A stretch of 64,000 nt of DNA, taken from assembly GCA_023382385.1 (NCBI GenBank), contig JAHDVH010000002.1, positions 186,001 to 250,000 on the forward strand, written 5' to 3'. The notes under the pieces were generated by a model that worked only from the letters and a program-made list of their open reading frames with translations, searched no databases and was not told the origin of the DNA. Source of the stretch: a bacterium. Lineage in GTDB: Bacteria > Electryoneota > RPQS01. Below, one piece after another: positions 1 to 64,000 of this stretch (position 1 is the first letter of the stretch; each line of letters opens with the position of its first letter). A program made the translations under genes and the position numbers.

Positions 1-2
1 AC

Positions 3-1829
3 TGGTTTACCGTCACGGCAGCGGGAGTGCAAGCCGAAGGCACGTTCTTCAGCGAAAACAATCTGAGCAATTCGTGGGATGCCGTGTGGGAATCCGCCGT
101 GGCCCGAACGGATAGCGGCTGGAGCTGTGAGTTGCGCATTCCGTTTCAGATTCTGCGGCACGGCGGACCGCGCAGCGACGGGTGGGGAGTCGGATTTGCT
201 CGCAAAATCTTTCGCAAGAATGAAGCGGGGTTTTGGCCGCCGGTAGATCCGGAAATCGGTTGGAAGGCTTCTAATATCGGCGTGCTGCACGGACTCGACA
301 AAATCGCGCCCTCCGCGCACGTCGAGATCCTGCCGCATGCGGTGGGCCGCTGGGATGCTCCAACAGGCGAACCTTGGCGAACGGAAAACGAATGGGAGAA
401 TCTCGGACTTACGGTCAAGTATGTCCCCTCGGCTGCGCTGAGTATTGACGCGGCCTATCAGCCCGACTTTGCGCAGGTGGACGTAGACGAGGCTGTGATA
501 AATCTGTCCGACTATCCGGTGTTTCTGGAAGAAAAGCGGCCGTTCTTTCTGGAGTCGAAAGAATACTTTGAGGAGACTCCTTACCGCTTCGTCTACACGC
601 GGCGCGTGACGGACCCCGACTACGGCGGGCGAGTGAATGTCCAGCACGGGCGATTTAAACTCAGCGCACTGGCGGCAAAGAACCGTCTTTCCTATGGGGA
701 TATGTTCGGCGAACGGCACGAGATTCTGCAGGACGCGGTGACCGGAAGGTCCTCTGTCGATTTTGCAAGGCGTCACCGGCTTGGAGTGACGTGGACGTAT
801 TTGAATCAAACCGGTTACAGTTCCGCTGCGGCAGGCGTGGATGCGCGGTTCAGATTCAGAGAGCGGGATAGGCTGTGGTTTTGGTTGGCAGGAGTCGAGC
901 GCTCTGGGGATCCCGATCAGCATTGGTGGCGCACGCACGAGGTGAAGGACGAACAGCCGGTGGAAGCACGAACGTCCTATCTACGAGATTGGGGACCGGT
1001 GCGCACAGATCTCGCGTTAGCCTATCGCGGCACAGACTTCGATATCAATGACTTGGGCTGGGGCGATGCGTCAAACACCATACGGCAGTCCTTCTGGTTG
1101 GGGGACAACTATTTTGTCAATAGCAGATATCTGCGTAACATCGGCTTCGATGTCAACGCGTTTCACGCAACGCTGACTGACCGCACGGCATCAGAAGGTT
1201 GGGCAAATTTCAACATTTTCGCCACGACCAGCTCCAATTGGAGCTTCGGCGGAGGTGGAGAGTGGGGCGATGTGTTCCGGCGACGCTACGTGGGACCTGC
1301 AGGCGGCGAGTTTCGCGATAATTTCGGCAGCTTCGATCTCGAGTATTACAAGCACTTTTACCACTGGGCGTGGCTGTGGAGTGACGAAACCAAGCCATAC
1401 CGCTACGGCACCGATGCGCGATACCGGAGCTTTCGCGACGGAGAGTTGGTCAATTTGGAGCCGGAAGCGTCTTGGCGACCACGTTCCAACATTGAACTCG
1501 CAGGCGGCATGTCATGGAACCGCGTTTGGCATGCGCGGGATTTTGACGACCAGACAACGGACTTCCGCAATTGGATACTCAGAGGTGTATGGTCACCAAG
1601 TCTGCACATGTCGTTTCGCGGAACTCTGCAATGGATCGAAGAAAGTTACTTTCCCTCTGAAGTCGGGCTGTTTTTCGCCAATCTCCTGATGGCTTACAAC
1701 TGGCATCCCGGCAGTTGGTTTTATTTGGTCTATGACGAATCCGCGCGCAGCATCGACCCGCTCGATAAGAGCATGCCCGGCGACCGCACGCTGCGTGCGA
1801 AGTTGACATATTTCTTCACGGTGCCTTAA
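3..1829 (+). CDS. DUF5916 / CBM9-like outer-membrane protein (5' partial)
   Basis: The reading frame is open to the left window edge, so the N-terminus, probably including the signal peptide and the start of the CBM9-like domain, is missing. The motif DYPVFLEEKRPFFLES near residue 170 is a hallmark of DUF5916 proteins, which join an N-terminal carbohydrate-binding family 9 fold to a C-terminal beta-barrel. The C-terminal 350 residues are rich in alternating aromatic and polar residues, as in an outer-membrane barrel, and end in an aromatic-rich strand (LTYFFTVP). An outer-membrane location is inferred; the exact function of the family is not known to me. An internal GTG at 27 is unlikely to be the true start because the upstream in-frame codons read as coherent protein. 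Confidence 0.8.
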   Translation, partial: WFTVTAAGVQAEGTFFSENNLSNSWDAVWESAVARTDSGWSCELRIPFQILRHGGPRSDGWGVGFARKIFRKNEAGFWPPVDPEIGWKASNIGVLHGLDKIAPSAHVEILPHAVGRWDAPTGEPWRTENEWENLGLTVKYVPSAALSIDAAYQPDFAQVDVDEAVINLSDYPVFLEEKRPFFLESKEYFEETPYRFVYTRRVTDPDYGGRVNVQHGRFKLSALAAKNRLSYGDMFGERHEILQDAVTGRSSVDFARRHRLGVTWTYLNQTGYSSAAAGVDARFRFRERDRLWFWLAGVERSGDPDQHWWRTHEVKDEQPVEARTSYLRDWGPVRTDLALAYRGTDFDINDLGWGDASNTIRQSFWLGDNYFVNSRYLRNIGFDVNAFHATLTDRTASEGWANFNIFATTSSNWSFGGGGEWGDVFRRRYVGPAGGEFRDNFGSFDLEYYKHFYHWAWLWSDETKPYRYGTDARYRSFRDGELVNLEPEASWRPRSNIELAGGMSWNRVWHARDFDDQTTDFRNWILRGVWSPSLHMSFRGTLQWIEESYFPSEVGLFFANLLMAYNWHPGSWFYLVYDESARSIDPLDKSMPGDRTLRAKLTYFFTVP

Positions 1830-1879
1830 CGCTTTTCGGACGATTGGCCCGCGCTCCGGCACGACTTTATCCCGCACAA

Positions 1880-3388
1880 ATGTCTGAACATAACGAAACA
1901 CAAGAACTCTCTGATCTCCTGAGACTGCGCCGCGAAAAGCTGGATACGCTCCGCAGTCACGGAGTCAACCCCTACCCGTATTCGTTCGCCAAGACTGTTC
2001 ACATTCCGGAACTCATCGAGAAGTTCGAGAGTATTCAGGAAAATGAAGAGCACGCAGGACCCGAATTCGCCATCGCCGGCCGGATCGTGTCCGTGCGCAT
2101 CATGGGCAAGGCTGCTTTCTGTCATGTGCGCGACGAATTCGGGATGATACAGGTCTACGTGCAGCGCGACCGCATCGGCGACGAAGCCTTCGCCCTGTTC
2201 AAGCTCTTTGACATTTCCGATTGGATCGGCGTGCGCGGCACGGCTTTCGTCACCAAGACGGGCGAAAAGTCGTTGCGCGCAATCGAAGTGGTGATGCTTT
2301 CAAAGAGTGTGCGTCCGCTGCCGGTCGTCAAGCAGCAGGGCGACGATGTGTTCGACGCGTTCACCGACAAGGAATCGCGCTATCGCCAGCGCTACATAGA
2401 CCTTGCGGTGAATCCCGAGAATCGCGAAATTTTCCGCACTCGCGCAAGAATCATCAGTGCCGTGCGCGAATTCCTCGATGCGCGCGGCTATCTGGAAGTC
2501 GAGACTCCCGCGCTGCAGCCACTCTATGGCGGCGCGTTGGCGCGGCCCTTCATCACCCACTACAACGCCCTCGACCGTACGTTCTATCTGCGCATCGCCG
2601 ATGAGCTATACCTGAAGCGGCTACTCGTCGGCGGTTTCGAGAAAGTCTATGAAATCTGCAAGGACTTCCGCAATGAGGGCATGGATCGATTCCACAATCC
2701 GGAATTCACGATGCTCGAGTTTTACGAGGCGTTCGCGGATTTCGAGATGATCATGAATCTCTCCGAGGAGCTCTTTCGCCACGTCGCGCGGCGCGCGCTC
2801 GGCACCACCGAAGTCACCTATCAGGGCAAGACTGTGGACTTCGGCAAGCCGTTTCGGCGGGTGAGATTTTTCGACTTGCTGAAGGAAGCGACGGGCAAGG
2901 ATCTGCTCGGGATTCCGCTTGCGGAATTGGGCGAGATTGCCAAAGCACACGACGTCGAAATCACGCGCGAAATGGGCGAGGGCAAAATTCTGGACGAGAT
3001 GATGAAGACGCTCGTGCGGCCCAAGCTGCTCGAACCGACATTCATCTATGACTATCCGCTCTCGCTGTCGCCGCTGGCCAAGAAGCATCGCAGCGACCCT
3101 CGTCTGGTCGAGCGTTTTCAACCTTTCGCACTGGGTTTTGAGTTGGGCAACGCCTTCTCTGAGTTGAACGACCCGATAGATCAGCGCGAGCGCTTCGAAG
3201 CTCAGCGCAAGCTCAAGGAAGCCGGCGACGAAGAGACTCAGCCGATTGACGAGGACTTTCTCGCGGCGCTCGAATACGGCATGCCCCCCACCGGCGGCAT
3301 GGGTATCGGCATTGATCGTCTGACGATGCTCTTGACCGATCAGGATTCGATCCGCGAAGTGATTTTGTTTCCGCACTTGAGAAGCTAA
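1880..3388 (+). CDS. lysS: Lysyl-tRNA synthetase, class II
   Basis: Charges tRNA-Lys with lysine. The 502-residue product has the usual LysRS length and layout: an OB-fold anticodon-binding domain (about residues 50-150) and a class II catalytic core. Motif 2 is visible as FRNEGMDRFHNPEFTMLEFYEA and motif 3 as GGMGIGIDRLTMLLTDQDSI, close to the C-terminus, which ends FPHLRS. I chose the ATG at 1880, giving MSEHNETQELSDLL, over an in-frame TTG at 1844 that adds a non-conserved leader. No Shine-Dalgarno sequence precedes this ATG. A weak TTGGCC-N17-TTATCC promoter ends only seven bases before it, so the message may be leaderless. Heads a + strand run with the permease, glycosyltransferase and Rrf2 genes. 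Confidence 0.95.
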   Translation: MSEHNETQELSDLLRLRREKLDTLRSHGVNPYPYSFAKTVHIPELIEKFESIQENEEHAGPEFAIAGRIVSVRIMGKAAFCHVRDEFGMIQVYVQRDRIGDEAFALFKLFDISDWIGVRGTAFVTKTGEKSLRAIEVVMLSKSVRPLPVVKQQGDDVFDAFTDKESRYRQRYIDLAVNPENREIFRTRARIISAVREFLDARGYLEVETPALQPLYGGALARPFITHYNALDRTFYLRIADELYLKRLLVGGFEKVYEICKDFRNEGMDRFHNPEFTMLEFYEAFADFEMIMNLSEELFRHVARRALGTTEVTYQGKTVDFGKPFRRVRFFDLLKEATGKDLLGIPLAELGEIAKAHDVEITREMGEGKILDEMMKTLVRPKLLEPTFIYDYPLSLSPLAKKHRSDPRLVERFQPFALGFELGNAFSELNDPIDQRERFEAQRKLKEAGDEETQPIDEDFLAALEYGMPPTGGMGIGIDRLTMLLTDQDSIREVILFPHLRS

Positions 3389-3390
3389 AG

Positions 3391-4608
3391 CTGTCCACTC
3401 CTCTTTTCATCGCCACACGCTACCTGAGAGCTCGCACGCACGGCGGGTTTATCTCCTTGATAACCTACCTGTCGGTGGGTGGAGTGACCATCGGCACCGC
3501 CGCGTTGATCATTGTGCTTTCGGTGATGAACGGTTTTGAAACGGAAGTGCGGGCGCGGATTCTCGGCGCGGATGCGCATTTGCGGCTGGAGACGTTCAAT
3601 CCAGAAGGATTGCCCGCGTGGGACGTGGCGCGCGACATCGTGCGCGAATCGCCTGACGTCACAGGAGTTGCGCCATACGTATTTGAAAAGGGGATGGTGC
3701 GCGCGGGGAAACGCTCTGAGGCGGCGGCGTTTCGCGGTGTGGATGAAGCTTCGTTGAGCGAAGTGTCCGATTTGCCGAAGCACATGCGCCGCGGTGAATT
3801 GATTCTTAAGCGTGACGGATTGCCCGGCATCGTGTTGGGTCGTTTCCTTGCCGAACGTCTGGGCGTAGCGCCGGGCGATACGGTGGCCGTTTTCTCGCCC
3901 GCCGGGGTCACCGGCCCGCTCTCAACCCCGCAGGTCAAGCAGTTCGTGCTCTCCGGCATCTTTCAGACGGGGCTGTTCGAATTCGACGACGTGCTGGCCT
4001 ATGTGGATCTCGAGACGGCGCAGAAGGTCTTTCTTCGCGGAGACAGAGTCGACGGTCTCGAAATCAAGATCAAGGACATCTTCGCGGCGGATCGTGTGCG
4101 CGAAGAGATTGAAGACAAGTTCAACGCGGAGTATTTCGTCCGCACGTGGCAGGAGTTGCGCTCCACCCTCTATTCATGGATGAAGATCGAGAAGTGGATG
4201 TGGACGATTATCCTGTCCATTATCATCATCGTGGCGGCGTTCAATATTCTGTCCACGCTGATCATGGTTTCCATGGAAAAGCGCAGGGACATCGGCATAC
4301 TGAAAGCGATGGGCGCGCGCGACCGCGACATCGCCGCCGTGTTTTCGTTGCAGGGACTGATCGTCGGAGTCAGCGGCGCGGTGCTCGGGACTCTGCTCGG
4401 ATTCCTCGTGTGTTTCGGACAGCTGCGATATAAATGGGTGTCCCTGCCTTCCGACATCTATTTTCTCGACGCGCTTCCCGTGCAGATGCAGCCGCTCGAC
4501 TTTGTGATTGTCATCGTGATTGCCATCACTCTCGCCTATCTGGGTTCGCTCTATCCGGCGCGCAAGGCTTCGCAGCTCTCGCCCGTGGAGGCAATTCGTG
4601 AAGGCTGA
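3391..4608 (+). CDS. LolC/LolE-type lipoprotein-releasing ABC permease
   Basis: Inner-membrane permease of the FtsX/MacB superfamily. It has one N-terminal membrane helix (GTAALIIVLSVMNGFE), a periplasmic domain of about 200 residues, and three C-terminal helices with the FtsX signature KRRDIGILKAMGA. The family extracts lipoproteins from the inner membrane for transfer to LolA. The conserved family N-terminus (FIATRYLRAR..GGFISLITYLSVGG) starts upstream of the first TTG (3457), and no ATG or GTG lies in frame before it. The best start is therefore CTG at 3391, two bases after the lysS stop and preceded by GAGAAG. No LolD ATPase is adjacent. It overlaps the next gene by 11 bases. Confidence 0.85.
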   Translation: MSTPLFIATRYLRARTHGGFISLITYLSVGGVTIGTAALIIVLSVMNGFETEVRARILGADAHLRLETFNPEGLPAWDVARDIVRESPDVTGVAPYVFEKGMVRAGKRSEAAAFRGVDEASLSEVSDLPKHMRRGELILKRDGLPGIVLGRFLAERLGVAPGDTVAVFSPAGVTGPLSTPQVKQFVLSGIFQTGLFEFDDVLAYVDLETAQKVFLRGDRVDGLEIKIKDIFAADRVREEIEDKFNAEYFVRTWQELRSTLYSWMKIEKWMWTIILSIIIIVAAFNILSTLIMVSMEKRRDIGILKAMGARDRDIAAVFSLQGLIVGVSGAVLGTLLGFLVCFGQLRYKWVSLPSDIYFLDALPVQMQPLDFVIVIVIAITLAYLGSLYPARKASQLSPVEAIREG

Positions 4609-6070
4609 GCTTGAACGGCAGGCCGTTCCCGGGTATGTGATCTTCGTGGTCGCCGCGGCGGCATTGTGTGTAAGAGTTCCCTATCTCGACTATAGTTTCT
4701 ACGGCGACGAGGGTTTCTCGATCCTGCGCGACAGCAGCAGGTTGATTACGGATACCGAGGACCGCTTTCGACCGCTGTTCTTTGCATTGCTGTATGTGTG
4801 GCGGCAAATCGGATTTGAGGGAGAACTTGGCCTGCGGCTGCTTCCTCTGTTCTTTGGGATTCTGCAGGTGCCGTTGGCGTTCCTCGTGGGACGTAAGCTG
4901 CGCGACGACCGATTGGGTGTGATTCTGGCTGTGCTGGTTGCCGCGTCGCCGATGCTGATTGAGTTCTCGCAGGAATTGCGAATGTATTCGATGGTCGCGG
5001 CGATCGCGCTGACCCAAGCCTACGTGCTGCTGCTCCTGCTCGAGCGCTTTACTTGGCTGCGCTGGGCGGCGTTTGTCCTGATCGCATTAGCCGGAGTCTA
5101 CACTCACCTGCTTTACTGGCTCTTTCTGGCGGGCACGGCAATCACGTTTCTGCGCGCGTACGGGCGAGTGCCGCTCTGGAAAGGCTGGGGCGCTTTGGCG
5201 GTAACGGTGCTCCTTTACTTGCCTAATCTGCCGAATCTGCTGCGGTTTCAGGAGCGCAGAGGCGGTGAGTATATCATGGATTTCGCAAGTTCGCTGCCGA
5301 AACTTATCGCGGCGTTCACTGTCGGCTTCAATTATTTCTTTCTGGGTGAACAGGGAGCGGGACGGGCGGTCGGCATCAGGGAATTGGTGATGAACCTGCC
5401 TTTAGCGATGATTGCCATCGTCGCAGGGGGCATCGTGTTGTGGAAGTTTGTGTGGCTGCACACGCGCAGCGAAGGTAAAGACGGGCTATGGCTGGGACAC
5501 GAGCTGTTTACCTTCCCCGTTCTGCTGGCCACGCTGGCCAGTGCAATCACAGGACAGTATTTCCTGCAGCCGAAGTATTTGATCTTCTCGACACCGTTCG
5601 CGCTGTTGTTCATCGCGTTGGCCTACGACGACCTGCGCAACCTTCGTGCGCGGCAGGTGTTGACTGCGCTGGGCGGATTGATCGTGGTGATCGCGCTGGT
5701 GCATTACTGGCAGCCCGCAAACTACGGACGCAAGGAGAATTGGCGCACGGCGGCGGAGATTCTCTCAACATCGGTCGGCGATTCAACCGCGCTGGTGCTT
5801 CTGCCTGGTCACTACAGATTGTTGAACTACTACGCGCCGGGTATCCAGCAGCACTGGACCCAGCTTGACATACGGAACGATGAAGCTGAAACCGCCCGGA
5901 AGCTCTCGGAGCTTGCTGCGACGAAGCAATATATCTATTATTTGCGGCACGATGTTGTGCAGAATCTTCAGGACCCACAGGACAAAATTATACAGTATCT
6001 TGACCGTTCCGGCAAACAGCGGACGGCCACGCAACTGAATCCACGATTCAAACTTTATCGCTGGGGTTAG
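4598..6070 (+). CDS. Membrane glycosyltransferase, GT39/ArnT-like (GT-C fold)
   Basis: A 490-residue polytopic membrane protein. Near the N-terminus the first large loop carries the acidic motif YGDEGFSILRDS, typical of GT-C fold transferases that use polyprenyl-phosphate sugars (PMT/ArnT family). About ten hydrophobic helices follow, then a soluble C-terminal domain of about 100 residues. The likely role is glycosylation of a lipid or protein at the outer face of the inner membrane; the substrate cannot be read from sequence. The GTG start at 4598 overlaps the permease gene and has GGAGG at a good distance. Longer in-frame versions run antiparallel to no conserved sequence and are rejected. 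Confidence 0.75.
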   Translation: MKAELERQAVPGYVIFVVAAAALCVRVPYLDYSFYGDEGFSILRDSSRLITDTEDRFRPLFFALLYVWRQIGFEGELGLRLLPLFFGILQVPLAFLVGRKLRDDRLGVILAVLVAASPMLIEFSQELRMYSMVAAIALTQAYVLLLLLERFTWLRWAAFVLIALAGVYTHLLYWLFLAGTAITFLRAYGRVPLWKGWGALAVTVLLYLPNLPNLLRFQERRGGEYIMDFASSLPKLIAAFTVGFNYFFLGEQGAGRAVGIRELVMNLPLAMIAIVAGGIVLWKFVWLHTRSEGKDGLWLGHELFTFPVLLATLASAITGQYFLQPKYLIFSTPFALLFIALAYDDLRNLRARQVLTALGGLIVVIALVHYWQPANYGRKENWRTAAEILSTSVGDSTALVLLPGHYRLLNYYAPGIQQHWTQLDIRNDEAETARKLSELAATKQYIYYLRHDVVQNLQDPQDKIIQYLDRSGKQRTATQLNPRFKLYRWG

Positions 6071-6550
6071 ATGTTACTTTCACGTCCCACTACCTACGCC
6101 ATTCGTGCGGTGCTCTGCCTTGCCAGACACAATTCCGATCAGCCGTTGCTCGCGCCATCGATCGCCCAGGCGGAGCAACTGCCCTCATCCTTTCTCTCGA
6201 AGCTGCTGCGTTCGCTCTCCGAGGCGGGCATCCTTCAGTCGTCGCGCGGACCGGGCGGCGGCTTCAAGCTGGCGAAGCCGCTCGATCAAATCAGATTGCG
6301 GGATATTTCCGTGCTGTTTGACGGCGTGTCGCTGGCGAACGAGTGTCTGCTCGGTTATGGCAAGTGTGAAGATACGACACCTTGCCCCGTGCACAAACTC
6401 TGGGGACCGCGCAAACAGCAGGTCGAGGACTTTCTGAATACCACGACGATCGCGGACCTATTGGCGCTCGATACGCGCAGACTGGCTCCGATTCTGGAAG
6501 AACCCAAACGCGGCAGGCGACGCATCAAACCGCGACCCGGCGAAGCGTAG
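6071..6550 (+). CDS. Rrf2-family transcriptional regulator with Cys triad
   Basis: A 159-residue winged-helix protein of the Rrf2/IscR/NsrR family. The N-terminus LSRPTTYAIRAVLCLARH and the wing SSRGPGGGFKLA are typical. The effector segment ECLLGYGKCEDTTPCPVHKLW has three cysteines spaced C-x6-C-x5-C. This matches the pattern used by IscR and NsrR to bind an Fe-S cluster, so it probably senses iron-sulfur status, redox or NO. The ATG directly follows the glycosyltransferase stop, so it is translated from the same message. Its targets are not evident; no obvious operator was seen next to it. It may be relevant that nitrite reductase genes are encoded 22 kb away. Confidence 0.9.
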   Translation: MLLSRPTTYAIRAVLCLARHNSDQPLLAPSIAQAEQLPSSFLSKLLRSLSEAGILQSSRGPGGGFKLAKPLDQIRLRDISVLFDGVSLANECLLGYGKCEDTTPCPVHKLWGPRKQQVEDFLNTTTIADLLALDTRRLAPILEEPKRGRRRIKPRPGEA

Positions 6551-6587
6551 AGCTTCACAGAAGTTCGTTGGGGTTGAGATGGATACT

Positions 6588-6622
6588 AAGCAGGCCGCGC
6601 ATACGCACGGCCCGCTTCTTTT
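6588..6622 (+). terminator. Rho-independent terminator after the lysS-rrf2 run
   Basis: A hairpin with arms AAGC-A-GGCCG and CGGCC-C-GCTT around a 10-base loop, followed by CTTTT. It closes the + strand transcript ending with the Rrf2 gene. It lies just 17 bases before the convergent minus-strand SLBB gene end. Confidence 0.75.
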
Positions 6623-6639
6623 AGCTGTGTGGCAGTCGC

Positions 6640-7176
6640 CTATCTGCCGTCGGCAATGAAGAAGAGGTAGTATACATTGGCAACGATAGCGAGCTGTCCG
6701 GCCACCGAGGCGATATCGGCGACAAGCTGCCAGCCGGAGCCGTGAACGACGATCGTGTCTTCGGGTTTGAGGTCAGGTATCAACCGCTTTTCACCGGTCT
6801 TGGTATACTTGCGCACGTTAACTGTGATAACTTCTTGGGATCCGGTATCCTCGCTGCGCACAACCTTGACGTCCGAGAGTCGCGAGCGCGGGCTTGGTCC
6901 GCCGGCCAGCGACATCAGCGAAATCAAATCGGTCTTAGCGGGCACGTAATACTGCCCGGGCCGTCCGACCCGTCCCCAGATATTGACACGGATCAGCAAT
7001 TCGTTCGACTCGTTCAGATAGTACTTGCTGCCTTCACCCACGCGCCGCACCTGCGGGATCTTGTAGGGAACGGCCCCAACCTCAACACTCGACTGCGCGA
7101 GCAGAGGGGCAGTCACACAGACGAGCAGCAGCGCGGAAATAACAGCGCGCACGTAGAAATTGTTAACCAGCCTCAT
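6640..7176 (-). CDS. Secreted SLBB-domain protein (polysaccharide-export-like)
   Basis: A 178-residue protein with a clear signal peptide (VISALLLVCVTAPLLAQ). The single SLBB-type segment reads VNIWGRVGRPGQYYVPAKTDLISLMSLAGGP, as in Wza-type polysaccharide-export and periplasmic scaffold proteins. It lacks the N-terminal Poly_export domain, so it is not a complete Wza. A hydrophobic C-terminal segment (ASVAGQLAIVANVYYLFFIAD) may anchor it. The start at 7176 has GGAGG five bases upstream. As last gene of the porU-porV-lipoprotein operon it may serve outer-membrane secretion or surface glycan attachment; this is inference from context. Confidence 0.8.
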   Translation of the reverse strand: MRLVNNFYVRAVISALLLVCVTAPLLAQSSVEVGAVPYKIPQVRRVGEGSKYYLNESNELLIRVNIWGRVGRPGQYYVPAKTDLISLMSLAGGPSPRSRLSDVKVVRSEDTGSQEVITVNVRKYTKTGEKRLIPDLKPEDTIVVHGSGWQLVADIASVAGQLAIVANVYYLFFIADGR

Positions 7177-7192
7177 TGGGCCTCCAGTTTCC

Positions 7193-8020
7193 TCACTCCT
7201 GATAGACAAAAGTCGTATAGACAGATGAACCAGCCAGCGCGACATCGTGCGTGTCGGAAGCGGCGAGGCTCACGGCGTTCAGTTGCCAAACATACGTGCA
7301 GTCATTCACCATTGGACCCGTAGCACCGCCCGAGCCAAGCCCGACGGAGTTCTGCTGGCCGTAGAGAATCACCTGATGGTCCCAGACGAGCGAATCCCGA
7401 CCATACCACTGCGAATAGACACGCAGCTTGTAATAGGACAGGAACGTGCTCACACCTCCGATGGGATAACTCCAGCTTAGCCGGTAGTCATCCGCCGCGA
7501 ATCGTGAAACCGTCAGATTGTACGGGTTCCACATTAACCGGTAATAAACGGAGTCGCTCCAGCCACTTCGATTGCCGGCTGTGTCGTAGGCCAGCACCTG
7601 CCACCAATATCCGCGCATCGTTCCCTGATCATTTGGCGCAAGCGCGTTCGACGGATTGCCGAACTGATCAAACCCGCGATCAACCCACGACAGAATTTCC
7701 GTGTCCGGAATCTCCACGCCCACTGCAACGTCCGCAACGGTGATGGCATCGTTCGAACCTGTGTGTTCATGCCAGCGCCGGACCCGATAACCGACCACAT
7801 CCGGCTCCGTATTGCGGTACCATTCGAGCCTCACCCAGTAATTGCTTTCACTCGGAGTCGGCTCTGCGCGGATGCCTGACTGCGGATAGCTGGCGTCATC
7901 CGAACGCGGCACCAGCACCGGGTTCTGCGGTGGAATGTTATCAGTGCTCTCTGTGTCATCGCCGCAGCCAACGAACACGGCAAAAACACATACGAGAATT
8001 GACAATGTCAGGACTTTCAT
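7193..8020 (-). CDS. Lipoprotein with fibronectin-III-like region
   Basis: A 275-residue lipoprotein. The N-terminus is a type II signal with lipobox FVGC, followed by an acidic Ser/Thr stretch. The body resembles fibronectin type III modules (YWVRLEWYRNTEPDVVGYRVRRW at about 50-75, then WWQVLAYDTAGNRSGWSD). It sits between porV and the SLBB gene with short gaps on both sides (7 and 16 bases), so co-expression with the T9SS genes is very likely. A role as an accessory surface lipoprotein of that system is an inference. The ATG at 8020 was preferred to an in-frame TTG at 8026. Confidence 0.75.
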   Translation of the reverse strand: MKVLTLSILVCVFAVFVGCGDDTESTDNIPPQNPVLVPRSDDASYPQSGIRAEPTPSESNYWVRLEWYRNTEPDVVGYRVRRWHEHTGSNDAITVADVAVGVEIPDTEILSWVDRGFDQFGNPSNALAPNDQGTMRGYWWQVLAYDTAGNRSGWSDSVYYRLMWNPYNLTVSRFAADDYRLSWSYPIGGVSTFLSYYKLRVYSQWYGRDSLVWDHQVILYGQQNSVGLGSGGATGPMVNDCTYVWQLNAVSLAASDTHDVALAGSSVYTTFVYQE

Positions 8021-8027
8021 AGGCAAC

Positions 8028-9086
8028 TCACTTCAGCTTGATGGATAAGCTGACTCGGTGCGTGGTGCCCAGGTCGCGCGCATAGTAGGCGTAATCGGCG
8101 GTCACGCGCCACAGAGCGATTCCCGCACCGGCGGACCATTCGTCGTGCCACAGTCCACCGCGCAGAAACAGCACATTTTCGAACGCATACTCGATTCCCG
8201 TGTGACGGCGGCGCTCGTAGCGCTTTTCCGTTTCATAAGCCAGCGTCAGGCGGCTGTTGCGGCCCGGCATTTTCTGTTCGAGCGAAATTGAGCTGTAGAT
8301 ATTTCGCGGCACAGCATCCTTCACTCCTTCACCCCAATCCACTTCTGTCCGCGTCGCGTCCTTGACAACGATACCGTAACTAAGCCGTGCCTTCCACGCT
8401 TCGTAAACGATCTCATCCATCGGGAAACGCACCTGCGCGCCAGCGTCCACGCCGATTCCCGTGCCGGAAGCCGTACCCAGTTTTTGATTGATGAGCTTGA
8501 GATTGACGCCGATCGGCACTTCGACGGGCATGGTGAAGTACGACCAGCCCCAGTCAATATTAAACTGATTGTATTTGGCGAACGTAAAGAAAAGAGCGGA
8601 TTCGCTGTCCGAAAACAGTCCGCGCGGCGCGGCACCCGTTGCCAGCAGATACTCCTGCACCGAGTTGACGTAAATCGTATCGCCGTTCACAATGACGTAA
8701 CGCAAGGACGGCGGGCGCGAGAGAATGTCGGCCACAACTTGATCGTAATTGGGATGCTGTTCAATATCCGGCACGCCCAACCGCACATAATTCACGGCAA
8801 AGACCGAACCCGTCACGGGCAGCGTGATGCCTGTGGACGAGAAGTTCGCCAATCCATCCCACAAATCCGCGTACATTCCGGTAGCCTGAATGCCGGAAAC
8901 AAAGCCCATTCCCGCGGGGTTCCAATAAAAGCTCGACCCGTCGTAGGTATGCGAGGCCATCGCTCCGCCCATGGCAATTCCGCGCGCGCCTACACCCAGT
9001 TCGAGAAACTCTCCGGCGTATTTCGCGGCAATTGCAGGAAGCGATAGAAGCAGCAATAGTGTGATGCTGACAAAGAATCGTTTCAT
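8028..9086 (-). CDS. porV: PorV/PorQ-family outer-membrane beta-barrel protein
   Basis: A 352-residue outer-membrane protein with a signal peptide and the family signature GVGARGIAMGGAMASHTYDGSSFYWNPAGM. This is shared by PorV (LptO), PorQ and FadL-like barrels, in which periplasmic-facing residues are followed by about 14 strands. It ends in an amphipathic strand (HRVSLSIKLK). In Porphyromonas gingivalis porV lies directly after porU and the two proteins form the outer-membrane attachment complex; the order here is the same. ATG at 9086 overlaps the porU stop as ATGA, showing translational coupling. Assignment as PorV and not another paralogue rests mainly on this linkage. Confidence 0.8.
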   Translation of the reverse strand: MKRFFVSITLLLLLSLPAIAAKYAGEFLELGVGARGIAMGGAMASHTYDGSSFYWNPAGMGFVSGIQATGMYADLWDGLANFSSTGITLPVTGSVFAVNYVRLGVPDIEQHPNYDQVVADILSRPPSLRYVIVNGDTIYVNSVQEYLLATGAAPRGLFSDSESALFFTFAKYNQFNIDWGWSYFTMPVEVPIGVNLKLINQKLGTASGTGIGVDAGAQVRFPMDEIVYEAWKARLSYGIVVKDATRTEVDWGEGVKDAVPRNIYSSISLEQKMPGRNSRLTLAYETEKRYERRRHTGIEYAFENVLFLRGGLWHDEWSAGAGIALWRVTADYAYYARDLGTTHRVSLSIKLK

Positions 9087-12000
9087 TTGCGCACCTTTGC
9101 CAGCTTGACGATGGTCTCGATCTCTTCCTTGCCTTGCTTGGCGATGATCTTCGCGAAGTAGACACCGTTTGCCACTTCCTCGCCCTTGTCGTCGCGGCCG
9201 TCCCATTGCAGCGTCCGGTAGTTGACCGTCGCGCGTTCAATTTCGCGCAATGTGCGGATATGTCGTCCGGACACGGTGTAGATCTTGGCTTCCGTGAATT
9301 GATCCGTGACTCCCGTCAACACATAAGCAATGGTTGTGTTTTGCGCAAACGGGTTGGGATAGTTAATCGCCCATTCAAAACCGAAGTCCCGCCGCACGTC
9401 AAACTGCGCGTCGTAGGTCGACGTATTGCCGTGATTGTCTGTGGCGATCACCCGCAGCACATGCGTTCCGGGTTCAAGGTCGGGTTCGATCATCGCACTC
9501 AGCGTGTTCGCGGTCCACGACTCGTCGTTCCATGTGATCAAACTTGGTGAAATTGTATCACCGTCGAGAATCAAATGAAATGCCGTGTCGTTTCGCATCA
9601 CGCCAGCCGGATCACGGAAGGTCGTAAAGATCTGTGGACGGCTGGGAACAATGGCTCCCTGCGTGTAGCGCAGGCCGCCGATACTGACTTCGATGGTCGG
9701 TCCCTGTGCGTCAAAGACGCGAAACAGAGCCAACTCTCCAAGCGTGGCAACTTCCCCTGACACGCGCAGGTGCCACGTCACCAATGTGTCAAGCGAAGGA
9801 TTTCCCGGATTCAGTATGCGCGTCGAGTCGGTTGGAATTCGCGTGACCGTCGTATTGCGCGCGCGCACCCACTGTTTGAGCTTCGGGTCTCGCGCATATA
9901 TCGCATAGTTTGCCGACGGAACCTGACTGCGCAGCGTGTCGCGGCCATCAAGCGATATGGTCACCATCGCGCGGAAACTGTCGGACAGCGAACCGAGCGA
10001 ATCGTCGAACAACGCCGAAAAGACGCCGTGGGTGCTTTGCGTGAACGGCCTGCGCAGACCCTTACTCGAGAGTTCCGCCTGCTGAGCTTGTGTTAGCAGC
10101 ACGGGCTGCGAATAACCTATGGCTGCGCTGTCCCGCGGCAGAATTCCCGGGAAAACGCGCACTTCGAGCGTATCATTGCCGGTCACGGACCAGTATTTGT
10201 GCGGCCCGACGTTTAACGGTCTGGTCAGGAAGGTTCCCAGCTGCCGCGTGGCCGGATAGTAGCTCGGCATGTTGATTTCGAACGTGCGCGAGTTGTTGCC
10301 TTCGCGGGTTTCGCGAATCAGATTGTCCGGATCGATGGTGATGTTGACGTTCCAGAGTCCGGGACGGAATTCCGTGGGAATCCACGCTTCGCGCTCATAT
10401 TCACCGAACGACAGGTTGGGCAGCAGATGATTCACCGTAAACGAGTCGACGCGCACGGTGATGGTGTTCCCGCCGGACGTGTAGGTTGAATCACGCGTCG
10501 CGGTCAAACGAATCGTGACATTGTCCAACTGCGCGGTGCTGCCCGTGCGCTGTACGGAAAACGGCTGATAATAGTAAGGCCGGCGGCCTCCGCGCTGTGC
10601 GGGCGACGCCGAAATCACGAACGAGAGATTAAAATCGGGAGAGCGTTCCAGCGGCAGACTGAAATAATCTGATTCGAACTCCGTGCCGCCGACAGGCGTC
10701 ACAAAGAACTTCACACGATAGGTCGCGCCTTCAAAGTCATACGGGCCGATGTCTCTCACAGTTGTGTATACGCTCGGCGCGGTCTCCACCATACTCATCG
10801 TGTCCAGTCTGACTGGCCCCTGCGCCGGAGTGTAGAGTCCACGGAATCTCACGCTCTGAATTGCGTCCAGATGCAGGATAAGCGACTGGACACGGAACGG
10901 TTCACCGCTGAACGCGACCGAATCCGGAACGGCTTCGATATCGAGAAACTGCACGGTGGAGAGACTATCGGCAAGATAAATTGGGAATCTGCCGATGGCG
11001 TTGCGCCTGAGCGCAGGATTAGTCACATAGACCACCACATTGCCACGCGGAGTGACAAAACGATTCAGCGGTACGGCATCCGATGTACAGATTTGAGTCG
11101 TGTAGAACTGCGGGTCTATCTGATTCTGATTGAAGGCCGGACTAAACGTGGTCACCAGCACTGGTGAGCCGAAGTTCGACGGCCGGCGCCGGTCGCCGTT
11201 GTAGGGCAGCACATAGGCGTAAGTCACGGTGGACGAATTCTGCTGCCACGGCAGGGTCATGATAACACGCAGGGAGTCCGGATTTCCCAGGCTGTCCCGC
11301 GATCTGACGATGTTGGATTCAGCAAAAATGCGCGGCTCGAACTCTTCCTGAGGAATCTGCAGTTTTACACCCGGGTCACCGAGCAGATTCATCATCATCA
11401 TCATCGAGTAATTCGAACTCCAGCCGAGCGGAGTACTGCTCGCGCTCCACCAGCGCGCTTTGTTCAGCGCGGCGGCTTCGCCCATCGTGTAGCCCGGCTG
11501 CTGGAGGAAGAAGTCGTAAAGCCTGCGCTGCATGGATTGCCCGGCGATAGCCCATCCGACTCCTGAAGAACTGTAGAATCCAATCGCGCCGACAATGTCG
11601 TTGTTGTTATTGCGCGCAAACAGGAAGGCTTCGCCGAGTACCGAAGCCTGGCTGCGGTCATCGAACGCGCCGACATAGCAGGTGAAGTTCGTGATAAAGG
11701 GGAACGACTCGCGGTTGTTCAACAGGCGCACACCGCCGACGTTAATCAGCGAACTTCCCGACCACACACCACCGCCGCCGTGTCCGTTGTAATTTGCTGC
11801 CACACAACCGTCGCGCAAGGCGTCCCGCAGCGCAATCGGCCCCTGTCCGGCGGGAATGCTGTCGAGATACACGCGGGTCACATTCACCGTGGTGTTTTCC
11901 ACCATGGCCTTCACCGCAGGTTCGGAAAACGCGGCGACGAAATCGAGCGGAGGAGGACCGGAGTCGTAGTAGTCCGCAACCATCAGCACGTTGCTCGGGG

Positions 12001-14503
12001 TGCGGTTCTCAAAGTCCGGGTCGGTCTCGTAGATGAACACCTTTCGGACGTAAGTGCCCAGTTCCTGCGGCGTCCGGCAGGAGATTCGCCCGACGGCGAT
12101 GTCCGGTATGATGTCCCAGTGCGGTCCCGAGATGCAGCCCATGATATAGTCGGCGGAGGAGACTCCGAAGGCATAGGTCGGAATAGCAAAGGTGGGAATC
12201 TGATTTCCCGGAATGTTGTTCTCTCGCTGTTCCAGCACGGCGTCGCCGACCAGACAGAGATGCGTGGGCCGCACACTCCAGTGGTCGTAGGCGTACATCA
12301 TAAAGTCGCGCAAAGCGTAGGGCGTTATCAGTCCGCCGGAGAACTGTTCATAGACTTCAGACAGCGGAATCGTTAACACAGAGTTGTTGAAGTTGATACG
12401 CCGCAGACTGTCCAGCAGCCGCACAGACGTATCGGCATAGAACGGGTCGTAGACGACCATCACATATTCCGCGCCGGGATGATTACGCAAGTCCACTTGC
12501 ACGGAGTCCGGCACCACCAGAAATGGCTGCGCGATGTAATTTTCGCCGAACACCAGCACATCACGCGGCCCGTCGGACACAAGCGGGAATCTCACTGCCC
12601 AGCTTGCGGACTCATCCGCGGGAGTGACGCGGCGCGTTTCCAGATTGGTCAGGCGACTGTGTCCGAGCTTCCAGACTTGAATATTCTGTGACGGGAAGCC
12701 GCGAATATCGTACGCGGCCGTGTCTCCGACGTTGCGATTGAAGTCGAAGCGAAATTCGCCGTTGCGCGAGCGCATGTCACGCTCATACTCAACCTCGAAC
12801 CAGTTGACCAGAATCTTGTCGGCGGTACCGGCAATTTGATTTCCCGGGACGTGAACGGTAATCACGTTGTTGCCGTTCACAAGGTTTGAGGTCAGGATGT
12901 TGTTTGTCCCCGCTGTCCGGTCGGTTTCAAAGATAATCGGAGCTTGGCCTCCCCATTGCGGTGCGGGGTCGCTCGCGTGCTGCCGTCCGGCGGTTAAGCC
13001 GTTGTCCGACAGGCCGTTCAAGGAGACACGGACGTAATGGTTATACCCCGGAGTCGAGCTGAATCCGGTCAGACAGGCGCGCACAACCACCGGTTCAAAA
13101 CTGAAGGGAGCGTTGGGATTGGGAAATGGCAGATAGGCTTCGAAATCGCGTGACGAGAGTGCGTCAATGCGCTCGCCCCAGAACCAGTGGTCCTGCAACA
13201 GATTATGCGGGCCTTTGCGATAGAGGTCCGCTCCGAGCACGCTCGAGAGCTGGCTCAGTCGGTCAAAATAGCGATCGCGTTCGAAGTGCAGCTTCACACG
13301 CACGCTGCGCACCGGCTGGAGATTCCAGACGGACTGCCACGTGCCGTTGACTTCGCCCATGCGCAGCCCGGGCCGCCCGTCGCCCCAAAAGAGCTGATAG
13401 CAATTTTCGCTGGAGAACGGGTCCTGCCAGAGCGATGGAATACTTTCTACGTACGTACGCTCATTGCGTTCGCCGAAGAAGTCGATGTGGTCAAACTCAT
13501 CGAAACGTCCGTCTTCCTGACCTTCGACAACGATAGGAATCTCGCGTCCCTTATTCCAGATATGCAGGTCCCACGGGGTAATCTGGTCAATCGGCACACC
13601 CATCGTCCGCAGATACTCCCCGGTCAGCCGGATGATACTGGTTTCGCGGACGTAGATGCGCCAACGATTGACGTTGAAAATCGGGAAGTCGTCATCCAAA
13701 GCGAAGCGTTCGCGCTCTTCGCGGACGTCCGGCCGACGAGTGGGCAGGGCAGTATCTGCGAACTTCCCCAGCATTTTCCGCAGAGTGTGGTTCTCATTGT
13801 AGCTGTCCGGCAATCGCATTTCGTTATTTGACGAAATAGGCAATGAGACTTGCAGCCTTGCTCTCGTGAGAACCCTGCCAACTCCCGTTAATGTATTGAT
13901 TTGCACGGGATTGACGTGTAGTGACATGAGCCGATGACCGCGGTAAATCCCGGCCTCTGTGACTTCTGCCACACGTTCAGGACGCGTGCCGGAGACTTTT
14001 TCGGTCCGGCGCATCCGTTCCCGCATAGACAAGCCCGCCAGCGGATCAACCTTCGCCCAGAAGGTGTCGGGACTCGACGAGCTGGGGCGTTCATCCACAA
14101 TGAAGTCCTCAGGCATCGGCAAGCATTCACCGAGATTCAGCGGTTCATACTCCGCTTCCACCAGCGTGACCGTCACCTGACCTGGCAATGCCTCGAAAAG
14201 CTCGGCCGCCCTCGGCAGCAACAGCACGCCCGGTTCGTGCACAGGGTCGAGTGTTCCCATTTGCACTTCGGTCACGGCACCGCTTTCCTCGTCCCGTACG
14301 AGTTCAACGGGCGGAGCGTTCCACTCCAGCAGAATCCGGTCAGGTCGGATTTCCAGCACATTCAGCCCGGGCTTGACCTTCTGCGCCAAAGATTTGCCTG
14401 TAAACCCTGCATTCTTTTGGGCATAGGTGAAGCCCTGCCAGACCAGCACGGCCAAACAGGTTAAGAGTATGATTTGTATTTTCTTAGACTTCACAGATGC
14501 CAT
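9083..14503 (-). CDS. porU: T9SS sortase PorU, long form (gingipain-like C25 peptidase)
   Basis: A 1806-residue secreted protein that in characterised systems cleaves C-terminal sorting domains and attaches cargo to the cell surface. After the signal peptide (KKIQIILLTCLAVLVWQGFTYA) come a propeptide-like region, then a caspase-fold C25 domain. Catalytic His is in NYNGHGG (about residue 906) and catalytic Cys in NFTCYVGAF (about 941), the same spacing as gingipains. Several Ig-like modules follow, ending with a FlgD/T9SS-type C-terminal module (NYPNPFAQNTTIAYVL ... WDGRDDKGEEVANGVYFAKI). It is much longer than Bacteroidota PorU (about 1150). ATG at 14503 was chosen since it starts a standard signal peptide; no Shine-Dalgarno is seen. 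An upstream ATG at 14554 lies inside the structured leader. Confidence 0.9.
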   Translation of the reverse strand: MASVKSKKIQIILLTCLAVLVWQGFTYAQKNAGFTGKSLAQKVKPGLNVLEIRPDRILLEWNAPPVELVRDEESGAVTEVQMGTLDPVHEPGVLLLPRAAELFEALPGQVTVTLVEAEYEPLNLGECLPMPEDFIVDERPSSSSPDTFWAKVDPLAGLSMRERMRRTEKVSGTRPERVAEVTEAGIYRGHRLMSLHVNPVQINTLTGVGRVLTRARLQVSLPISSNNEMRLPDSYNENHTLRKMLGKFADTALPTRRPDVREERERFALDDDFPIFNVNRWRIYVRETSIIRLTGEYLRTMGVPIDQITPWDLHIWNKGREIPIVVEGQEDGRFDEFDHIDFFGERNERTYVESIPSLWQDPFSSENCYQLFWGDGRPGLRMGEVNGTWQSVWNLQPVRSVRVKLHFERDRYFDRLSQLSSVLGADLYRKGPHNLLQDHWFWGERIDALSSRDFEAYLPFPNPNAPFSFEPVVVRACLTGFSSTPGYNHYVRVSLNGLSDNGLTAGRQHASDPAPQWGGQAPIIFETDRTAGTNNILTSNLVNGNNVITVHVPGNQIAGTADKILVNWFEVEYERDMRSRNGEFRFDFNRNVGDTAAYDIRGFPSQNIQVWKLGHSRLTNLETRRVTPADESASWAVRFPLVSDGPRDVLVFGENYIAQPFLVVPDSVQVDLRNHPGAEYVMVVYDPFYADTSVRLLDSLRRINFNNSVLTIPLSEVYEQFSGGLITPYALRDFMMYAYDHWSVRPTHLCLVGDAVLEQRENNIPGNQIPTFAIPTYAFGVSSADYIMGCISGPHWDIIPDIAVGRISCRTPQELGTYVRKVFIYETDPDFENRTPSNVLMVADYYDSGPPPLDFVAAFSEPAVKAMVENTTVNVTRVYLDSIPAGQGPIALRDALRDGCVAANYNGHGGGGVWSGSSLINVGGVRLLNNRESFPFITNFTCYVGAFDDRSQASVLGEAFLFARNNNNDIVGAIGFYSSSGVGWAIAGQSMQRRLYDFFLQQPGYTMGEAAALNKARWWSASSTPLGWSSNYSMMMMMNLLGDPGVKLQIPQEEFEPRIFAESNIVRSRDSLGNPDSLRVIMTLPWQQNSSTVTYAYVLPYNGDRRRPSNFGSPVLVTTFSPAFNQNQIDPQFYTTQICTSDAVPLNRFVTPRGNVVVYVTNPALRRNAIGRFPIYLADSLSTVQFLDIEAVPDSVAFSGEPFRVQSLILHLDAIQSVRFRGLYTPAQGPVRLDTMSMVETAPSVYTTVRDIGPYDFEGATYRVKFFVTPVGGTEFESDYFSLPLERSPDFNLSFVISASPAQRGGRRPYYYQPFSVQRTGSTAQLDNVTIRLTATRDSTYTSGGNTITVRVDSFTVNHLLPNLSFGEYEREAWIPTEFRPGLWNVNITIDPDNLIRETREGNNSRTFEINMPSYYPATRQLGTFLTRPLNVGPHKYWSVTGNDTLEVRVFPGILPRDSAAIGYSQPVLLTQAQQAELSSKGLRRPFTQSTHGVFSALFDDSLGSLSDSFRAMVTISLDGRDTLRSQVPSANYAIYARDPKLKQWVRARNTTVTRIPTDSTRILNPGNPSLDTLVTWHLRVSGEVATLGELALFRVFDAQGPTIEVSIGGLRYTQGAIVPSRPQIFTTFRDPAGVMRNDTAFHLILDGDTISPSLITWNDESWTANTLSAMIEPDLEPGTHVLRVIATDNHGNTSTYDAQFDVRRDFGFEWAINYPNPFAQNTTIAYVLTGVTDQFTEAKIYTVSGRHIRTLREIERATVNYRTLQWDGRDDKGEEVANGVYFAKIIAKQGKEEIETIVKLAKVRK

Positions 14504-14522
14504 AGCAAGTGCAATAAACGAG

Positions 14523-14637
14523 AAATTCGCTAACCACCCCTCCGCTCCATGCATGCCTCAAACAGACCACTCCCGTTGCGGAACACGGCCTGACCAATCG
14601 CGAGGTTACATCGAACGGAGAAAAGGTTAGCGAATTT
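14523..14637 (-). ncRNA. Predicted structured 5' leader of porU (possible riboregulator)
   Basis: Two arms, 14613-14637 and 14523-14547, are complementary over 25 positions when read as minus-strand RNA. There are 13 perfect Watson-Crick pairs (AAATTCGCTAACC / GGTTAGCGAATTT), then one U-U mismatch, three G-U pairs, CTCC/GGAG plus flanking pairs and one more G-U. On the plus strand the same positions would be C-A mismatches, so folding is strand-specific to the porU message. The enclosed 65 bases contain further short helices (CCUC/GAGG, CCGU/ACGG). The element starts about 28 bases after the predicted transcription start and ends 20 bases before the porU ATG. I do not recognise a known riboswitch class. 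Confidence 0.6.
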
Positions 14638-14671
14638 TCGCTGTGGGACTCTCAATATCGATAGACTCACG

Positions 14672-14700
14672 AGTATAGGTATCTTTTTCCAACATGTCAA
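14672..14700 (-). promoter_or_regulatory. Sigma70 promoter of the porU operon
   Basis: On the minus strand TTGACA, 17 bases, TATACT: a near-consensus promoter. Predicted start near 14665, leaving about 160 bases of leader before porU, which holds the structured element. Confidence 0.8.
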
Positions 14701-14836
14701 GCAGATTTGGTCCCTTAACCGTAGTGTTTATGGGATAATGGGACCCGAACGGGCAGTCAGGGGATGCAGTGCAAATGCCGCACCTCATTTGACCCAGAGC
14801 GGGGGTGCGAATCGGCGGCAAATCGGGGCGGTTGCC

Positions 14837-14865
14837 TTGAAGTCCTGCATAAAATTCGCTATAAT
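14837..14865 (+). promoter_or_regulatory. Sigma70 promoter of pgi
   Basis: TTGAAG, 17 bases, TATAAT, ending 55 bases before the pgi ATG. Divergent from the porU promoter. Between the two (14701-14836) I see only a 6-base inverted repeat GGTCCC...GGGACC and no gene. Confidence 0.8.
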
Positions 14866-14920
14866 TCAAGTTCCGCAAACCTGATTTTTCTCGACTTGGC
14901 CATCGGAGGGCCAACCCGGT

Positions 14921-16285
14921 ATGTCTCTGTCCCTGAACTTCAGTTACGCCCATTCTAAAAAGCTTGCCGGTCACGGCATTTCCAATGAGATGCTCAAGCC
15001 GACCATTGAGCGCACTTCCAAGGCTCTGGAACACTTGCGCCGTGAGCGCGAGGCGGGTAAGCTCCCGTATCTCGATTTGCCGAACGATACCAAGACCCGC
15101 GACGCCTGCAAAGCGATGGCGGCCAAGTTTGAAGGATTTGAGAACTTCTTTTTGTCCGGTATCGGCGGCAGCGCGCTCGGACCGAATGCGATATTCAATG
15201 CGCTGGCGCACCCGCTGCATAACCTGCTCTCGCCGGCCAAGCGCAAGGGTCGTCCCCGTTTTTTTGTGCTGGACAATGTGGACCCCGTGCAAACGGATGC
15301 ATTGCTGTCAGCTTGTAAACCAGAAAAGACGGTCTACAATATCATTTCCAAGAGCGGTGCGACAGCGGAGACCGCCGCAGCCTCTCTGCTGATCATTGAT
15401 CAGTTGAAAAAGCGTGTGGGCAGCGATTGGAAGAAGAACATCGTCTGCACGACGGATCCGCAAAGCGGGGATTTGCGCAAGCTCTGCAACGATGAAGGAC
15501 TACAGACCTTGCCGCTGCATCCGGGAGTGGGCGGTCGCTTTTCGGTTTTAACTCCGGTGGGGCTTTTCCCTTCATACGTGCTTGGTTTCGACGTGGAGGC
15601 GATGCTGGCCGGAGCGGCGGAGATGCGCGAGCGGTGTCTCGATAGCGACGTGCAGAAGAATCCTGCCGCGCAGATGGCGGCGCTGCTCTATCTGTTCGAC
15701 AGCACGCAGCACAAAAAGATGCACGTAATGATGGCCTATGCGAACGGGCTTTACGGGCTGGCGGACTGGTTCCGTCAGATTTGGGCGGAATCCCTCGGAA
15801 AGGAAACGGACAACGAAGGGCGCGTGGTCAATGTCGGTCCGACGCCATTGAAGGCTCTCGGTGCGACCGACCAACACAGTCAGGTGCAGCTGTATATCGA
15901 AGGGCCATACGATAAGGTCTTCCTCTTCCTCGAATGCAAAAAATTCGGCAAGCGGCTCAGACTGCCGGAGCTTTATTCCAATGTTTCGTCGTTGGGCTAC
16001 TTGGGCGGCCAGACGATGAACAAACTCATCGCCGCGGAATTTGCGGCAACGCGTGAAGCGCTGGCGCAGCGCGGCCGCCCGTCCATCACGCTGACATTCC
16101 CCGAAATTGATGCACACGCAGTCGGCGAATTTTTCATGCTGTGGGAAATCGTCACGTCGCTGTCCGGCTCGCTCTATCGTATCAATCCTTACGACCAGCC
16201 GGGTGTGGAACTTGGCAAGGTTTTGACTTATGGCCTGATGGGCCGCGCAGGTTTCGAAGACAAGGCCAAGGGGATTAAGGTGTAA
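14921..16285 (+). CDS. pgi: Glucose-6-phosphate isomerase
   Basis: Interconverts glucose-6-phosphate and fructose-6-phosphate in the cytoplasm. The 454-residue length fits the shorter bacterial PGI type. Two SIS folds are seen, with sugar-phosphate-binding SKSGATAETAA at about residue 147, the PGI signature region GGRFSVLTPVGLFPSYVLG at about 205, and QVQLYIEGPYDKVFLFLE further on. ATG at 14921 has GGAGGG about ten bases upstream and a strong promoter before it. It supplies hexose phosphates for the glycan pathways encoded elsewhere in the window, for example dTDP-rhamnose. Confidence 0.93.
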   Translation: MSLSLNFSYAHSKKLAGHGISNEMLKPTIERTSKALEHLRREREAGKLPYLDLPNDTKTRDACKAMAAKFEGFENFFLSGIGGSALGPNAIFNALAHPLHNLLSPAKRKGRPRFFVLDNVDPVQTDALLSACKPEKTVYNIISKSGATAETAAASLLIIDQLKKRVGSDWKKNIVCTTDPQSGDLRKLCNDEGLQTLPLHPGVGGRFSVLTPVGLFPSYVLGFDVEAMLAGAAEMRERCLDSDVQKNPAAQMAALLYLFDSTQHKKMHVMMAYANGLYGLADWFRQIWAESLGKETDNEGRVVNVGPTPLKALGATDQHSQVQLYIEGPYDKVFLFLECKKFGKRLRLPELYSNVSSLGYLGGQTMNKLIAAEFAATREALAQRGRPSITLTFPEIDAHAVGEFFMLWEIVTSLSGSLYRINPYDQPGVELGKVLTYGLMGRAGFEDKAKGIKV

Positions 16286-16301
16286 CCTCGAAGGAGGGAC
16301 C

Positions 16302-16865
16302 ATGCGCGTCGCACTGCTTGGGCTGATTCTGATTTTCTCCGGTTGCGCGCATACTTTGGTGATTGAGAAGAGCTCGCCGCCGGAACGCTATCTGCAAGCG
16401 AATCACTTTCTGCACGACAGGACGGCGACGGTGAAGTTGCGCACGGGGAGCGACCTGCGGGTGACCGATCTGCACATCGGAAGAGATACGACCGTTTTTT
16501 CGATTGACGGGCAGACGGACAAAGTGCTGATGATGAACGAGCGGATTCGCGCGATTGCGACGCGCGACCGGGCCAATGCCCTGCGGAACGGTGCGCTCGC
16601 GGGAGGAATGGTGGGCAGCGTGGTCGGATTTTTCGTCGGTGCCTTGGTGGCAGCGATCGATCCTCAAGTTCGCTATAGTGAGCCGAGCGGGCTGCACGGC
16701 AAAGAAGAGAACGACCTGGCCGTCATCCTCGAAGGCGTGGGCATCGGCGCGGGTGTGGGAGCTTTTTCCGGCGGACTGCTGGGCAGTCAGCTGGCAGGTG
16801 TTCGTTGTGTTGAATATCATTTGGACCCGAAGGACCCCCGAAGATGGGAATATTTGCCTCGATAA
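16302..16865 (+). CDS. Lipoprotein with glycine-zipper segments, unknown function
   Basis: A 187-residue lipoprotein with a short signal and lipobox FSGC. The first half is soluble and beta-rich. The second half has two small-residue-rich hydrophobic stretches (GALAGGMVGSVVGFFVGALVAA and GVGIGAGVGAFSGGLLGSQLAG), a glycine-zipper pattern seen in outer-membrane-associated proteins. GAAGGAGGG precedes the ATG. It follows pgi by 16 bases and overlaps the glutathione peroxidase gene by 22 bases. No family is recognised. Confidence 0.75.
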   Translation: MRVALLGLILIFSGCAHTLVIEKSSPPERYLQANHFLHDRTATVKLRTGSDLRVTDLHIGRDTTVFSIDGQTDKVLMMNERIRAIATRDRANALRNGALAGGMVGSVVGFFVGALVAAIDPQVRYSEPSGLHGKEENDLAVILEGVGIGAGVGAFSGGLLGSQLAGVRCVEYHLDPKDPRRWEYLPR

Positions 16866-17389
16866 TCATACTTCTGATGCCTTTGATCATGACCGCATCT
16901 GATCTCTCATCCATTCCGTTTCAGACGAATTCCGGCGATACGACGACTCTGGCAGCGTACAAAGGTCAGGTCGTGCTAATCGTCAATACGGCCAGTGAAT
17001 GCGGACAAACTCCGCAATATGCGGGACTCGAGAAGCTTTACGAAACTTACAAGGAACGCGGCCTGACGGTGATTGCCTTCCCGTCCAACGACTTCGGAAA
17101 ACAGGAGCCGGGTTCGAATGAGGAAATCAAGGAATTCTGCACGACGAATTACGGCGTGACGTTTCCGTTGATGGCGAAGATTCCGGTGCTGGGCGAAGGC
17201 AAACATCCGCTCTACAAGTATCTGGTCGAGCATAGTGAGCCTGCGGAAGAGATACAGTGGAATTTTACGAAGTTCCTGCTCGATCGGAGCGGGAACGTCG
17301 CCGCAAGATTTCACTACAAAGTTAAGCCCGACGCGCCGGAAGTGATTGCCAAGATTGAAGAACTTCTGGGAGCCGCATCGTCGGAATGA
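16844..17389 (+). CDS. Glutathione peroxidase-family thiol peroxidase
   Basis: Reduces hydroperoxides with a catalytic cysteine, usually with thioredoxin as donor in bacteria. Motifs in order: NTASECGQTPQYAGLEKLY (peroxidatic Cys), FPSNDFGKQEPGSNEEIKEFC (with the likely resolving Cys), and WNFTKFLLDRSGNV, which supplies Trp and Asn of the active-site tetrad. The residue usually Gln in the FPxNQF motif is Asp here. The N-terminus FASIIILLMPLIMTAS could be a signal peptide, placing it in the periplasm. If translation starts at 16889 instead, the protein would be cytoplasmic. It overlaps its neighbours on both sides (ATGA with the next gene). Confidence 0.88.
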   Translation: MGIFASIIILLMPLIMTASDLSSIPFQTNSGDTTTLAAYKGQVVLIVNTASECGQTPQYAGLEKLYETYKERGLTVIAFPSNDFGKQEPGSNEEIKEFCTTNYGVTFPLMAKIPVLGEGKHPLYKYLVEHSEPAEEIQWNFTKFLLDRSGNVAARFHYKVKPDAPEVIAKIEELLGAASSE

Positions 17390-18867
17390 ATCGGAACACA
17401 GTGTTTCGACCGGCGGCGGACCGCTATCTGCCGACGGTCTTCGCGCTCGCTTCGGCAGCCGTCATATTGGTCGTGACTCAGACGTGGGGAATCACTGTTC
17501 TGCGCGAGCAGTTTGCGTTTCTTCAGACTGCCCGCGCGTTGTCGGGCGGCGCTTCGTTTGATTTCTTTGGGACTCCCGCTCCGGCCGGGCCGCTGTGGCC
17601 GCTGTTGTTATCGGTTTTTGCGCGACGTGGCATTGAGTTGGAACTCGCGGCGCGACTCTGGCAGGCAGCGATGGCCGCGCTGCTGGTCTATGTGGTTACA
17701 CGCTTTTATTTGCGGCACATTCGCTCGCGTGCGGTGGTCGCGGGAGCGGTCATGGCCTTTGCCTGCGGCGTGCTGCTGTTGTCCGAAGCGTTTGCCGTTT
17801 CGCCGCTTCTGACGTCGTTGCTGCTGCTTACGTGCGGGACGCTGGCTTTGGCGCGGTTCCTTTACAATGAAGGCGTCTTTGCGTTCATCTGCTCAGCATT
17901 GTTGTTTGGCGCGGCGGCTTTGCTCTGGATTCCGGCGACGGTGCTTGCACTCGGCGCAGCCTTTGCGATTTTGCTTGGCGGACGCGGTGTGCTGGCGCGG
18001 CGTTTTTCGGGAGTGGTGTTCTTCGCGGCAATCGCGGTGGCACCGGCAGCGTTGGTGTGGATTGCTACGGGACTTCCCAAGCTAACCTTTGACATTTTTG
18101 CTTTACGTGAAGCACTTGAAAGCATTTCGGCGTTCGCATTGATTGCCGGTTGGCCGTTGTGGTTACGCGCGGGCCTGACCGTGCTGTTGTTCGGCGGTCT
18201 GCTGTATGTCTATCTCTCCACGCGCGGCCCGGCGGGTATCGGCCCCGCACTGAAACGACGTGAGCTGCAAGTCTGGGTTCTCTTGAGCTATGTCTGGCTC
18301 GCGCACTTGTTGTTGTTTCCGACGGCCAATACCTTTGTGCCGCTACTCCCATGTTTGATTATCTGGCCCGCGCTGGGTATTGACAGTTTTCGCGATTTCA
18401 ATCCGTTCAGCTCACTGCTGCACGGGCGCGGAGCGAAACTTGCGGCGGGACTCTGCGTCGTGCTGTTGCTTGCTCCGCTGTGGCAGACGGTGCTTGCGGG
18501 ATTGAAACAGTTTCAAGCAGGAGACGGGTTGCGCGGATTTGCATGGCAGACCGCTCCGCTGTTTCAGGAGCTGCGGGCGTCGGACGGGCAGTTGCTGTAT
18601 ACCGATGCACCTGAGATGCTTCGCTATATCACGGGGCGAGAGGCGACGGCACTTCCAGCGGATTTGCGGACGCTCAACTTGAGTGAAGGCCGCATTGTGA
18701 TTCTTGGAGATTCCTGCCCGCAAGGGCTTTGTCAGGGCGACTCTACGTCGCATCCAACTCTGTCTTTCGCACCGGCACTGACCACACGCGAAGGCATGCT
18801 CTACGACATCCGGTTCCGTCCTCCCGAACCCGCCTTGACGGTCTCGGACACTCTCACAGTTCCGTAA
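17386..18867 (+). CDS. Polytopic membrane protein, GT39-like (putative)
   Basis: A 493-residue membrane protein with about 11 hydrophobic helices and a C-terminal soluble tail of about 90 residues. Topology and size resemble GT-C glycosyltransferases (PMT/ArnT family) but the acidic first-loop motif is weak: REQFAFLQTARALSG stands where the gene at 4598 has a GDE motif. Function therefore stays putative. Translation is coupled to the peroxidase gene by an ATGA overlap. A GT2 glycosyltransferase lies two genes downstream, which fits a surface-glycan context. Confidence 0.7.
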   Translation: MNRNTVFRPAADRYLPTVFALASAAVILVVTQTWGITVLREQFAFLQTARALSGGASFDFFGTPAPAGPLWPLLLSVFARRGIELELAARLWQAAMAALLVYVVTRFYLRHIRSRAVVAGAVMAFACGVLLLSEAFAVSPLLTSLLLLTCGTLALARFLYNEGVFAFICSALLFGAAALLWIPATVLALGAAFAILLGGRGVLARRFSGVVFFAAIAVAPAALVWIATGLPKLTFDIFALREALESISAFALIAGWPLWLRAGLTVLLFGGLLYVYLSTRGPAGIGPALKRRELQVWVLLSYVWLAHLLLFPTANTFVPLLPCLIIWPALGIDSFRDFNPFSSLLHGRGAKLAAGLCVVLLLAPLWQTVLAGLKQFQAGDGLRGFAWQTAPLFQELRASDGQLLYTDAPEMLRYITGREATALPADLRTLNLSEGRIVILGDSCPQGLCQGDSTSHPTLSFAPALTTREGMLYDIRFRPPEPALTVSDTLTVP

Positions 18868-18894
18868 CATACTTTCCCTACTTTTTTGCAAATC

Positions 18895-20151
18895 ATGAAA
18901 CTGCTGCACTTCATTGTCGCATTGTTGCTGTTGTGTGCTTCGGCGTTCGCGCAAGCGACACAACCCGACGCCTCAGTCGGCACACGTCCGGGCGCGTTTT
19001 CGCCGCGGTCGCTGGGTCTGGGTCACACGTTTGTCACCAACCAGTTGGGTTCAGCCGCGCTGATGGGCAATCCGGCGACTCTCGCTCATCAGACCTCGCG
19101 CTGGCACATCGGATTGTCGGCGGACCTGTCGCGCGTCAAGGAAACGCGTTCATATCCGTTTTACGACGCGTTCGACGGTGTGCTCGGCTACAACAACTAC
19201 GCGTTGAACGACCACCTCTATTCCAAGCTTGACGGCGGCGCATCGTATCTGCTCAAGCAGGATCAGCTCGATGTCATGGTGCTGTCGGCGGGAACATATT
19301 CGGCGTATCAGTTTCAATACACGTATCACGAAGAGGTGAGAAACCGCTTCACGTCCGGCGGCGTGCAGGACTTGATACTGGGGAAGAACCTTTTGGAGGT
19401 GGACGGCGACTTGCGCGCGTTCGCCTTTGGCGCGGCGGCAGCTCAGGGGAAGATGGCGATGGGCTTCAGTCTGGCTTTCTTGACGGGTGACTGGGGCTAC
19501 GTCAATGGAGTGTATTACGCGAGCGAAGATTCGGCAGATCAGGTTTATCGTGCGGATTACTCACCGGACGGGACTCCGGCGGATTTGAATTTTGGAGCGA
19601 CTTACGATTTGAACGAGCGGGTGCGATTCGGCGCACGCGCGCTGTTCCCGACGGGCAAGATGAAGTACGAGTTTACGGCGACGAACAGCGTCGGAGATTC
19701 GACGACGCGGGTGAAGGGGACCTCGAGTGCGAAGTATCCGTCGCACATCGCGGCGGGCGTGCAGTATCGTCCGCGCAACGAATACCGTCCGTTGATTTAC
19801 GGAGAGGCGGAGATTCACACTTACAGCGAAGTCGCAGAGGGGTTTGACGACGTGATCGAGTTTCGCGCAGGCGCAGAGCAGCAGATAGTTCCCGGGACTC
19901 CGGCGAGATTCGGAATTGTCTACGCGACATCGCCGACGGACAAGGATCGCGCGACGACGCTGTTTACGGCGGGAGTGGGTTTCGTGCTGCGCCGGATGCA
20001 CGCGGATTTCGGTTTGGAGTTCGGCGAGATGAACTACTCGTCCGACGATCTCTTCCCGCAATCGCTGTATGGCGGCGTGAACCGCAGCGACCGCGATCGC
20101 GTGGAGACGGCGCTGTTTCGCGGCATGCTTTCGCTGAGCTGGGAACTCTGA
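18895..20151 (+). CDS. Outer-membrane beta-barrel protein, PorV/FadL-like
   Basis: A 418-residue secreted protein with a signal peptide (IVALLLLCASAFAQ). The N-terminal segment RSLGLGHTFVTNQLGSAALMGNPATLAHQ resembles the GA-GG-D-xxxxNPA pattern of PorV/UPF0164 barrels. The rest consists of repeated amphipathic strands with aromatic ends, and the last strand is GMLSLSWEL. It probably resides in the outer membrane; a cargo-shuttle or transport role is unproven. The ATG at 18895 is preferred to the TTG at 18886. The GT2 gene follows four bases later. Confidence 0.75.
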   Translation: MKLLHFIVALLLLCASAFAQATQPDASVGTRPGAFSPRSLGLGHTFVTNQLGSAALMGNPATLAHQTSRWHIGLSADLSRVKETRSYPFYDAFDGVLGYNNYALNDHLYSKLDGGASYLLKQDQLDVMVLSAGTYSAYQFQYTYHEEVRNRFTSGGVQDLILGKNLLEVDGDLRAFAFGAAAAQGKMAMGFSLAFLTGDWGYVNGVYYASEDSADQVYRADYSPDGTPADLNFGATYDLNERVRFGARALFPTGKMKYEFTATNSVGDSTTRVKGTSSAKYPSHIAAGVQYRPRNEYRPLIYGEAEIHTYSEVAEGFDDVIEFRAGAEQQIVPGTPARFGIVYATSPTDKDRATTLFTAGVGFVLRRMHADFGLEFGEMNYSSDDLFPQSLYGGVNRSDRDRVETALFRGMLSLSWEL

Positions 20152-20155
20152 TCGC

Positions 20156-20947
20156 GTGACGCCGTTGCTGACGGTGGGGCTTCCGATTTACAACGCGGAG
20201 GCCTATCTTACGGAATGCCTGCAGTCTATCAAGACGCAGACACTCAAAGAATTCGAAGTGATTGCGATACTGGATTGCCCGACCGACAAGTCGGCGGAGA
20301 TTCTCCGGCAGCACGCGGATTCACGGTTCAGGATACTCGAGAACGAACGGAATCTCGGCACTGCACGAACGATTAACCGGATTATCGAACTCAGCTCGAC
20401 GGAGCTGCTCGCGCGGATGGACTCGGACGACGTCATGTTTCCCGAGCGTCTGCAGCGGCAGTTCGATTATTTGAACGAGCATCCTGAAATCGCGGCGGTC
20501 GGGAGTTATTTCAACAAGATTGACGAGCGGAGCAGGGAAATCGAGAGTCCTTTTGTGTTTCCTGTGACGCCGGACGAGATTCGCGAGAGGTTTCGGGAGT
20601 ATGTGTGTTTTCAACACGGTGCGGCGACGTTTCGGCTCGCTCCGCTGCGCGCGGTCGGTGGATTTGACCACACGCTTGCGGAAGACCTGTATGTCACGCT
20701 GAAGCTGTTAGCCGGCGGGTATCAGCTGGCGAATATTCCCGAGCCGCTGCTCAGCTATCGCATACACAGTCAATCCATAACTTTTGCAGCGGAAGAGGCG
20801 ACACTTCGCGCCGCGGATGAAGCATACCGGATTTACGGGCCGAAGATTTGGGGTGAACGTGCGCCGGATTATGTCGGGGGACGAACCCGCTTGCAGCGAT
20901 TGAGGCGCCGCATGAAGAGAAATCTATCAAGAATGTTTACGAAATGA
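20156..20947 (+). CDS. Family 2 glycosyltransferase
   Basis: A 263-residue GT-A fold enzyme that transfers a sugar from a nucleotide donor. It starts TPLLTVGLPIYNAEAYLTECLQSI, has NLGTARTINRII for the donor-binding region and the metal-binding DSDD motif (MDSDDVMFPERL) at about residue 85. EDLYVTLKLLAGGY at about 180 supplies the probable catalytic acidic residue. A basic C-terminus (RLRRRMKRNLSRMF) may contact the membrane. GTG start at 20156. The final codons overlap the nucleotidase gene (ATGA). Confidence 0.88.
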   Translation: MTPLLTVGLPIYNAEAYLTECLQSIKTQTLKEFEVIAILDCPTDKSAEILRQHADSRFRILENERNLGTARTINRIIELSSTELLARMDSDDVMFPERLQRQFDYLNEHPEIAAVGSYFNKIDERSREIESPFVFPVTPDEIRERFREYVCFQHGAATFRLAPLRAVGGFDHTLAEDLYVTLKLLAGGYQLANIPEPLLSYRIHSQSITFAAEEATLRAADEAYRIYGPKIWGERAPDYVGGRTRLQRLRRRMKRNLSRMFTK

Positions 20948-22560
20948 AGAATTGCCTAATTGTCCTGATTCTGATGGTTTGCGCTGTCTCCGCACGGAGC
21001 GGGGAAACGTATTCGCTGGTCATCTGCAATACGAACGACGTGCACGGCGGAGTGGATTCATCGGAAGCATCTTTTATGAATCCCGAGTTTCCGCCCGCAT
21101 TGGGCGGCGGCGCGTCGCTGGCGACTTTGGTCAAGCGGATGCGTGCGTATGCCGCGGAACAGGGCAAGGGGTTCCTGTTGCTGGACACGGGCGATATTTT
21201 TCAGGGGACGCTGGTCGGGACGAAGAGCGAAGGCACGGCGGTGATGCGTTTCATGAATGAAGTGAAGTATGACGCGTGGGTGCTCGGCAATCACGAGTTC
21301 GATTTAGGCAGAGACGTCTGCGAACGGTTGATCGCGCAGGCGGAATTCCCCACGTTGTCGTCCAACATCTTCGAGATTGCGGGCAACGATACGCAGCTAT
21401 ACGTCCAGCCGTATCTGATCAAGGAATACGGTCCGTTGAAGGTGGGAATTGTGGGGATTACGACGAGCGGGACGCAGCGCGCGAGTTTTGAGGGAAATGT
21501 GCGCGATCTCTACTTTGCGCCAGAAGTGACGTCGCTGGCGGCCTATCGCGACACGTTGCTGAACAAAGGCTGCAACGTGATAATTGCCGCGTGCCATTTA
21601 GGGTTGCCGTTCGACCGCTGGGAAGCTTGGGACGAACTCGAAAGAAAGGCGGCGCAGGGATGGAAGTCGGATTACACGCGCAACGCGTTTGAGTTGGCGC
21701 GGCGCGTGCCGGGAATAGATGTGTTGTTTGCGGGAGACATTCACGTAGGCTATGTGGAGCCGTGGGTGGATCCGGTGACGCACACACCGTGTTTTCAGGG
21801 TTACGGACGCGGCACGAATTTAATGTGCGTCGAATTCGAGTTTGACGTCGCGACGGGCCAGCTTTTGGGCTGGAAGAATTTTGCCGACGAGAGCACGTTG
21901 ATCACACTGTTTTCGGATCAGTTTCCGCGCGACCGTGCGATCGCGGAGTGCATAGATACAGTGGTGGCGCGAGTTGAAGTCGGATTCAACGAGAAGATCG
22001 GCGAATCGGAGCAGCCGATTACACGTATCGGTGAAGGCGAGTCGGCGATGGGGAATCTGGTGAGCGACGCGATGCTGTGGCGGTTGCGGGGGGATATCGC
22101 ACTGACCAACAAGGGGGGGGTGCGGACAGATTTGCCGGCGGGAAACATCACGCCGCAGGACGTGTTCAATGTCCTGCCGTTTGACAACACGCTCGGATCG
22201 GTGGAAGTGACGGGCGCATTCATCAAAGATTTGCTCGAGGATAAGGTAGCCTACGGCGGGAGTGGGCTCTACGTGGCGGGGATGCGCGTGAAAATAGACC
22301 GTTCGCGCGAGCGCGGAAGTCGGGTGATTTCACTGGAGATTGGCGGGAAGCCGTATGTCGCGGAGCAGAGCTACCGGCTGGTGACGACGGATTATTTATT
22401 GGAAGGCAACTCGGGGATGGAGAAGCTCGCGGCGCTGCGCAGTCAGGCGGCGGTTGAATCGGGCATCTACATGCGCGAGGCTGTTATTGAATATATCAAG
22501 TCGCATTCTCCGCTGCGTCCGGTATTGGACGGCCGCTGGCAGTTTGTGGACAGAAGTTGA
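20944..22560 (+). CDS. Secreted 5'-nucleotidase / UshA-like metallophosphatase
   Basis: A 538-residue periplasmic enzyme that dephosphorylates nucleotides. The signal peptide is followed by the calcineurin-like domain with metal ligands in NTNDVHGG, LDTGDIFQG, LGNHEFD, AACHLG and AGDIHVGY. The 5_nucleotid_C domain starts at about residue 345 and carries EGESAMGNLVSDAMLW and FNVLPFDNTLG. The length agrees with UshA-type enzymes. A run of eight G (around 22120) within the gene is a potential slippage tract, but the frame reads through intact. ATGA overlap with the glycosyltransferase gene. Confidence 0.9.
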   Translation: MKNCLIVLILMVCAVSARSGETYSLVICNTNDVHGGVDSSEASFMNPEFPPALGGGASLATLVKRMRAYAAEQGKGFLLLDTGDIFQGTLVGTKSEGTAVMRFMNEVKYDAWVLGNHEFDLGRDVCERLIAQAEFPTLSSNIFEIAGNDTQLYVQPYLIKEYGPLKVGIVGITTSGTQRASFEGNVRDLYFAPEVTSLAAYRDTLLNKGCNVIIAACHLGLPFDRWEAWDELERKAAQGWKSDYTRNAFELARRVPGIDVLFAGDIHVGYVEPWVDPVTHTPCFQGYGRGTNLMCVEFEFDVATGQLLGWKNFADESTLITLFSDQFPRDRAIAECIDTVVARVEVGFNEKIGESEQPITRIGEGESAMGNLVSDAMLWRLRGDIALTNKGGVRTDLPAGNITPQDVFNVLPFDNTLGSVEVTGAFIKDLLEDKVAYGGSGLYVAGMRVKIDRSRERGSRVISLEIGGKPYVAEQSYRLVTTDYLLEGNSGMEKLAALRSQAAVESGIYMREAVIEYIKSHSPLRPVLDGRWQFVDRS

Positions 22561-22601
22561 CGAATTTCATTTCAATTCAGAATAGACTCAGGAGACTGGA
22601 C

Positions 22602-24104
22602 ATGCGTTTGCGAGTGTTTTTGTTGCTGTGTTTGATGGCTCAGGTGGCTATCGGGCAGGTGATGATCAACGAGGTTCTGTATGATACTCAGGGAACCGAC
22701 GATACATCCATCATGTATACGGAGATTTACGGGCCGGCTGGAACGAACTTAGCGGGTTGGTCGCTGGTGGGCGTCAACGGCAATGGCGGCGCGGTCTACC
22801 TGACGGTGAATCTGACGGGCACGATTCCGAATGACGGCTACTATGTGGTTGGCGGATCGGCCGTGCCGAATGTGGATCAGGTGACACCGCACGATTGGCA
22901 GAACGCGGGCGGAACGAGTGGTCCGCAATGCGACGGTCTGCGTTTGTTGAATAACAGCGGTCAGGTGGTGGATCGGGTTTGCTACGGCGAGTGCGGTGCG
23001 AGCGAGACGTGTGACGGCGAAGGAAACTCCAACGCACCGGATCCGTTCCCGTCCGCGGGAATCAACTACGCGATCGCGCGCATCCCCGATCACACGGACA
23101 CGGACAACAACGGAGCGGATTGGGCGCAGACGGATATTCTGACGCCGGGCGAACCAAATGACGGCGCACCGTGCGATCCGACGGAAGTGACGCTGGAAGA
23201 GATTCGCGAGAACGACGATCAGGGTGTGCCTGCGATGATTGGCACATTTGTGATTGTGCGCGGGATTGTGAACGTCAACAACTACACATTGGATAGTTTG
23301 ACAGAATCGAACTTCTTCATACAGGATGACAACGCGGGCTGCAACGTCTTTCGCGGCACGGTTCCACAAGGGATTATGGAAGGCGACTGTGTGGAAGTTT
23401 CCGGCTGGGTCGCGCAGTTCAACGGCTTGACGGAACTGGTTTCTTCCGGTGCGGGCAACTGCACGTTCCGCGTGCTGGACCTGGGACACAACGTTCCACT
23501 GACACCGCTGGTGCTGACCAGTGCATCGTCGTTTGAAGCCTTTGAAGGGATGCTGGCGGAGATTCGCAACGTAACGATAACGGGCGGGGATCCGTGGCCG
23601 TCGGGCGCGGGCCAGAATGCGACTATCACAGCAACGGATGCGAGCGGCACAATCAGCATTCGGATTGACGGGGACACTCAGGTAGGGACGGTTCCGGCAC
23701 CCTCCGGCACGTTCACGGTTCGCGGTATCATCACACAGTTTGACAACACGGCGCCCTACACGGGCAACTATCAGATTACGCCGCGCTATCCGTCGGACAT
23801 TATCACGGGCACGTCTGCAGATGATGCGCCGGAGCTGCTGGCGGAGAGCTTCAAACTGTTGTCGAGCTATCCGAATCCGTTCAACGGAGTGACGACGATT
23901 GAATTGCTGGTGGGAAGTGCGCGCGATGTAGACGTGACGATTACCGATGTGCTGGGGCGCGAAGTGTATCGCCGCGTGCTGACGAATCTATCGCCGGGCA
24001 ATGTCCGCTTCCAGTGGACGCCGGAAGGTGCGGCAGGACTTTATTTCCTGCGTGCGCAGGCCGGTGCGAAGATGGAAAGCGCGAAGCTGCTGTACTTGAA
24101 ATAG
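22602..24104 (+). CDS. T9SS-exported lamin-tail-domain protein
   Basis: A 500-residue secreted protein. Signal peptide (MRLRVFLLLCLMAQVAIG), then a lamin-tail domain (VMINEVLYDTQG ... TEIYGPAGTNLAGWSLVGVNG), a central OB-fold-like domain (GTFVIVRGIVNVNNYTL ... CVEVSGWVAQFNGLTEL) of the kind found in extracellular nucleases, and a type A sorting domain at the C-terminus (SSYPNPFNGVTTIELLV ... GLYFLRAQ). Together this suggests a surface-attached protein handled by PorU/PorV. No nuclease catalytic domain is present. The ATG at 22602 has AGGAGACTGG upstream; the in-frame extension to 22557 is not a signal peptide. Confidence 0.85.
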   Translation: MRLRVFLLLCLMAQVAIGQVMINEVLYDTQGTDDTSIMYTEIYGPAGTNLAGWSLVGVNGNGGAVYLTVNLTGTIPNDGYYVVGGSAVPNVDQVTPHDWQNAGGTSGPQCDGLRLLNNSGQVVDRVCYGECGASETCDGEGNSNAPDPFPSAGINYAIARIPDHTDTDNNGADWAQTDILTPGEPNDGAPCDPTEVTLEEIRENDDQGVPAMIGTFVIVRGIVNVNNYTLDSLTESNFFIQDDNAGCNVFRGTVPQGIMEGDCVEVSGWVAQFNGLTELVSSGAGNCTFRVLDLGHNVPLTPLVLTSASSFEAFEGMLAEIRNVTITGGDPWPSGAGQNATITATDASGTISIRIDGDTQVGTVPAPSGTFTVRGIITQFDNTAPYTGNYQITPRYPSDIITGTSADDAPELLAESFKLLSSYPNPFNGVTTIELLVGSARDVDVTITDVLGREVYRRVLTNLSPGNVRFQWTPEGAAGLYFLRAQAGAKMESAKLLYLK

Positions 24105-24127
24105 TTTTTCGAAGCAGGTTGCTGAAG

Positions 24128-24155
24128 CGGGCGGCTCAGGCGAGTCGCCCGTTTT
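24128..24155 (+). terminator. Terminator hairpin, copy 1 of a repeated element
   Basis: A 9-bp stem (CGGGCGGCT / AGTCGCCCG, one G-U pair) with loop CAGGCG, followed by TTTT. It lies 24 bases after the lamin-tail gene. The identical 24-base hairpin recurs at 30237. Confidence 0.85.
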
Positions 24156-24169
24156 GCTTTGGGGGGAAG

Positions 24170-24742
24170 CTATGCGGGATAGGCACCGAACATCCACTTG
24201 AATTCGTGGGTGCGTGGAGCGTCGTCGTCGTGATATTTTGCGGTGAGGGTGGCAAGGGTGTCGGCAAGTTCCTGAGCAAACGCCGCGCTGGACTCGGGGG
24301 ACGAGAAGCGAATTTCGCCGGTTTGCGCAAGCGCGGGGATGTTGCGGTTTTTGGCGGCGGCTGACGTGAGACTCTTGGAAAGATCGCGCATCAGATTTGC
24401 GGCCACATGGAACAGGTAGGTTGCGGAGAATTTGTCCGGCCGAATCTCCGGCTTAGGGGCGAGCGGTCCGAGCACCTCGGGACTGATGTAGATGGTATCT
24501 GTTGAACGGACGAGCACGCGCTCGATGCAGTTTCCTTTACGGCGGTCTTCGATGTGCTTGAGAAAGCCGCGCCGCTCGAGTTCGCGCAGGTGGTAGTTGA
24601 TCTGTTGGCGGGGCTTGCCGGTCAGGCGGGCGAGGGAGCTTGCGGAGTTGGGTTCACGCAGGTGTGATAGCAGGTCCAGACGCTCTTCATTAAGGAGAGC
24701 TGAAAGCTGGTCTGGGCGGGAGATGAGTTGCGGCGCATTCAC
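24170..24742 (-). CDS. ArsR-type winged-helix transcriptional regulator
   Basis: A 190-residue protein with an N-terminal winged helix (LLNEERLDLLSHLREPNSASSLARLTGKPRQQINYHLRELERRGFL), in which the recognition helix is GKPRQQINYHLREL, followed by a C-terminal domain of about 110 residues of unknown role. There is no ArsR metal-site CxC. The promoter and an 18-base palindrome lie directly upstream, so autoregulation is likely. The GTG at 24742 is placed seven bases after the -10 box, as expected for a leaderless message; an in-frame TTG at 24751 would lie on the -10 itself. Convergent with the lamin-tail gene. Confidence 0.82.
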   Translation of the reverse strand: MNAPQLISRPDQLSALLNEERLDLLSHLREPNSASSLARLTGKPRQQINYHLRELERRGFLKHIEDRRKGNCIERVLVRSTDTIYISPEVLGPLAPKPEIRPDKFSATYLFHVAANLMRDLSKSLTSAAAKNRNIPALAQTGEIRFSSPESSAAFAQELADTLATLTAKYHDDDAPRTHEFKWMFGAYPA

Positions 24743-24749
24743 GAGGACC

Positions 24750-24778
24750 AATATACAACCGAAAAATCAATTTGTCAA
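24750..24778 (-). promoter_or_regulatory. Sigma70 promoter of the ArsR-type gene
   Basis: Minus strand: TTGACA, 17 bases, TATATT. The -10 ends seven bases from the GTG start, so transcription should begin at or next to the start codon. Confidence 0.8.
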
Positions 24779-24786
24779 GACAAATT
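24769..24786. promoter_or_regulatory. Palindromic operator over the -35 box
   Basis: A perfect 18-base palindrome AATTTGTC-AA-GACAAATT covering the -35 element. Binding there by the ArsR-type dimer would block RNA polymerase, so it is a likely autoregulatory operator. Confidence 0.65.
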
Positions 24787-24819
24787 TGAAAATTTAGTAA
24801 ATAGATGTTTTATAAATAG

Positions 24820-24845
24820 AAAAGACGACACTACATCGTCTTTTT
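24820..24845. terminator. Terminator after mutS2 (bidirectional)
   Basis: A 9-bp stem AAAAGACGA / TCGTCTTTT with a 7-base loop and a T tract on the plus strand; the mirror also has U-rich flanks on the minus strand. It separates mutS2 from the ArsR-type promoter. A second 6-bp hairpin (GAGGCC / GGCCTC) lies at 24879-24901. Confidence 0.7.
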
Positions 24846-24934
24846 AAGGATTTACGCGATATGGTGGCGACCCGAGGAGAGGCCTGCAAGGAGGCGGCCT
24901 CGAGGGAGGGTCAGTATTTCTTAAGCCGTTGAAA

Positions 24935-27334
24935 TCAGAAGAGCTCGACGATGGTACTGCCGAAATCATCCTGATTTGCGCCGCCGTCATACATCTCTTT
25001 GACAAGCGGATGGGTGGCGAGGAACTCGCGGACGCGCACGCGCAGCGCGCCCGTGCCCTTGCCATGCACGATTTTGACAGACGGATAGCCCTGCTCGGCG
25101 GCGACGGCGAGATAGTGGTCAATGATGGGTATGGCTTCGTCACCCAGCTTGCCGCGTAAATCGAGCTGTCCGGTGATACGGTCGCCGGACATTTTGACAT
25201 TTACGTTCACGTCGGCACTCTTGGGCTTTTTGGGCTGAGCTTGCGGCTGGAAGAGTTTGTGCGCATCAAACCAAAGCCGCATGCCGTTCATTTCCACTTC
25301 GACGCGCTTGCCGTTACGCTGCAGAGCCGTAACAACGCCGTCACCCTCCACCCCTTCGACAGCGACACGCACGCCGGGTTCGATTTTGGGGAGCGGCTTG
25401 CGCTCGGGTTGCGGCTGTTTCAGTTCCTTGGCGGTCTTGTCTTTTTCGGTATCGACTCTCGAGCGAAGCTCGCGGAGTTTTTCGCGGGCGGATTGGACGG
25501 CAGCCTTTTCAGCCTGCTTTTCCTTGATGTCGCGGACGAGTTTTTCGATTTCGCGGCGCGACTCTTCGACCAGTTCTTCAGCTTCATCAAGCGCCTGTTT
25601 GCGGGCCTGCGCTTTCGTCTTCTTGAGTTCTTCACTGCGCTGCTCGTAGAGCCTCGCGAGTCCTTCATACTGAGTCATCTTCAGGTCGCTCTCGCGGCGC
25701 AGCTTTTCGTATTCTTCGATTTTGCGCGAGAGTTCGCCGACAAGTTCCTCCAAACCAAGTGCGCCGCGATCAAGATAGCCGCGCGCACGCGTCAATACAT
25801 TTTCGGGGAATCCCACGCGCTGCGCGATTTCCAGCGCATAGCTTGAGCCGGGCAGACCGGATCGAAAGTGATAGGTGGGCATGAGGCTCTCTTCGTCGAA
25901 GGCCATCGAGCCGTTGACCATGCCTTCGGTCTCGTGGGCGAAGGCTTTGAGCGCGCCGTGATGTGTAGTGACCAGACTGACCGCGTTCTGCATCGTCCAT
26001 TCGAGCAGCGTAGCCTGCGCGAGCGCGGCGCCGATGGCGGGGTCGGTCGAGGAGCCGATTTCGTCCACGAGCAGGAGTTTGGGACGCGTGTCGTCTTCGG
26101 TCATCTTACGCAAGCGCGCGACGTGACCGGTGAAGGTGGAGAGGTCGCCTTCGATGGATTGCGCATCGCCAATGTCGGCCCAGATAGTTGCGAAGTGCGG
26201 GAGCATGCTGCCGGGAGCCGCAGGGATGAAGAAGCCGGCACCGGCCATCAGACTTAAGAGTCCAACGGTTTTCAGTGCGACGGTTTTGCCGCCGGCATTG
26301 GGACCGGAGATGACGACGGTGCACACGGGGGCGACTACTTCGACGGAGAGCGGAACCACTTCCTTGAGTTTGCGTTCGCGGACGCGTTCAATCAGGAGCG
26401 GATGTCGTGCTTTCCAGAGTCGGATGACGTTATGGTCATTCAGTTCGGGCGCGACAGCTTCCCAACGCAGAGCGAGCCGTGCTCGTGCGAAAAGTTCATC
26501 CAGCTCGGACATGACCTCGAGCGAGATGACGATTTCGTCGAGATGTTCATGCACGAGCGCGGTGAGCTTGAGGAGAATTTTGTGGATTTCGCGCTTCTCT
26601 TCAAGCTCAAGCTGGCGCAGGCGATTGGAGAGTGGAAGAGTCTCAACAGGTTCGAGAAAGACGGTCGCACCGGACGCGCTGGTGTCCACCATGACACCCT
26701 GCACGCGGTGCTTGGCTTCATCCCGCACGGGCAGCACGAGTTTGCCTTCGCGAAAGCTGACGACACTGTCCTGCAGATAGCCTTGCTCCGCCCACTTCTG
26801 CATGATGGAGTTGATGCGGTCTTCAAGCTGTTTGTTTTCGCGGCGGCGCTCGGCGCGGATGCGCTTCAGATCGTGTGAGGCATCATCGAAGAGTTCGCCG
26901 TCCTGATCGATCGCGGATTCAATCTGGCGGGCGATACGGTCATGATCCCAAAGCCGATCAGCGAGACCGGAAAGTTCTGGCAGTTCCGCAGTGCGGTTGT
27001 GTAGTTGTCCGCGAACGCGCGCAATACAGGAGAGAGTCTCGGCGATTTTGCGGAGTTCGAGCGGATCGAGGCTCGCGCCTTCGATACCGGCCCGCGAGAG
27101 ACTTTCGCGGATATCCGAAAGTCCGTCGATCTGCAATCCGCCGTCGGTTTCGGTAAGGACGCGCACCATTTCGTGCGTGCGGCGAATGAGAAGTTCGGCG
27201 CGTTGGCGCGGGAGGGGCACTTCCAGTGACAAAAGCCGCTCCGTCCCAAGAGAAGAAGCGGCCAATCCCGCGGCAATCGTCAGCACGCGCTCCCACTCGA
27301 GCGCCTGCAGGGTTTCTTCGCCGATCACACCCAC
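24935..27334 (-). CDS. mutS2: Endonuclease MutS2
   Basis: A 799-residue MutS2. The core domain and clamp are followed by the ABC-type ATPase with Walker A GPNAGGKTVALKT (about residue 335), Walker B LLLVDEIGSSTDPAIG, and the long coiled-coil (KLRRESDLKMTQYEGL ...). The C-terminal Smr nuclease domain has LDLRG and HGKGTGALR. MutS2 suppresses recombination and also acts on collided ribosomes; it lacks the mismatch-recognition domain of MutS. The GTG at 27334 overlaps the cvpA stop by ten bases and has GGAG nine bases before it, so it is expressed together with cvpA. Confidence 0.95.
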   Translation of the reverse strand: MGVIGEETLQALEWERVLTIAAGLAASSLGTERLLSLEVPLPRQRAELLIRRTHEMVRVLTETDGGLQIDGLSDIRESLSRAGIEGASLDPLELRKIAETLSCIARVRGQLHNRTAELPELSGLADRLWDHDRIARQIESAIDQDGELFDDASHDLKRIRAERRRENKQLEDRINSIMQKWAEQGYLQDSVVSFREGKLVLPVRDEAKHRVQGVMVDTSASGATVFLEPVETLPLSNRLRQLELEEKREIHKILLKLTALVHEHLDEIVISLEVMSELDELFARARLALRWEAVAPELNDHNVIRLWKARHPLLIERVRERKLKEVVPLSVEVVAPVCTVVISGPNAGGKTVALKTVGLLSLMAGAGFFIPAAPGSMLPHFATIWADIGDAQSIEGDLSTFTGHVARLRKMTEDDTRPKLLLVDEIGSSTDPAIGAALAQATLLEWTMQNAVSLVTTHHGALKAFAHETEGMVNGSMAFDEESLMPTYHFRSGLPGSSYALEIAQRVGFPENVLTRARGYLDRGALGLEELVGELSRKIEEYEKLRRESDLKMTQYEGLARLYEQRSEELKKTKAQARKQALDEAEELVEESRREIEKLVRDIKEKQAEKAAVQSAREKLRELRSRVDTEKDKTAKELKQPQPERKPLPKIEPGVRVAVEGVEGDGVVTALQRNGKRVEVEMNGMRLWFDAHKLFQPQAQPKKPKSADVNVNVKMSGDRITGQLDLRGKLGDEAIPIIDHYLAVAAEQGYPSVKIVHGKGTGALRVRVREFLATHPLVKEMYDGGANQDDFGSTIVELF

Positions 27335-27822
27335 TTCTTTTTCTCCGCCGGTTCCCAGTGCGAAATATCGAAGGCGATTTGTTTGCCGAGTCGGATCAAT
27401 TTGGATTTGTTCATGTAGGAGCGCATGTTTCCGCTTTGATCGGCCCAGAGAATGACCATGACGAGCACGCTAATCAACAGGATGCCTTTGGCGGTTCCTC
27501 CGAAAAGACCGAGGATGCGGTCAGGCCATTTGAGTTTGGTACCGTCGATCCACGTATGCAGCCGATGACCGAAATATGCAAAGATGAGATAGACGAGCAG
27601 AAAGAAGAGCAGAAAGACCAGACCTGACGCCCAGCGCAACTCCCAACCGGGTTCCGCGAGCCGACCGGCGAGTGCCTGCAGTTCATCGCGAAAAATGAGG
27701 GTCAGGGCCAAACTGACAGCAAGGCCGATGGAGATCATCAGCTCGAACAGGAAGCCTCGGCGAATTCCGCTGATGCCGAAGCCGATGATAAGGAAGATGA
27801 TGAGGATATCGAGAAGATGCAT
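27325..27822 (-). CDS. CvpA-family membrane protein
   Basis: A 165-residue inner-membrane protein of the CvpA (colicin V production) family, with four hydrophobic segments: MHLLDILIIFLIIGFGI, LMISIGLAVSLALTLIF, GLVFLLFFLLVYLIFAYFG and TAKGILLISVLVMVILWA. The N-terminal SGIRRGFLFEL is a typical CvpA motif. The family is linked to purine synthesis regulation and membrane stress, but its molecular role is unclear. A cvpA-mutS2 pairing is common in other bacteria. ATG at 27822 lies 12 bases after the expected transcription start. Confidence 0.85.
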   Translation of the reverse strand: MHLLDILIIFLIIGFGISGIRRGFLFELMISIGLAVSLALTLIFRDELQALAGRLAEPGWELRWASGLVFLLFFLLVYLIFAYFGHRLHTWIDGTKLKWPDRILGLFGGTAKGILLISVLVMVILWADQSGNMRSYMNKSKLIRLGKQIAFDISHWEPAEKKKWV

Positions 27823-27840
27823 ATGATGTGGTCCAGCCTC

Positions 27841-27869
27841 AAAATAGGCAAGCTGAGGCACTGGTGCAA
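27841..27869 (-). promoter_or_regulatory. Sigma70 promoter of cvpA-mutS2
   Basis: Minus strand: TTGCAC, 17 bases, TATTTT, 18 bases upstream of the cvpA ATG. Confidence 0.6.
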
Positions 27870-27883
27870 GGGTTCAAGAAAAA

Positions 27884-27910
27884 CGCCCGGCGGGAGACTC
27901 CGGCCGGGCG
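27884..27910 (-). terminator. Rho-independent terminator of rpsU
   Basis: Stem CGCCCGGC / GCCGGGCG, followed on the minus strand by TTTTTC. Confidence 0.85.
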
Positions 27911-27931
27911 AAAGAGGCAGACTTGAACCGA

Positions 27932-28132
27932 TTAGCGGTTTCTCAGCATACGACTGATTTTGCGGATCTTACGCTGACGCTGTCCTTCATCGCGTTTGGC
28001 GATTTCGGAGGGTTTCTCATAGAACTGCCGACGCCGGACTTCAGACAGAACTCCGGACTTCTCGCAAGACTTTTGGAAGCGGCGGACCAGCCGTTCCATT
28101 GGCTCGCCTTCGCGTGCTTTTACGAAGGGCAT
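27932..28132 (-). CDS. rpsU: 30S ribosomal protein S21
   Basis: A 66-residue, highly basic protein with the S21 pattern [20 protein letters not shown] ... [20 protein letters not shown]21 sits near the 3' end of 16S rRNA and aids initiation at Shine-Dalgarno sites. The ATG at 28132 has AAGGAGGT 11 bases upstream; an in-frame GTG at 28144 overlaps that site and is rejected. It is monocistronic with its own promoter and terminator. Having S21 together with good GGAGG sites fits an organism that uses canonical Shine-Dalgarno initiation, unlike most Bacteroidota. Confidence 0.93.
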
Positions 28133-28187
28133 ATTTGCGTTCACCTCCTTTCGCGTGCGGTTAGGACTTTGGGGTTACGGAAATTTG

Positions 28188-28216
28188 AATATACGGAGAG
28201 CGGTTTTGAGAGTCAA
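28188..28216 (-). promoter_or_regulatory. Sigma70 promoter of rpsU
   Basis: Minus strand: TTGACT, 17 bases, TATATT; predicted 5' leader of about 50 bases. Confidence 0.8.
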
Positions 28217-28340
28217 CCGTGAGAATGGGTGCAAACATGAACAATAATAAACGATAGAATGCCTCCCGATTGCGCGACTGAAAAATCCGAAATTAAGTTT
28301 TTTCATAATTTAGGACATCAGAAGTCCATTTAGGGTTGAA

Positions 28341-28369
28341 TTGACAGGAGCAGGGGAGTTGTGTATCTT
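28341..28369 (+). promoter_or_regulatory. Sigma70 promoter of nrfAH
   Basis: TTGACA, 17 bases, TATCTT, ending 27 bases before the nrfA ATG. No clear FNR or NsrR operator is seen beside it. Confidence 0.8.
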
Positions 28370-28396
28370 AGAGCCTATCATTTAAGGAGATTACTC

Positions 28397-29749
28397 ATGA
28401 GAATAGACTATTCCGCACGCGGCGCCGCAGCCACCTGGATATTGTTCGTAATAAGCTTGATTGGTGTGCTGTTTGTTGTTTGGCTGCTCACTGATATTTT
28501 TGAGAAGAAACAGGAATCGCGATATTCGTATATCAAGACGCAGGAGCTGGCGTGGGGTGAACCCGACCCCGAAAAGTGGAAGGCGAACTTTCCACGGGAA
28601 TACACGGCCTATATGAAGACGTTGAAGACGTCTGAGCTTGCGGAGATCAGTCCGTACGCGCGGTACGGGGGGTCGGAGTCTTTCTCGAAGCTTGAGAAGG
28701 ATCCACGGATGGTGCGGCTGTTCGCGGGGTATGCGTTTTCGATTGACTATAACGAAGAGCGCGGACACATGAACGCGCTGCAGGATATGCTGGAGATCAA
28801 GCGTCTGGGCGACAAGAAGCCGGGCACGTGTATGTCCTGCAAGAGTCCTCAGGTGCCGTTGTTCATAGAGGAGCATGGTGCGGAGGCTTTTTACAAGACT
28901 CCGGTGAAAGAGCTTGTGGAAAAGCACGGCTTCAAGCATTCGGTGTCGTGCGGGGATTGCCACAATTCCGAGACGATGGAACTGTTGGTCCGCAGGCCGG
29001 CGTACATCGAGGCACAGGCTCGGCGCGGCATAGACATCACGAAGCACGACCAGAATTTGAAGCGGACGGACGCCTGCGCGCAATGTCACGTCGAGTATTA
29101 CTGGCCGAAGGAGACGAACTATTTGACGTTCCCGTGGGATAAGGGACTATCGATCGATTCGATCGAGGCCTATTATGACGCGATCGGGTTCTACGATTGG
29201 GTGCACGCGGAAACGGGTGCCAAGATGGTGAAGATGCAGCATCCCGAGTACGAGATGTGGAGCAGTGGAATTCATTCGCGTTCGGGGGTCGGCTGCGCGG
29301 ATTGCCACATGCCGTATACACGTGAGGGATCGATCAAGATTACGGATCACTGGATCCGCTCGCCATACATGAATCTGACAAACGCTTGTTTGACGTGTCA
29401 CCGCGAGAGCGAGTCTGAGATGGCGATGCGGATTCGCGAGATACAGGATCGGACGTGGCAGTTGATGGATCGGAGTGAGACGGCAATTATCGCGGCGATT
29501 GACGCGATCAAAGCTGCGATTGAAGCTGGAGCGAGTGACGCGGAACTTGAAGAGTGCCGTGCGTTGCATCGTCGAGCGCACATCCGCTGGGATTTTGTGT
29601 CTGCCGAGAACTCGATGGGATTCCACAGCCCGCAGGAAGCGACGCGAATGCTTGGTGATGCGATTGATTTCGCGCGGCAGGCTGAACTTTCGGCCACGAA
29701 GCTGTTGGCCAAACACGGTAAGCTCGACGTCGCCGCGAACACCCGCTAA
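28397..29749 (+). CDS. nrfA: Ammonia-forming cytochrome c nitrite reductase (NrfA)
   Basis: Pentaheme enzyme reducing nitrite to ammonium with six electrons in the periplasm. The 450-residue product has one atypical catalytic heme motif, CMSCK, then four CxxCH motifs (CGDCH, CAQCH, CADCH, CLTCH), exactly the NrfA pattern. The N-terminus ATWILFVISLIGVLFVVWLL can anchor it in the inner membrane, unlike the cleaved signal of enterobacterial NrfA. Catalytic Arg, Tyr and His candidates lie next to hemes 2, 3 and 4. AAGGAGA precedes the ATG at 28397. The membrane quinol oxidase NrfH is encoded 15 bases downstream. Confidence 0.96.
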   Translation: MRIDYSARGAAATWILFVISLIGVLFVVWLLTDIFEKKQESRYSYIKTQELAWGEPDPEKWKANFPREYTAYMKTLKTSELAEISPYARYGGSESFSKLEKDPRMVRLFAGYAFSIDYNEERGHMNALQDMLEIKRLGDKKPGTCMSCKSPQVPLFIEEHGAEAFYKTPVKELVEKHGFKHSVSCGDCHNSETMELLVRRPAYIEAQARRGIDITKHDQNLKRTDACAQCHVEYYWPKETNYLTFPWDKGLSIDSIEAYYDAIGFYDWVHAETGAKMVKMQHPEYEMWSSGIHSRSGVGCADCHMPYTREGSIKITDHWIRSPYMNLTNACLTCHRESESEMAMRIREIQDRTWQLMDRSETAIIAAIDAIKAAIEAGASDAELEECRALHRRAHIRWDFVSAENSMGFHSPQEATRMLGDAIDFARQAELSATKLLAKHGKLDVAANTR

Positions 29750-29764
29750 CTTACGGAGGGCAAG

Positions 29765-30223
29765 ATGAAGAAACCCTCTGGTTTGGCAAGCCTGACGGCG
29801 ATACTGACGGGCGCATTGTTGGGGCTGGGGCTGTACACGGCCTACTACAGCAAAGCCTATTCGTATCTGCAGGATGATCCCAAGGCGTGCATGAACTGTC
29901 ACGTGATGAAAGACGCTTTTGACGGCTGGCGCACATCGAGTCACCGCAACGTGACGTGCAATGACTGCCACACGCCGCACGACATTGTCGGAAAGTACTT
30001 GACGAAGGTCGAACACGGTGCGCGGCATTCATACGTGTTTACGTTTGAGGATCCGCAGATCTTTCGTTTGAAGAAATCCGGCGAGGAGATTGTGACCAAC
30101 AACTGTGTGCAATGTCATCAGACGATGGTGAATTCCACACTGCCAACACACCCTGAGGATAGGCGGTGTCTGATTTGTCATGAAGGCATCGCGCACGGCA
30201 GATTGGCCAACAGGAGAAGATAA
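29765..30223 (+). CDS. nrfH: NrfH, membrane tetraheme quinol dehydrogenase
   Basis: A 152-residue NapC/NirT-family cytochrome that passes electrons from the quinol pool to NrfA. It has an N-terminal membrane helix (LTAILTGALLGLGLYTAYYS) and four heme motifs CMNCH, CNDCH, CVQCH and CLICH. The first is followed by VM (CxxCHxM), the NrfH feature giving Met ligation of heme 1. GGAGGG stands before the ATG. Gene order is nrfA then nrfH, the reverse of the nrfHA order common in epsilon- and delta-proteobacteria. Confidence 0.95.
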   Translation: MKKPSGLASLTAILTGALLGLGLYTAYYSKAYSYLQDDPKACMNCHVMKDAFDGWRTSSHRNVTCNDCHTPHDIVGKYLTKVEHGARHSYVFTFEDPQIFRLKKSGEEIVTNNCVQCHQTMVNSTLPTHPEDRRCLICHEGIAHGRLANRRR

Positions 30224-30236
30224 CAGCATCTATAAT

Positions 30237-30270
30237 CGGGCGGCTCAGGCGAGTCGCCCGATTTCTTTTT
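30237..30270 (+). terminator. Terminator of nrfAH, copy 2 of a repeated hairpin
   Basis: Same 24-base hairpin as at 24128 (stem CGGGCGGCT / AGTCGCCCG, loop CAGGCG), here followed by ATTTCTTTTT. Confidence 0.85.
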
Positions 30271-30366
30271 GAATTGTTTCGAAATCAACTGATTAGGGCG
30301 CATCGACGCTGATAAAGCCGTTGCATTGAGTCCTCAAAACTTTGTGGACTGAAGAACGTTGGACTC

Positions 30367-30395
30367 TTGACAATCGTCGAGGGGAGACGTAAATT
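30367..30395 (+). promoter_or_regulatory. Sigma70 promoter of the Cys-rich gene
   Basis: TTGACA, 17 bases, TAAATT, 61 bases before the ATG at 30457. Confidence 0.75.
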
Positions 30396-30456
30396 ACTTT
30401 CGGTGCACCAAGGGGAATAGTGCATCGGGGAAACTCGCCCAGTCAGGAGGATTTGC

Positions 30457-30972
30457 ATGAAGAGAGCACCATTCACCGTCGCCGCAGGGTTGTGTCTTGC
30501 GGTTTTTTTGTGTCCGGGAATCGGGCGTGCGGATCTTTCGCAGGCGGATTGCTCCGACTGTATCCGCATCACCGATGCCACATGCTCGGATGACGGATGC
30601 ACGACGTTCTTGACTTCGAACTGCAGCCGTCGCGAATTCACTCCGGCCTGCGATGGGATCTATGACCTTTATGCGGCGGTAGTCTCCTGCAGTGATGTCT
30701 GCGGCAAGTGCCACAGTTGCGTCAACATATTCAAGCTGGATGGCGCAACTGAGACTTTTCTTGCGAATTGCCACACGCATGAATGTGCGATTGACGATTG
30801 CGAAACACCGTGCATTGGTTCTGTGGAGTTGAATACAAGCAGTGTTTATGTCTTGTACGTCTGCAAGCTGTATTGTCCCGGCTACGCAAACGACTGTGTG
30901 GATTGCAATGAGTCGTGCGAGGCTATTGGCTGTGTTTCCTACGGGCATACGAGCCTGCCATGCACGCCATGA
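30457..30972 (+). CDS. Secreted cysteine-rich protein, unknown family
   Basis: A 171-residue protein with a signal peptide (FTVAAGLCLAVFLCPGIGRA). The mature part of about 146 residues has 21 cysteines, many in C-x2-C, C-x3-C and C-x4-C spacing (DCSDC, CSDVCGKCHSC, CVDCNESC). That would fit a disulfide-stabilised extracellular fold or a metal-binding protein. The CGKCH run reads like a heme c motif (CxxCH), but it is the only one. AGGAGG precedes the ATG, and its own promoter is upstream. The stop overlaps the start of the beta-helix T9SS cargo (ATGA), so the two are translationally coupled. I do not recognise the family. Confidence 0.75.
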   Translation: MKRAPFTVAAGLCLAVFLCPGIGRADLSQADCSDCIRITDATCSDDGCTTFLTSNCSRREFTPACDGIYDLYAAVVSCSDVCGKCHSCVNIFKLDGATETFLANCHTHECAIDDCETPCIGSVELNTSSVYVLYVCKLYCPGYANDCVDCNESCEAIGCVSYGHTSLPCTP

Positions 30973-32576
30973 GTGTACAGTACCTTCGAATAATCATTCT
31001 GATGGTTTGGGTGATTACTTTTGAATCGGGTATGTGCGAGGTCCTTTCTGTGCCCGGGGAATATCCCACAATTCAGACGGCGCTTGACTCTTCGGCGAGC
31101 GGCGACACCATCCTTGTCGCACCGGGCGTCTATCATGAGTTTCTGCTGGCACCGGCTCACTCGCTGACGTTGAGCGGCTGGTATTCGGGGGATACGCTGC
31201 CTGAATTCAGAACGGTTCTGGATCCGATCCCGACCGGTCTGGATACACCGTCCGCCGCAGTCTTCAGCGGCGACTCGGTTTCCATCATGAATTTCGCCTT
31301 TTATAATCGGCCGGAGTATCGCGCGTTCGGAGCCTCGACCCGCACGGGCGGTGTGCATTTCAACGGAGTTGCGCTTTTCCTGAAAGATTGCCGCTTTGAC
31401 TCAGTCTCCCGCGCGATCAAAGGCGGAGACAGGATCTATGCGAGGCGGTGCATCTTTAACGGCTGTTTCCGGCAATGTATAATGCCGGACGTGGGAGCTA
31501 TGGTGGATTGCCATGACTGCTCGTTTGACGGTGAGGGACTCTGGTTTGTGTGGTGCTACAGCGGCTCCACGCTGCGCAACTGCACATTCCGCTGCAACCG
31601 GCTGCAGACGGAGTTCGTGCTCTTTCACGGAAGCAACATCACAATCGCAGACTGCAGGTTTGGCCCGTGTGTAAGCGCCTTTCCCGTTGTGAGTGCCAAT
31701 CCAATCGAGAATTGCATAATCGAGAATTGTGTCTTTGAAGGAATCGAACGGGCGAGTTCGATGATTTGGGTACTTGCGGATTGCGGAGTACCAAGTGAAC
31801 ACATGCAGATACGCATCCGCGGCAATACCTTCACGGATTATCATGGAATTTCACCGGCGACCGGAACAACAGCAATAAAAGTGGATTGCGACGAACAAGG
31901 TCCTTTCATGGTGGGAATCATCGAAGACAATGTTTTCATGGATGGCAGTTCGAATCTCGCCACAGGAATAATGGCGAGTGCCACGATACTGGCAAAAGGA
32001 AACTTGTTCTTGGATTTACTTCCAGTGCAGGTTGCGGATGTTCGTGCCTACCATTCCATTACCGACACCCTTTTCGCCCGAGAAAACGAGTTTTACGGTC
32101 CCGGAATTGCGGCTGTCTCATCTGCTCCCTATTTCGACGCAAGAGAGAATTGGTGGGGGGACTCGACCGGACCATATCACCCGAACTTGAATCCAAACGG
32201 TTTAGGGACGGAAGTTGGAAACGGAGTGGTGTTCGAACCCTGGCTGACGATGCATCCCGATTCCAGCGAAGACACGACCGAAGTCGAGAGTGACAGATTG
32301 CCGGCCGCTCTGCCGCAGGTATTTTCGCTGAACGCATTCCCGAATCCGTTCAACGGAGTGACGACGCTCTCGTTTACGCTCGGTCGCGAGCAGGCCGTCG
32401 AGATCAGGATCTTCGACCTGCTCGGGAAGCAGGTGGAGTCATTGGTCAATGAACGGTTCACAGCGGGAACACATCACATCATGTTCGAAGGAAGCGAATT
32501 GCCCAGCGGCCTATACTTCGCGAGATTGGTGACTCCGCAGACTTCCACCACGACGAAGCTGATTCTACTCAAGTAG
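30969..32576 (+). CDS. T9SS cargo with right-handed parallel beta-helix
   Basis: A 535-residue secreted protein. The N-terminus has a signal-like hydrophobic stretch (LRIIILMVWVITF), then the DUF1565-like opening VPGEYPTIQTALDSSASGDTILVAPGVY and repeated beta-helix coils (NCTFRCN, DCRFGP, NCVFEG, IRGNTFTD, EDNVFMDG). ENWWGDSTGPYHPNLNPNGLG closes the helix. The C-terminus is a type A sorting domain (NAFPNPFNGVTTLSFTL ... SGLYFARL). It is probably displayed on the surface; an adhesin or polysaccharide-binding role is a guess. Paralogous to the gene at 62505. The ATG at 30969 overlaps the Cys-rich gene stop. Confidence 0.85.
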   Translation: MSVQYLRIIILMVWVITFESGMCEVLSVPGEYPTIQTALDSSASGDTILVAPGVYHEFLLAPAHSLTLSGWYSGDTLPEFRTVLDPIPTGLDTPSAAVFSGDSVSIMNFAFYNRPEYRAFGASTRTGGVHFNGVALFLKDCRFDSVSRAIKGGDRIYARRCIFNGCFRQCIMPDVGAMVDCHDCSFDGEGLWFVWCYSGSTLRNCTFRCNRLQTEFVLFHGSNITIADCRFGPCVSAFPVVSANPIENCIIENCVFEGIERASSMIWVLADCGVPSEHMQIRIRGNTFTDYHGISPATGTTAIKVDCDEQGPFMVGIIEDNVFMDGSSNLATGIMASATILAKGNLFLDLLPVQVADVRAYHSITDTLFARENEFYGPGIAAVSSAPYFDARENWWGDSTGPYHPNLNPNGLGTEVGNGVVFEPWLTMHPDSSEDTTEVESDRLPAALPQVFSLNAFPNPFNGVTTLSFTLGREQAVEIRIFDLLGKQVESLVNERFTAGTHHIMFEGSELPSGLYFARLVTPQTSTTTKLILLK

Positions 32577-32600
32577 CCTCGCCAGAGGAAAGAGAAACAA

Positions 32601-32624
32601 AAGCCCGCTCGAATGAGCGGGCTT
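32601..32624. terminator. Bidirectional terminator between convergent genes
   Basis: A 10-bp perfect stem AAGCCCGCTC / GAGCGGGCTT with loop GAAT. The minus-strand side is followed by TTGTTTC. Confidence 0.85.
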
Positions 32625-32650
32625 GTCAGTTTTGCGAAAGTGCGGAAGAA

Positions 32651-33580
32651 TTACTTCGCGGTCTCTTTCTCGTAGTTGGCGAAGTTGTAGACAATCCCGA
32701 CTGAGAGTGCCTGCTTCAGGCGGCCACCGAGGTCCACTTCTTTGTCGTACAGCAATTGCCATGCGAGTCCGACATTGATCAGCGAAGAAACCTTCACTCT
32801 GAAGATGTTGTCCCAATTGGCATCCGCGGTTTTCCAGTAGTCATTGGGAAGCTCATCTTTCTTCGAATTAAAGAGCGCCTGAAACAGCGTCAGTTTTGAG
32901 TTAAAGCTGTATTTGCTGTTAGCGGAACCGAGGAGCAAGTCCGTGACCCATTCCACACCGCCGTCCACCGTAGTCTCGGAAAGTGTAGCGGGTTCCGCGC
33001 TCAAGGTATCCGCAGGGTCGTCAAATCGTACGATGCGTTGACGCAAACCGAGACCGAGTCGGGTGGTCAGCTTGGTCTGGTCGGGCACTTCAATAATCGT
33101 TCTGGCAAGACCGGACGATTCGGTCAGCTCAATCGGATTCACGTAACGAGACGTGTACGGACTGGAGGCATCCAGAAACTGTGATTCGAAGGTGAATGCG
33201 AAATAGGGATCGGCGAACCAACCCTTGGTCAATTTCATGATCGCATCGTAGCGAATCTTATCTTCCGATTTGGTCGGTTTCTGCCAGTCTTTGGTTTCCT
33301 TGTGCTGAATGTGAGTCTGTCCAAAGGACAACTTCACGTCATGCTGCGTGTACCAATTGCGCGTGAGTTGACGGCTGGAGATACTGTTGTAGAAGGCAGT
33401 CCAATTGATCGAACCGGCTTCGCCACCCGTCCAGTTGTCAGAATACGAAGATTGCGTTGTCACGAGGCCGGTTGAGATGTCCGTTTTCCACGGACCCGGA
33501 TCCGGTTGTGCGGCATGAGCAAGTGCGCAAATCAGACAAGTCGCGAGGAAAGCCAACGGCATTCTCATAGACATATTCAT
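32651..33580 (-). CDS. DUF3078-family outer-membrane protein
   Basis: A 309-residue protein with a signal peptide (PLAFLATCLICALAHA). The pattern SSYSDNWTGGEAGSINWTAFYNSISSRQLTRNWYTQHDVKLSFGQ is typical of DUF3078 proteins of FCB bacteria, and the whole sequence is rich in barrel-type beta-strands, ending in ALSVGIVYNFANYEKE. It is likely an outer-membrane barrel of unknown function. It starts 12 bases after the mscL stop, so the two are probably co-transcribed. The ATG at 33580 is one of several nearby in-frame ATGs (also 33574 and 33568). Confidence 0.8.
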   Translation of the reverse strand: MNMSMRMPLAFLATCLICALAHAAQPDPGPWKTDISTGLVTTQSSYSDNWTGGEAGSINWTAFYNSISSRQLTRNWYTQHDVKLSFGQTHIQHKETKDWQKPTKSEDKIRYDAIMKLTKGWFADPYFAFTFESQFLDASSPYTSRYVNPIELTESSGLARTIIEVPDQTKLTTRLGLGLRQRIVRFDDPADTLSAEPATLSETTVDGGVEWVTDLLLGSANSKYSFNSKLTLFQALFNSKKDELPNDYWKTADANWDNIFRVKVSSLINVGLAWQLLYDKEVDLGGRLKQALSVGIVYNFANYEKETAK

Positions 33581-33592
33581 TTCCAAGGTCAA

Positions 33593-34018
33593 TTACTTTT
33601 TCAACAAATCACGAATCTCTTCAAGCAGCATTTCGGACTTCGGCGGCGGCGGCGGCGCGGCGGGCGCGGCCTGTTCCTTGCGGCGAGCGGCATTCATGGC
33701 TTTGACGAGAATGAAGATTGCGAACGCAGTGATCAGGAAGGTGACAATCGCATTGAACCAGTCGCCCCACGCCATGACCACCGCACCGGCAGCCTGCGCG
33801 GCAGCTAATGATGGATACGGCCCAGCCGTGGTTCCCTGCTTGATAACCAGGAATAGATTGGAGAAATCGACATTGCCCAGCAACAGTCCGATAGGGGGCA
33901 TAATGATGCCATTTACCAGCTTGGAAACAATGGGGCCGAAAGCGGCGCCCATGATGATACCAACGGCCATGTCCAGGACATTGCCGCGCATCGCAAACTC
34001 TTTGAATTCCTTTAACAT
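33593..34018 (-). CDS. mscL: Large-conductance mechanosensitive channel MscL
   Basis: A 141-residue inner-membrane channel that opens under osmotic downshock. The N-terminus MLKEFKEFAMRGNVLDMAVGIIMGAAFGPIVSKLVNGIIMPP is the family signature with TM1 and the gate. TM2 is FNAIVTFLITAFAIFILVKAMN, and the cytoplasmic helix at the end (SEMLLEEIRDLLKK) follows a run of Ala and Pro. AGGGAG lies ahead of the ATG at 34018. Its own promoter is upstream. Confidence 0.95.
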   Translation of the reverse strand: MLKEFKEFAMRGNVLDMAVGIIMGAAFGPIVSKLVNGIIMPPIGLLLGNVDFSNLFLVIKQGTTAGPYPSLAAAQAAGAVVMAWGDWFNAIVTFLITAFAIFILVKAMNAARRKEQAAPAAPPPPPKSEMLLEEIRDLLKK

Positions 34019-34052
34019 ACGTAACTCCCTGTGAAGTGAGGCGGTATATTGT

Positions 34053-34081
34053 AATATATGGCTATCTATGTTCAGAAACAA
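34053..34081 (-). promoter_or_regulatory. Probable sigma70 promoter of mscL
   Basis: Minus strand: TTGTTT, 17 bases, TATATT, 35 bases before the mscL ATG; the -35 box is weak. Confidence 0.5.
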
Positions 34082-34094
34082 ACATCCTGAAAAC

Positions 34095-34127
34095 AAGCAG
34101 GGCCGTCACAAAGTGACGGCCCTTGCT
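34095..34127 (-). terminator. Terminator of the TPR/thioredoxin-fold gene
   Basis: A 10-bp perfect stem GGGCCGTCAC / GTGACGGCCC with a 3-base loop, extended by partly paired AGCA / TGCT flanks. Followed on the minus strand by TTGTTTTC. Confidence 0.85.
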
Positions 34128-34146
34128 GCAAAATATTTGCAATCGC

Positions 34147-35244
34147 CTACATTCCGGCCTGCACGTGCTCCGACAGCCAGATGGTCGTCTCGAGCAAATC
34201 AGTCTCGTGTCCTGCCCCGTAGACAAGAGCATGCACAAAGCCATCGGCGCCGATTACGTAAATGCAGGGACGCTTGGCCGCATTCAAATCGAGATCCAAG
34301 GCTTCCTCACTCTGCACAAAGTTGATGCGCCAGCGCGTGCCGTTGCGGTCCGTTTCGGAAATGACTTCAGGCGCATTGGCAGCATTCCCGCCGACATTGA
34401 TCGCATAGACCGGCCATTTGATCTTGTTCTCGCCGATAGCCTTGTTTATCTCTGCAAGCGAATTATTTATGCAGATCTCCGAACCCATTGACCAGTAAAT
34501 CAAGAGCGAAACATGCCCGCGCAAGTCCGACGGTTTCACCTTCTCGGCGGGTTTGCCTACAGTCGCGAGTTCCACATCTATCGGGTGATCAGGGACGATG
34601 CCATTGATTAAAGCGAAGTATGCTTCGGCGTCGCGCTGAATCAAGTAGATATCGAGCAGTCGGGTGCGGGTTGTTTCATCCTGTGAATCGGCAATTAAAC
34701 TGGATTCATAGGCTTCTCGCGCACGCGCAAGATCTCCCTGCTCGTCGTAGAACATTCCCAGAAAATTGTAGCCTTCAGGCCGTGAAGGATCCTCGAGGAT
34801 GGACTGCTCGATCCGCGCGCGCACCAACTCGTAATCCGGCTGCTCCTTGTGCCACTCGGTGGCCATGTAGCACAGCCAGAGGAAGGAATTGTGCGGTTCC
34901 CGTTCGACCCACGCCGCAACTTGCTCTTCCGGCAACTGGAAATTTGTCGCACGCGCGTACAGATAGAAACTCGCAGCGTTGTTCAGCCGCTCATAACGCT
35001 GGCGAAAGAACTCAGGTGCGTCAGGAAGAAGTTTAGCAATCGCGACTTGCACTTCCTTTCCCGCCGCGACATCGTTGGGAAACTGCTCAAGCAAGGCCAG
35101 TCCACGTTCCAACCGTGTCGCGGAGTCAAGAGCGAAGAGATTCGCCTCTGCTACGGCTTGTTCGGCACGAGTTCGCACAACAGGCACCGGAGTGGCGGCA
35201 TGTGACGTAAACGCCACAATCAACAATGTGATGAGGATTGGCAT
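34147..35244 (-). CDS. Secreted TPR protein with degenerate thioredoxin domain
   Basis: A 365-residue protein with a signal peptide (MPILITLLIVAFTSHA). The middle holds TPR-like helices (DPSRPEGYNFLGMFYDEQGDLARAREAYESSLI). The C-terminal half is a thioredoxin-like domain, in which the redox-active CGPC of its paralogue at 61339 (YWCGPCVRVALPEMNKL) is replaced by YWSMGSEICINNSLAEINK, so the CxxC is lost. The cis-Pro region is kept as KRPCIYVIGADG. It is therefore probably not an oxidoreductase but may bind partners. CAGGAG lies seven bases before the ATG. Single-gene unit with its own promoter and terminator. Confidence 0.8.
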   Translation of the reverse strand: MPILITLLIVAFTSHAATPVPVVRTRAEQAVAEANLFALDSATRLERGLALLEQFPNDVAAGKEVQVAIAKLLPDAPEFFRQRYERLNNAASFYLYARATNFQLPEEQVAAWVEREPHNSFLWLCYMATEWHKEQPDYELVRARIEQSILEDPSRPEGYNFLGMFYDEQGDLARAREAYESSLIADSQDETTRTRLLDIYLIQRDAEAYFALINGIVPDHPIDVELATVGKPAEKVKPSDLRGHVSLLIYWSMGSEICINNSLAEINKAIGENKIKWPVYAINVGGNAANAPEVISETDRNGTRWRINFVQSEEALDLDLNAAKRPCIYVIGADGFVHALVYGAGHETDLLETTIWLSEHVQAGM

Positions 35245-35267
35245 GAGTGGCTCCTGAATAGTATTAC

Positions 35268-35296
35268 AAGATAGCACTCCCGCAGGTCCTCGGCAA
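35268..35296 (-). promoter_or_regulatory. Sigma70 promoter of the TPR/thioredoxin-fold gene
   Basis: Minus strand: TTGCCG, 17 bases, TATCTT, 24 bases before the ATG. Confidence 0.65.
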
Positions 35297-35328
35297 GACG
35301 CGCAGACTAAGAATCTCCCGAACAGAAA

Positions 35329-35350
35329 GGCCCGCTCTGAAGAGCGGGCC
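35329..35350 (-). terminator. Terminator of the histone-like gene
   Basis: A 10-bp perfect stem GGCCCGCTCT / AGAGCGGGCC with a 2-base spacer, followed on the minus strand by TTTCTGTTC. Confidence 0.85.
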
Positions 35351-35356
35351 CGAAAC

Positions 35357-36232
35357 TTAGTAATCGTCGTCTCCACCGGAATCATCGCTGCCGCCGTATC
35401 CGGAATAGTCTTCATCGCGTTTACGAGCGGCAACACGGCGTTTCAGACAGTTGAAACAGACACGCTCAATCGACAACCATCCAAACTGCTGTCCGCAGTC
35501 CACACAGGTCTGTTGGCGGGGCGGCAGCCGCTTGGGACGCGGAGGAAGCGGCGCGGGCGCAGGCGGGCCGATCAGGTCCGGGTCTAGAATCAGCGTGCCG
35601 GACACCGGATCAAGGTCATCAATGAGATCTTCAACCTCCTCGATCTCTTCTTCACCCTCCATATCCTCAACCAGAAACTCCTCGGTCGCACTTCGCTTCT
35701 TGCCGCGCACCGGTTTGCGGGCTGCGTCGCGCTTGCGCTTCTTCGCTTGGCTCGAACCTTCATCCTCATCGTCTTCACCGTCCGAGGCGGCAAAAACATC
35801 CTCAATCGAAGCTGGATCAAACAAGACCTCATCTTCATCGAAGAGGTCATCATCCTCGATATCAATATCCGGAACAATTGCTTTCACAGGGGCGGGTTCT
35901 GCGCGATCTGTTTTCGGCTTGCGACCGCGTGGTGCAGGGGACGGCTCTTTCTGAGTGGCAGGAGGGGCTGTCGTTTTTGCGGCTTTCACCGGACTTGCCG
36001 TCTTGACTGCCGGCTTCGTCGTTTTCGTGGCTGCCTTGCCGCTCTTCTTTGGGGTGTCTTCCCCGCTCTTCGGAGTCTTAGTCAATTTCGTCTTAGTCGG
36101 CTTTTCAGGGGTTTTCTTTGTGGACTTGGCAGTGTTCGGCTTAGCCCCCTTTTTCGGAGCGGACTTCGCAGAGGAGTCAGAACTTTTCGACTTCCCTTTT
36201 GTTTGGGGGGGCGGATTCTTGCGCGGAGCCAT
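35357..36232 (-). CDS. Histone-H1-like basic/acidic protein with zinc ribbon
   Basis: A 291-residue protein in three parts. Residues 1-125 are a Lys/Ala/Pro/Thr-rich tail (KSGKAATKTTKPAVKTASPVK), like bacterial H1-type proteins. Residues 130-225 are strongly acidic with a basic patch (KKRKRDAARKPVRGKKR) in the middle. The C-terminus has a four-cysteine zinc ribbon (CVDCGQQFGWLSIERVCFNC) followed by an acidic Gly/Ser tail. DNA or RNA binding is likely; the precise role is unknown. Start ATG at 36232 gives MAPRKNPPPQ, with GAGG about 12 bases upstream. Low-complexity composition makes homology searches unreliable. Confidence 0.75.
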   Translation of the reverse strand: MAPRKNPPPQTKGKSKSSDSSAKSAPKKGAKPNTAKSTKKTPEKPTKTKLTKTPKSGEDTPKKSGKAATKTTKPAVKTASPVKAAKTTAPPATQKEPSPAPRGRKPKTDRAEPAPVKAIVPDIDIEDDDLFDEDEVLFDPASIEDVFAASDGEDDEDEGSSQAKKRKRDAARKPVRGKKRSATEEFLVEDMEGEEEIEEVEDLIDDLDPVSGTLILDPDLIGPPAPAPLPPRPKRLPPRQQTCVDCGQQFGWLSIERVCFNCLKRRVAARKRDEDYSGYGGSDDSGGDDDY

Positions 36233-36362
36233 CGCGAATTTTACCTCGCTTTCGAACGAATTTGGGCGGCCATTTGCCTCTACCTGTGCAGTAACGTGAA
36301 CCTGCCTGCACAAGTTCCCGGACACTTGACCGGGCGCTCGCTGTCTGCGGGCAGAGCGAACC

Positions 36363-36392
36363 AATATAGCCGACCTGCAGGCAAGCTGTCAA
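36363..36392 (-). promoter_or_regulatory. Sigma70 promoter of the histone-like gene
   Basis: Minus strand: TTGACA, 18 bases, TATATT. Predicted leader of about 125 bases. Confidence 0.75.
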
Positions 36393-36533
36393 GTGACGAG
36401 TAAGGGGCTCCGAACGAAGTTTCTGCTTGTTGTATTATTTATTATATTGTAAAAATTATACTTAAATGACTGCAATTCACTTCGGCATCGTACCCCAAGA
36501 GGCATAGCCTGGGATCACGGGATACAAGTGGAC

Positions 36534-36550
36534 TTGGCACCTTACTTGCG
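36534..36550 (+). promoter_or_regulatory. Sigma54-type promoter of the sensor kinase gene
   Basis: TTGGCAC-N5-TTGCG: the -24 GG and -12 GC are correctly spaced and TGGCAC/TTGC match the RpoN consensus. The start of transcription should fall at about 36560-36562, right at the kinase ATG (36563). Confidence 0.6.
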
Positions 36551-36562
36551 ACAGTTCCTAAG

Positions 36563-38212
36563 ATGCAAATGACCGAGATCCCAAGAGGACCAAGTTCGGA
36601 AAAGGCTGTTCAGATCGGAATCTCAGAACCGGCCGAGGAAATCGGAGCCGCAGCAGTGGGAAAACTACTGTTTGTCTCGATGAACCCGGACTCCGTCAGA
36701 ACCCCGATCCAGCAGCTTAAGTGGCACGGCCTCGAAGTCCGCATAACTTCCAGCACGCTGAATGCGCTGGGGTTGATTGCCGACTACGACCCCGAAGTGC
36801 TCTGGCTGCACGATTTGGACAGCGAACTGTCGCTCGAAGAAATTCTGGACGCTCTGAAGATACCGCGACAGATCAACCCGATTGCGGTGATCATCTCGCC
36901 CGGACTGAATGCCCGAACACGTTGCATCGATTTTGGACCGAGCGACGAGGTACTTGATCTGCAATCGTGCGCCGATGCGCCGACGCAGTTGCTGCAGTTC
37001 GTAAAACTTGCGAAACTTGAGCGGCAGGTCATCCGGCGCGAGCGCGAGATCTTTGATTCGCTTCCCAATGCGTTGCTGGTTGTCGACCGTAAACTGACCC
37101 TGTGGAAAGTGAATCGCCGTGTCAGTCAACTTCTCGAGATCGCTGATCCCGACTTCCGCCGGAAAGCCCTCGGCCGACCGTTGGGATCCGCCTTCGCTGC
37201 GGCGGGACTTGCGAAAGACGAAAAGTCGGCATTCCCGCAGTTAGTGGGAAGCATCAAAGAGTGTATGCGATCCGGGCGCGAACGATTTCGCGCAAAGGAG
37301 ACGATCGGCGGTACGGAGCGACTCCTGTCGGGCGAGATCACGCCGCTCGTGCATAGCCCCGAACATGTGCTGATTGACCTGCGCGACATTACCGCCGACG
37401 AACAGGCCGTGCTTGCCGGTGCGCGCCGCGAACGACTCGCGACCATCGGTAATCTTGCGGTCGGAGTCGCACACGAAATACAGAATCCGAACACGTTCAG
37501 CCGCGTGAATGCCGCAAACTTGAAGATGATGTTTGATGCGCTTCGTCCGCTCCTTGCGCAAACGGCGAAGGATGTCGGAAGCAGGATTGGCAATCTGCCT
37601 GTGGACGTGTTTTTGAGCAAGATGAGCGAAGCCATTTCCGCAGTGGACATGGCAAGCCGTCGGATTGAATCCGTGTTGGGCACCTTGAAATCATTCGGCC
37701 GCGAGGATGACGGTCAACCGGACTCGGTGGAACTAAAGTCAGTCATCGGCGAGGCCGTGATGCTGGTCGGGCACGAAGCCCGCGGCAAGGCGGAGATTCA
37801 GATCACATTGCCCGATACGCTGCCGCCTGTCACGGCTCACGCGACCGGATTGTCACAGGTGTTGGTGAACTTGCTGCAAAACGCATTACAGGCGTTTGAC
37901 GCGCCGGGTCCGCAGGCGAGACGGAACGGCCCTGCGTGCATTCGCATCACCTGTGAAGCGATTAATGAAGATGAAGTGATTCTTGCGGTGGCGGATAACG
38001 GTCCGGGAATACCCGAATCGCTTCAACAGAAGATCTTTCGCCCCTACTTTACGACGAAGCCTCAAGGTCAAGGGACGGGCCTCGGGCTTTCGATATCTAC
38101 GGATATGCTGCACGGGTTCGGCGGGGATATGACTCTGCGCAGCCGTGAAGGCGAAGGGGCTACCTTTTACATCAAGCTGCGGCGGTTCGAAGCACCGCCG
38201 GTCAATTCATAA
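36563..38212 (+). CDS. PAS sensor histidine kinase, NtrB-like
   Basis: A 549-residue soluble kinase without membrane helices. Residues 30-150 look like a degenerate receiver domain (KLLFVSMNPDSVRTPIQQLKWHGLEVRI). A PAS domain follows (IFDSLPNALLVVDRKLTLWKVNRR), then HisKA with H-box GVAHEIQNPNTFSR and a HATPase domain with N-box LLQNALQAF, DNGPGIP and GTGLGLSIS. It probably phosphorylates the single-domain response regulator encoded ten bases downstream. No Shine-Dalgarno is seen before 36563; given the sigma54 site, the message may be leaderless. A second in-frame ATG is at 36569. Confidence 0.88.
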   Translation: MQMTEIPRGPSSEKAVQIGISEPAEEIGAAAVGKLLFVSMNPDSVRTPIQQLKWHGLEVRITSSTLNALGLIADYDPEVLWLHDLDSELSLEEILDALKIPRQINPIAVIISPGLNARTRCIDFGPSDEVLDLQSCADAPTQLLQFVKLAKLERQVIRREREIFDSLPNALLVVDRKLTLWKVNRRVSQLLEIADPDFRRKALGRPLGSAFAAAGLAKDEKSAFPQLVGSIKECMRSGRERFRAKETIGGTERLLSGEITPLVHSPEHVLIDLRDITADEQAVLAGARRERLATIGNLAVGVAHEIQNPNTFSRVNAANLKMMFDALRPLLAQTAKDVGSRIGNLPVDVFLSKMSEAISAVDMASRRIESVLGTLKSFGREDDGQPDSVELKSVIGEAVMLVGHEARGKAEIQITLPDTLPPVTAHATGLSQVLVNLLQNALQAFDAPGPQARRNGPACIRITCEAINEDEVILAVADNGPGIPESLQQKIFRPYFTTKPQGQGTGLGLSISTDMLHGFGGDMTLRSREGEGATFYIKLRRFEAPPVNS

Positions 38213-38221
38213 GGAGCAGGC

Positions 38222-38656
38222 ATGGCCTACAAGGTAATGATCGTGGACGACGAGGAATTGATTCTGTCCTCGCTTGAAACGTTTCTCACGCTGCGCGGTT
38301 TTGAGGTCGCGACGTGCAAGGATCCTCTCGAAGCGCTTGAGCGCATCGAGTTCGAAAAGTTTCACGTGATCCTGATGGATATCAATATGCCGCAGATGAC
38401 GGGCATCGAGCTGTTGAAACGAGTCAAGACGGCGCGGCCTACGGTGCAGGTGATCATGATGACCGCATACACCACAATTCAAAAGTGTATCGAGTGCGTC
38501 GAACGCGGCGCCAGCGACTACCTGCTGAAGCCCTTCGAGAATATGGAAGAGTTGGGAGACTTGATCGAAGAAACCAGTCGCCGCGTGGCGCGCTGGGAAG
38601 AAATTGCCAAGGAGAGTCTGCGCAATCCCCGCGACGTCACCGCACATCAATTGTAA
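38222..38656 (+). CDS. Single-domain response regulator (CheY-like)
   Basis: A 144-residue receiver: acidic pocket VDDEE, phospho-acceptor Asp in LMDINMPQMTG (about residue 57), conserved Thr in MMTAYT and Lys in LLKPF. There is no DNA-binding output, only a short C-terminal helix. AAGGAGCAGGC precedes the ATG. It pairs with the upstream kinase and likely acts by protein contact or as a phosphorelay step. Confidence 0.92.
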   Translation: MAYKVMIVDDEELILSSLETFLTLRGFEVATCKDPLEALERIEFEKFHVILMDINMPQMTGIELLKRVKTARPTVQVIMMTAYTTIQKCIECVERGASDYLLKPFENMEELGDLIEETSRRVARWEEIAKESLRNPRDVTAHQL

Positions 38657-38662
38657 TGTATA

Positions 38663-38684
38663 GAGGCGGAATGCCTTCCGCCTC
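38663..38684. repeat. Intergenic 9-bp hairpin
   Basis: GAGGCGGAA and TTCCGCCTC flank TGCC just after the response regulator stop. No U-tract follows, so it is not a typical terminator; it could protect the 3' end. Confidence 0.5.
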
Positions 38685-38725
38685 ATTGTGGATTTCCTCG
38701 CGGCAACGAAGGTCGCGACAAAATG

Positions 38726-38759
38726 AAACCGCAAGCACGGGATGTGTTTGCGGTTTTTT
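38726..38759. terminator. Bidirectional terminator between convergent genes
   Basis: Arms AAACCGCAA and TTGCGGTTT, then TTT on the plus strand; the minus-strand side is followed by CATTTTG. Confidence 0.75.
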
Positions 38760-38802
38760 GCGTTTGATCTGCACGTCCGGAGGCCGCACTGGGCTTTGGA
38801 CT

Positions 38803-39438
38803 CTAAAAGTATATCTGCGCGCCGAGCAGGTAGGTCAGATAGGAAATTTTGAACTCAACATCTATGTTGTCCGACTCGAAGGCTGCCGTATACCGATGAT
38901 ACTGCACGCCCGCGTTAAACATCAACGGCAACTCCGGCAGCCGCGCGGACCCGCCGCCTTCGATGAACCAGCCCCACGTATTGTCGGAGGTCAGCTCTTC
39001 AATCAAATCGTCAACCGGACCTTGCTGCTTGAAAACTCCCTTGGTCTTGCCGACACTGACACCTCCGCCCACAGTCGGAGTCAACGGAGTGGCCAGCGTT
39101 CCCAAGATGTGCCAGCGAAAACCTGCCAGCCAGCGGCTGTTATTCCTCCATTCGACATCACCGTCGGGTTGCCGCTCATCGAAATCCACGATACGATAAC
39201 CGACATACAACTGTCCGTTGTCCGATACCGCGCCAATGTTGAACTCTCCGCCCATCACTCCGGCCGCATTGCCGTTAAAGGTTCCCTCGACATCGTCGGC
39301 TGCTTCTCCAAAATCACCGGTCGGAGCATTCCACTGCGCACTCGCTCCCAGAAACAGGTGCGGAACTTGAGCTTTTGCGCACGAAGCGCTAAGACCGAGA
39401 ACCGCAAGCATCATGAGTATTCTCTTCATGCTGCACAT
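38803..39438 (-). CDS. Small outer-membrane beta-barrel protein
   Basis: A 211-residue protein with a signal peptide (RILMMLAVLGLSASCAKA) and a predicted eight-strand-type barrel: FLGASAQWNAPTGDF, GQLYVGYRIVDFDE, RWLAGFRWHI, GWFIEGGGSARL, and final strand YLTYLLGAQIYF ending in Phe. The ASC within the signal could be a weak lipobox. The first ATG (39438) has GAGGTGATCC at good spacing and is preferred to 39429. Function unknown. Confidence 0.75.
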   Translation of the reverse strand: MCSMKRILMMLAVLGLSASCAKAQVPHLFLGASAQWNAPTGDFGEAADDVEGTFNGNAAGVMGGEFNIGAVSDNGQLYVGYRIVDFDERQPDGDVEWRNNSRWLAGFRWHILGTLATPLTPTVGGGVSVGKTKGVFKQQGPVDDLIEELTSDNTWGWFIEGGGSARLPELPLMFNAGVQYHRYTAAFESDNIDVEFKISYLTYLLGAQIYF

Positions 39439-39576
39439 GGATCACCTCGTCGCTTATGAGACATCATGTTCATGCAAGCAAAATCACATTCATCCGACTT
39501 CCTGTTAAACCTCACACGGTCTGCAATGGTTCCTCACGACTGAAACACCTGACACATCTGTCCGTACAAAATTGAA

Positions 39577-39609
39577 ACCGCAAACTCTAACTGAGTTTGC
39601 GGTCTTTTG
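39577..39609 (+). terminator. Orphan terminator-like hairpin
   Basis: An 11-bp perfect stem ACCGCAAACTC / GAGTTTGCGGT with a 5-base loop, followed by CTTTTG. No plus-strand gene ends here, so it may end a small RNA. Confidence 0.6.
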
Positions 39610-39754
39610 CTCCGGAAAAGTCTTTTATTCACTTAGTCGAGGAGGCCGCATGCCTCTCCAATTCGGCCCCTTGGTGCGTAACTTCAATGCCAATTCGTCT
39701 CAATTAGTTATTGAACAAATGGTTACTCGTTACGCTATTTTTGGGAACAAACAC

Positions 39755-39783
39755 TTGACAACAGGCGTATGATGTATTATATT
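39755..39783 (+). promoter_or_regulatory. Consensus promoter directed antisense to rfbB
   Basis: TTGACA, 17 bases, TATATT on the plus strand, with no plus-strand gene after it. Transcription would enter rfbB from its 3' end. Confidence 0.55.
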
Positions 39784-39808
39784 GACACCACTTCACGCGC
39801 CCCACCGC

Positions 39809-40825
39809 TCAAGCCCGCTCCAACGGTTTGTAGTGCTTTTCCATCCAAGCCTTGTAGTCCGCCTGTTTTAGTTTGATATCCCGCCACCACTCTTCGTGCT
39901 CGAGATACCACTTCACGGTCTTCTCAAGTCCCTGCATAAAGTTGTGTTTCTTCACCCAGCCTAACTTCTGAATCTTCTCGGTATCCACCGCATAACGGCG
40001 GTCGTGGCCGGGCCGATCCTGCACATACGTGATCAGCTCTTCCCCCTTGCTCAAGAGCTTCAGAATCGCGTGCGTAACGTCGATATTATACTCTTCGTTG
40101 TGCGACCCGCAGTTGTAGATCTCGCCGACCGCCCCTTTCTGCAGCACCAAATCCAGCCCGTCGCATTGATCTTCCACAAACAGCCAATCCCTCACCTGCT
40201 TGCCGTCTCCGTAGACAGGCACAGGCTTATTCTCGATTAGATTCGTGACAAACAGCGGGACCAGCTTCTCGGGATATTGATACGGCCCGAAGTTATTCGA
40301 CGAGCGCGTGATCAGCACGGGCAAACCGTAAGTGACAAAATACGAACGCGCGAGCAATTCGCCGCCGGCTTTCGCTGAGGAATACGGCGATGACGGCGAG
40401 AGCGGATCGGTCTCCTTGAAGTAGCCTTCCAGCCGCGAGCCGTAGACTTCGTCGGTCGATATGTGCAGAAAGCGCTCGACTTTTCGCCGCCGCGCCTCTT
40501 CGCACAGCACATACACGCCTTTGACGTTAGTCATCACAAACAGATCGCCCGCGTGAATCGAACGGTCAACGTGCGTTTCGGCGGCGAAGTTCACCACCGC
40601 GTCGCAGCCCTCCATCGCTTCGGCCACCTTCTTCTCGTCGCAGATATCGCCGTGCACAAACCGGTAGCGCGCGTCACTCTCAACGTCTTTCAAATTGTCG
40701 AGATTCCCCGCATATGTCAGCGCGTCCAGATTCGTAATTTTCAAGTGCGGATACTTTTTCAACATATACCGCACAAAGTTGGAGCCAATAAACCCGGCCC
40801 CTCCGGTTACAAGCAGGTGGTTCAT
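39809..40825 (-). CDS. rfbB: dTDP-glucose 4,6-dehydratase
   Basis: Second step of dTDP-L-rhamnose synthesis: dTDP-glucose to dTDP-4-keto-6-deoxyglucose. The 338-residue SDR enzyme has the NAD-binding TGGAGFIGSNFVRY, catalytic YSSAKAGGELLARSY (Tyr-x3-Lys), and ISTDEVYG (Thr-Asp-Glu). It is separated from its pathway partners rfbC and rfbD by the 2.5-kb restriction-modification cassette, yet remains in the same direction, with its ATG only eight bases past the nuclease stop. Its expression therefore depends on read-through of the cassette or a promoter within it. Confidence 0.95.
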   Translation of the reverse strand: MNHLLVTGGAGFIGSNFVRYMLKKYPHLKITNLDALTYAGNLDNLKDVESDARYRFVHGDICDEKKVAEAMEGCDAVVNFAAETHVDRSIHAGDLFVMTNVKGVYVLCEEARRRKVERFLHISTDEVYGSRLEGYFKETDPLSPSSPYSSAKAGGELLARSYFVTYGLPVLITRSSNNFGPYQYPEKLVPLFVTNLIENKPVPVYGDGKQVRDWLFVEDQCDGLDLVLQKGAVGEIYNCGSHNEEYNIDVTHAILKLLSKGEELITYVQDRPGHDRRYAVDTEKIQKLGWVKKHNFMQGLEKTVKWYLEHEEWWRDIKLKQADYKAWMEKHYKPLERA

Positions 40826-40832
40826 GAAATGC

Positions 40833-41783
40833 TCAAGACTCGTGTCCAAAGTCCATCAAATAGAGATCTCCATCAATCTTATAGAAAGTTACGTCGGTTC
40901 TACCGTACCTCTTCAAGTCTGCGAGAGTAACGGGTGCACCTGACGTCACTCCTAATCGCTTCCGGAAGTATTTACCTAATATACTGTTATTCTCTGGCGT
41001 ATGAATTCCCTTTCGATTATCTTGAGCCATAGTACACCAGAAGATCTCACCATCGTCTGTTTGAACAAGAAACCAATGCGATCTCGGAGGGAAGAAGTAA
41101 GGATCAGCCTTATGAATGGAAGCCTGCACTGGAATGTACGCCTGATCCGGGTCCCGACCGGGCCGTTGTCCCCAGTTCAAGCCTGAGTGCCAGTGCATGC
41201 CACCCCTGGTAGGCAGCAAACTTACTTTCACTTGCTGAACGCTGTCGTCCCTATCAGCGATGCCATGATCAAGTCTCGCTCTGTTTATGGCTACTTGATC
41301 TCTCGTTACCTTAGTGACATACTCCTGCGCCTTCTCTGAACGGCATTCAACAGAGCGAATGTTTTGCGCAAGTAGAGCATGATACCGCCTTATTGCAAGA
41401 GGGTCGCATTCAACGATACACTCACGGTTGTCCCTAAAACCTCCCCAAGTGAAGTTCGCCGAACCTGCGAACCCTGCACGCGAAGTTGCGCCATCGAAAT
41501 ATGCGTAGCACTTTGCGTGGCATGGCGTCGCATCCAAGAAATACCTACACTCAAACCTCTCTTTGAATCGATCTGACAAATCGATAAAACCTCTGTGGTC
41601 GGGCTCTGCTACGCCCGACCGTGTTACCATTCCTACAAGTAACTGAACGTTGAGCTTGGAAGAAGTTTCCAAGATGTGTTTTGCAAACGCCGCACTGGCA
41701 AAACCACTTACGCAATATAGCGTACTTGAAGACTTCACTATCGAATCACCAAAAACAATATCATATAGATTTTCCGTTAACAT
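40833..41783 (-). CDS. NgoFVII-like type II restriction endonuclease (PLD family)
   Basis: A 316-residue predicted nuclease. The segment CHAKCYAYFDGATSRAGFAGSANFTWGG contains the HxK...(G/S)N phospholipase-D catalytic signature found in NgoFVII-family type II enzymes, which cut DNA without a divalent metal by a covalent His intermediate. The C-terminal 130 residues (SLLPTRGGMHWHSGLNWGQRPGRDPDQAYIPV) match the family's DNA-recognition region. Adjacent m5C methyltransferase and Vsr genes support this. NgoFVII itself recognises GCSGC; the site here cannot be read. The ATG overlaps the methyltransferase stop by seven bases. Confidence 0.85.
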   Translation of the reverse strand: MLTENLYDIVFGDSIVKSSSTLYCVSGFASAAFAKHILETSSKLNVQLLVGMVTRSGVAEPDHRGFIDLSDRFKERFECRYFLDATPCHAKCYAYFDGATSRAGFAGSANFTWGGFRDNRECIVECDPLAIRRYHALLAQNIRSVECRSEKAQEYVTKVTRDQVAINRARLDHGIADRDDSVQQVKVSLLPTRGGMHWHSGLNWGQRPGRDPDQAYIPVQASIHKADPYFFPPRSHWFLVQTDDGEIFWCTMAQDNRKGIHTPENNSILGKYFRKRLGVTSGAPVTLADLKRYGRTDVTFYKIDGDLYLMDFGHES

Positions 41784-42910
41784 TCGTCTAGAGTCCTCAC
41801 TGTGTCAAGGAAGTCTGATTGAGTATGAATGTGATCTAGATTCGCTTCTACGTGATCGTAGGATACGCCTACAAGTGTTTTGAGAACAGACGTGCATATC
41901 AGTCGCGCCGCATGTGGAGGTACCGCCATGCCAATTTGTTTTCGAACAGATTCTTTTGAACCCTCAAAGACAAAAGTATCGGGAAATGTTTGGAGTCGTG
42001 CGCGCTCTCTGTTCGTTAGCGCCCTCGGTTCCTTCCAATGATACACATGCGTGCCACCTCCGCCACTACCTGTTACAGTATAAGCCGGCTTATAGGGGTC
42101 GAGCCTTTTATAAATGTGGCTCATTCTGACGTTCGGCACGTTTAGACGAAGATGCCTTGGAACGTTTTCGTGCCAAGCATTCCCGCCTGGAGGTATGTGG
42201 CGCAATCTCTCAATTACAGATTTGGATTGGCGCGTGTGTTCATGATTTGCGGCGTCATGAGGAATTGGAGGACACTCCAGAGCATCATAGGCAGTCTTCC
42301 TAAATTCAGGGGTTGTTGGTGCTGGCACCTTGAATTTGAGGTCAAGATCTGTTCTTATGCCGACTATGAGCACCCTGTGTCTGGTTTGTGGAACTCCGTA
42401 ATCTTCAAATTTATAGAGATGCGCCGTTAAATTGTAACCAAATCCAGCGTGTTTGAGGTCATCTAGAATCGAGACGAAAGCTCTTCCTTCATTAGCGCTT
42501 CGCAGTCCAGAAACGTTCTCAGCAACAAACCAAACTGGCTTGTGCACTTCTAAGACTCTTACTCCGTAACGATACAGAGGACCAAAGTTTCCATTAAGGC
42601 CAAGTTGTTCACCAACCATGCTGTAGTCGTTGCACGGAAAACCGAACGCAAGTGCATCTATACTGCGTAGAGAATCAATGTCCAAACTCCGCACATCACG
42701 ATTAATAACGAGCTCTGGTGATTGAGGACAAATGTTTCTACGAAACGTTGCACAAGAGTCCGCATCAATGTCATTCGCCCAACAAGAAACGATTCTATAC
42801 TCAACACCCTTGTACCTAATGCACGAGTTTGTCGCTCCTAGTGATAGTCCACCGGGTCCGCTAAACAACTCGCCAAGTCTGAAACTGCATGTCCCCTCGC
42901 TAATTTGCAC
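41777..42910 (-). CDS. DNA cytosine-5 methyltransferase
   Basis: A 377-residue C5-cytosine methylase. Motif I FRLGELFSGPGGLSLGA binds AdoMet, motif IV GFPCNDYSMVGEQ holds the catalytic Cys (usual form PPCQ), motif VI is ENVSGL, motif VIII QTRHRVLIVGIR, and motifs IX-X are RARLQTFPD and QIGMAVPP. The region between VIII and IX (about residues 215-290) is the target-recognition domain. It protects host DNA against the neighbouring nuclease. GTG start at 42910 overlaps vsr by 11 bases with GAGG seven bases before it. Confidence 0.93.
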   Translation of the reverse strand: MQISEGTCSFRLGELFSGPGGLSLGATNSCIRYKGVEYRIVSCWANDIDADSCATFRRNICPQSPELVINRDVRSLDIDSLRSIDALAFGFPCNDYSMVGEQLGLNGNFGPLYRYGVRVLEVHKPVWFVAENVSGLRSANEGRAFVSILDDLKHAGFGYNLTAHLYKFEDYGVPQTRHRVLIVGIRTDLDLKFKVPAPTTPEFRKTAYDALECPPIPHDAANHEHTRQSKSVIERLRHIPPGGNAWHENVPRHLRLNVPNVRMSHIYKRLDPYKPAYTVTGSGGGGTHVYHWKEPRALTNRERARLQTFPDTFVFEGSKESVRKQIGMAVPPHAARLICTSVLKTLVGVSYDHVEANLDHIHTQSDFLDTVRTLDEC

Positions 42911-43307
42911 AGCGCATCCTCTTTGCCAAAAGCCTTCTAAGTTTGTAATCCTCTTTCGTCTCGCATTCCCACACTATGACAACTTTCCATCCCATCGTGG
43001 TCAAGACCTCGCAAACCTCTCTGAATCTCAAGACATTCCGTTTGAGCTTCGTTCCCCAGTACTCCGTGTTAGTCAATGGCATGCTTGCGCGTCGACATCT
43101 TTCGTGCTGGTGCCAAAAGCAACCATTCACAAAAACAACTACTCTGTGCGACTTAAGGACAATATCAGGCTTCCCGGGCAGATTCGCGTCATGTAGCCGA
43201 AAACGGTACCCCATACAATGTAGAATAGATCGAACTCGCAACTCAGGTTGTGTATCTTTCGATCTAATCCGAGACATATTCCTGGATCTTTGAGAACGCG
43301 AGACCAT
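42900..43307 (-). CDS. vsr: Very-short-patch repair endonuclease (Vsr)
   Basis: A 135-residue endonuclease nicking beside T:G mismatches produced when 5-methylcytosine deaminates. Family motifs are clear: MSRIRSKDTQPELRVRSIL, LPGKPDIVL, VVFVNGCFWHQHERC and TNTEYWGTKLKRN. It normally accompanies an m5C methylase, as here. First gene of the cassette, with GGAGAGG ahead of its ATG and 18 bases after the rfbC stop. No separate promoter is obvious, so it may rely on the rhamnose operon promoter. Confidence 0.95.
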   Translation of the reverse strand: MVSRSQRSRNMSRIRSKDTQPELRVRSILHCMGYRFRLHDANLPGKPDIVLKSHRVVVFVNGCFWHQHERCRRASMPLTNTEYWGTKLKRNVLRFREVCEVLTTMGWKVVIVWECETKEDYKLRRLLAKRMRCAN

Positions 43308-43325
43308 GTCAGCCTCTCCATCCCT

Positions 43326-43781
43326 CTACTTAAACACAATATCCCAGTTATACGGAATCTTCGGGTCGTCGAAGGCAGCGCGGTGTTCGTCGGGATTCTG
43401 ATAATCATACAGATGATCCGGACAATTGACCACCACGCTTTCCGATTCGCTGATGCACTTCCAGCCGTGATAAACTCCCGGCGGAATAACGATCAGCATC
43501 GGATTGTATTCCCCCACGAAAAACTCGTTGATCTCACCTTTCGTCGGTGAATCCTCGCGCGCATCGTAGAGCACGACCTTGATCATCCCCTTCACGCACG
43601 TCATCTGATCCGACTGCTTCTTGTGAAAGTGCCACGCCTTGACCACACCCGGATAGTTGGTGGTCATATAAACCTGCGCAATCGTCAGATAATCCGGATC
43701 GTCCTTGCGCAAAATCTCCATCAGCCGCCCCCGCTCGTCGGGAATCAGCCGCAATTTCTTTGTTACAACGCCTTGAATCAT
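43326..43781 (-). CDS. rfbC: dTDP-4-dehydrorhamnose 3,5-epimerase family protein
   Basis: Cupin-fold RmlC-type enzyme, third step of dTDP-L-rhamnose synthesis. The 151-residue form is shorter than the usual 180 but has the core: RGRLMEILR, catalytic-base region KAWHFHKKQ, and IPPGVYHGWKCIS. Similar short forms occur in other phyla and could act on a related sugar. It sits between rfbD (23 bases upstream) and the restriction cassette. Confidence 0.88.
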   Translation of the reverse strand: MIQGVVTKKLRLIPDERGRLMEILRKDDPDYLTIAQVYMTTNYPGVVKAWHFHKKQSDQMTCVKGMIKVVLYDAREDSPTKGEINEFFVGEYNPMLIVIPPGVYHGWKCISESESVVVNCPDHLYDYQNPDEHRAAFDDPKIPYNWDIVFK

Positions 43782-43804
43782 GTCTCTCGGTTTCTTCCTC
43801 TATC

Positions 43805-44644
43805 TTACCTTTTCAAATAGTCTTTCAAACCCTCTTCCCACGTCGGCATCTCGTTGCCCAAAGCCAGCGCGTAAAGCGCAGGGGACAGCCGCGAATTCTT
43901 CGGACGCGGCGCCGGACGCGGATGCTCCTTTGACGTGCACGGCATCACCGGAGTCGTCACGCCTTTCAACTCGAGCGCTTTCTTCGCAAATTCATACCAT
44001 GTCGTGTAGCCCTGATTCGTGACGTGATACGTGCCGAACGCGCCGCTCTCGCTGATCCGGATCAACTCCGGCACGAGATCGGCCACAAACGTCGGTGAAC
44101 CGTGCTGATCGTTCACAACTTTCAATTCGTCGCGTTCGCGCGCGAGCTTCAAAATCGTCTCAATGAAGTTCGGGCCGTTCTTTCCGCACAACCACGACAC
44201 GCGCACGATATAAAACCACGGACAGATTGCACGCACGAATTGCTCACCCGCGTATTTCGACTTGCCGTAGACGCTGCGCGGATTGCCCGCATCCCATTCG
44301 TCGTAAGGCGAGTCCTTCGTGCCGTCAAAAATGTAATCGGTCGAAACATACAAGAGCGGCACACCGAGCGACTCGGCCGCCAACGCCATATTCTGTGTGC
44401 CGATCGCGTTGACGCGCATCGCCTGCTCGGGATCGGTTTCACACTGATCGACGTTTGTGAACGCGGCGCAGTGGAAAATAAACTCCGGATCGGCTTCGCC
44501 CGCAAGTCTCAATACGCGTTCGCGGTCGGTGATGTCCACTTCCGGCAGACTGAAACCCGTAACTTCGTCTCCCTGATCTTCGCAGGCCAGCGACAGCTCG
44601 CTGCCCAGCATGCCGAGCTGTCCGGTGATAAGAATGCGGCGCAT
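43805..44644 (-). CDS. rfbD: dTDP-4-dehydrorhamnose reductase
   Basis: Last step of dTDP-L-rhamnose synthesis, an NADPH-dependent SDR of 279 residues. Motifs: ITGQLGMLGSELSLAC (cofactor), FHCAAFTNVDQCE, YVSTDYIFDGTKDSPYDEWD, and YGKSKYAGEQFV with Tyr-x3-Lys. Its ATG is three bases after the stop of the membrane-protein gene, confirming the operon. Confidence 0.95.
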   Translation of the reverse strand: MRRILITGQLGMLGSELSLACEDQGDEVTGFSLPEVDITDRERVLRLAGEADPEFIFHCAAFTNVDQCETDPEQAMRVNAIGTQNMALAAESLGVPLLYVSTDYIFDGTKDSPYDEWDAGNPRSVYGKSKYAGEQFVRAICPWFYIVRVSWLCGKNGPNFIETILKLARERDELKVVNDQHGSPTFVADLVPELIRISESGAFGTYHVTNQGYTTWYEFAKKALELKGVTTPVMPCTSKEHPRPAPRPKNSRLSPALYALALGNEMPTWEEGLKDYLKR

Positions 44645-44647
44645 ATT

Positions 44648-45787
44648 CTAAGCTGTTGTGCGTGGTGTGATATTCAGCAAAACAAATGTCAAAGCGGCGG
44701 GAATCAGCGGCCCGAAGTAGTTCGCGCCCTCCCACACCGCGAACTCGAACTGATTGGCCTGCAAATCTCCCAGCGCCGACCAGAACATCGTAACAAGCAG
44801 CGAGACCAGGACTCCCTTGATCCACATCCGCTCACTCAGTTCCGTACGCAACGCCAGATAGAGCAGCGTCGCCGCGGTCGTGAGGAGAGATACAATTTCC
44901 AGCGTCGGCCCGAGCATTCCCTTCGCCCAGAAGAATCGCGTCAGCGGAAAATAGCGTTCCGGATTCCACAGGTAAAACGGCAATTGAATCAGAACGAACA
45001 GCCCGATCGCCGCGAATCCATAGGCAAACCCGCTCTTGCTGCTCTTGCGCAAAAGAAAACCCGCGATCAAAGCGAGCAAATAGCCGAACACAATGCGCGA
45101 ACTCGTAACGCACGCAGAAAGCAGCGCGCTGAAAGACTTCGCAACCACTCCGCCCCTCGTCCACGCGCGGAAACTCCAAATCGTCACGAGCAGAAACGCG
45201 CAGCCCATCGCAAGCATATCCGATCCTGTCACGGATAATTCCCAGAACACCGGCGCGCTGAAACACAGAATCAGAAAGAGCGTACCGAGTCGCAAGCCGA
45301 ACCACAGCGCGATACAACCCGCCGTCACCGCGACCCATACGGGCGACAGCAACTCCATCGCCTGCGCAAACACGAACGGTAGCGACAGCACAATCCACCC
45401 CGGCCCGGCACTCACCCACTCCTGCTTGAACGTCTCGCCTTCGTAAGGATTCAATCCCTGCACCAGTCGTTCGCCGCCGACCACCAGCGCATCATCCTGC
45501 GGACTTCCCCGTCCCTCAAATTTCAGCGCGTCCGCATACGGATAAACAGTCATATTGAGTATGACATGCAGCGCAATTAATGAGACGAACAGCACGCGCG
45601 AATTGAACAGACGCCTGAAACTTTTCGTGCGCACCAGCCACGCGTAGACGGCAAATGCGGCGACAAAATAGAGCGGAATCAGAACGTGCAGCGACTCGGG
45701 CAGATACTTGAGCAGTGCTCTTAGCGAAGGAACCTGCAGACTCCAAAGGAGCAGCCACGGTCGCCAGTCGAGGATAGAGCGCGCCAC
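44648..45787 (-). CDS. Polytopic membrane protein, GT87/GT-C-like (putative)
   Basis: A 379-residue protein with about ten membrane helices. The loop DALVVGGERLVQGLNPYEG resembles the DF.VYY.G...L.G.NPY motif of GT87/DUF2029 mannosyltransferases, so it may be a polyprenyl-linked glycosyltransferase, possibly rhamnose-related given the operon. There is no catalytic evidence. The GTG start at 45787 lies six bases after the SIMPL gene stop. Confidence 0.7.
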   Translation of the reverse strand: MARSILDWRPWLLLWSLQVPSLRALLKYLPESLHVLIPLYFVAAFAVYAWLVRTKSFRRLFNSRVLFVSLIALHVILNMTVYPYADALKFEGRGSPQDDALVVGGERLVQGLNPYEGETFKQEWVSAGPGWIVLSLPFVFAQAMELLSPVWVAVTAGCIALWFGLRLGTLFLILCFSAPVFWELSVTGSDMLAMGCAFLLVTIWSFRAWTRGGVVAKSFSALLSACVTSSRIVFGYLLALIAGFLLRKSSKSGFAYGFAAIGLFVLIQLPFYLWNPERYFPLTRFFWAKGMLGPTLEIVSLLTTAATLLYLALRTELSERMWIKGVLVSLLVTMFWSALGDLQANQFEFAVWEGANYFGPLIPAALTFVLLNITPRTTA

Positions 45788-45793
45788 GAAAAA

Positions 45794-46525
45794 TTAGTCG
45801 AGCGAGTAGCTGGCCTTGACTACGGCGGTGATATCCTTCTCTTTCGAGGACGTGTCATAGTAGCCGTAGTCGGAGACGTCGGTCGAGTTGCGCGGCGTGA
45901 CTTGAAAGACACCCATGCGCGCATCGCGCAGTTCGCCAAGCTTTGCGCCCGACGATTCGGCCATGACTTTTGCACGTTCGGCGGCGTCCTTCATCGCTTC
46001 ACCGAGCATTTCGATGCGCAGATCGGCGAGCTTGGTATACAGATACTGCGCGCCCCACGATTGAAACGGCACGCCTTCGCTGATCAGTTGATCTGATTTC
46101 TTGATCAACTCGCCGACCGCATCCACGCGCGTCGAACGAATCTCAAATGTCTGATTCACACGAAAGCCGAGAATCCGGCCCGTAAAATTGCCGTACTGAT
46201 TGTATTCCTGAATCTGCTCACTCGACACAGGTTTCATGGTCAGTTCGGCATCGGGAACTCCGTTCTCCTTGAAGAACTTCTGCACTCGTTCGCCGTGCGC
46301 GCGCACCGACTGATAGGCCTCCTGCTGTGTGGCCTCCTGTGCGGTGACGTTGCCCGACCAGACAATCAGATCCGCGACAATCGGCCGTTTTGCCGAACCT
46401 GTGACGGAAATCATGTCGCCGACTTTGCGCATCTCGACCAATTGATGACCGAGAACAAATGACGCGGCCACTATCGCAATCGCGATAAAGAACAAGCCGC
46501 CGTTGTTGTCTTTTGTGTCTGCCAT
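45794..46525 (-). CDS. SIMPL-domain (DUF541) protein
   Basis: A 243-residue protein with one N-terminal membrane anchor (GLFFIAIAIVAASFVLGHQL) and a SIMPL domain (MISVTGSAKRPIVADLIVWSGNVTAQ ... AMKDAAERAKVMAESSGAKLGEL). The family includes BP26 and YggE, periplasmic oligomeric proteins linked to oxidative stress, with no known chemistry. It is unusual to find it in a rhamnose operon. No Shine-Dalgarno is evident; a hairpin (46542-46568) lies directly upstream. Confidence 0.88.
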   Translation of the reverse strand: MADTKDNNGGLFFIAIAIVAASFVLGHQLVEMRKVGDMISVTGSAKRPIVADLIVWSGNVTAQEATQQEAYQSVRAHGERVQKFFKENGVPDAELTMKPVSSEQIQEYNQYGNFTGRILGFRVNQTFEIRSTRVDAVGELIKKSDQLISEGVPFQSWGAQYLYTKLADLRIEMLGEAMKDAAERAKVMAESSGAKLGELRDARMGVFQVTPRNSTDVSDYGYYDTSSKEKDITAVVKASYSLD

Positions 46526-46541
46526 ATGTGACTACTTTCGC

Positions 46542-46568
46542 GTCATCCGGAACGAAGTGACGGATGAC
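46542..46568. repeat. Inverted repeat resembling dispersed GTCATCC elements
   Basis: Arms GTCATCCG and CGGATGAC separated by 11 bases, between rfbA and the SIMPL gene. It resembles short GTCATCC...GGATGAC palindromes dispersed in many genomes. Only one copy was found in this window. Confidence 0.5.
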
Positions 46569-46587
46569 AAAAGTGGGACGTATTCCC

Positions 46588-47334
46588 TTAAAACCAATTC
46601 TCCTTCAAGTCCGGCTTGACCTGCTCGGCTACCAACCGCGACGCGCGATAGAGCGATGGAAACGTCCCCGCGTCCGTCCACCAGCCTTCGATGGTGGATG
46701 AGGTCAGCGTCCCCTCGCGCAGGTAGGCGTTGTTCACGTCCGTGATTTCGAGTTCGCCGCGCGCGGAGGGTTTCAGAGTCGAAATGATCTCGTAAACGTG
46801 CGCGTCGTACATATAGACGCCGATGACCGCGAGATTCGACTTGGGAGCCTTCGGCTTCTCTTCAATCGATAGCACCTTGCCGCTCTTGTCCACTTCGGCA
46901 ACGCCGAAGCGCTGCGGGTCATGAACTTCTTTCAGCAGAATCTTCGCGCCTTTTTTCTGCGCTTTGAATTCATCCACATGCGGCTTAATGGAATTCTCGA
47001 GAATGTTGTCGCCGAGAATCACGCAAATCGGATCGTCGCCGGTGAATTCGCGCGCGAGCCTGAGCGCGTCCGCGATGCCGCCTTCGCCTTCCTGATACGC
47101 GTAATTGATGAACGACAGCCCGAACGCCTTGCCGTTGCCCAAAAGATTCAAAAAGTCACCCGCATAGTGTCCGCCGGTGACGACCACGATTTCATTGATG
47201 CCCGCGTCGACGAGCGTCTGAATCGGAAAATAGATCATCGGCCGGTCGTAGACGGGCAGCAGATGCTTATTGGTGATTTTGGTCAACGGCAGCATGCGCG
47301 TACCGAGACCGCCCGCAAGGATAACACCCTTCAT
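46588..47334 (-). CDS. rfbA: Glucose-1-phosphate thymidylyltransferase (short form)
   Basis: First step of dTDP-L-rhamnose synthesis, coupling dTTP and glucose-1-phosphate. The nucleotide-binding LAGGLGTRMLPLTKITNKHLLPVYDRPMIYFPIQTL is complete, followed by ICVILGDNIL (metal-binding Asp), EKPKAPKSNLAVIGVYMYD and WWTDAGTFPSL. At 248 residues it lacks the C-terminal dimerisation extension of the 290-residue RmlA, as do many short RfbA forms. First gene of the operon; no clear promoter was identified in the 55 bases before it. Confidence 0.93.
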   Translation of the reverse strand: MKGVILAGGLGTRMLPLTKITNKHLLPVYDRPMIYFPIQTLVDAGINEIVVVTGGHYAGDFLNLLGNGKAFGLSFINYAYQEGEGGIADALRLAREFTGDDPICVILGDNILENSIKPHVDEFKAQKKGAKILLKEVHDPQRFGVAEVDKSGKVLSIEEKPKAPKSNLAVIGVYMYDAHVYEIISTLKPSARGELEITDVNNAYLREGTLTSSTIEGWWTDAGTFPSLYRASRLVAEQVKPDLKENWF

Positions 47335-47389
47335 GTGGAGTAGTCAAAAATGTAAAGTGAGAATGTGGAAGAAATTGAAAATGCTGCAA

Positions 47390-47845
47390 TCAGCGCGGCG
47401 CATTGGGTGCGGCTTCACGCTGCCTCATCTCCTGACCGCGAACAATGACAAACGCGACCAGCGAAACGAGAAAGAACACGAGCAGCGCCCACGCGATGCC
47501 TTGAATCGTGCCGACAATCGAGCGGTAGATTTCCAGCGTCCACGTCTCGTTGTTCAACACCGGCGGCTGCCACTCCTGGCCTTCGTGCTTCTGCTCGACA
47601 CCGGGCCGATCCACCCAGCGGCCCTGCGATCCTTCGGTGTATTGCTCGAGTTTGTAGAGATTCACGCCCGAGCTGACTCCGACCACGATGACGGCGAACA
47701 GGATGTACCGCTGCCACGCGGCGGAAATGTCGTCCCGCAGCACGCGCGTCAGGATACCGCCGATGGACTTGCGAAAGACCAGCGCCACGATCACGCTCGT
47801 GAGCAGGGACGTGATCAATGTGGCAAATAATAGTGAGAAGAACAT
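47390..47845 (-). CDS. Membrane protein of unknown function
   Basis: A 151-residue protein with three hydrophobic segments: N-terminal LFATLITSLLTSVIVALVF, then ISAAWQRYILFAVIVVGVSSGV, and C-terminal IAWALLVFFLVSLVAFVIV. Between the last two is a soluble loop of about 50 residues (YKLEQYTEGSQGRWVDRPG). AGGAG stands before the ATG. Co-oriented with the unknown gene eight bases upstream. No family recognised. Confidence 0.7.
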   Translation of the reverse strand: MFFSLLFATLITSLLTSVIVALVFRKSIGGILTRVLRDDISAAWQRYILFAVIVVGVSSGVNLYKLEQYTEGSQGRWVDRPGVEQKHEGQEWQPPVLNNETWTLEIYRSIVGTIQGIAWALLVFFLVSLVAFVIVRGQEMRQREAAPNAPR

Positions 47846-47853
47846 GATGTCTC

Positions 47854-48225
47854 CTAAAAGTGCAAATCGCCGCTGACCAGCGCGCCCGGCTCAACGTGCG
47901 GACCATTTAGAATGGCGCGGCGCGTACTTTCGTCAACATCGTCGAGAAAGAAATTCCATTCGCGATGGTCTTCGGGTTTCAATCCCTGCTCAACGATGCG
48001 CACGCGCTTGACCAAATCGAGGTCCTCTTTAGGCACGCGATAGCGCGGCACGATCACCCCCAGCACATGAAACTGCTTGCTGCCCGCTTCCTGAACAATC
48101 AGACACTTGCGGTCCGACACCTGCCCATACCCCCAGCCCACAGCCGCGAACGCCCGAATCGATGCCTCGGGTCGCGTGAGGTAGATGTTAAGTCGGCAAG
48201 TGCCCTCGGAAATGGTTCCGAGCAT
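47854..48225 (-). CDS. Conserved-looking small protein, unknown function
   Basis: A 123-residue soluble protein (MLGTISEGTCRLNIYLTRPE ... AFAAVGWGYGQVSDRKCLIVQE). It has no signal or membrane segment and no motif I recognise. GGAGG five bases before the ATG at 48225 and a good promoter at 48287 support it as real; longer in-frame versions upstream are low-complexity and cross the divergent promoter. It forms a two-gene unit with the membrane protein downstream. Confidence 0.65.
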   Translation of the reverse strand: MLGTISEGTCRLNIYLTRPEASIRAFAAVGWGYGQVSDRKCLIVQEAGSKQFHVLGVIVPRYRVPKEDLDLVKRVRIVEQGLKPEDHREWNFFLDDVDESTRRAILNGPHVEPGALVSGDLHF

Positions 48226-48286
48226 ACGGCCTCCGCACGGGTCAGGGGTTCCGCAAAGGGGAAAAATCGGACTACAGCAAGTCAAA

Positions 48287-48315
48287 AAGTTAACGATTCC
48301 TCGCCGGAGAGTCAA
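48287..48315 (-). promoter_or_regulatory. Sigma70 promoter of the two unknown genes
   Basis: Minus strand: TTGACT, 17 bases, TAACTT, 62 bases ahead of the ATG at 48225. Confidence 0.65.
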
Positions 48316-48355
48316 GCTAACTTCCTCTCTTTTCTTAGCTTGGGAGCTGTTTCGC

Positions 48356-48384
48356 TTGCATTTGCGCGGCGGGAAAGTTACCTT
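48356..48384 (+). promoter_or_regulatory. Probable promoter giving a leaderless DUF2520 message
   Basis: TTGCAT, 17 bases, TACCTT; the -10 ends six bases before the ATG at 48391. Confidence 0.55.
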
Positions 48385-48390
48385 TTCGGG

Positions 48391-49233
48391 ATGGCTGCAA
48401 CTCGATTTTACCTGATTGGACCCGGCGCTGTAGGCAAGGTGCTCGCCCGCCGGCTCGTAAACTCCGGCTGGCAATGCGCAGGCGTCTGCGGTCGCGGCTC
48501 CGCGGCGGGCCGCAGATTGGCCAAGGAGCTTCGCGCGGGCTACGTCTCGTCGGTGGAACACGTTCGGTTGGACCGAGGTTTCATCCTGCTGGCGGTCGGC
48601 ACGGGACAACTGGCGTCTGTTACTAAAGAACTTGCCAAACAAGACCTTAACTGGTCGCGTATCAAAGTCCTGCATCTGAGCGGCACCCTGGACACCAAGC
48701 CGCTTTTACCTCTGTCCAAGCTTGGCGCAACGGTCGGAGCTTGTCATCCCTACATGACGTTCCCGAGGTTTTCAGGGGTCGTCCGAGCCGGATCCAAGGA
48801 GGAGCGCCACGATGTTTCCTTCCCGTTGATTTTCGGGATTGACGGAGATACCAAAGGACTTGCGGCTTGCCGAAAACTTGCTAAAGCCTGTGGTGGCAAG
48901 AGTTTAGTCGTGCAGGGCAGCGACCGTGTAGCCTACCACGCCTCTGCCGTATTGGCGTGCACGCTGCTGGGCGCAAATCTTGTAATGGCCGAGACGATCC
49001 TGAAGAAGCTTGGTCTTGACCCAAACGTTTCGCGCGAGGCGGTCCTGTCGATTGCTCAGGAAACCCTAAGCAACTTTGCGGAGTATGGAATAGACCGGTC
49101 ATGGACCGGCCCGGCGGTGCGGGGCGACCGCCAGACCATCGCGGCGCACGTGCGGGCGATAGGCAAGCTGGACCCGGAAGCCGCCAAGGTCTATAAGATG
49201 CTTTCGGAATGGGTTATTAAAAGGCGGGTGTAG
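48391..49233 (+). CDS. Rossmann-like / DUF2520 domain protein
   Basis: A 280-residue protein. The N-terminus RFYLIGPGAVGKVLARRLVNSGW is a dinucleotide-binding GxGxxG fold. The C-terminal half matches the DUF2520 helical domain (GSDRVAYHASAVLACTLLGANLVMAETILKKLGL) found in predicted NADP- or F420-type oxidoreductases related to 6-phosphogluconate dehydrogenase folds. The substrate is unknown. The ATG at 48391 begins the conserved domain and lacks a Shine-Dalgarno; the reading frame continues upstream but with non-protein-like sequence. Confidence 0.85.
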   Translation: MAATRFYLIGPGAVGKVLARRLVNSGWQCAGVCGRGSAAGRRLAKELRAGYVSSVEHVRLDRGFILLAVGTGQLASVTKELAKQDLNWSRIKVLHLSGTLDTKPLLPLSKLGATVGACHPYMTFPRFSGVVRAGSKEERHDVSFPLIFGIDGDTKGLAACRKLAKACGGKSLVVQGSDRVAYHASAVLACTLLGANLVMAETILKKLGLDPNVSREAVLSIAQETLSNFAEYGIDRSWTGPAVRGDRQTIAAHVRAIGKLDPEAAKVYKMLSEWVIKRRV

Positions 49234-49335
49234 GCTTACGATGAGTCCGCGATTCTCACGACAAGTAGCCTCAAACCTTGCATGGCAAGTAGCTTTCTAC
49301 TCTTGATTTTCTTCTTTTCATTTCATTAGGATTTC

Positions 49336-50904
49336 ATGCCCGAAATCACCAAGAAAATTCTCTGGGCGGACGACGAGATTGACCTGCTGGAAGCGCATGT
49401 CCTGTTCTTAGGACAGCACGGCTACGCGGTCACCGGCGTCACGAACGGAGACGACGCCATCTCGAAAGTGGATAGCGAGTCGTTCGACTGCGTGTTGCTC
49501 GACGAACACATGCCCGGTCTGGACGGACTGGAGACAGCGGACCTCATCAAAACCAAGCGTCCCGATTTGCCCGTGATCATGATCACGAAGTCGGAAGAAG
49601 AGTCGTTAATGGACGACGCGCTCGGAGCCAAAATCGCCGACTACCTGACCAAGCCGGTCAATCCGACACAGATTCTCGTCGCTCTGAAGAAAGTCATTGA
49701 CAAATCGTCCATCGAGCAGCGAATCACGACGCGAGATTATCTGGTCGAGTTTCGTGAGATTGCCATGAAGCTCAACGAGAGTCCGGGCTGGCGGGACTGG
49801 GCGGATATTCATTCGCGGCTGTCGTGGTGGGATATTCAACTTGACCGCCTACCGGACGAAGGGCTGAAGCAATCGCTCGAAGGCCAGCGCACCGAATGCA
49901 ATGTCGAGTTCGGCAAGTTCATCGAGAAGCATTACGAGAATTGGGTCTGGGAGCAGAGCGAGCGTCCGCCGCTCTCTGTGGACGTCGTGCAGAAATTCGT
50001 CGCGCCACGCCTGAAGGCGGGCGAGAAGGTGCTCTATCTGGTGATGGACTGCATGCGCTATGACCAGTGGATGGCGATTGAGCCGCTGCTCTATGACAAC
50101 TTTCGCGTGACACGCGACTTTCACTTTTCAATTCTGCCGACGGCAACGCCCTACAGCCGCAACGCACTGTTCGCCGGATTGTTTCCCTCGGAAATCGAGA
50201 AAGAGATTCCCGGACTTTGGCAATCGGCGGATGAAGATGAAGGCAGCTCGAACCGCTTTGAGCGGCAGCTGCTGGACATGCAGCTGCAGAGATTGGGAAT
50301 CACCGTCGAACCGGAAGCACGTTACGTCAAAGTGCTGGACCCCGAAGAAGCCTTGGTGACGGCCAAGAAGGTGTCGCAGTTCTTCGATCGCAAGCTGGTG
50401 TCGATGGTGTTCAACTTCGTGGACATGCTCGGTCACGGCCGCAGTCATTCCGACGTGCTGCGCGAGATTCTGCCGCACGAAGCCGGCTATCGGTCGGTCA
50501 TCAAGGCGTGGTTCGAGCATTCGAGCCTGCGGCAGATTCTGCAAGCGTTTGCCAGACAAGGCTGGACGGTGATTGTAACCAGCGACCACGGCTCGATTCG
50601 CGGGCAGAAAGGCGCGAAAGTGCTCTCGGACCGCGAAGCATCGACATCGCTGCGTTACAAGTACGGCCGCAATCTGCGCGTGGACAAACGACAGGCGCTC
50701 GTTGTTCCGCAGCCTGAGAATTTCAAATTGCCCAAGCGCGGCATGAACACGGGTTACATCGTCGCGAAGGAAAATTACTATTTCGTGTATCCGACCAACT
50801 ACAACAAATATCTTTCGCTCTATAAGGACAGCTTCCAGCACGGCGGTGTTTCTCTCGAAGAGATGATTCTGCCGGTCGCCATCCTTGAAGGCAAAGGGGC
50901 ATAA
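49336..50904 (+). CDS. porX: PorX-type response regulator with PglZ domain
   Basis: A 522-residue two-domain regulator. Residues 1-125 are a receiver (WADDEIDLLEAH, acceptor Asp in VLLDEHMPGLDG, MITKS, LTKPV). The linker leads to a PglZ/alkaline-phosphatase-type domain with VMDCMRYDQW, FSILPTATPYSRNALFAG and TSDHGS, supplying candidate zinc ligands and nucleophile (Thr in TATPYSR). This is the PorX architecture; PorX regulates T9SS genes in Porphyromonas and is reported to act as a phosphodiesterase. AGGATTTC precedes the ATG. It links the distant porU operon and T9SS cargos to signalling. No PorY-like kinase is adjacent. Confidence 0.9.
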   Translation: MPEITKKILWADDEIDLLEAHVLFLGQHGYAVTGVTNGDDAISKVDSESFDCVLLDEHMPGLDGLETADLIKTKRPDLPVIMITKSEEESLMDDALGAKIADYLTKPVNPTQILVALKKVIDKSSIEQRITTRDYLVEFREIAMKLNESPGWRDWADIHSRLSWWDIQLDRLPDEGLKQSLEGQRTECNVEFGKFIEKHYENWVWEQSERPPLSVDVVQKFVAPRLKAGEKVLYLVMDCMRYDQWMAIEPLLYDNFRVTRDFHFSILPTATPYSRNALFAGLFPSEIEKEIPGLWQSADEDEGSSNRFERQLLDMQLQRLGITVEPEARYVKVLDPEEALVTAKKVSQFFDRKLVSMVFNFVDMLGHGRSHSDVLREILPHEAGYRSVIKAWFEHSSLRQILQAFARQGWTVIVTSDHGSIRGQKGAKVLSDREASTSLRYKYGRNLRVDKRQALVVPQPENFKLPKRGMNTGYIVAKENYYFVYPTNYNKYLSLYKDSFQHGGVSLEEMILPVAILEGKGA

Positions 50905-52093
50905 CCAACTTCTCTCACACTTGCTGATTTTCATATCCGTCGTTGTCACGATTCTCGGGCTGCTTCACTGGTTTCTGTACACCCGTTTAGTTTCCGCACT
51001 CGAAATCACCTCTCCCGCAATTCTCTGGCCGCTGCGCATCGCCGCAGCCTTCCTTGCGGTTTCCTACATTCTCGTCCGGATACTCGAACAGAAGTTCCCC
51101 GGCGCGCTTGCCCACGCTCTCGATTGGATCGCATCCATCTGGATCGGCATGATGTGGCAGTTCCTGTGGATCACGTTCCTGTTTTTCCTCGTCAAGATCG
51201 TGCTGGTGATTTCCGGCGTCTGGGGCAATCAGACGCTCGAGACGCACGTCCTGATTGGCCGGTATAGCTTTTATTTTGTGACGACTGTGGTCGTGCTGTT
51301 GTGCGGCTACGGAATATACAAGGCAACCGGACCGGCGCGCGTGGTCGAAGTGGACGTTCCGGTCAAAGGGTTTCGCCCTGAGTGGCGCAATTTCACCATC
51401 GCCATGCTCGCCGACTTTCATGCGAGCAACACAAACGGTGAATCACGCATCGCAATGTGGTGCGAACAGGTGACGGGATTGAAGCCGGACCTGATTCTCG
51501 CGCCCGGAGACATCGTTGACACGCCGGCCAATCAGATACCGGAAGTAGCCAACGGTTTCCGCAAACTTGCCGCTCCGTTGGGCGTGTTCAGCACGACGGG
51601 AAATCATGAATACTACGTAGGGCTTGGGCCGGCGATAGACCTCATGAGGCGCGGCGGGTTTCAAGTCTTGATGAATGAGACGCGCGAGCTTCCGAACGGA
51701 ATTCGCATTTCAGGAATCGAAGATCGCACAGCCAGACAGATGGGCCGTCCGCTTCCGGCATTTCTGAGCTTGATTCCGGATGATGACACCTCTGATGTGC
51801 AAGTGCTCTTGATGCACACTCCCGGCACGGGCGACGTGCAGCGGGCGATTGACGCAGGTTTTGATCTGGTGGTGAGCGGACATACGCACGGCGGTCAGAT
51901 GTTTCCATTCACGATGTTCACGAAGATGGCATTCCCGTATCACCACGGATTGTATAAGGTCGGTGACGGCTATCAGCTCACTACCTGCGGGATTGGCTAC
52001 TGGGGACCGCCGATGCGCATTGGAAAGCCGCCGGAAATCATGCTGATCCGGTTTGTGCCGGACAGCGAACCGGCCCGCTGCGAGTGGAAGTGA
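50885..52093 (+). CDS. Membrane-anchored metallophosphoesterase (YkuE/YaeI-like)
   Basis: A 402-residue protein with about four N-terminal membrane helices (residues 10-145) followed by a calcineurin-like domain: LADFHASN, APGDIVDTP, TTGNHEYY, LMHTPG and SGHTHGGQMFPF give the metal ligands. The family hydrolyses phosphodiesters, for example lipid intermediates (YkuE, LpxG-like). The TTG start at 50885 overlaps porX by 20 bases. Another TTG at 50921 is possible, as there is no ATG before the first helix. Confidence 0.85.
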   Translation: MKAKGHNQLLSHLLIFISVVVTILGLLHWFLYTRLVSALEITSPAILWPLRIAAAFLAVSYILVRILEQKFPGALAHALDWIASIWIGMMWQFLWITFLFFLVKIVLVISGVWGNQTLETHVLIGRYSFYFVTTVVVLLCGYGIYKATGPARVVEVDVPVKGFRPEWRNFTIAMLADFHASNTNGESRIAMWCEQVTGLKPDLILAPGDIVDTPANQIPEVANGFRKLAAPLGVFSTTGNHEYYVGLGPAIDLMRRGGFQVLMNETRELPNGIRISGIEDRTARQMGRPLPAFLSLIPDDDTSDVQVLLMHTPGTGDVQRAIDAGFDLVVSGHTHGGQMFPFTMFTKMAFPYHHGLYKVGDGYQLTTCGIGYWGPPMRIGKPPEIMLIRFVPDSEPARCEWK

Positions 52094-52102
52094 CCAATAA
52101 AC

Positions 52103-52130
52103 AAAGCCCGTCTCGAAAGAGACGGGCTTT
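52103..52130. terminator. Bidirectional terminator between convergent genes
   Basis: A 12-bp perfect stem AAAGCCCGTCTC / GAGACGGGCTTT with a GAAA tetraloop. Confidence 0.9.
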
Positions 52131-52167
52131 CACATCAGACGCGCGCATACGTCGCGCTTCACACTTG

Positions 52168-54585
52168 CTACTTCACGGCGGTCACTTGAAAGTAGAAGCG
52201 CTCATACGGAATTTGATCGAAGGGCACGAACAGCGCGGTATCTTTGACGGTCGAGAACAGATGTTCGGGCGCAAAGACATGAGTCTGGTCGCCGGACATA
52301 TAGACTTTGTACGATGAGGCACCGGCAGACGCGTTCCACGTCAACTGCACACCGGTTTCAGAAGGAGTGAGCGAGAGATTCTTGGGCGGTTCGGGCGCGT
52401 CTTGTTTGCCTTCAATCCTGATGTCATCGACGGCCGCCTCCACGAGTGACGGCGGCGCGTAGTCTTCCGCGATGAATTGCAGAACCATCTGGTCGGTGGA
52501 TTCGATGAAGTCTTTCAACTTCAATTCGACGCGTTGCCAACCGTTCGTGCTGACGGAAGTCTGAATGAGATTCGTCCATGTCTCTCCGCCGTCATTGGAA
52601 ATCTGCACACGGAAGAAGTCTCCGCCCTTCTGCGGCCCGCGATCGTTCGAGTATGCGTAGGCAAAAGAGAGTTTCGCGTCCGAGAGATTGTCGAGACGAA
52701 AGACTGGTGACCGCAACGTCGTCTTGCCGCCATCCACGTCATGCGCTCCGGCCGGTTCGTTGGGGAACGCTCCGTTTCCCGTGACAAAGCAGAAGCTGCC
52801 ATAGGCGGTGGCATCTTCGCCGACCTGCACGACGGAACCGTTCTCTTTGGACGGCACAGGAATCGCGCGGGTCCAGACACCGGCCGTCGCGTCGTCGCCG
52901 ACGACACCCAGAATGAAACCGCGATCCACTTCCGCGTCGTCGGCAATCCCGAGTTCAAGCTGCACCGTCACAGAGCGCTCTTCGCGCTGCCGGACGGTAA
53001 TCGAATCGGGTGCGACATAGTCGATGAAGCCGAATCGCGCAACGTACAGCGCGAACGATTGGCCTTCGGGAATCTGGTTGAACCGGAATTTTCCTTCGGC
53101 GTTAGTCGTCGCGATGTAACTGCCTGAGCTTGAGACCAGGAATACCCGCGAGCCGGGAATTGATCTTCCCCCGTAGCGGATAGTGCCGGACACGGTTCCA
53201 GTCCTGCTTGAAGACGCTGCCAGATCGACCGCCGCCGCCACATCCAGCAATCCGAAACCAAACTCGTTATCTTCTCCGGTAACACCCAAGTCACGCGCTG
53301 AAAGCTGCAGAGCAATTTTCGCAGCGGACGGTGTCATGTCGGGATTCACCTGTCTCATCAGTGCGCACGTCCCCGCGACATATCCCGCCGCACACAGACT
53401 TCCACTCGCCCTCACAAAACCGTCCCGTCCTGCGCTGCGGACATCCACTCCCGGCGCAGACAGATCGGGCTTGGTGCTCTTGCGATCACACGGCGAGGGA
53501 CCTCTGCTGCTGCGCGGATCCAATGCCGGAACGCCGGTTGTATTGACATTTCCGATTGCGAAAAAAGTCTGTGATTCACTTGGTCGCGCGGCCGGAAGAT
53601 GGATGGAACCGCGTCCCAAGTCTCCGTGATCGCCCGCAGCCCAAATCAGAATAGTGCCAAGCTGTTCTGTATTCACAAAGCTCCCCCACGCGGCCTCCGG
53701 CAGAGCGGAAGTGCAGGAATCGCCGACCTCCCATGCCTGAACGATTACATCAGGAACGTTCGCGAAGTCTCCCTTGAGAGCAGTTTGCAGAGCGTGGATG
53801 ACATCCGACACGCGCGATTCTTTACCACAAGCCAGCGGAAACAGCCGCCATTGCGCTTCGGGAGCCACACCAACCGTATCACCTTTGTCCCGATCAACAC
53901 CTATTGCACAACCGAGCAGAATTGAAGCGGCATCGCCACAGTAAGCGGGCATCAATACGGTATCCATGCCGACGGAGCGATTCTTCCAGACCGAATGCCC
54001 CGAATCGACGGGCGCACCAATCACACCAACCATCGAACCTGCACCCGTCGTCCCTTTTTCCCACGCCTGCGGTGCGCCGATTTGTTTGAGAGCCTCATCC
54101 GTTGCCAGCAGTTTCGTTTCAGACCGGGAAGCGGATAGCGGCTCAATCGGCAGCACGATCTCATCCAGCCCGACCTCACTCACTGTCTCGAAGTTCGCAA
54201 TCAGCTCCGCTCCGGCTTTGGTTGCCCTGACCCGGAACATGTTCGAGAGCCAGAGCGGCTTCACCTCATCAATCATTCCGTTGCGTTCGAGAATCTGCAG
54301 CGACGACTGCACGGTCTGAAACGCCTGTCTGGCAGCCGCCTCGAGGGTGTCTTTCAGCGCCAAATGTTGGTCCGCAAAGCTGACTTGCCGCCCCCTGAAC
54401 CAGCGATCCCGCACTCCATTGAGGTCAACTTGCGGTGAAAGAGCCACTAAGACCGGCAACTTCTCCTGCTCCCCGACTTGGGCATACGCATCGGCCAAAC
54501 CCGAAGTCAGCATACCGGCGTGGGTCAGCGTCGCACCTGCCAACAGGGCGACAAAGGCGGCAATCAGGAGTTTTTGCCAACGCAT
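52168..54585 (-). CDS. Secreted subtilase-fold pseudoprotease
   Basis: An 805-residue secreted protein (signal LLIAAFVALLAGATLTHAG). Residues about 160-450 follow the S8 subtilisin fold, but every catalytic position is changed. The Asp motif is VGVIGAPVDSGH (Asp to Gly), the GHGT-type motif is YCGDAASILLG (His to Cys), the oxyanion Asn segment is AAGDHG (Asn to Asp), and the GTSMAAP motif is GSLCAAG (Ser to Leu). The end of the domain is conserved (NPDMTPSAAKIALQLSARDLG ... GFGLLDVAAAV). Then come a carboxypeptidase-regulatory beta-sandwich (TVSGTIRYGGRSIPG), a jelly-roll domain and a terminal FN3 module. No T9SS sorting domain is present. Likely binding or scaffolding rather than proteolysis. 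Confidence 0.85.
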   Translation of the reverse strand: MRWQKLLIAAFVALLAGATLTHAGMLTSGLADAYAQVGEQEKLPVLVALSPQVDLNGVRDRWFRGRQVSFADQHLALKDTLEAAARQAFQTVQSSLQILERNGMIDEVKPLWLSNMFRVRATKAGAELIANFETVSEVGLDEIVLPIEPLSASRSETKLLATDEALKQIGAPQAWEKGTTGAGSMVGVIGAPVDSGHSVWKNRSVGMDTVLMPAYCGDAASILLGCAIGVDRDKGDTVGVAPEAQWRLFPLACGKESRVSDVIHALQTALKGDFANVPDVIVQAWEVGDSCTSALPEAAWGSFVNTEQLGTILIWAAGDHGDLGRGSIHLPAARPSESQTFFAIGNVNTTGVPALDPRSSRGPSPCDRKSTKPDLSAPGVDVRSAGRDGFVRASGSLCAAGYVAGTCALMRQVNPDMTPSAAKIALQLSARDLGVTGEDNEFGFGLLDVAAAVDLAASSSRTGTVSGTIRYGGRSIPGSRVFLVSSSGSYIATTNAEGKFRFNQIPEGQSFALYVARFGFIDYVAPDSITVRQREERSVTVQLELGIADDAEVDRGFILGVVGDDATAGVWTRAIPVPSKENGSVVQVGEDATAYGSFCFVTGNGAFPNEPAGAHDVDGGKTTLRSPVFRLDNLSDAKLSFAYAYSNDRGPQKGGDFFRVQISNDGGETWTNLIQTSVSTNGWQRVELKLKDFIESTDQMVLQFIAEDYAPPSLVEAAVDDIRIEGKQDAPEPPKNLSLTPSETGVQLTWNASAGASSYKVYMSGDQTHVFAPEHLFSTVKDTALFVPFDQIPYERFYFQVTAVK

Positions 54586-54641
54586 AAATCTAAAGGGTTG
54601 TTATCGTTTTGGTTCGAGTCGAAACTAATTTGAGAATATAC

Positions 54642-54671
54642 AAAAACCTGCAGCCTCAAGCAACCGCAGGT
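54642..54671 (-). terminator. Terminator after the GAF-PAS kinase gene
   Basis: Minus strand stem ACCTGC / GCAGGT around a 14-base loop, followed by TTTTTG. Confidence 0.7.
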
Positions 54672-54699
54672 CAAATGAATTTCAAGTTACCCGGAGTGC

Positions 54700-56400
54700 C
54701 TAAAGATTGCACATCGATTCACTATGAATTGGAAATGCCAGAGTAATCTTCGTGCCGATGTTCAGGGCGGATTCCAGCTTCAGCTCGGCTCCATGAATGT
54801 CCGCGATATTCTTCACAATGCTCATGCCCAGTCCCGTCCCGCGCTCACCCTTGGTCGAGTAGTAAGGCTCGAATATCTTGGCTTGATGCTCCGGGGCAAT
54901 GCCTTCTCCGGTATCGGCGATACTGACTTCGACGCGCTCCATGTTCCGGTGAGCAGAAATAGTCAACCTGCCTCTTTCGACAGACTCCATGGCGTGCACA
55001 GAATTGATAATCATGTTGATGAACGCCGATTCAAGCCCGTGCGGATCACCAAACACCCACAGGTCTTCCTCCAAATCGAGCACTAACGAAAAGTCACTAT
55101 CCGCGTCGTTTTTGCGGTAACCGCGCAAACTTCCCGTTGTGGTTTCAAGCATATCCACAACTGAAGTCAGCAGTTGCTTCATGTCCAACACGCGAAAGTC
55201 CGGATCAGCCGGTTTGGTCAAGTGCCGCAGATTGTGCGCGATCTTCTCGATGCGTTCAGTCAAAGCGCCGATGGTTTCGAGGTCCCGTTTCATCGGTTCG
55301 CTGAGATTGAGTCCTTCCCGCTCCAGTCGCATGGTCAGCAATTCGATTCGACCTTTTACGGGTTGCAGACTGTTGTTAATCTCATGCGCGATGCCACCCG
55401 CAAGCTGATTGACAGTAGAGCGTTTTTCGGCTTCGACAACCTGACTTTCGAGACGTTTCTGCGCCGTCACATCTTCGAGGTTCAATCCTGCACGCTCGCG
55501 ACCGTCATGGGACCGCTGTAATTTGAAGAAAGAATAGGCCAGCGACCGATCTCCCAATTTGAGGGAATGCCGCCCCGTTTCACCGGTTTGGCGGAACTGT
55601 TCATGCGCCTTTCGCAGTTTGGCGATGGCCAACGGGTCGCAACCTGCTTTGTCGAGAGAGGAGCCGATGCGCAGACCGCCGCCCAGCAATTCGACGGCTT
55701 GTGGATTTGCGAAGTCCACCATTCCGTCGCGGTCAAGCACCAGCACTCCGTGCGGCATACTCTGCAGAATCGTTCCCAGATACTCCTGCAGATCCTTGTA
55801 GCGCGCCTTCGTGTCTTTTTCGCCTTCATACAACCGCGCATTTTCCAGCGCGATGGCCGAGAGACGTACGAACGTCTCGAACAGCACGAGGCTGGATTGG
55901 TCGAACACTCCGGCGAGCTTGGTCGTGTCAACGTAGGCGACGCCCAATAGTTTGCCCTTCGAGATCAACGGTGCTCCCATCAGGGAACGCACCTGCATCT
56001 TTGCGATCGACTGCTGACGTCCCAGATCGGAGGCACCGATCACGTCGTTGATCAGGATCGGCTGCCGAGCTTCCATTACGCGGCGAATAATCGTCTGTGA
56101 TGCCGCAGACTCCGCGTCATCGATGTCTTCATCCATATTACGAGCGACCGTAAACCGCCACTCGCCGTTGGTTCCGACAAGGACGAGAAATCCTCGCTCG
56201 GCACCAGTCAACTCGATCGCCGCCGACATGGCGCGGTCCAGAATTGTCTCGGGCGTCATATCGTGGTTGATGTCTTCGATCAGCGCCGAGAGCTTGGCAA
56301 GGCTTTCGACCATGCCGTCTTCGTGCAAGACCGAGCCAGCCGCAGGACTGGATTCAGGTGCCAAATCGTTCAAATCGTCAAAGTAATCCAGTGCCATCAT
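54700..56400 (-). CDS. GAF-PAS sensor histidine kinase
   Basis: A 566-residue cytoplasmic kinase. The GAF domain (about residues 45-195) is TPETILDRAMSAAIELTGAERGFLVLV ... SLMGAPLISKGKLLGVAYVD. A PAS domain follows (ILQSMPHGVLVLDRDGMVDFANPQAVELL), then HisKA with H-box GIAHEINNSLQPVKG and the HATPase domain (INSVHAME, IADTGEGIAPEHQ, GTGLGMSIVKNI). The ATG overlaps the stop of the Ser/Thr kinase gene (TAATG), so the two are made together and probably act together. No response regulator is adjacent. Confidence 0.92.
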   Translation of the reverse strand: MMALDYFDDLNDLAPESSPAAGSVLHEDGMVESLAKLSALIEDINHDMTPETILDRAMSAAIELTGAERGFLVLVGTNGEWRFTVARNMDEDIDDAESAASQTIIRRVMEARQPILINDVIGASDLGRQQSIAKMQVRSLMGAPLISKGKLLGVAYVDTTKLAGVFDQSSLVLFETFVRLSAIALENARLYEGEKDTKARYKDLQEYLGTILQSMPHGVLVLDRDGMVDFANPQAVELLGGGLRIGSSLDKAGCDPLAIAKLRKAHEQFRQTGETGRHSLKLGDRSLAYSFFKLQRSHDGRERAGLNLEDVTAQKRLESQVVEAEKRSTVNQLAGGIAHEINNSLQPVKGRIELLTMRLEREGLNLSEPMKRDLETIGALTERIEKIAHNLRHLTKPADPDFRVLDMKQLLTSVVDMLETTTGSLRGYRKNDADSDFSLVLDLEEDLWVFGDPHGLESAFINMIINSVHAMESVERGRLTISAHRNMERVEVSIADTGEGIAPEHQAKIFEPYYSTKGERGTGLGMSIVKNIADIHGAELKLESALNIGTKITLAFPIHSESMCNL

Positions 56401-59400
56401 TAATCATCCTTTTTCATCGCTGTACGCAAGGCCACTACTTCCTCCTTGAAACGGAGGATCTGCGGTGCTTTCAGATAAGCATCCTGTTGCTCTTCGGGTA
56501 ACTTCGCCGCGATGGACTTCAGGATGCTGATAGCTTTGCCGAACTCTTCAAGCGCGCGTTTGAGTTGTCCCTCGGCGGCATGCTGCCTCGCCAGACCCCA
56601 ATGGAATCGCCAGGCCAAATATGGATAGACAGAGACCTTTCGCAAAGCGACCTGTTTGTCGCTTCCTTCGAGCTTTTCTCCCGCGTAGAAGACCGCAATC
56701 ATCTGTGTGCGCGCGGCCGAGTAGGGATCCCATTTGATTTCCGCGACTTTTCGGGCGGCTTCAAGCCGTGAGCGCACGTCCTCATCGTGACCAAATTCCG
56801 CTGCGATCCTGCAATGCGTCAAATGCAGATTGATCAGTGCCAACGGGTCGGCTTCGTTCGCCATGAGCAGTTGTGCGCGTTCGACCGCCTCAATCGCCTT
56901 GTCATGCTCGCCGCGCCGCGCGAAGAGACTCGCGAGTCCTTCCCACGCCTGACCTTCACTCTTGCGCGTTCCGAGGGAAGAAGACAAGCGCTGAGCTTCG
57001 GTTAAGACATTTTCGGCATCTTCCAGAGCTTCCAGCGTGGAGAGCAGCTTGCCCATGTAAATCATGGGTTCAAGCTGCGATTCTTGATCCCCGATGGCCT
57101 CCGCCAGCTTGACAGCTTCTTTCAAGTAGGCCTGCGCGCGCGTATAATCTGCACGATGATAGGCAAGTTCACCGAGATTGCTTAATGTCTCAACCTGTTC
57201 GCGCGTGTTCTCCAGCTTGCGAAATAGCGCGAGCGACTTCAGATAGTATTCTTCCGCTTCGCGCAGCGCGCCGGTTTCCAGCGCGTCCACACCGAGATTG
57301 TTGTAGATTCCCGCCAAGCGGTGCACGTCATCAATTTCTTTTGAAATCTCGGCACAACGTTCCCACAGAGATCTCGCGCGCAACCGATCCCCGGATTGCG
57401 CGGCAAGCACTCCGAGATTGTTATACATGTTCGCAACACCCCTTTTGTCGCCAAGTCCTTCCAGAACTTCGAGACAACGATGCCAGTAGGTTCGCGCAAC
57501 GTCCGAGTCGCCGCGATAGAAGGCCAACGCGCCGACGGTATTGAGCAGCAGAGCAAATCCGGCATCATTGGAGTTCGGTTTCACTCTGACTAATCCCTCT
57601 TCCGCAAGCTCGCGCGCCTGTTCCCCTTCGCCGCGTTTGAAATGAATCCACGCCAGCGTCCCATAGACCGGACCTGCCGCATCGCGGCACGCTTCGCCGA
57701 CGAGCGGACGACAGTTTCTGAGAATGCTCTCCGCGCGATCCGATTCTCCAAGCTTCTCGAGCAGAGCGGCATAACGTGACAGATAGATCAGGTTTTCCGG
57801 AGTAGGCGGAGCATTCCCCTGATCGACGAGTCCGCCAAGCAACTCCACTGACTTGGTCAAGTCTCCTTCGATGTATTCGAGTCTCGACCACGAAATGAGC
57901 ACGATGTTTCGATGGGATGCCGGAACCAAGGCCCTGCTTTCCTCAAGCAGCTTGCGCACCCACGCCGTCCTTCCTCGCAGGAGGGCGGTTTCCAACAACT
58001 CTCCGGCCCGTTCGGGTGGTATTCTGAAAGCGCCGGAGAGAAAGTCGTGGAATAGCAGTGCTTCAAGCTTGCTCTCTTCATCGGCATCTTCTGCGGACGA
58101 CCACAGCCGATAAAGCATCGCGTGAGCAGCACGACGCTCTTTTGTCGATAATTTCGCATGCAGCAGTAGCTTGATCGCGTCCCGACAGATATTTAGTCCT
58201 TGAGGCGATTCGTGAATCCACCCCATGTCGGCGATGTTTCGAATCAAGACGTCGGGGAATACTGCAGGCTCCGAACTAAACAGCCCGATCGCCACGCTCT
58301 GCGGCACGGGACGCAGAGAACAGGCGAGCGTATTCAGGAAAGTCCGCGCACATTCCGGCAATTCGCGCAAGGCGTCGCGCACCAGTTCCTCAATATGGCG
58401 GTGCACCGGAAGCGACCACCTTCCCGGCAGGAGTTCCCATCCGAACAGGCCGATACGAAGCCGCTCAGACTTCACCAACTCATCCAACGCCGCCTCCAAT
58501 GCCGAGGGATATCCCAATGTGTGTCCCAGCATTTTTCTGACGAAGTCGGGCGGAAAACTATTGTCCGGGAATGTCGATTTAACAAACTCGGTGACACCAG
58601 TTTCGTCAAGCGGGTGCAGGGATATCTGTCTCCAGCGTGCAAACGGCTCCGGCACGCCCTGCGAAAAAGCACCGGCGATTATCCAAACACAGTCGCAACA
58701 CTCCGGCGCGGCCTGCAACTCTGAGATCCTGTCAAAGGGCAACGCTTCGGCATCGGGAATCAAGAGAACATCCCCGCATTGACTCTTCGGAGGAAGCTCC
58801 CGCAATTGCGTCACCACGCGAGTCTTGAAGCCCGCTAATGTGAGCTCCACGGCAAATTCCTTGAGCATGCGTGTCCTGCCTAACCCGGCGCGCGCGCGGA
58901 TCAGCAGGTTTGCAGGTCGCACCCCGTTCTTCAGTGAATCACGCACCTCGGCAAGCACTTGTCTTGCTTCAACGTTCGTAACCGACCCCGAAGAGGAGAT
59001 GTAGGAACGGCGCGTTTCGGGAGACTCATAATCGAAGTTCGTGCCGTCACGCTCGTTGAGCAGGGCGATAGTATGCCGCGCCGAAGGTGGCCGCTCCGCA
59101 GGATTAGGCTGAATGAGACTGAGAATCACGTCCGCCAACCCGACTGGAAGGTCGGGGCGGAAGCGCAAGGGATGTGGAATCTCCCGCTTGGTCCGCAATT
59201 TTGCTCCGGCAAGCGCATCATCGTCGGTGAAGGGCATTCGTCCGACGGCAAGGCGATACATCAAGACGCCGAGGGCATAGAGATCGGTCGCCACAGTTGC
59301 TTGGCCTGTGGAAAACAGCTCGGGTGCCATGTAGTCTAACGTGCCGCCTGTTTCGCAGATCGTGTCCGAACCGTTCATCCTGGACGCCAAACCGAAATCC

Positions 59401-59864
59401 ACCAGCTTCAACAGGGTGAATTCCCCCTGGGGATTCAGTCTGGCCAGAACATTGTCCGGCTTGATGTCGCGGTGCAGCAGTCCGCGGCTGTGCAGAAAGG
59501 CCAAGGCGCGGCATAGGCAGACCAGCGCGGAGCGCAGTTGCTCGGGAGTCCAAACCGGAGTGATTTGGCTGAGCGGCTTGCCATCCACAAATTCAGAGGT
59601 GAAGTAGTAGCCATTCTTGATGCCAGTCAATGCTCCGAAGTCAAAGACCGACGGAATGTGCGGGTGTACGACACCGCGCATGGTTCTGAACTCCGCGCGG
59701 AAGTTCTCGAGTGCCACTTCATCTTCGACGTTGCGCAGCAGCTTGAGCGCAAGAATCTGATTACTGCGCCGCGTGTCGACAACGAGATACACGACTCCCA
59801 TCCCGCCTGACCCGATGGTCCGCAGTACTTGATATCTTGCATCAATGAAGGAGGAGTCGTGCAT
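56400..59864 (-). CDS. Ser/Thr protein kinase with AAA-like and TPR domains
   Basis: A 1154-residue signalling protein. Kinase domain (residues about 10-270): GSGGMGVVYLVVD, catalytic Lys in LALKLLR, HRDIKPDNVLA, DFGLASR and APELFS, so it looks active. An AAA_16/STAND-like ATPase region follows with a degenerate Walker A, RARAGLGRTRMLKE (Lys to Arg). Over ten TPR-like repeats span about 620-1080 (NMYNNLGVLAAQSGDRLRARSLWE and similar). This resembles the N-terminal part of large hybrid kinases in cyanobacteria and others, where GAF and histidine-kinase modules are fused; here they are in the next gene. ATG at 59864 preferred to TTG at 59870. Confidence 0.9.
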   Translation of the reverse strand: MHDSSFIDARYQVLRTIGSGGMGVVYLVVDTRRSNQILALKLLRNVEDEVALENFRAEFRTMRGVVHPHIPSVFDFGALTGIKNGYYFTSEFVDGKPLSQITPVWTPEQLRSALVCLCRALAFLHSRGLLHRDIKPDNVLARLNPQGEFTLLKLVDFGLASRMNGSDTICETGGTLDYMAPELFSTGQATVATDLYALGVLMYRLAVGRMPFTDDDALAGAKLRTKREIPHPLRFRPDLPVGLADVILSLIQPNPAERPPSARHTIALLNERDGTNFDYESPETRRSYISSSGSVTNVEARQVLAEVRDSLKNGVRPANLLIRARAGLGRTRMLKEFAVELTLAGFKTRVVTQLRELPPKSQCGDVLLIPDAEALPFDRISELQAAPECCDCVWIIAGAFSQGVPEPFARWRQISLHPLDETGVTEFVKSTFPDNSFPPDFVRKMLGHTLGYPSALEAALDELVKSERLRIGLFGWELLPGRWSLPVHRHIEELVRDALRELPECARTFLNTLACSLRPVPQSVAIGLFSSEPAVFPDVLIRNIADMGWIHESPQGLNICRDAIKLLLHAKLSTKERRAAHAMLYRLWSSAEDADEESKLEALLFHDFLSGAFRIPPERAGELLETALLRGRTAWVRKLLEESRALVPASHRNIVLISWSRLEYIEGDLTKSVELLGGLVDQGNAPPTPENLIYLSRYAALLEKLGESDRAESILRNCRPLVGEACRDAAGPVYGTLAWIHFKRGEGEQARELAEEGLVRVKPNSNDAGFALLLNTVGALAFYRGDSDVARTYWHRCLEVLEGLGDKRGVANMYNNLGVLAAQSGDRLRARSLWERCAEISKEIDDVHRLAGIYNNLGVDALETGALREAEEYYLKSLALFRKLENTREQVETLSNLGELAYHRADYTRAQAYLKEAVKLAEAIGDQESQLEPMIYMGKLLSTLEALEDAENVLTEAQRLSSSLGTRKSEGQAWEGLASLFARRGEHDKAIEAVERAQLLMANEADPLALINLHLTHCRIAAEFGHDEDVRSRLEAARKVAEIKWDPYSAARTQMIAVFYAGEKLEGSDKQVALRKVSVYPYLAWRFHWGLARQHAAEGQLKRALEEFGKAISILKSIAAKLPEEQQDAYLKAPQILRFKEEVVALRTAMKKDD

Positions 59865-59962
59865 TGTCAACTTGTTGGGTTGGCGATCACTACCAGACCG
59901 ATAAAGCGTGGAAAATCCGCAACCGAATCAAACAATCGGGTTCACGCGGATTCACAGAAAAC

Positions 59963-59987
59963 AAAAACCCGGCCAGAATTGACCGGG
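59963..59987 (-). terminator. Terminator of the lipoprotein gene at 60009
   Basis: Minus strand stem CCCGG / CCGGG with a 10-base loop, followed by TTTTTGTTTT. Confidence 0.75.
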
Positions 59988-60008
59988 CAGGTTTGATGGT
60001 GAAATTGA

Positions 60009-60608
60009 CTAACTATCCACACGTTGGGTAATCACATAGCGGCTGAAGTGGTTTGTCTGGACGACCAGTTCGTTCCGGCCGCCGCGCCATTGGTACTGCA
60101 CCTCTTCAACGGTACCGTCATCGTGCACGTAGAGCGGCACCAGATTGTCGTAATTGTAGTCGGAGGGCAAATTGAGCGCTCGGATATCCCACACGATGTT
60201 CAAGTAACCATTGAAGTGTGTGGGGTGGGGGTAGAAATCTGCAACTCCGATACAGCGAGCCGGAGAAACGATTTGCAGCACCATTTCATTCGGTAGTGTT
60301 CCCGGGAGCCACTCAAGGCGGACGATGCCCTGCAAATTCAGGCTTCCGCCCTGATGCGGTCTGGCAAATCGTTCAGCGAGCATACTGTCACAGTTATCGT
60401 CGAGCGAAGTTACGGCATAATTAAGAGCGCGCAGGCCTTGATTCTCAATTGCAGCGATGGTCTCTTCGATCGGAGCGTAGAAGTTGTTTCCCGCGTTCTC
60501 AATCGTTGGGTTGCTTGCGGTCGGAGAACTCAAGTCGGAGCAGCTTACCGCGAACACAAGAACTACCAATAGGGTAGCCAGCTTTAGTGTGTATGTACGT
60601 TTCTTCAT
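60009..60608 (-). CDS. Lipoprotein, unknown function
   Basis: A 199-residue lipoprotein (lipobox VSCS after LATLLVVLVFAV). A low-complexity Ser/Asn linker leads to a beta-rich domain. The C-terminal part (VPLYVHDDGTVEEVQYQWRGG ... VVQTNHFSRYVI) resembles the ZU5-like or jelly-roll ends of hypothetical lipoproteins in FCB bacteria. Two cysteines (NCDSM and ARCIGV) could form a disulfide. GAAAGAG precedes the ATG. Monocistronic with a terminator. Confidence 0.75.
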   Translation of the reverse strand: MKKRTYTLKLATLLVVLVFAVSCSDLSSPTASNPTIENAGNNFYAPIEETIAAIENQGLRALNYAVTSLDDNCDSMLAERFARPHQGGSLNLQGIVRLEWLPGTLPNEMVLQIVSPARCIGVADFYPHPTHFNGYLNIVWDIRALNLPSDYNYDNLVPLYVHDDGTVEEVQYQWRGGRNELVVQTNHFSRYVITQRVDS

Positions 60609-60653
60609 TTGACTCTTTCACTTGCGAGTTTTACTGAATCGGGTTGATGAATC

Positions 60654-60670
60654 GCAACGTGTATGCCAAC
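60654..60670 (-). promoter_or_regulatory. Sigma54-like site upstream of the lipoprotein gene
   Basis: Minus strand TTGGCAT-N5-TTGCG with the same GG-to-GC spacing as the site at 36534. A sigma70 alternative (TTGCGA-N18-TAAAAC) overlaps it, so the assignment is uncertain. Confidence 0.35.
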
Positions 60671-60831
60671 TATGTTAAGTGTGTTTGACTTCAGAAAACA
60701 GCAATTTGGAATACTGACACTCGCGACGGCTGGTTCATATCAGCACATGCATCATGAATTCGGTACAATGTGGTTTCGAGCGGGTGAAACGAACCAATCG
60801 CTCCAGTAGCCCGAGCATAAGCACTAAGCAG

Positions 60832-60970
60832 AACTCCCGCACAGCTTGCTCAAGGCTGTGCGGGAGTTGTCGAGGATGCACATGCAGCGTGCGGAGGTGA
60901 CAATCAGACTTTCGAAAAGCTCTTCTGTTAGACCTTCCCGGGCGGCAGCCGGAAGACCACCGCCCGGGAA
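60832..60970. repeat. Cluster of four hairpins, candidate structured RNA or DNA element
   Basis: In plus-strand order: a 14-bp perfect stem AACTCCCGCACAGC / GCTGTGCGGGAGTT (60832-60868), a nested stem TTGTC/GACAA enclosing GCAC/GTGC, a CTTTTCGAAAG palindrome, and an 11-bp perfect stem TTCCCGGGCGG / CCGCCCGGGAA (60935-60970). No U-tract follows on either strand. No known RNA family is recognised. Confidence 0.5.
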
Positions 60971-61338
60971 ACCACGGAACCAACCAAGAGTCAGGCGAAG
61001 GTAACTTGATGATAATTTGACCGTCGTAAAGAGGGGCAGTCTCCGCAAAGTCAGCACCTGTGATTGGGGGGATTGCGCCACTTCCATGTTGATGTAGGGC
61101 AACCCATGTGCCAAGTATAGTAGATGTAGCGAGGAATTCTTTCTATTTGTTTTTTAGTGTCTTGTGCGCGCCTTTTTGAAGGACTGTGCTTAGCAGAAAT
61201 TTGCAAACGTAGTGAAATGAGCAACTCCATAGTTCTTAACAACCGCCGTGGCTCAAATGACATACTTCCGGGGCAAGACTTTCCATTTCCAAGCAAACGT
61301 TGTATCTTGTCGACACACGAACCCTGAACGGAGGAATG

Positions 61339-62436
61339 ATGAGATACATACTAATTAGTCTTGCCCTGCTCGCAGCGGCTCTTGCTTGGGCGACCGAACC
61401 CCAACCTTCGGTCAAGTCTGCCGGCGAGTTGGCATGGGAAGCGATTCCCAACACAATTCCGGATGATCAACAAGTCCAAACTGCTCGACAGTTCTTGGAC
61501 CAATATCCTGATGATATTCCATTGCTGCGCAGCGTGCAGAACGTCCTGAATCGGAAGTCCGACCTGACGCTTGACTTCTGGAAAGAACGCATGGACGCAA
61601 ACCCGACATCGGCGAACCGCTATCTATATGCGCGCAAAAGCGGAGATCCGCAGATCATGAGGGAGCAGGCGCGGCTCATGATGCGGCGCGACAAAGGTAA
61701 CTTTTGGGGTTACTATCTTGCCGCAGTGGCGGAGTTAAGTAAGGACAAGCCCGACTTGAAAGTGGTGACCGACTATTTCGAAAAGGCCATTGCCAAAGAC
61801 CCCTCTCGTCCAGAGGGATGGGGCTATGCAGCACAGGCTTACGAGGAGCTGAAAGACTGGGACAACGCCTTGCGGATGTATGAGGCGGCGATGGTCGTCG
61901 ACCCAAGCGACAAACACCCCAAGATGGCTATTCTGGGAATATATGCTCAGCAGAAGGACGCGGACAAGTATTTCGCGCTTGTGGCGGAGCTGCTTCCCAA
62001 GGAGCCGCCGCTTGACATTAGTCTCGAACGATACAACTCGGATGTCTTATTGACCACCAATGACCTCAAGACCGACTACACAGTCTTAGAGGTGTTCGCA
62101 TACTGGTGCGGGCCGTGCGTGCGGGTCGCGTTGCCGGAAATGAATAAGCTCGCCGAAGCCGGCGCTCTTCCCTTCCCCTTCTATCCAGTGCATGCGGAAG
62201 GCAAGAACGAAGGCGGCCTTGCCTTAATGGATTCCAATGACGTCACGGGTCGGGAGTGGCATCTGAACTTTGTTTTCGGTGACCAACAGTTGAACGAACG
62301 GCTTTCGGTGGTGGCCTATCCTTCATTCTATGTGATTGACAATGAGGCACGACCGGTGGCCATTCTGGTCGGGCATTCCGAAAGCACGATTGACATCCTC
62401 GAATGGCTGATTATTGAAGCAAAGAAGCGCACGTAA
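61339..62436 (+). CDS. Secreted TPR-thioredoxin protein
   Basis: A 365-residue exported protein (signal RYILISLALLAAALAWA). TPR-like helices in the middle (DPSRPEGWGYAAQAYEELKDWDNALRMYEAAMVVDP) and a C-terminal thioredoxin-fold domain with intact active site EVFAYWCGPCVRVALPEMNKLAE and cis-Pro in VVAYPSFYVID. It probably acts as a periplasmic or extracytoplasmic thiol oxidoreductase. Paralogous to the gene at 34147, which has lost the CxxC. GGAGG lies four bases before the ATG at 61339; another ATG at 61336 is too close to it. A weak TTTCCA-N17-TATCTT promoter lies upstream. Confidence 0.85.
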   Translation: MRYILISLALLAAALAWATEPQPSVKSAGELAWEAIPNTIPDDQQVQTARQFLDQYPDDIPLLRSVQNVLNRKSDLTLDFWKERMDANPTSANRYLYARKSGDPQIMREQARLMMRRDKGNFWGYYLAAVAELSKDKPDLKVVTDYFEKAIAKDPSRPEGWGYAAQAYEELKDWDNALRMYEAAMVVDPSDKHPKMAILGIYAQQKDADKYFALVAELLPKEPPLDISLERYNSDVLLTTNDLKTDYTVLEVFAYWCGPCVRVALPEMNKLAEAGALPFPFYPVHAEGKNEGGLALMDSNDVTGREWHLNFVFGDQQLNERLSVVAYPSFYVIDNEARPVAILVGHSESTIDILEWLIIEAKKRT

Positions 62437-62456
62437 GCGGCGCATCGCTTTGCAGA

Positions 62457-62482
62457 AAAGCCCGCTTATAAGAGCGGGCTTT
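62457..62482. terminator. Bidirectional terminator between convergent genes
   Basis: A 10-bp perfect stem AAAGCCCGCT / AGCGGGCTTT with a six-base loop; both sides have T-rich ends. Confidence 0.85.
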
Positions 62483-62504
62483 CTCGTGGTGGGGTTGCTG
62501 GAAA

Positions 62505-64000
62505 CTATCTGAGCAAGACGAGCTTGGTCACGGCGTTGTCGCGAGCGGTGCTAAGGTGCACAAAGTAAACCCCACTGGCAATGCCGCTCATGTCAACGGA
62601 AACTTGATGATGCCCCGCCGCGTATACGGACTCCGGCAGCGTGGATACTACTCTCCCTAAGATGTCGAACACTCCCAGCTTTACGCGTGACGCACGTTCG
62701 AGCGAAAATGTGAGCAGGGTGGTGCCATTGAAGGGATTGGGATGTGCGGCGAGACTCAAGAGAGTAGGAGCCGCTTCGACCTGCTCAGATGCTGAGGCGA
62801 CGGAATCCGCATGCCATGGAACAAACTGAACGACGCCTGTCAGTGTATCGCCTAACCCTGAGGGATTCAGCGTCTCGTGAAACGGCCCCGACGTGTGCCC
62901 CCAATAGTTGAAACGCGCATCCGTGGACGCGGATCCATCCAGCGCATAACCGCATGAGGCGAAGTGATTGTCCCGCAAAAGTGCAGGAGTTTCCTGCCAC
63001 CAGTTTCCGGAAACTATCGAGGGAAGACCGTTCAGGCTGTCCCTCTCGAAACGATTATAGACGATCCGCACGGGCGAAGTCACCGAGGTGGAAATGTCGT
63101 CCACCGCAAAAACCCCTGAGCACTCAACAAAGGAATTGCCGTAAATCAACGCGCCATGTTGTAAGTCGCCCGGAGTTACCAGCCCGACAACTCCCTGTGC
63201 GGCAAGACCTGTATCGAGTCCCCGGCAGCGAACGAAGGTATTGCCCGCAATCCGTACAGAGTCACCTTCGCTCGAGGACACGTAGAGCGTATGATAGCCG
63301 TAGTTACAGTCAGTAAATGCATTACCTTCAAACTGAATGACTCCGTCGCTTAAATAGACGACTTCCCGCGAAGGCAACGTCGTGACCGGACCGAAAACGC
63401 AATTGCTAATGGAGTGTGGCCCAAACGTGCAGGTGAGCAGCGTACGCCGACCGGTAGACGAGAAAGTGCAGGAGTCGATAGATGAACAGACCGAGGACAC
63501 TACCGGTGTTTCGCTGTCCCCGACACCGTGGAACAGGCAGTGCCGAGCGGACAGGCAGTTGCCCGCTCGCATTGATACACAACGCCCGCTCAATCCGCGG
63601 AATTCACAATCCTTCAGCTCAATCAGCGCTTCGAGACTGTCCGGCACGTGCCGGAAGCCGTCGACCATCTCGGCAAAAACGCAGTTCACGATTCTGACGC
63701 TATCCGCCCAACCTCGAACACCATGCCTGCCGCTATTGCGGATCTCAAAGTTCTCTATTCGTGCGGATGCAAAGTATGGTATTGAGAGGGCTGCCATCGT
63801 GTCTGCGGCCTCAAGACTGGACGGATCGAGTGTCGGTCTCAAGACTTCACCGGAGTCACTCAGTAGCTCTCCAATCAACGCAAAGGCTAACGGCGGTGCG
63901 ACTACGATTTCTTCGTATGTCCCGAATGACACAAACAGCGTGTCTCCGTGACCAAGGCTATCCAGACCTGCCTGAATGGTCGGAGCATCGGCGGGAACCG
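62505..64000 (-). CDS. T9SS cargo with parallel beta-helix (5' partial)
   Basis: The frame stays open to the right window edge, so the N-terminus and signal are missing. The first visible residues (PTIQAGLDSLGHGDTLFV) equal the opening motif of the paralogue at 30969. Beta-helix coils follow (IENFEIRNS, IVNCVFAEM, LKDCEFRGL, FEGNAFTDCNYG, IAGNTFVRCRG), then FNYWGHTSGPFHETLNPSGLG and a type A sorting domain (AHPNPFNGTTLLTFSLE ... SGVYFVHL ... TKLVLLR). Surface-exposed protein handled by PorU/PorV; ligand unknown. An internal GTG at 63932 is not the true start. Confidence 0.88.
   Translation of the reverse strand, partial: VPADAPTIQAGLDSLGHGDTLFVSFGTYEEIVVAPPLAFALIGELLSDSGEVLRPTLDPSSLEAADTMAALSIPYFASARIENFEIRNSGRHGVRGWADSVRIVNCVFAEMVDGFRHVPDSLEALIELKDCEFRGLSGRCVSMRAGNCLSARHCLFHGVGDSETPVVSSVCSSIDSCTFSSTGRRTLLTCTFGPHSISNCVFGPVTTLPSREVVYLSDGVIQFEGNAFTDCNYGYHTLYVSSSEGDSVRIAGNTFVRCRGLDTGLAAQGVVGLVTPGDLQHGALIYGNSFVECSGVFAVDDISTSVTSPVRIVYNRFERDSLNGLPSIVSGNWWQETPALLRDNHFASCGYALDGSASTDARFNYWGHTSGPFHETLNPSGLGDTLTGVVQFVPWHADSVASASEQVEAAPTLLSLAAHPNPFNGTTLLTFSLERASRVKLGVFDILGRVVSTLPESVYAAGHHQVSVDMSGIASGVYFVHLSTARDNAVTKLVLLR

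Follow-up and report, generated by a model that had tools for sequence, protein, structure and literature searches.

The gene of a PorU-family sortase of the type IX secretion system (T9SS) lies on the minus strand of the window (the whole stretch of 64,000 nucleotides that we analysed, positions 186,001 to 250,000 of contig JAHDVH010000002.1, assembly GCA_023382385.1), directly behind a region whose transcript may fold into a long hairpin. This raises the question of whether porU has a leader RNA and what such a leader would do. A sequence-only reading had proposed a structured leader downstream of a near-consensus promoter, with two pairing arms that would be selected in the RNA of the porU strand and not as a DNA palindrome. 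We analysed this region in the window and in related genomes. The coordinates of the features are listed in Table 1.

Table 1. Position of the features of the porU locus and of the 6S-like RNA loci
Feature	Position	Strand	Description
PorU-family T9SS sortase gene	9083..14503	-	C25 peptidase, type A sorting domain; ATG at 14503; no Shine-Dalgarno sequence
PorV2/PorV-family protein gene	8028..9086	-	follows porU, with an overlap of a few bases
porU promoter	14672..14700	-	29-bp block; -35 TTGACA at 14700-14695, 17-bp spacer, -10 TATACT at 14677-14672
Imperfect dyad in promoter spacer	14690-14678	-	GGAAAAAGATACC
5' tail of leader RNA	14641..14666	-	about 25-31 nt; length and G-rich motif conserved in nine leaders
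GAG/GGAG-containing motif in 5' tail	14653-14649	-	
Unbranched rod hairpin	14518..14640	-	123 nt, about 49 pairs; MFE -63.5, z -8.0
Closing stem, 5' arm	14625..14637	-	AAATTCGCTAACC, consensus AAGUUCGCUAAGC
Closing stem, 3' arm	14523..14535	-	GGTTAGCGAATTT
U-rich tract abutting stem	14513..14525	-	TTTCTCGTTTATT, terminator-like; 5 T of 8 here
6S-like RNA loci	L082:1501-1730, L083:1501-1706, L084:1501-1718, L085:1501-1710, L086, L088		

The porU and porV2 genes

The assignment of porU to the PorU-family sortases held: its product matched NF033707 with an E value of 1.9e-76, yet below the curated NCBIfam cut-off, and TIGR04183 above the cut-off. The PorV2-like gene that follows matched NF052325 (E 6.5e-27, below cut-off). 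The gene order porU-porV2 is retained in G001, G005, G008, G011 and G012, and SprA/Sov was found in nine of the ten tested genomes of the order. We infer that this order, with its two families f1 and f2, is to be placed in RPQS01 of the phylum Electryoneota, where RPQS01 has been named as a class (PMC10439189).

The leader folds as one unbranched rod

Read from the minus-strand sequence, the proposed arms (14637-14613 and 14547-14523) pair over 25 positions; the only mismatch is U14624/U14536, and the porU strand has four G-U pairs, at 14623, 14622, 14621 and 14615. The arm boundaries of the sequence-only reading were correct; however, the hairpin extends further, to 14518 and 14640, and the supposed 65-base core with short helices turned out to be a continuation of the same rod. 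The whole is a single 123-nt hairpin, continuous and without branches, and the 25-base arms make up its lower half.

Folding of 14500-14700 gave -72.3 kcal/mol for the minus strand (z -3.9, with none of 200 shuffles as good) and -52.1 kcal/mol for the plus strand (z -2.3). For the hairpin alone, the z score of the sense strand compares with -4.8 for the antisense strand. Local folding of 800 kb of the window's genome, on both strands, revealed two qualifying rods (unbranched, 90-140 nt, -60 kcal/mol or lower, at least 80% paired), namely this hairpin and another one with 76% GC; no second copy of the hairpin was found in this genome. A search of the window leader with Rfam covariance models showed no match up to E 10, and the same search with the nine porU leaders described below none up to E 1, known riboswitches included.

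Conservation of the hairpin in porU orthologs

Orthologs of porU were located by protein search and their upstream DNA was inspected afterwards, which keeps the finding of a conserved leader free of circularity. The comparison covered nine leaders, from G000, G001, G005, G006, G007, G008 and G010 (f1) and from G011 and G012 (f2), with PorU protein identities of about 38-69% across these two families of one order; porU fragments of G003, G004 and G009 lack the 5' end and remained outside the comparison. The layout of promoter, tail, rod, matching 3' arm, U-rich tract and ATG is the same in all nine. Their hairpins are of near-constant length (123-129 nt), next to the stem comes the U-rich tract, and the ATG follows 21-31 nt later. 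A porU start inside the rod (ATG 14554, in the G000 frame), with a coding 3' arm, was rejected: G006 has an in-frame stop and the other genomes a different frame, and the conserved porU start therefore lies after the U-rich tract.

On the sense strand the ortholog hairpins fold with z scores of -2.2 to -9.4, the two weakest single folds being those of G007 (z -3.2) and G012 (z -2.2). The sense strand is more stable than the antisense strand in every one of the nine, in line with the proposed strand-specific selection of an RNA; the antisense fold of the hairpin is likewise better than expected by chance.

In alignment A4, which is sequence-based, the 13 closing pairs were paired to 88.9%, and pairing dropped to 26-48% when the 3' side of the stem was slid (44-48% for a slide by one column). 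Four of the 13 pairs have changes on both sides. The covariation score of the closing stem is 0.308, compared with 0.175 in shuffles, and none of 500 shuffles reached 0.308. The closing stem is conserved in sequence as well as in pairing; the interior drifts but remains paired. Folding of the interior only beats shuffles with a Stouffer z of -11.3, which is an upper bound since the nine genomes are related. Outside close relatives the interior is difficult to align. A model of the complete outer rod, built on three close genomes (R2), was too narrow for the more distant leaders and gave matches on antisense strands as well, so that covariation rests on the closing stem in A4 and on the fold statistics.

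Conserved helices with compensatory changes, the support that the sequence-only reading had asked for, were present 5' of porU in all nine testable genomes. The element keeps its position, its strand and its pairing, the last with compensatory change, as is characteristic of a cis-acting leader. Judged by this comparison of sequences, the hairpin is a real, order-specific leader RNA of porU.

Linkage to porU and distribution

A hairpin model built from the nine leaders (R1) detected a single sense copy in each of these genomes, always at porU, and no copy in the 282 others among 291 genomes searched; the scores of the nine are circular by construction, and only the absence elsewhere is informative. 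Dispersed copies were absent, and with one copy per genome a MITE or REP element was rejected. G002 (same family, 97% complete) has SprA/Sov, and neither a porU ortholog nor the hairpin was found in it. This genome carries other C25 proteins.

The gene divergent from porU is pgi in six genomes, a sodium-solute symporter gene (SSS) in G010 and a GNAT acetyltransferase gene in G005, the latter two named from their sequence alone. The leader thus remains with porU while the divergent neighbour varies, which argues that the element belongs to porU. A divergent promoter, TTGAAG-17-TATAAT, is found at 14837-14865 and at the same place in relatives, with a conserved spacer CATAAAnTTCG; G005 and G010, whose divergent gene is one other than pgi, have it too.

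No such leader was found at PorU-like genes in other families of the phylum: inspection by eye of the porU upstream regions of eight genomes of other families, two of them shortened by contig ends, revealed neither rod nor promoter block. A different conserved promoter-like block, CTTGCAA ... TTTATCTTATT ... TCGGCA, precedes PorU-like genes of family f7 (L107, L109, L110, L111), and these genes have no leader hairpin.

Promoter and 5' tail of the porU leader

The promoter TTGACA-17-TATACT is sigma-70-like with 11 of 12 matches, as the sequence-only reading had recognised. TTGACA and a -10-like box were found in all nine porU leaders, and each of the nine genomes has the 29-bp block exactly once, always 5' of porU. 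Its spacer is strongly conserved (TGGAAA or TGGTAA, then CC, in 9/9). A transcription start ahead of the arms, on which the earlier proposal depended, is predicted in all nine genomes by this conserved promoter upstream of the hairpin; it would lie some 6-7 nt past the -10 box. From there, a 5' tail of 26-32 nt leads to TTCG(C/T)TA in the nine leaders.

Between -35 and -10, the spacer also contains an imperfect dyad, GGAAA-n-TTTCC, which is kept in nine genomes and specific to the porU promoter; it looks operator-like. A block GGAAAACTAAnnACTTGnAG located some 20-40 nt ahead of the porU -35 is conserved in five of seven f1 genomes (L023, L024, L025, L027, L030) and degenerate in the window's genus; it is a possible activator site.

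Terminator-like features of the leader

Intrinsic terminators are recognised by a stem with a U-run directly next to it. In all nine leaders a stem and then a U-rich tract follow the promoter and precede the first gene; the tract, which the sequence-only reading had missed, touches the stem base without spacing. Eight of the nine genomes reach 7 T or more in 8 nt there, a density found anywhere in the last 45 nt for one among 42 other genes of the window. A U-tract that abuts the stem in nine leaders and is T-dense in eight, together with the similar end of a 6S-like RNA (see below), makes premature termination the most likely reading. Also in its favour is a short terminator of the classical type in G012, whose stem ends in a similar way. 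Against it count the U-tract of the window's own genome, which is the weakest of the nine (TTTCTCGT) and for which termination there may be poor, the only moderate GC content of the closing stem, and the consideration that a plain terminator would need neither a constant 125-nt rod nor a conserved stem sequence.

No conserved antiterminator was found in the 5' half, where RNAalifold on leader plus 5' arm gave no structure. The candidate AGCGAA-AA-UUCGCU over the 5' arm is possible in G000 and G001, is weaker or absent elsewhere, and was rejected. By sequence, no conserved upstream reading frame with ATG, GTG or TTG was found in the f1 leaders. The f2 leaders (L028, L029) contain GGAG-7 nt-TTG ACC GTT CGC TAA just before or overlapping the 5' arm; a leader peptide MTVR-stop with upstream GGAG, possible in both f2 genomes, was rejected since f1 has no start codon for it. 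Because neither antiterminator nor leader peptide was found, we call the leader attenuator-like and do not file it as a proven attenuator.

Interpretation of the leader

With moderate confidence, we read the leader as an intrinsic-terminator-like attenuator of the porU-porV2 transcription unit with read-through set by a factor. From its dedicated promoter, a leader RNA would be made that folds as a long rod on the porU strand. Closing stem and U-tract would act as an intrinsic terminator at which RNA polymerase mostly stops, a share of the transcripts would end at the U-tract and give a free RNA about 145-160 nt long, and only read-through would yield porU-porV2. Sortase production would probably depend on passing this stop, and it is in this sense that we infer control of porU by the leader. 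The letters of the closing stem are conserved beyond the needs of pairing, which suggests a bound factor; this factor would set read-through and make contact at the conserved letters UUCGCUAA/UUAGCGAA. A ligand for the porU leader was not found.

A more far-reaching idea, which we consider improbable, is a delayed terminator whose closing stem could form only after about 125 nt, with a conserved rod length and a drifting interior. Here a dedicated RNA-binding factor on UUCGCUAA/UUAGCGAA would couple synthesis of the T9SS sortase to a secretion or envelope signal, and the leader would represent a new class of leader RNA.

The leader could also act post-transcriptionally, as a structured 5' UTR without termination in which the rod serves processing or stability, as an RNase III substrate or by blocking 5' decay, and the U-rich linker is a landing site for the ribosome or S1 on an mRNA without a Shine-Dalgarno sequence. 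About 50 bp of near-continuous duplex stand immediately 5' of the start, most of the nine leaders have no Shine-Dalgarno sequence, unlike other genes of the window, and both the weak U-tract in the window's genome and the keeping of a double strand by a drifting rod interior fit such a role. We regard this as possible but rather unlikely, as it leaves the zero spacing between U-tract and stem base (9/9) and the sequence conservation of the closing stem unexplained.

The dedicated, strongly conserved promoter found nowhere else, the constant length, and the resemblance of closing stem and U-run to the 6S-like RNA of the lineage would suit a stand-alone trans-acting sRNA with its own promoter and terminator before porU, which would then be transcribed by leakage only. 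However, such an RNA has a constant linkage to porU though the other neighbour changes, was not found in G002, which has no porU, and would have a non-conserved interior, contrary to the need of a base-pairing RNA; there is also no room for another promoter between U-tract and ATG, and we judge this explanation quite improbable. A DNA-level inverted repeat (TTCGCTAA ... TTAGCGAA), be it a protein-bound palindrome, a cruciform or a relic of a mobile element, agrees with the above-chance folding of the antisense strand but is hardly credible given the more stable sense strand in 9/9 with its G-U pairs, a spacing that varies by up to 6 bp and breaks helical phasing, and a single copy without dispersed relatives.

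Comparison with known systems

Like intrinsic-terminator attenuators (PyrR, T-box, riboswitch operons), the porU locus has a dedicated promoter, a leader, a stem with U-rich tract and then the first gene. In contrast to these, the porU leader lacks both a second hairpin that would exclude the first and a known ligand-binding core, and consists of a 125-nt rod with drifting interior and without Rfam match. With 6S RNA (RF00013) it shares the long unbranched shape, the size, a closing stem with U-run, an own promoter and a downstream gene, but not the large central bubble or an Rfam match. An identity with 6S RNA was rejected because 6S matches below threshold that have the expected closing stem sit at other loci. 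This divergent 6S-like RNA was found in G001, G003, G007, G009, G010 and G011; it is about 210-230 nt long, scores below the Rfam gathering score and lies just upstream of a small gene, and its closing stem AUCCCUGC/GCAGGGAU is followed by a U-run. The RF00013 search of the window's own genome did not find a 6S-like RNA.

In the literature that we found, known control of T9SS is exerted by promoters and sigma factors. A PorY-PorX-SigP cascade acts on T9SS gene promoters in Porphyromonas gingivalis (PMC4800418), and porU of Flavobacterium psychrophilum is listed under an alternative sigma-factor promoter class (PMC9723704); the main text of the latter names structured 5' regions, and porU is not among them. 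Control of porU or T9SS in both species is promoter-based, like the dedicated porU promoter described here, but initiation there involves an alternative sigma factor, whereas the porU locus of the window combines a sigma-70-like promoter with a structured leader. A small sample of the literature contained no report of a leader RNA on any T9SS gene.

The porU leader would be a new RNA family with a clear end point, the stop or read-through at one U-tract. Conserved in two families and equipped with its own promoter, it would be a direct handle on the control of type IX secretion after initiation in uncultured relatives of the Bacteroidota.
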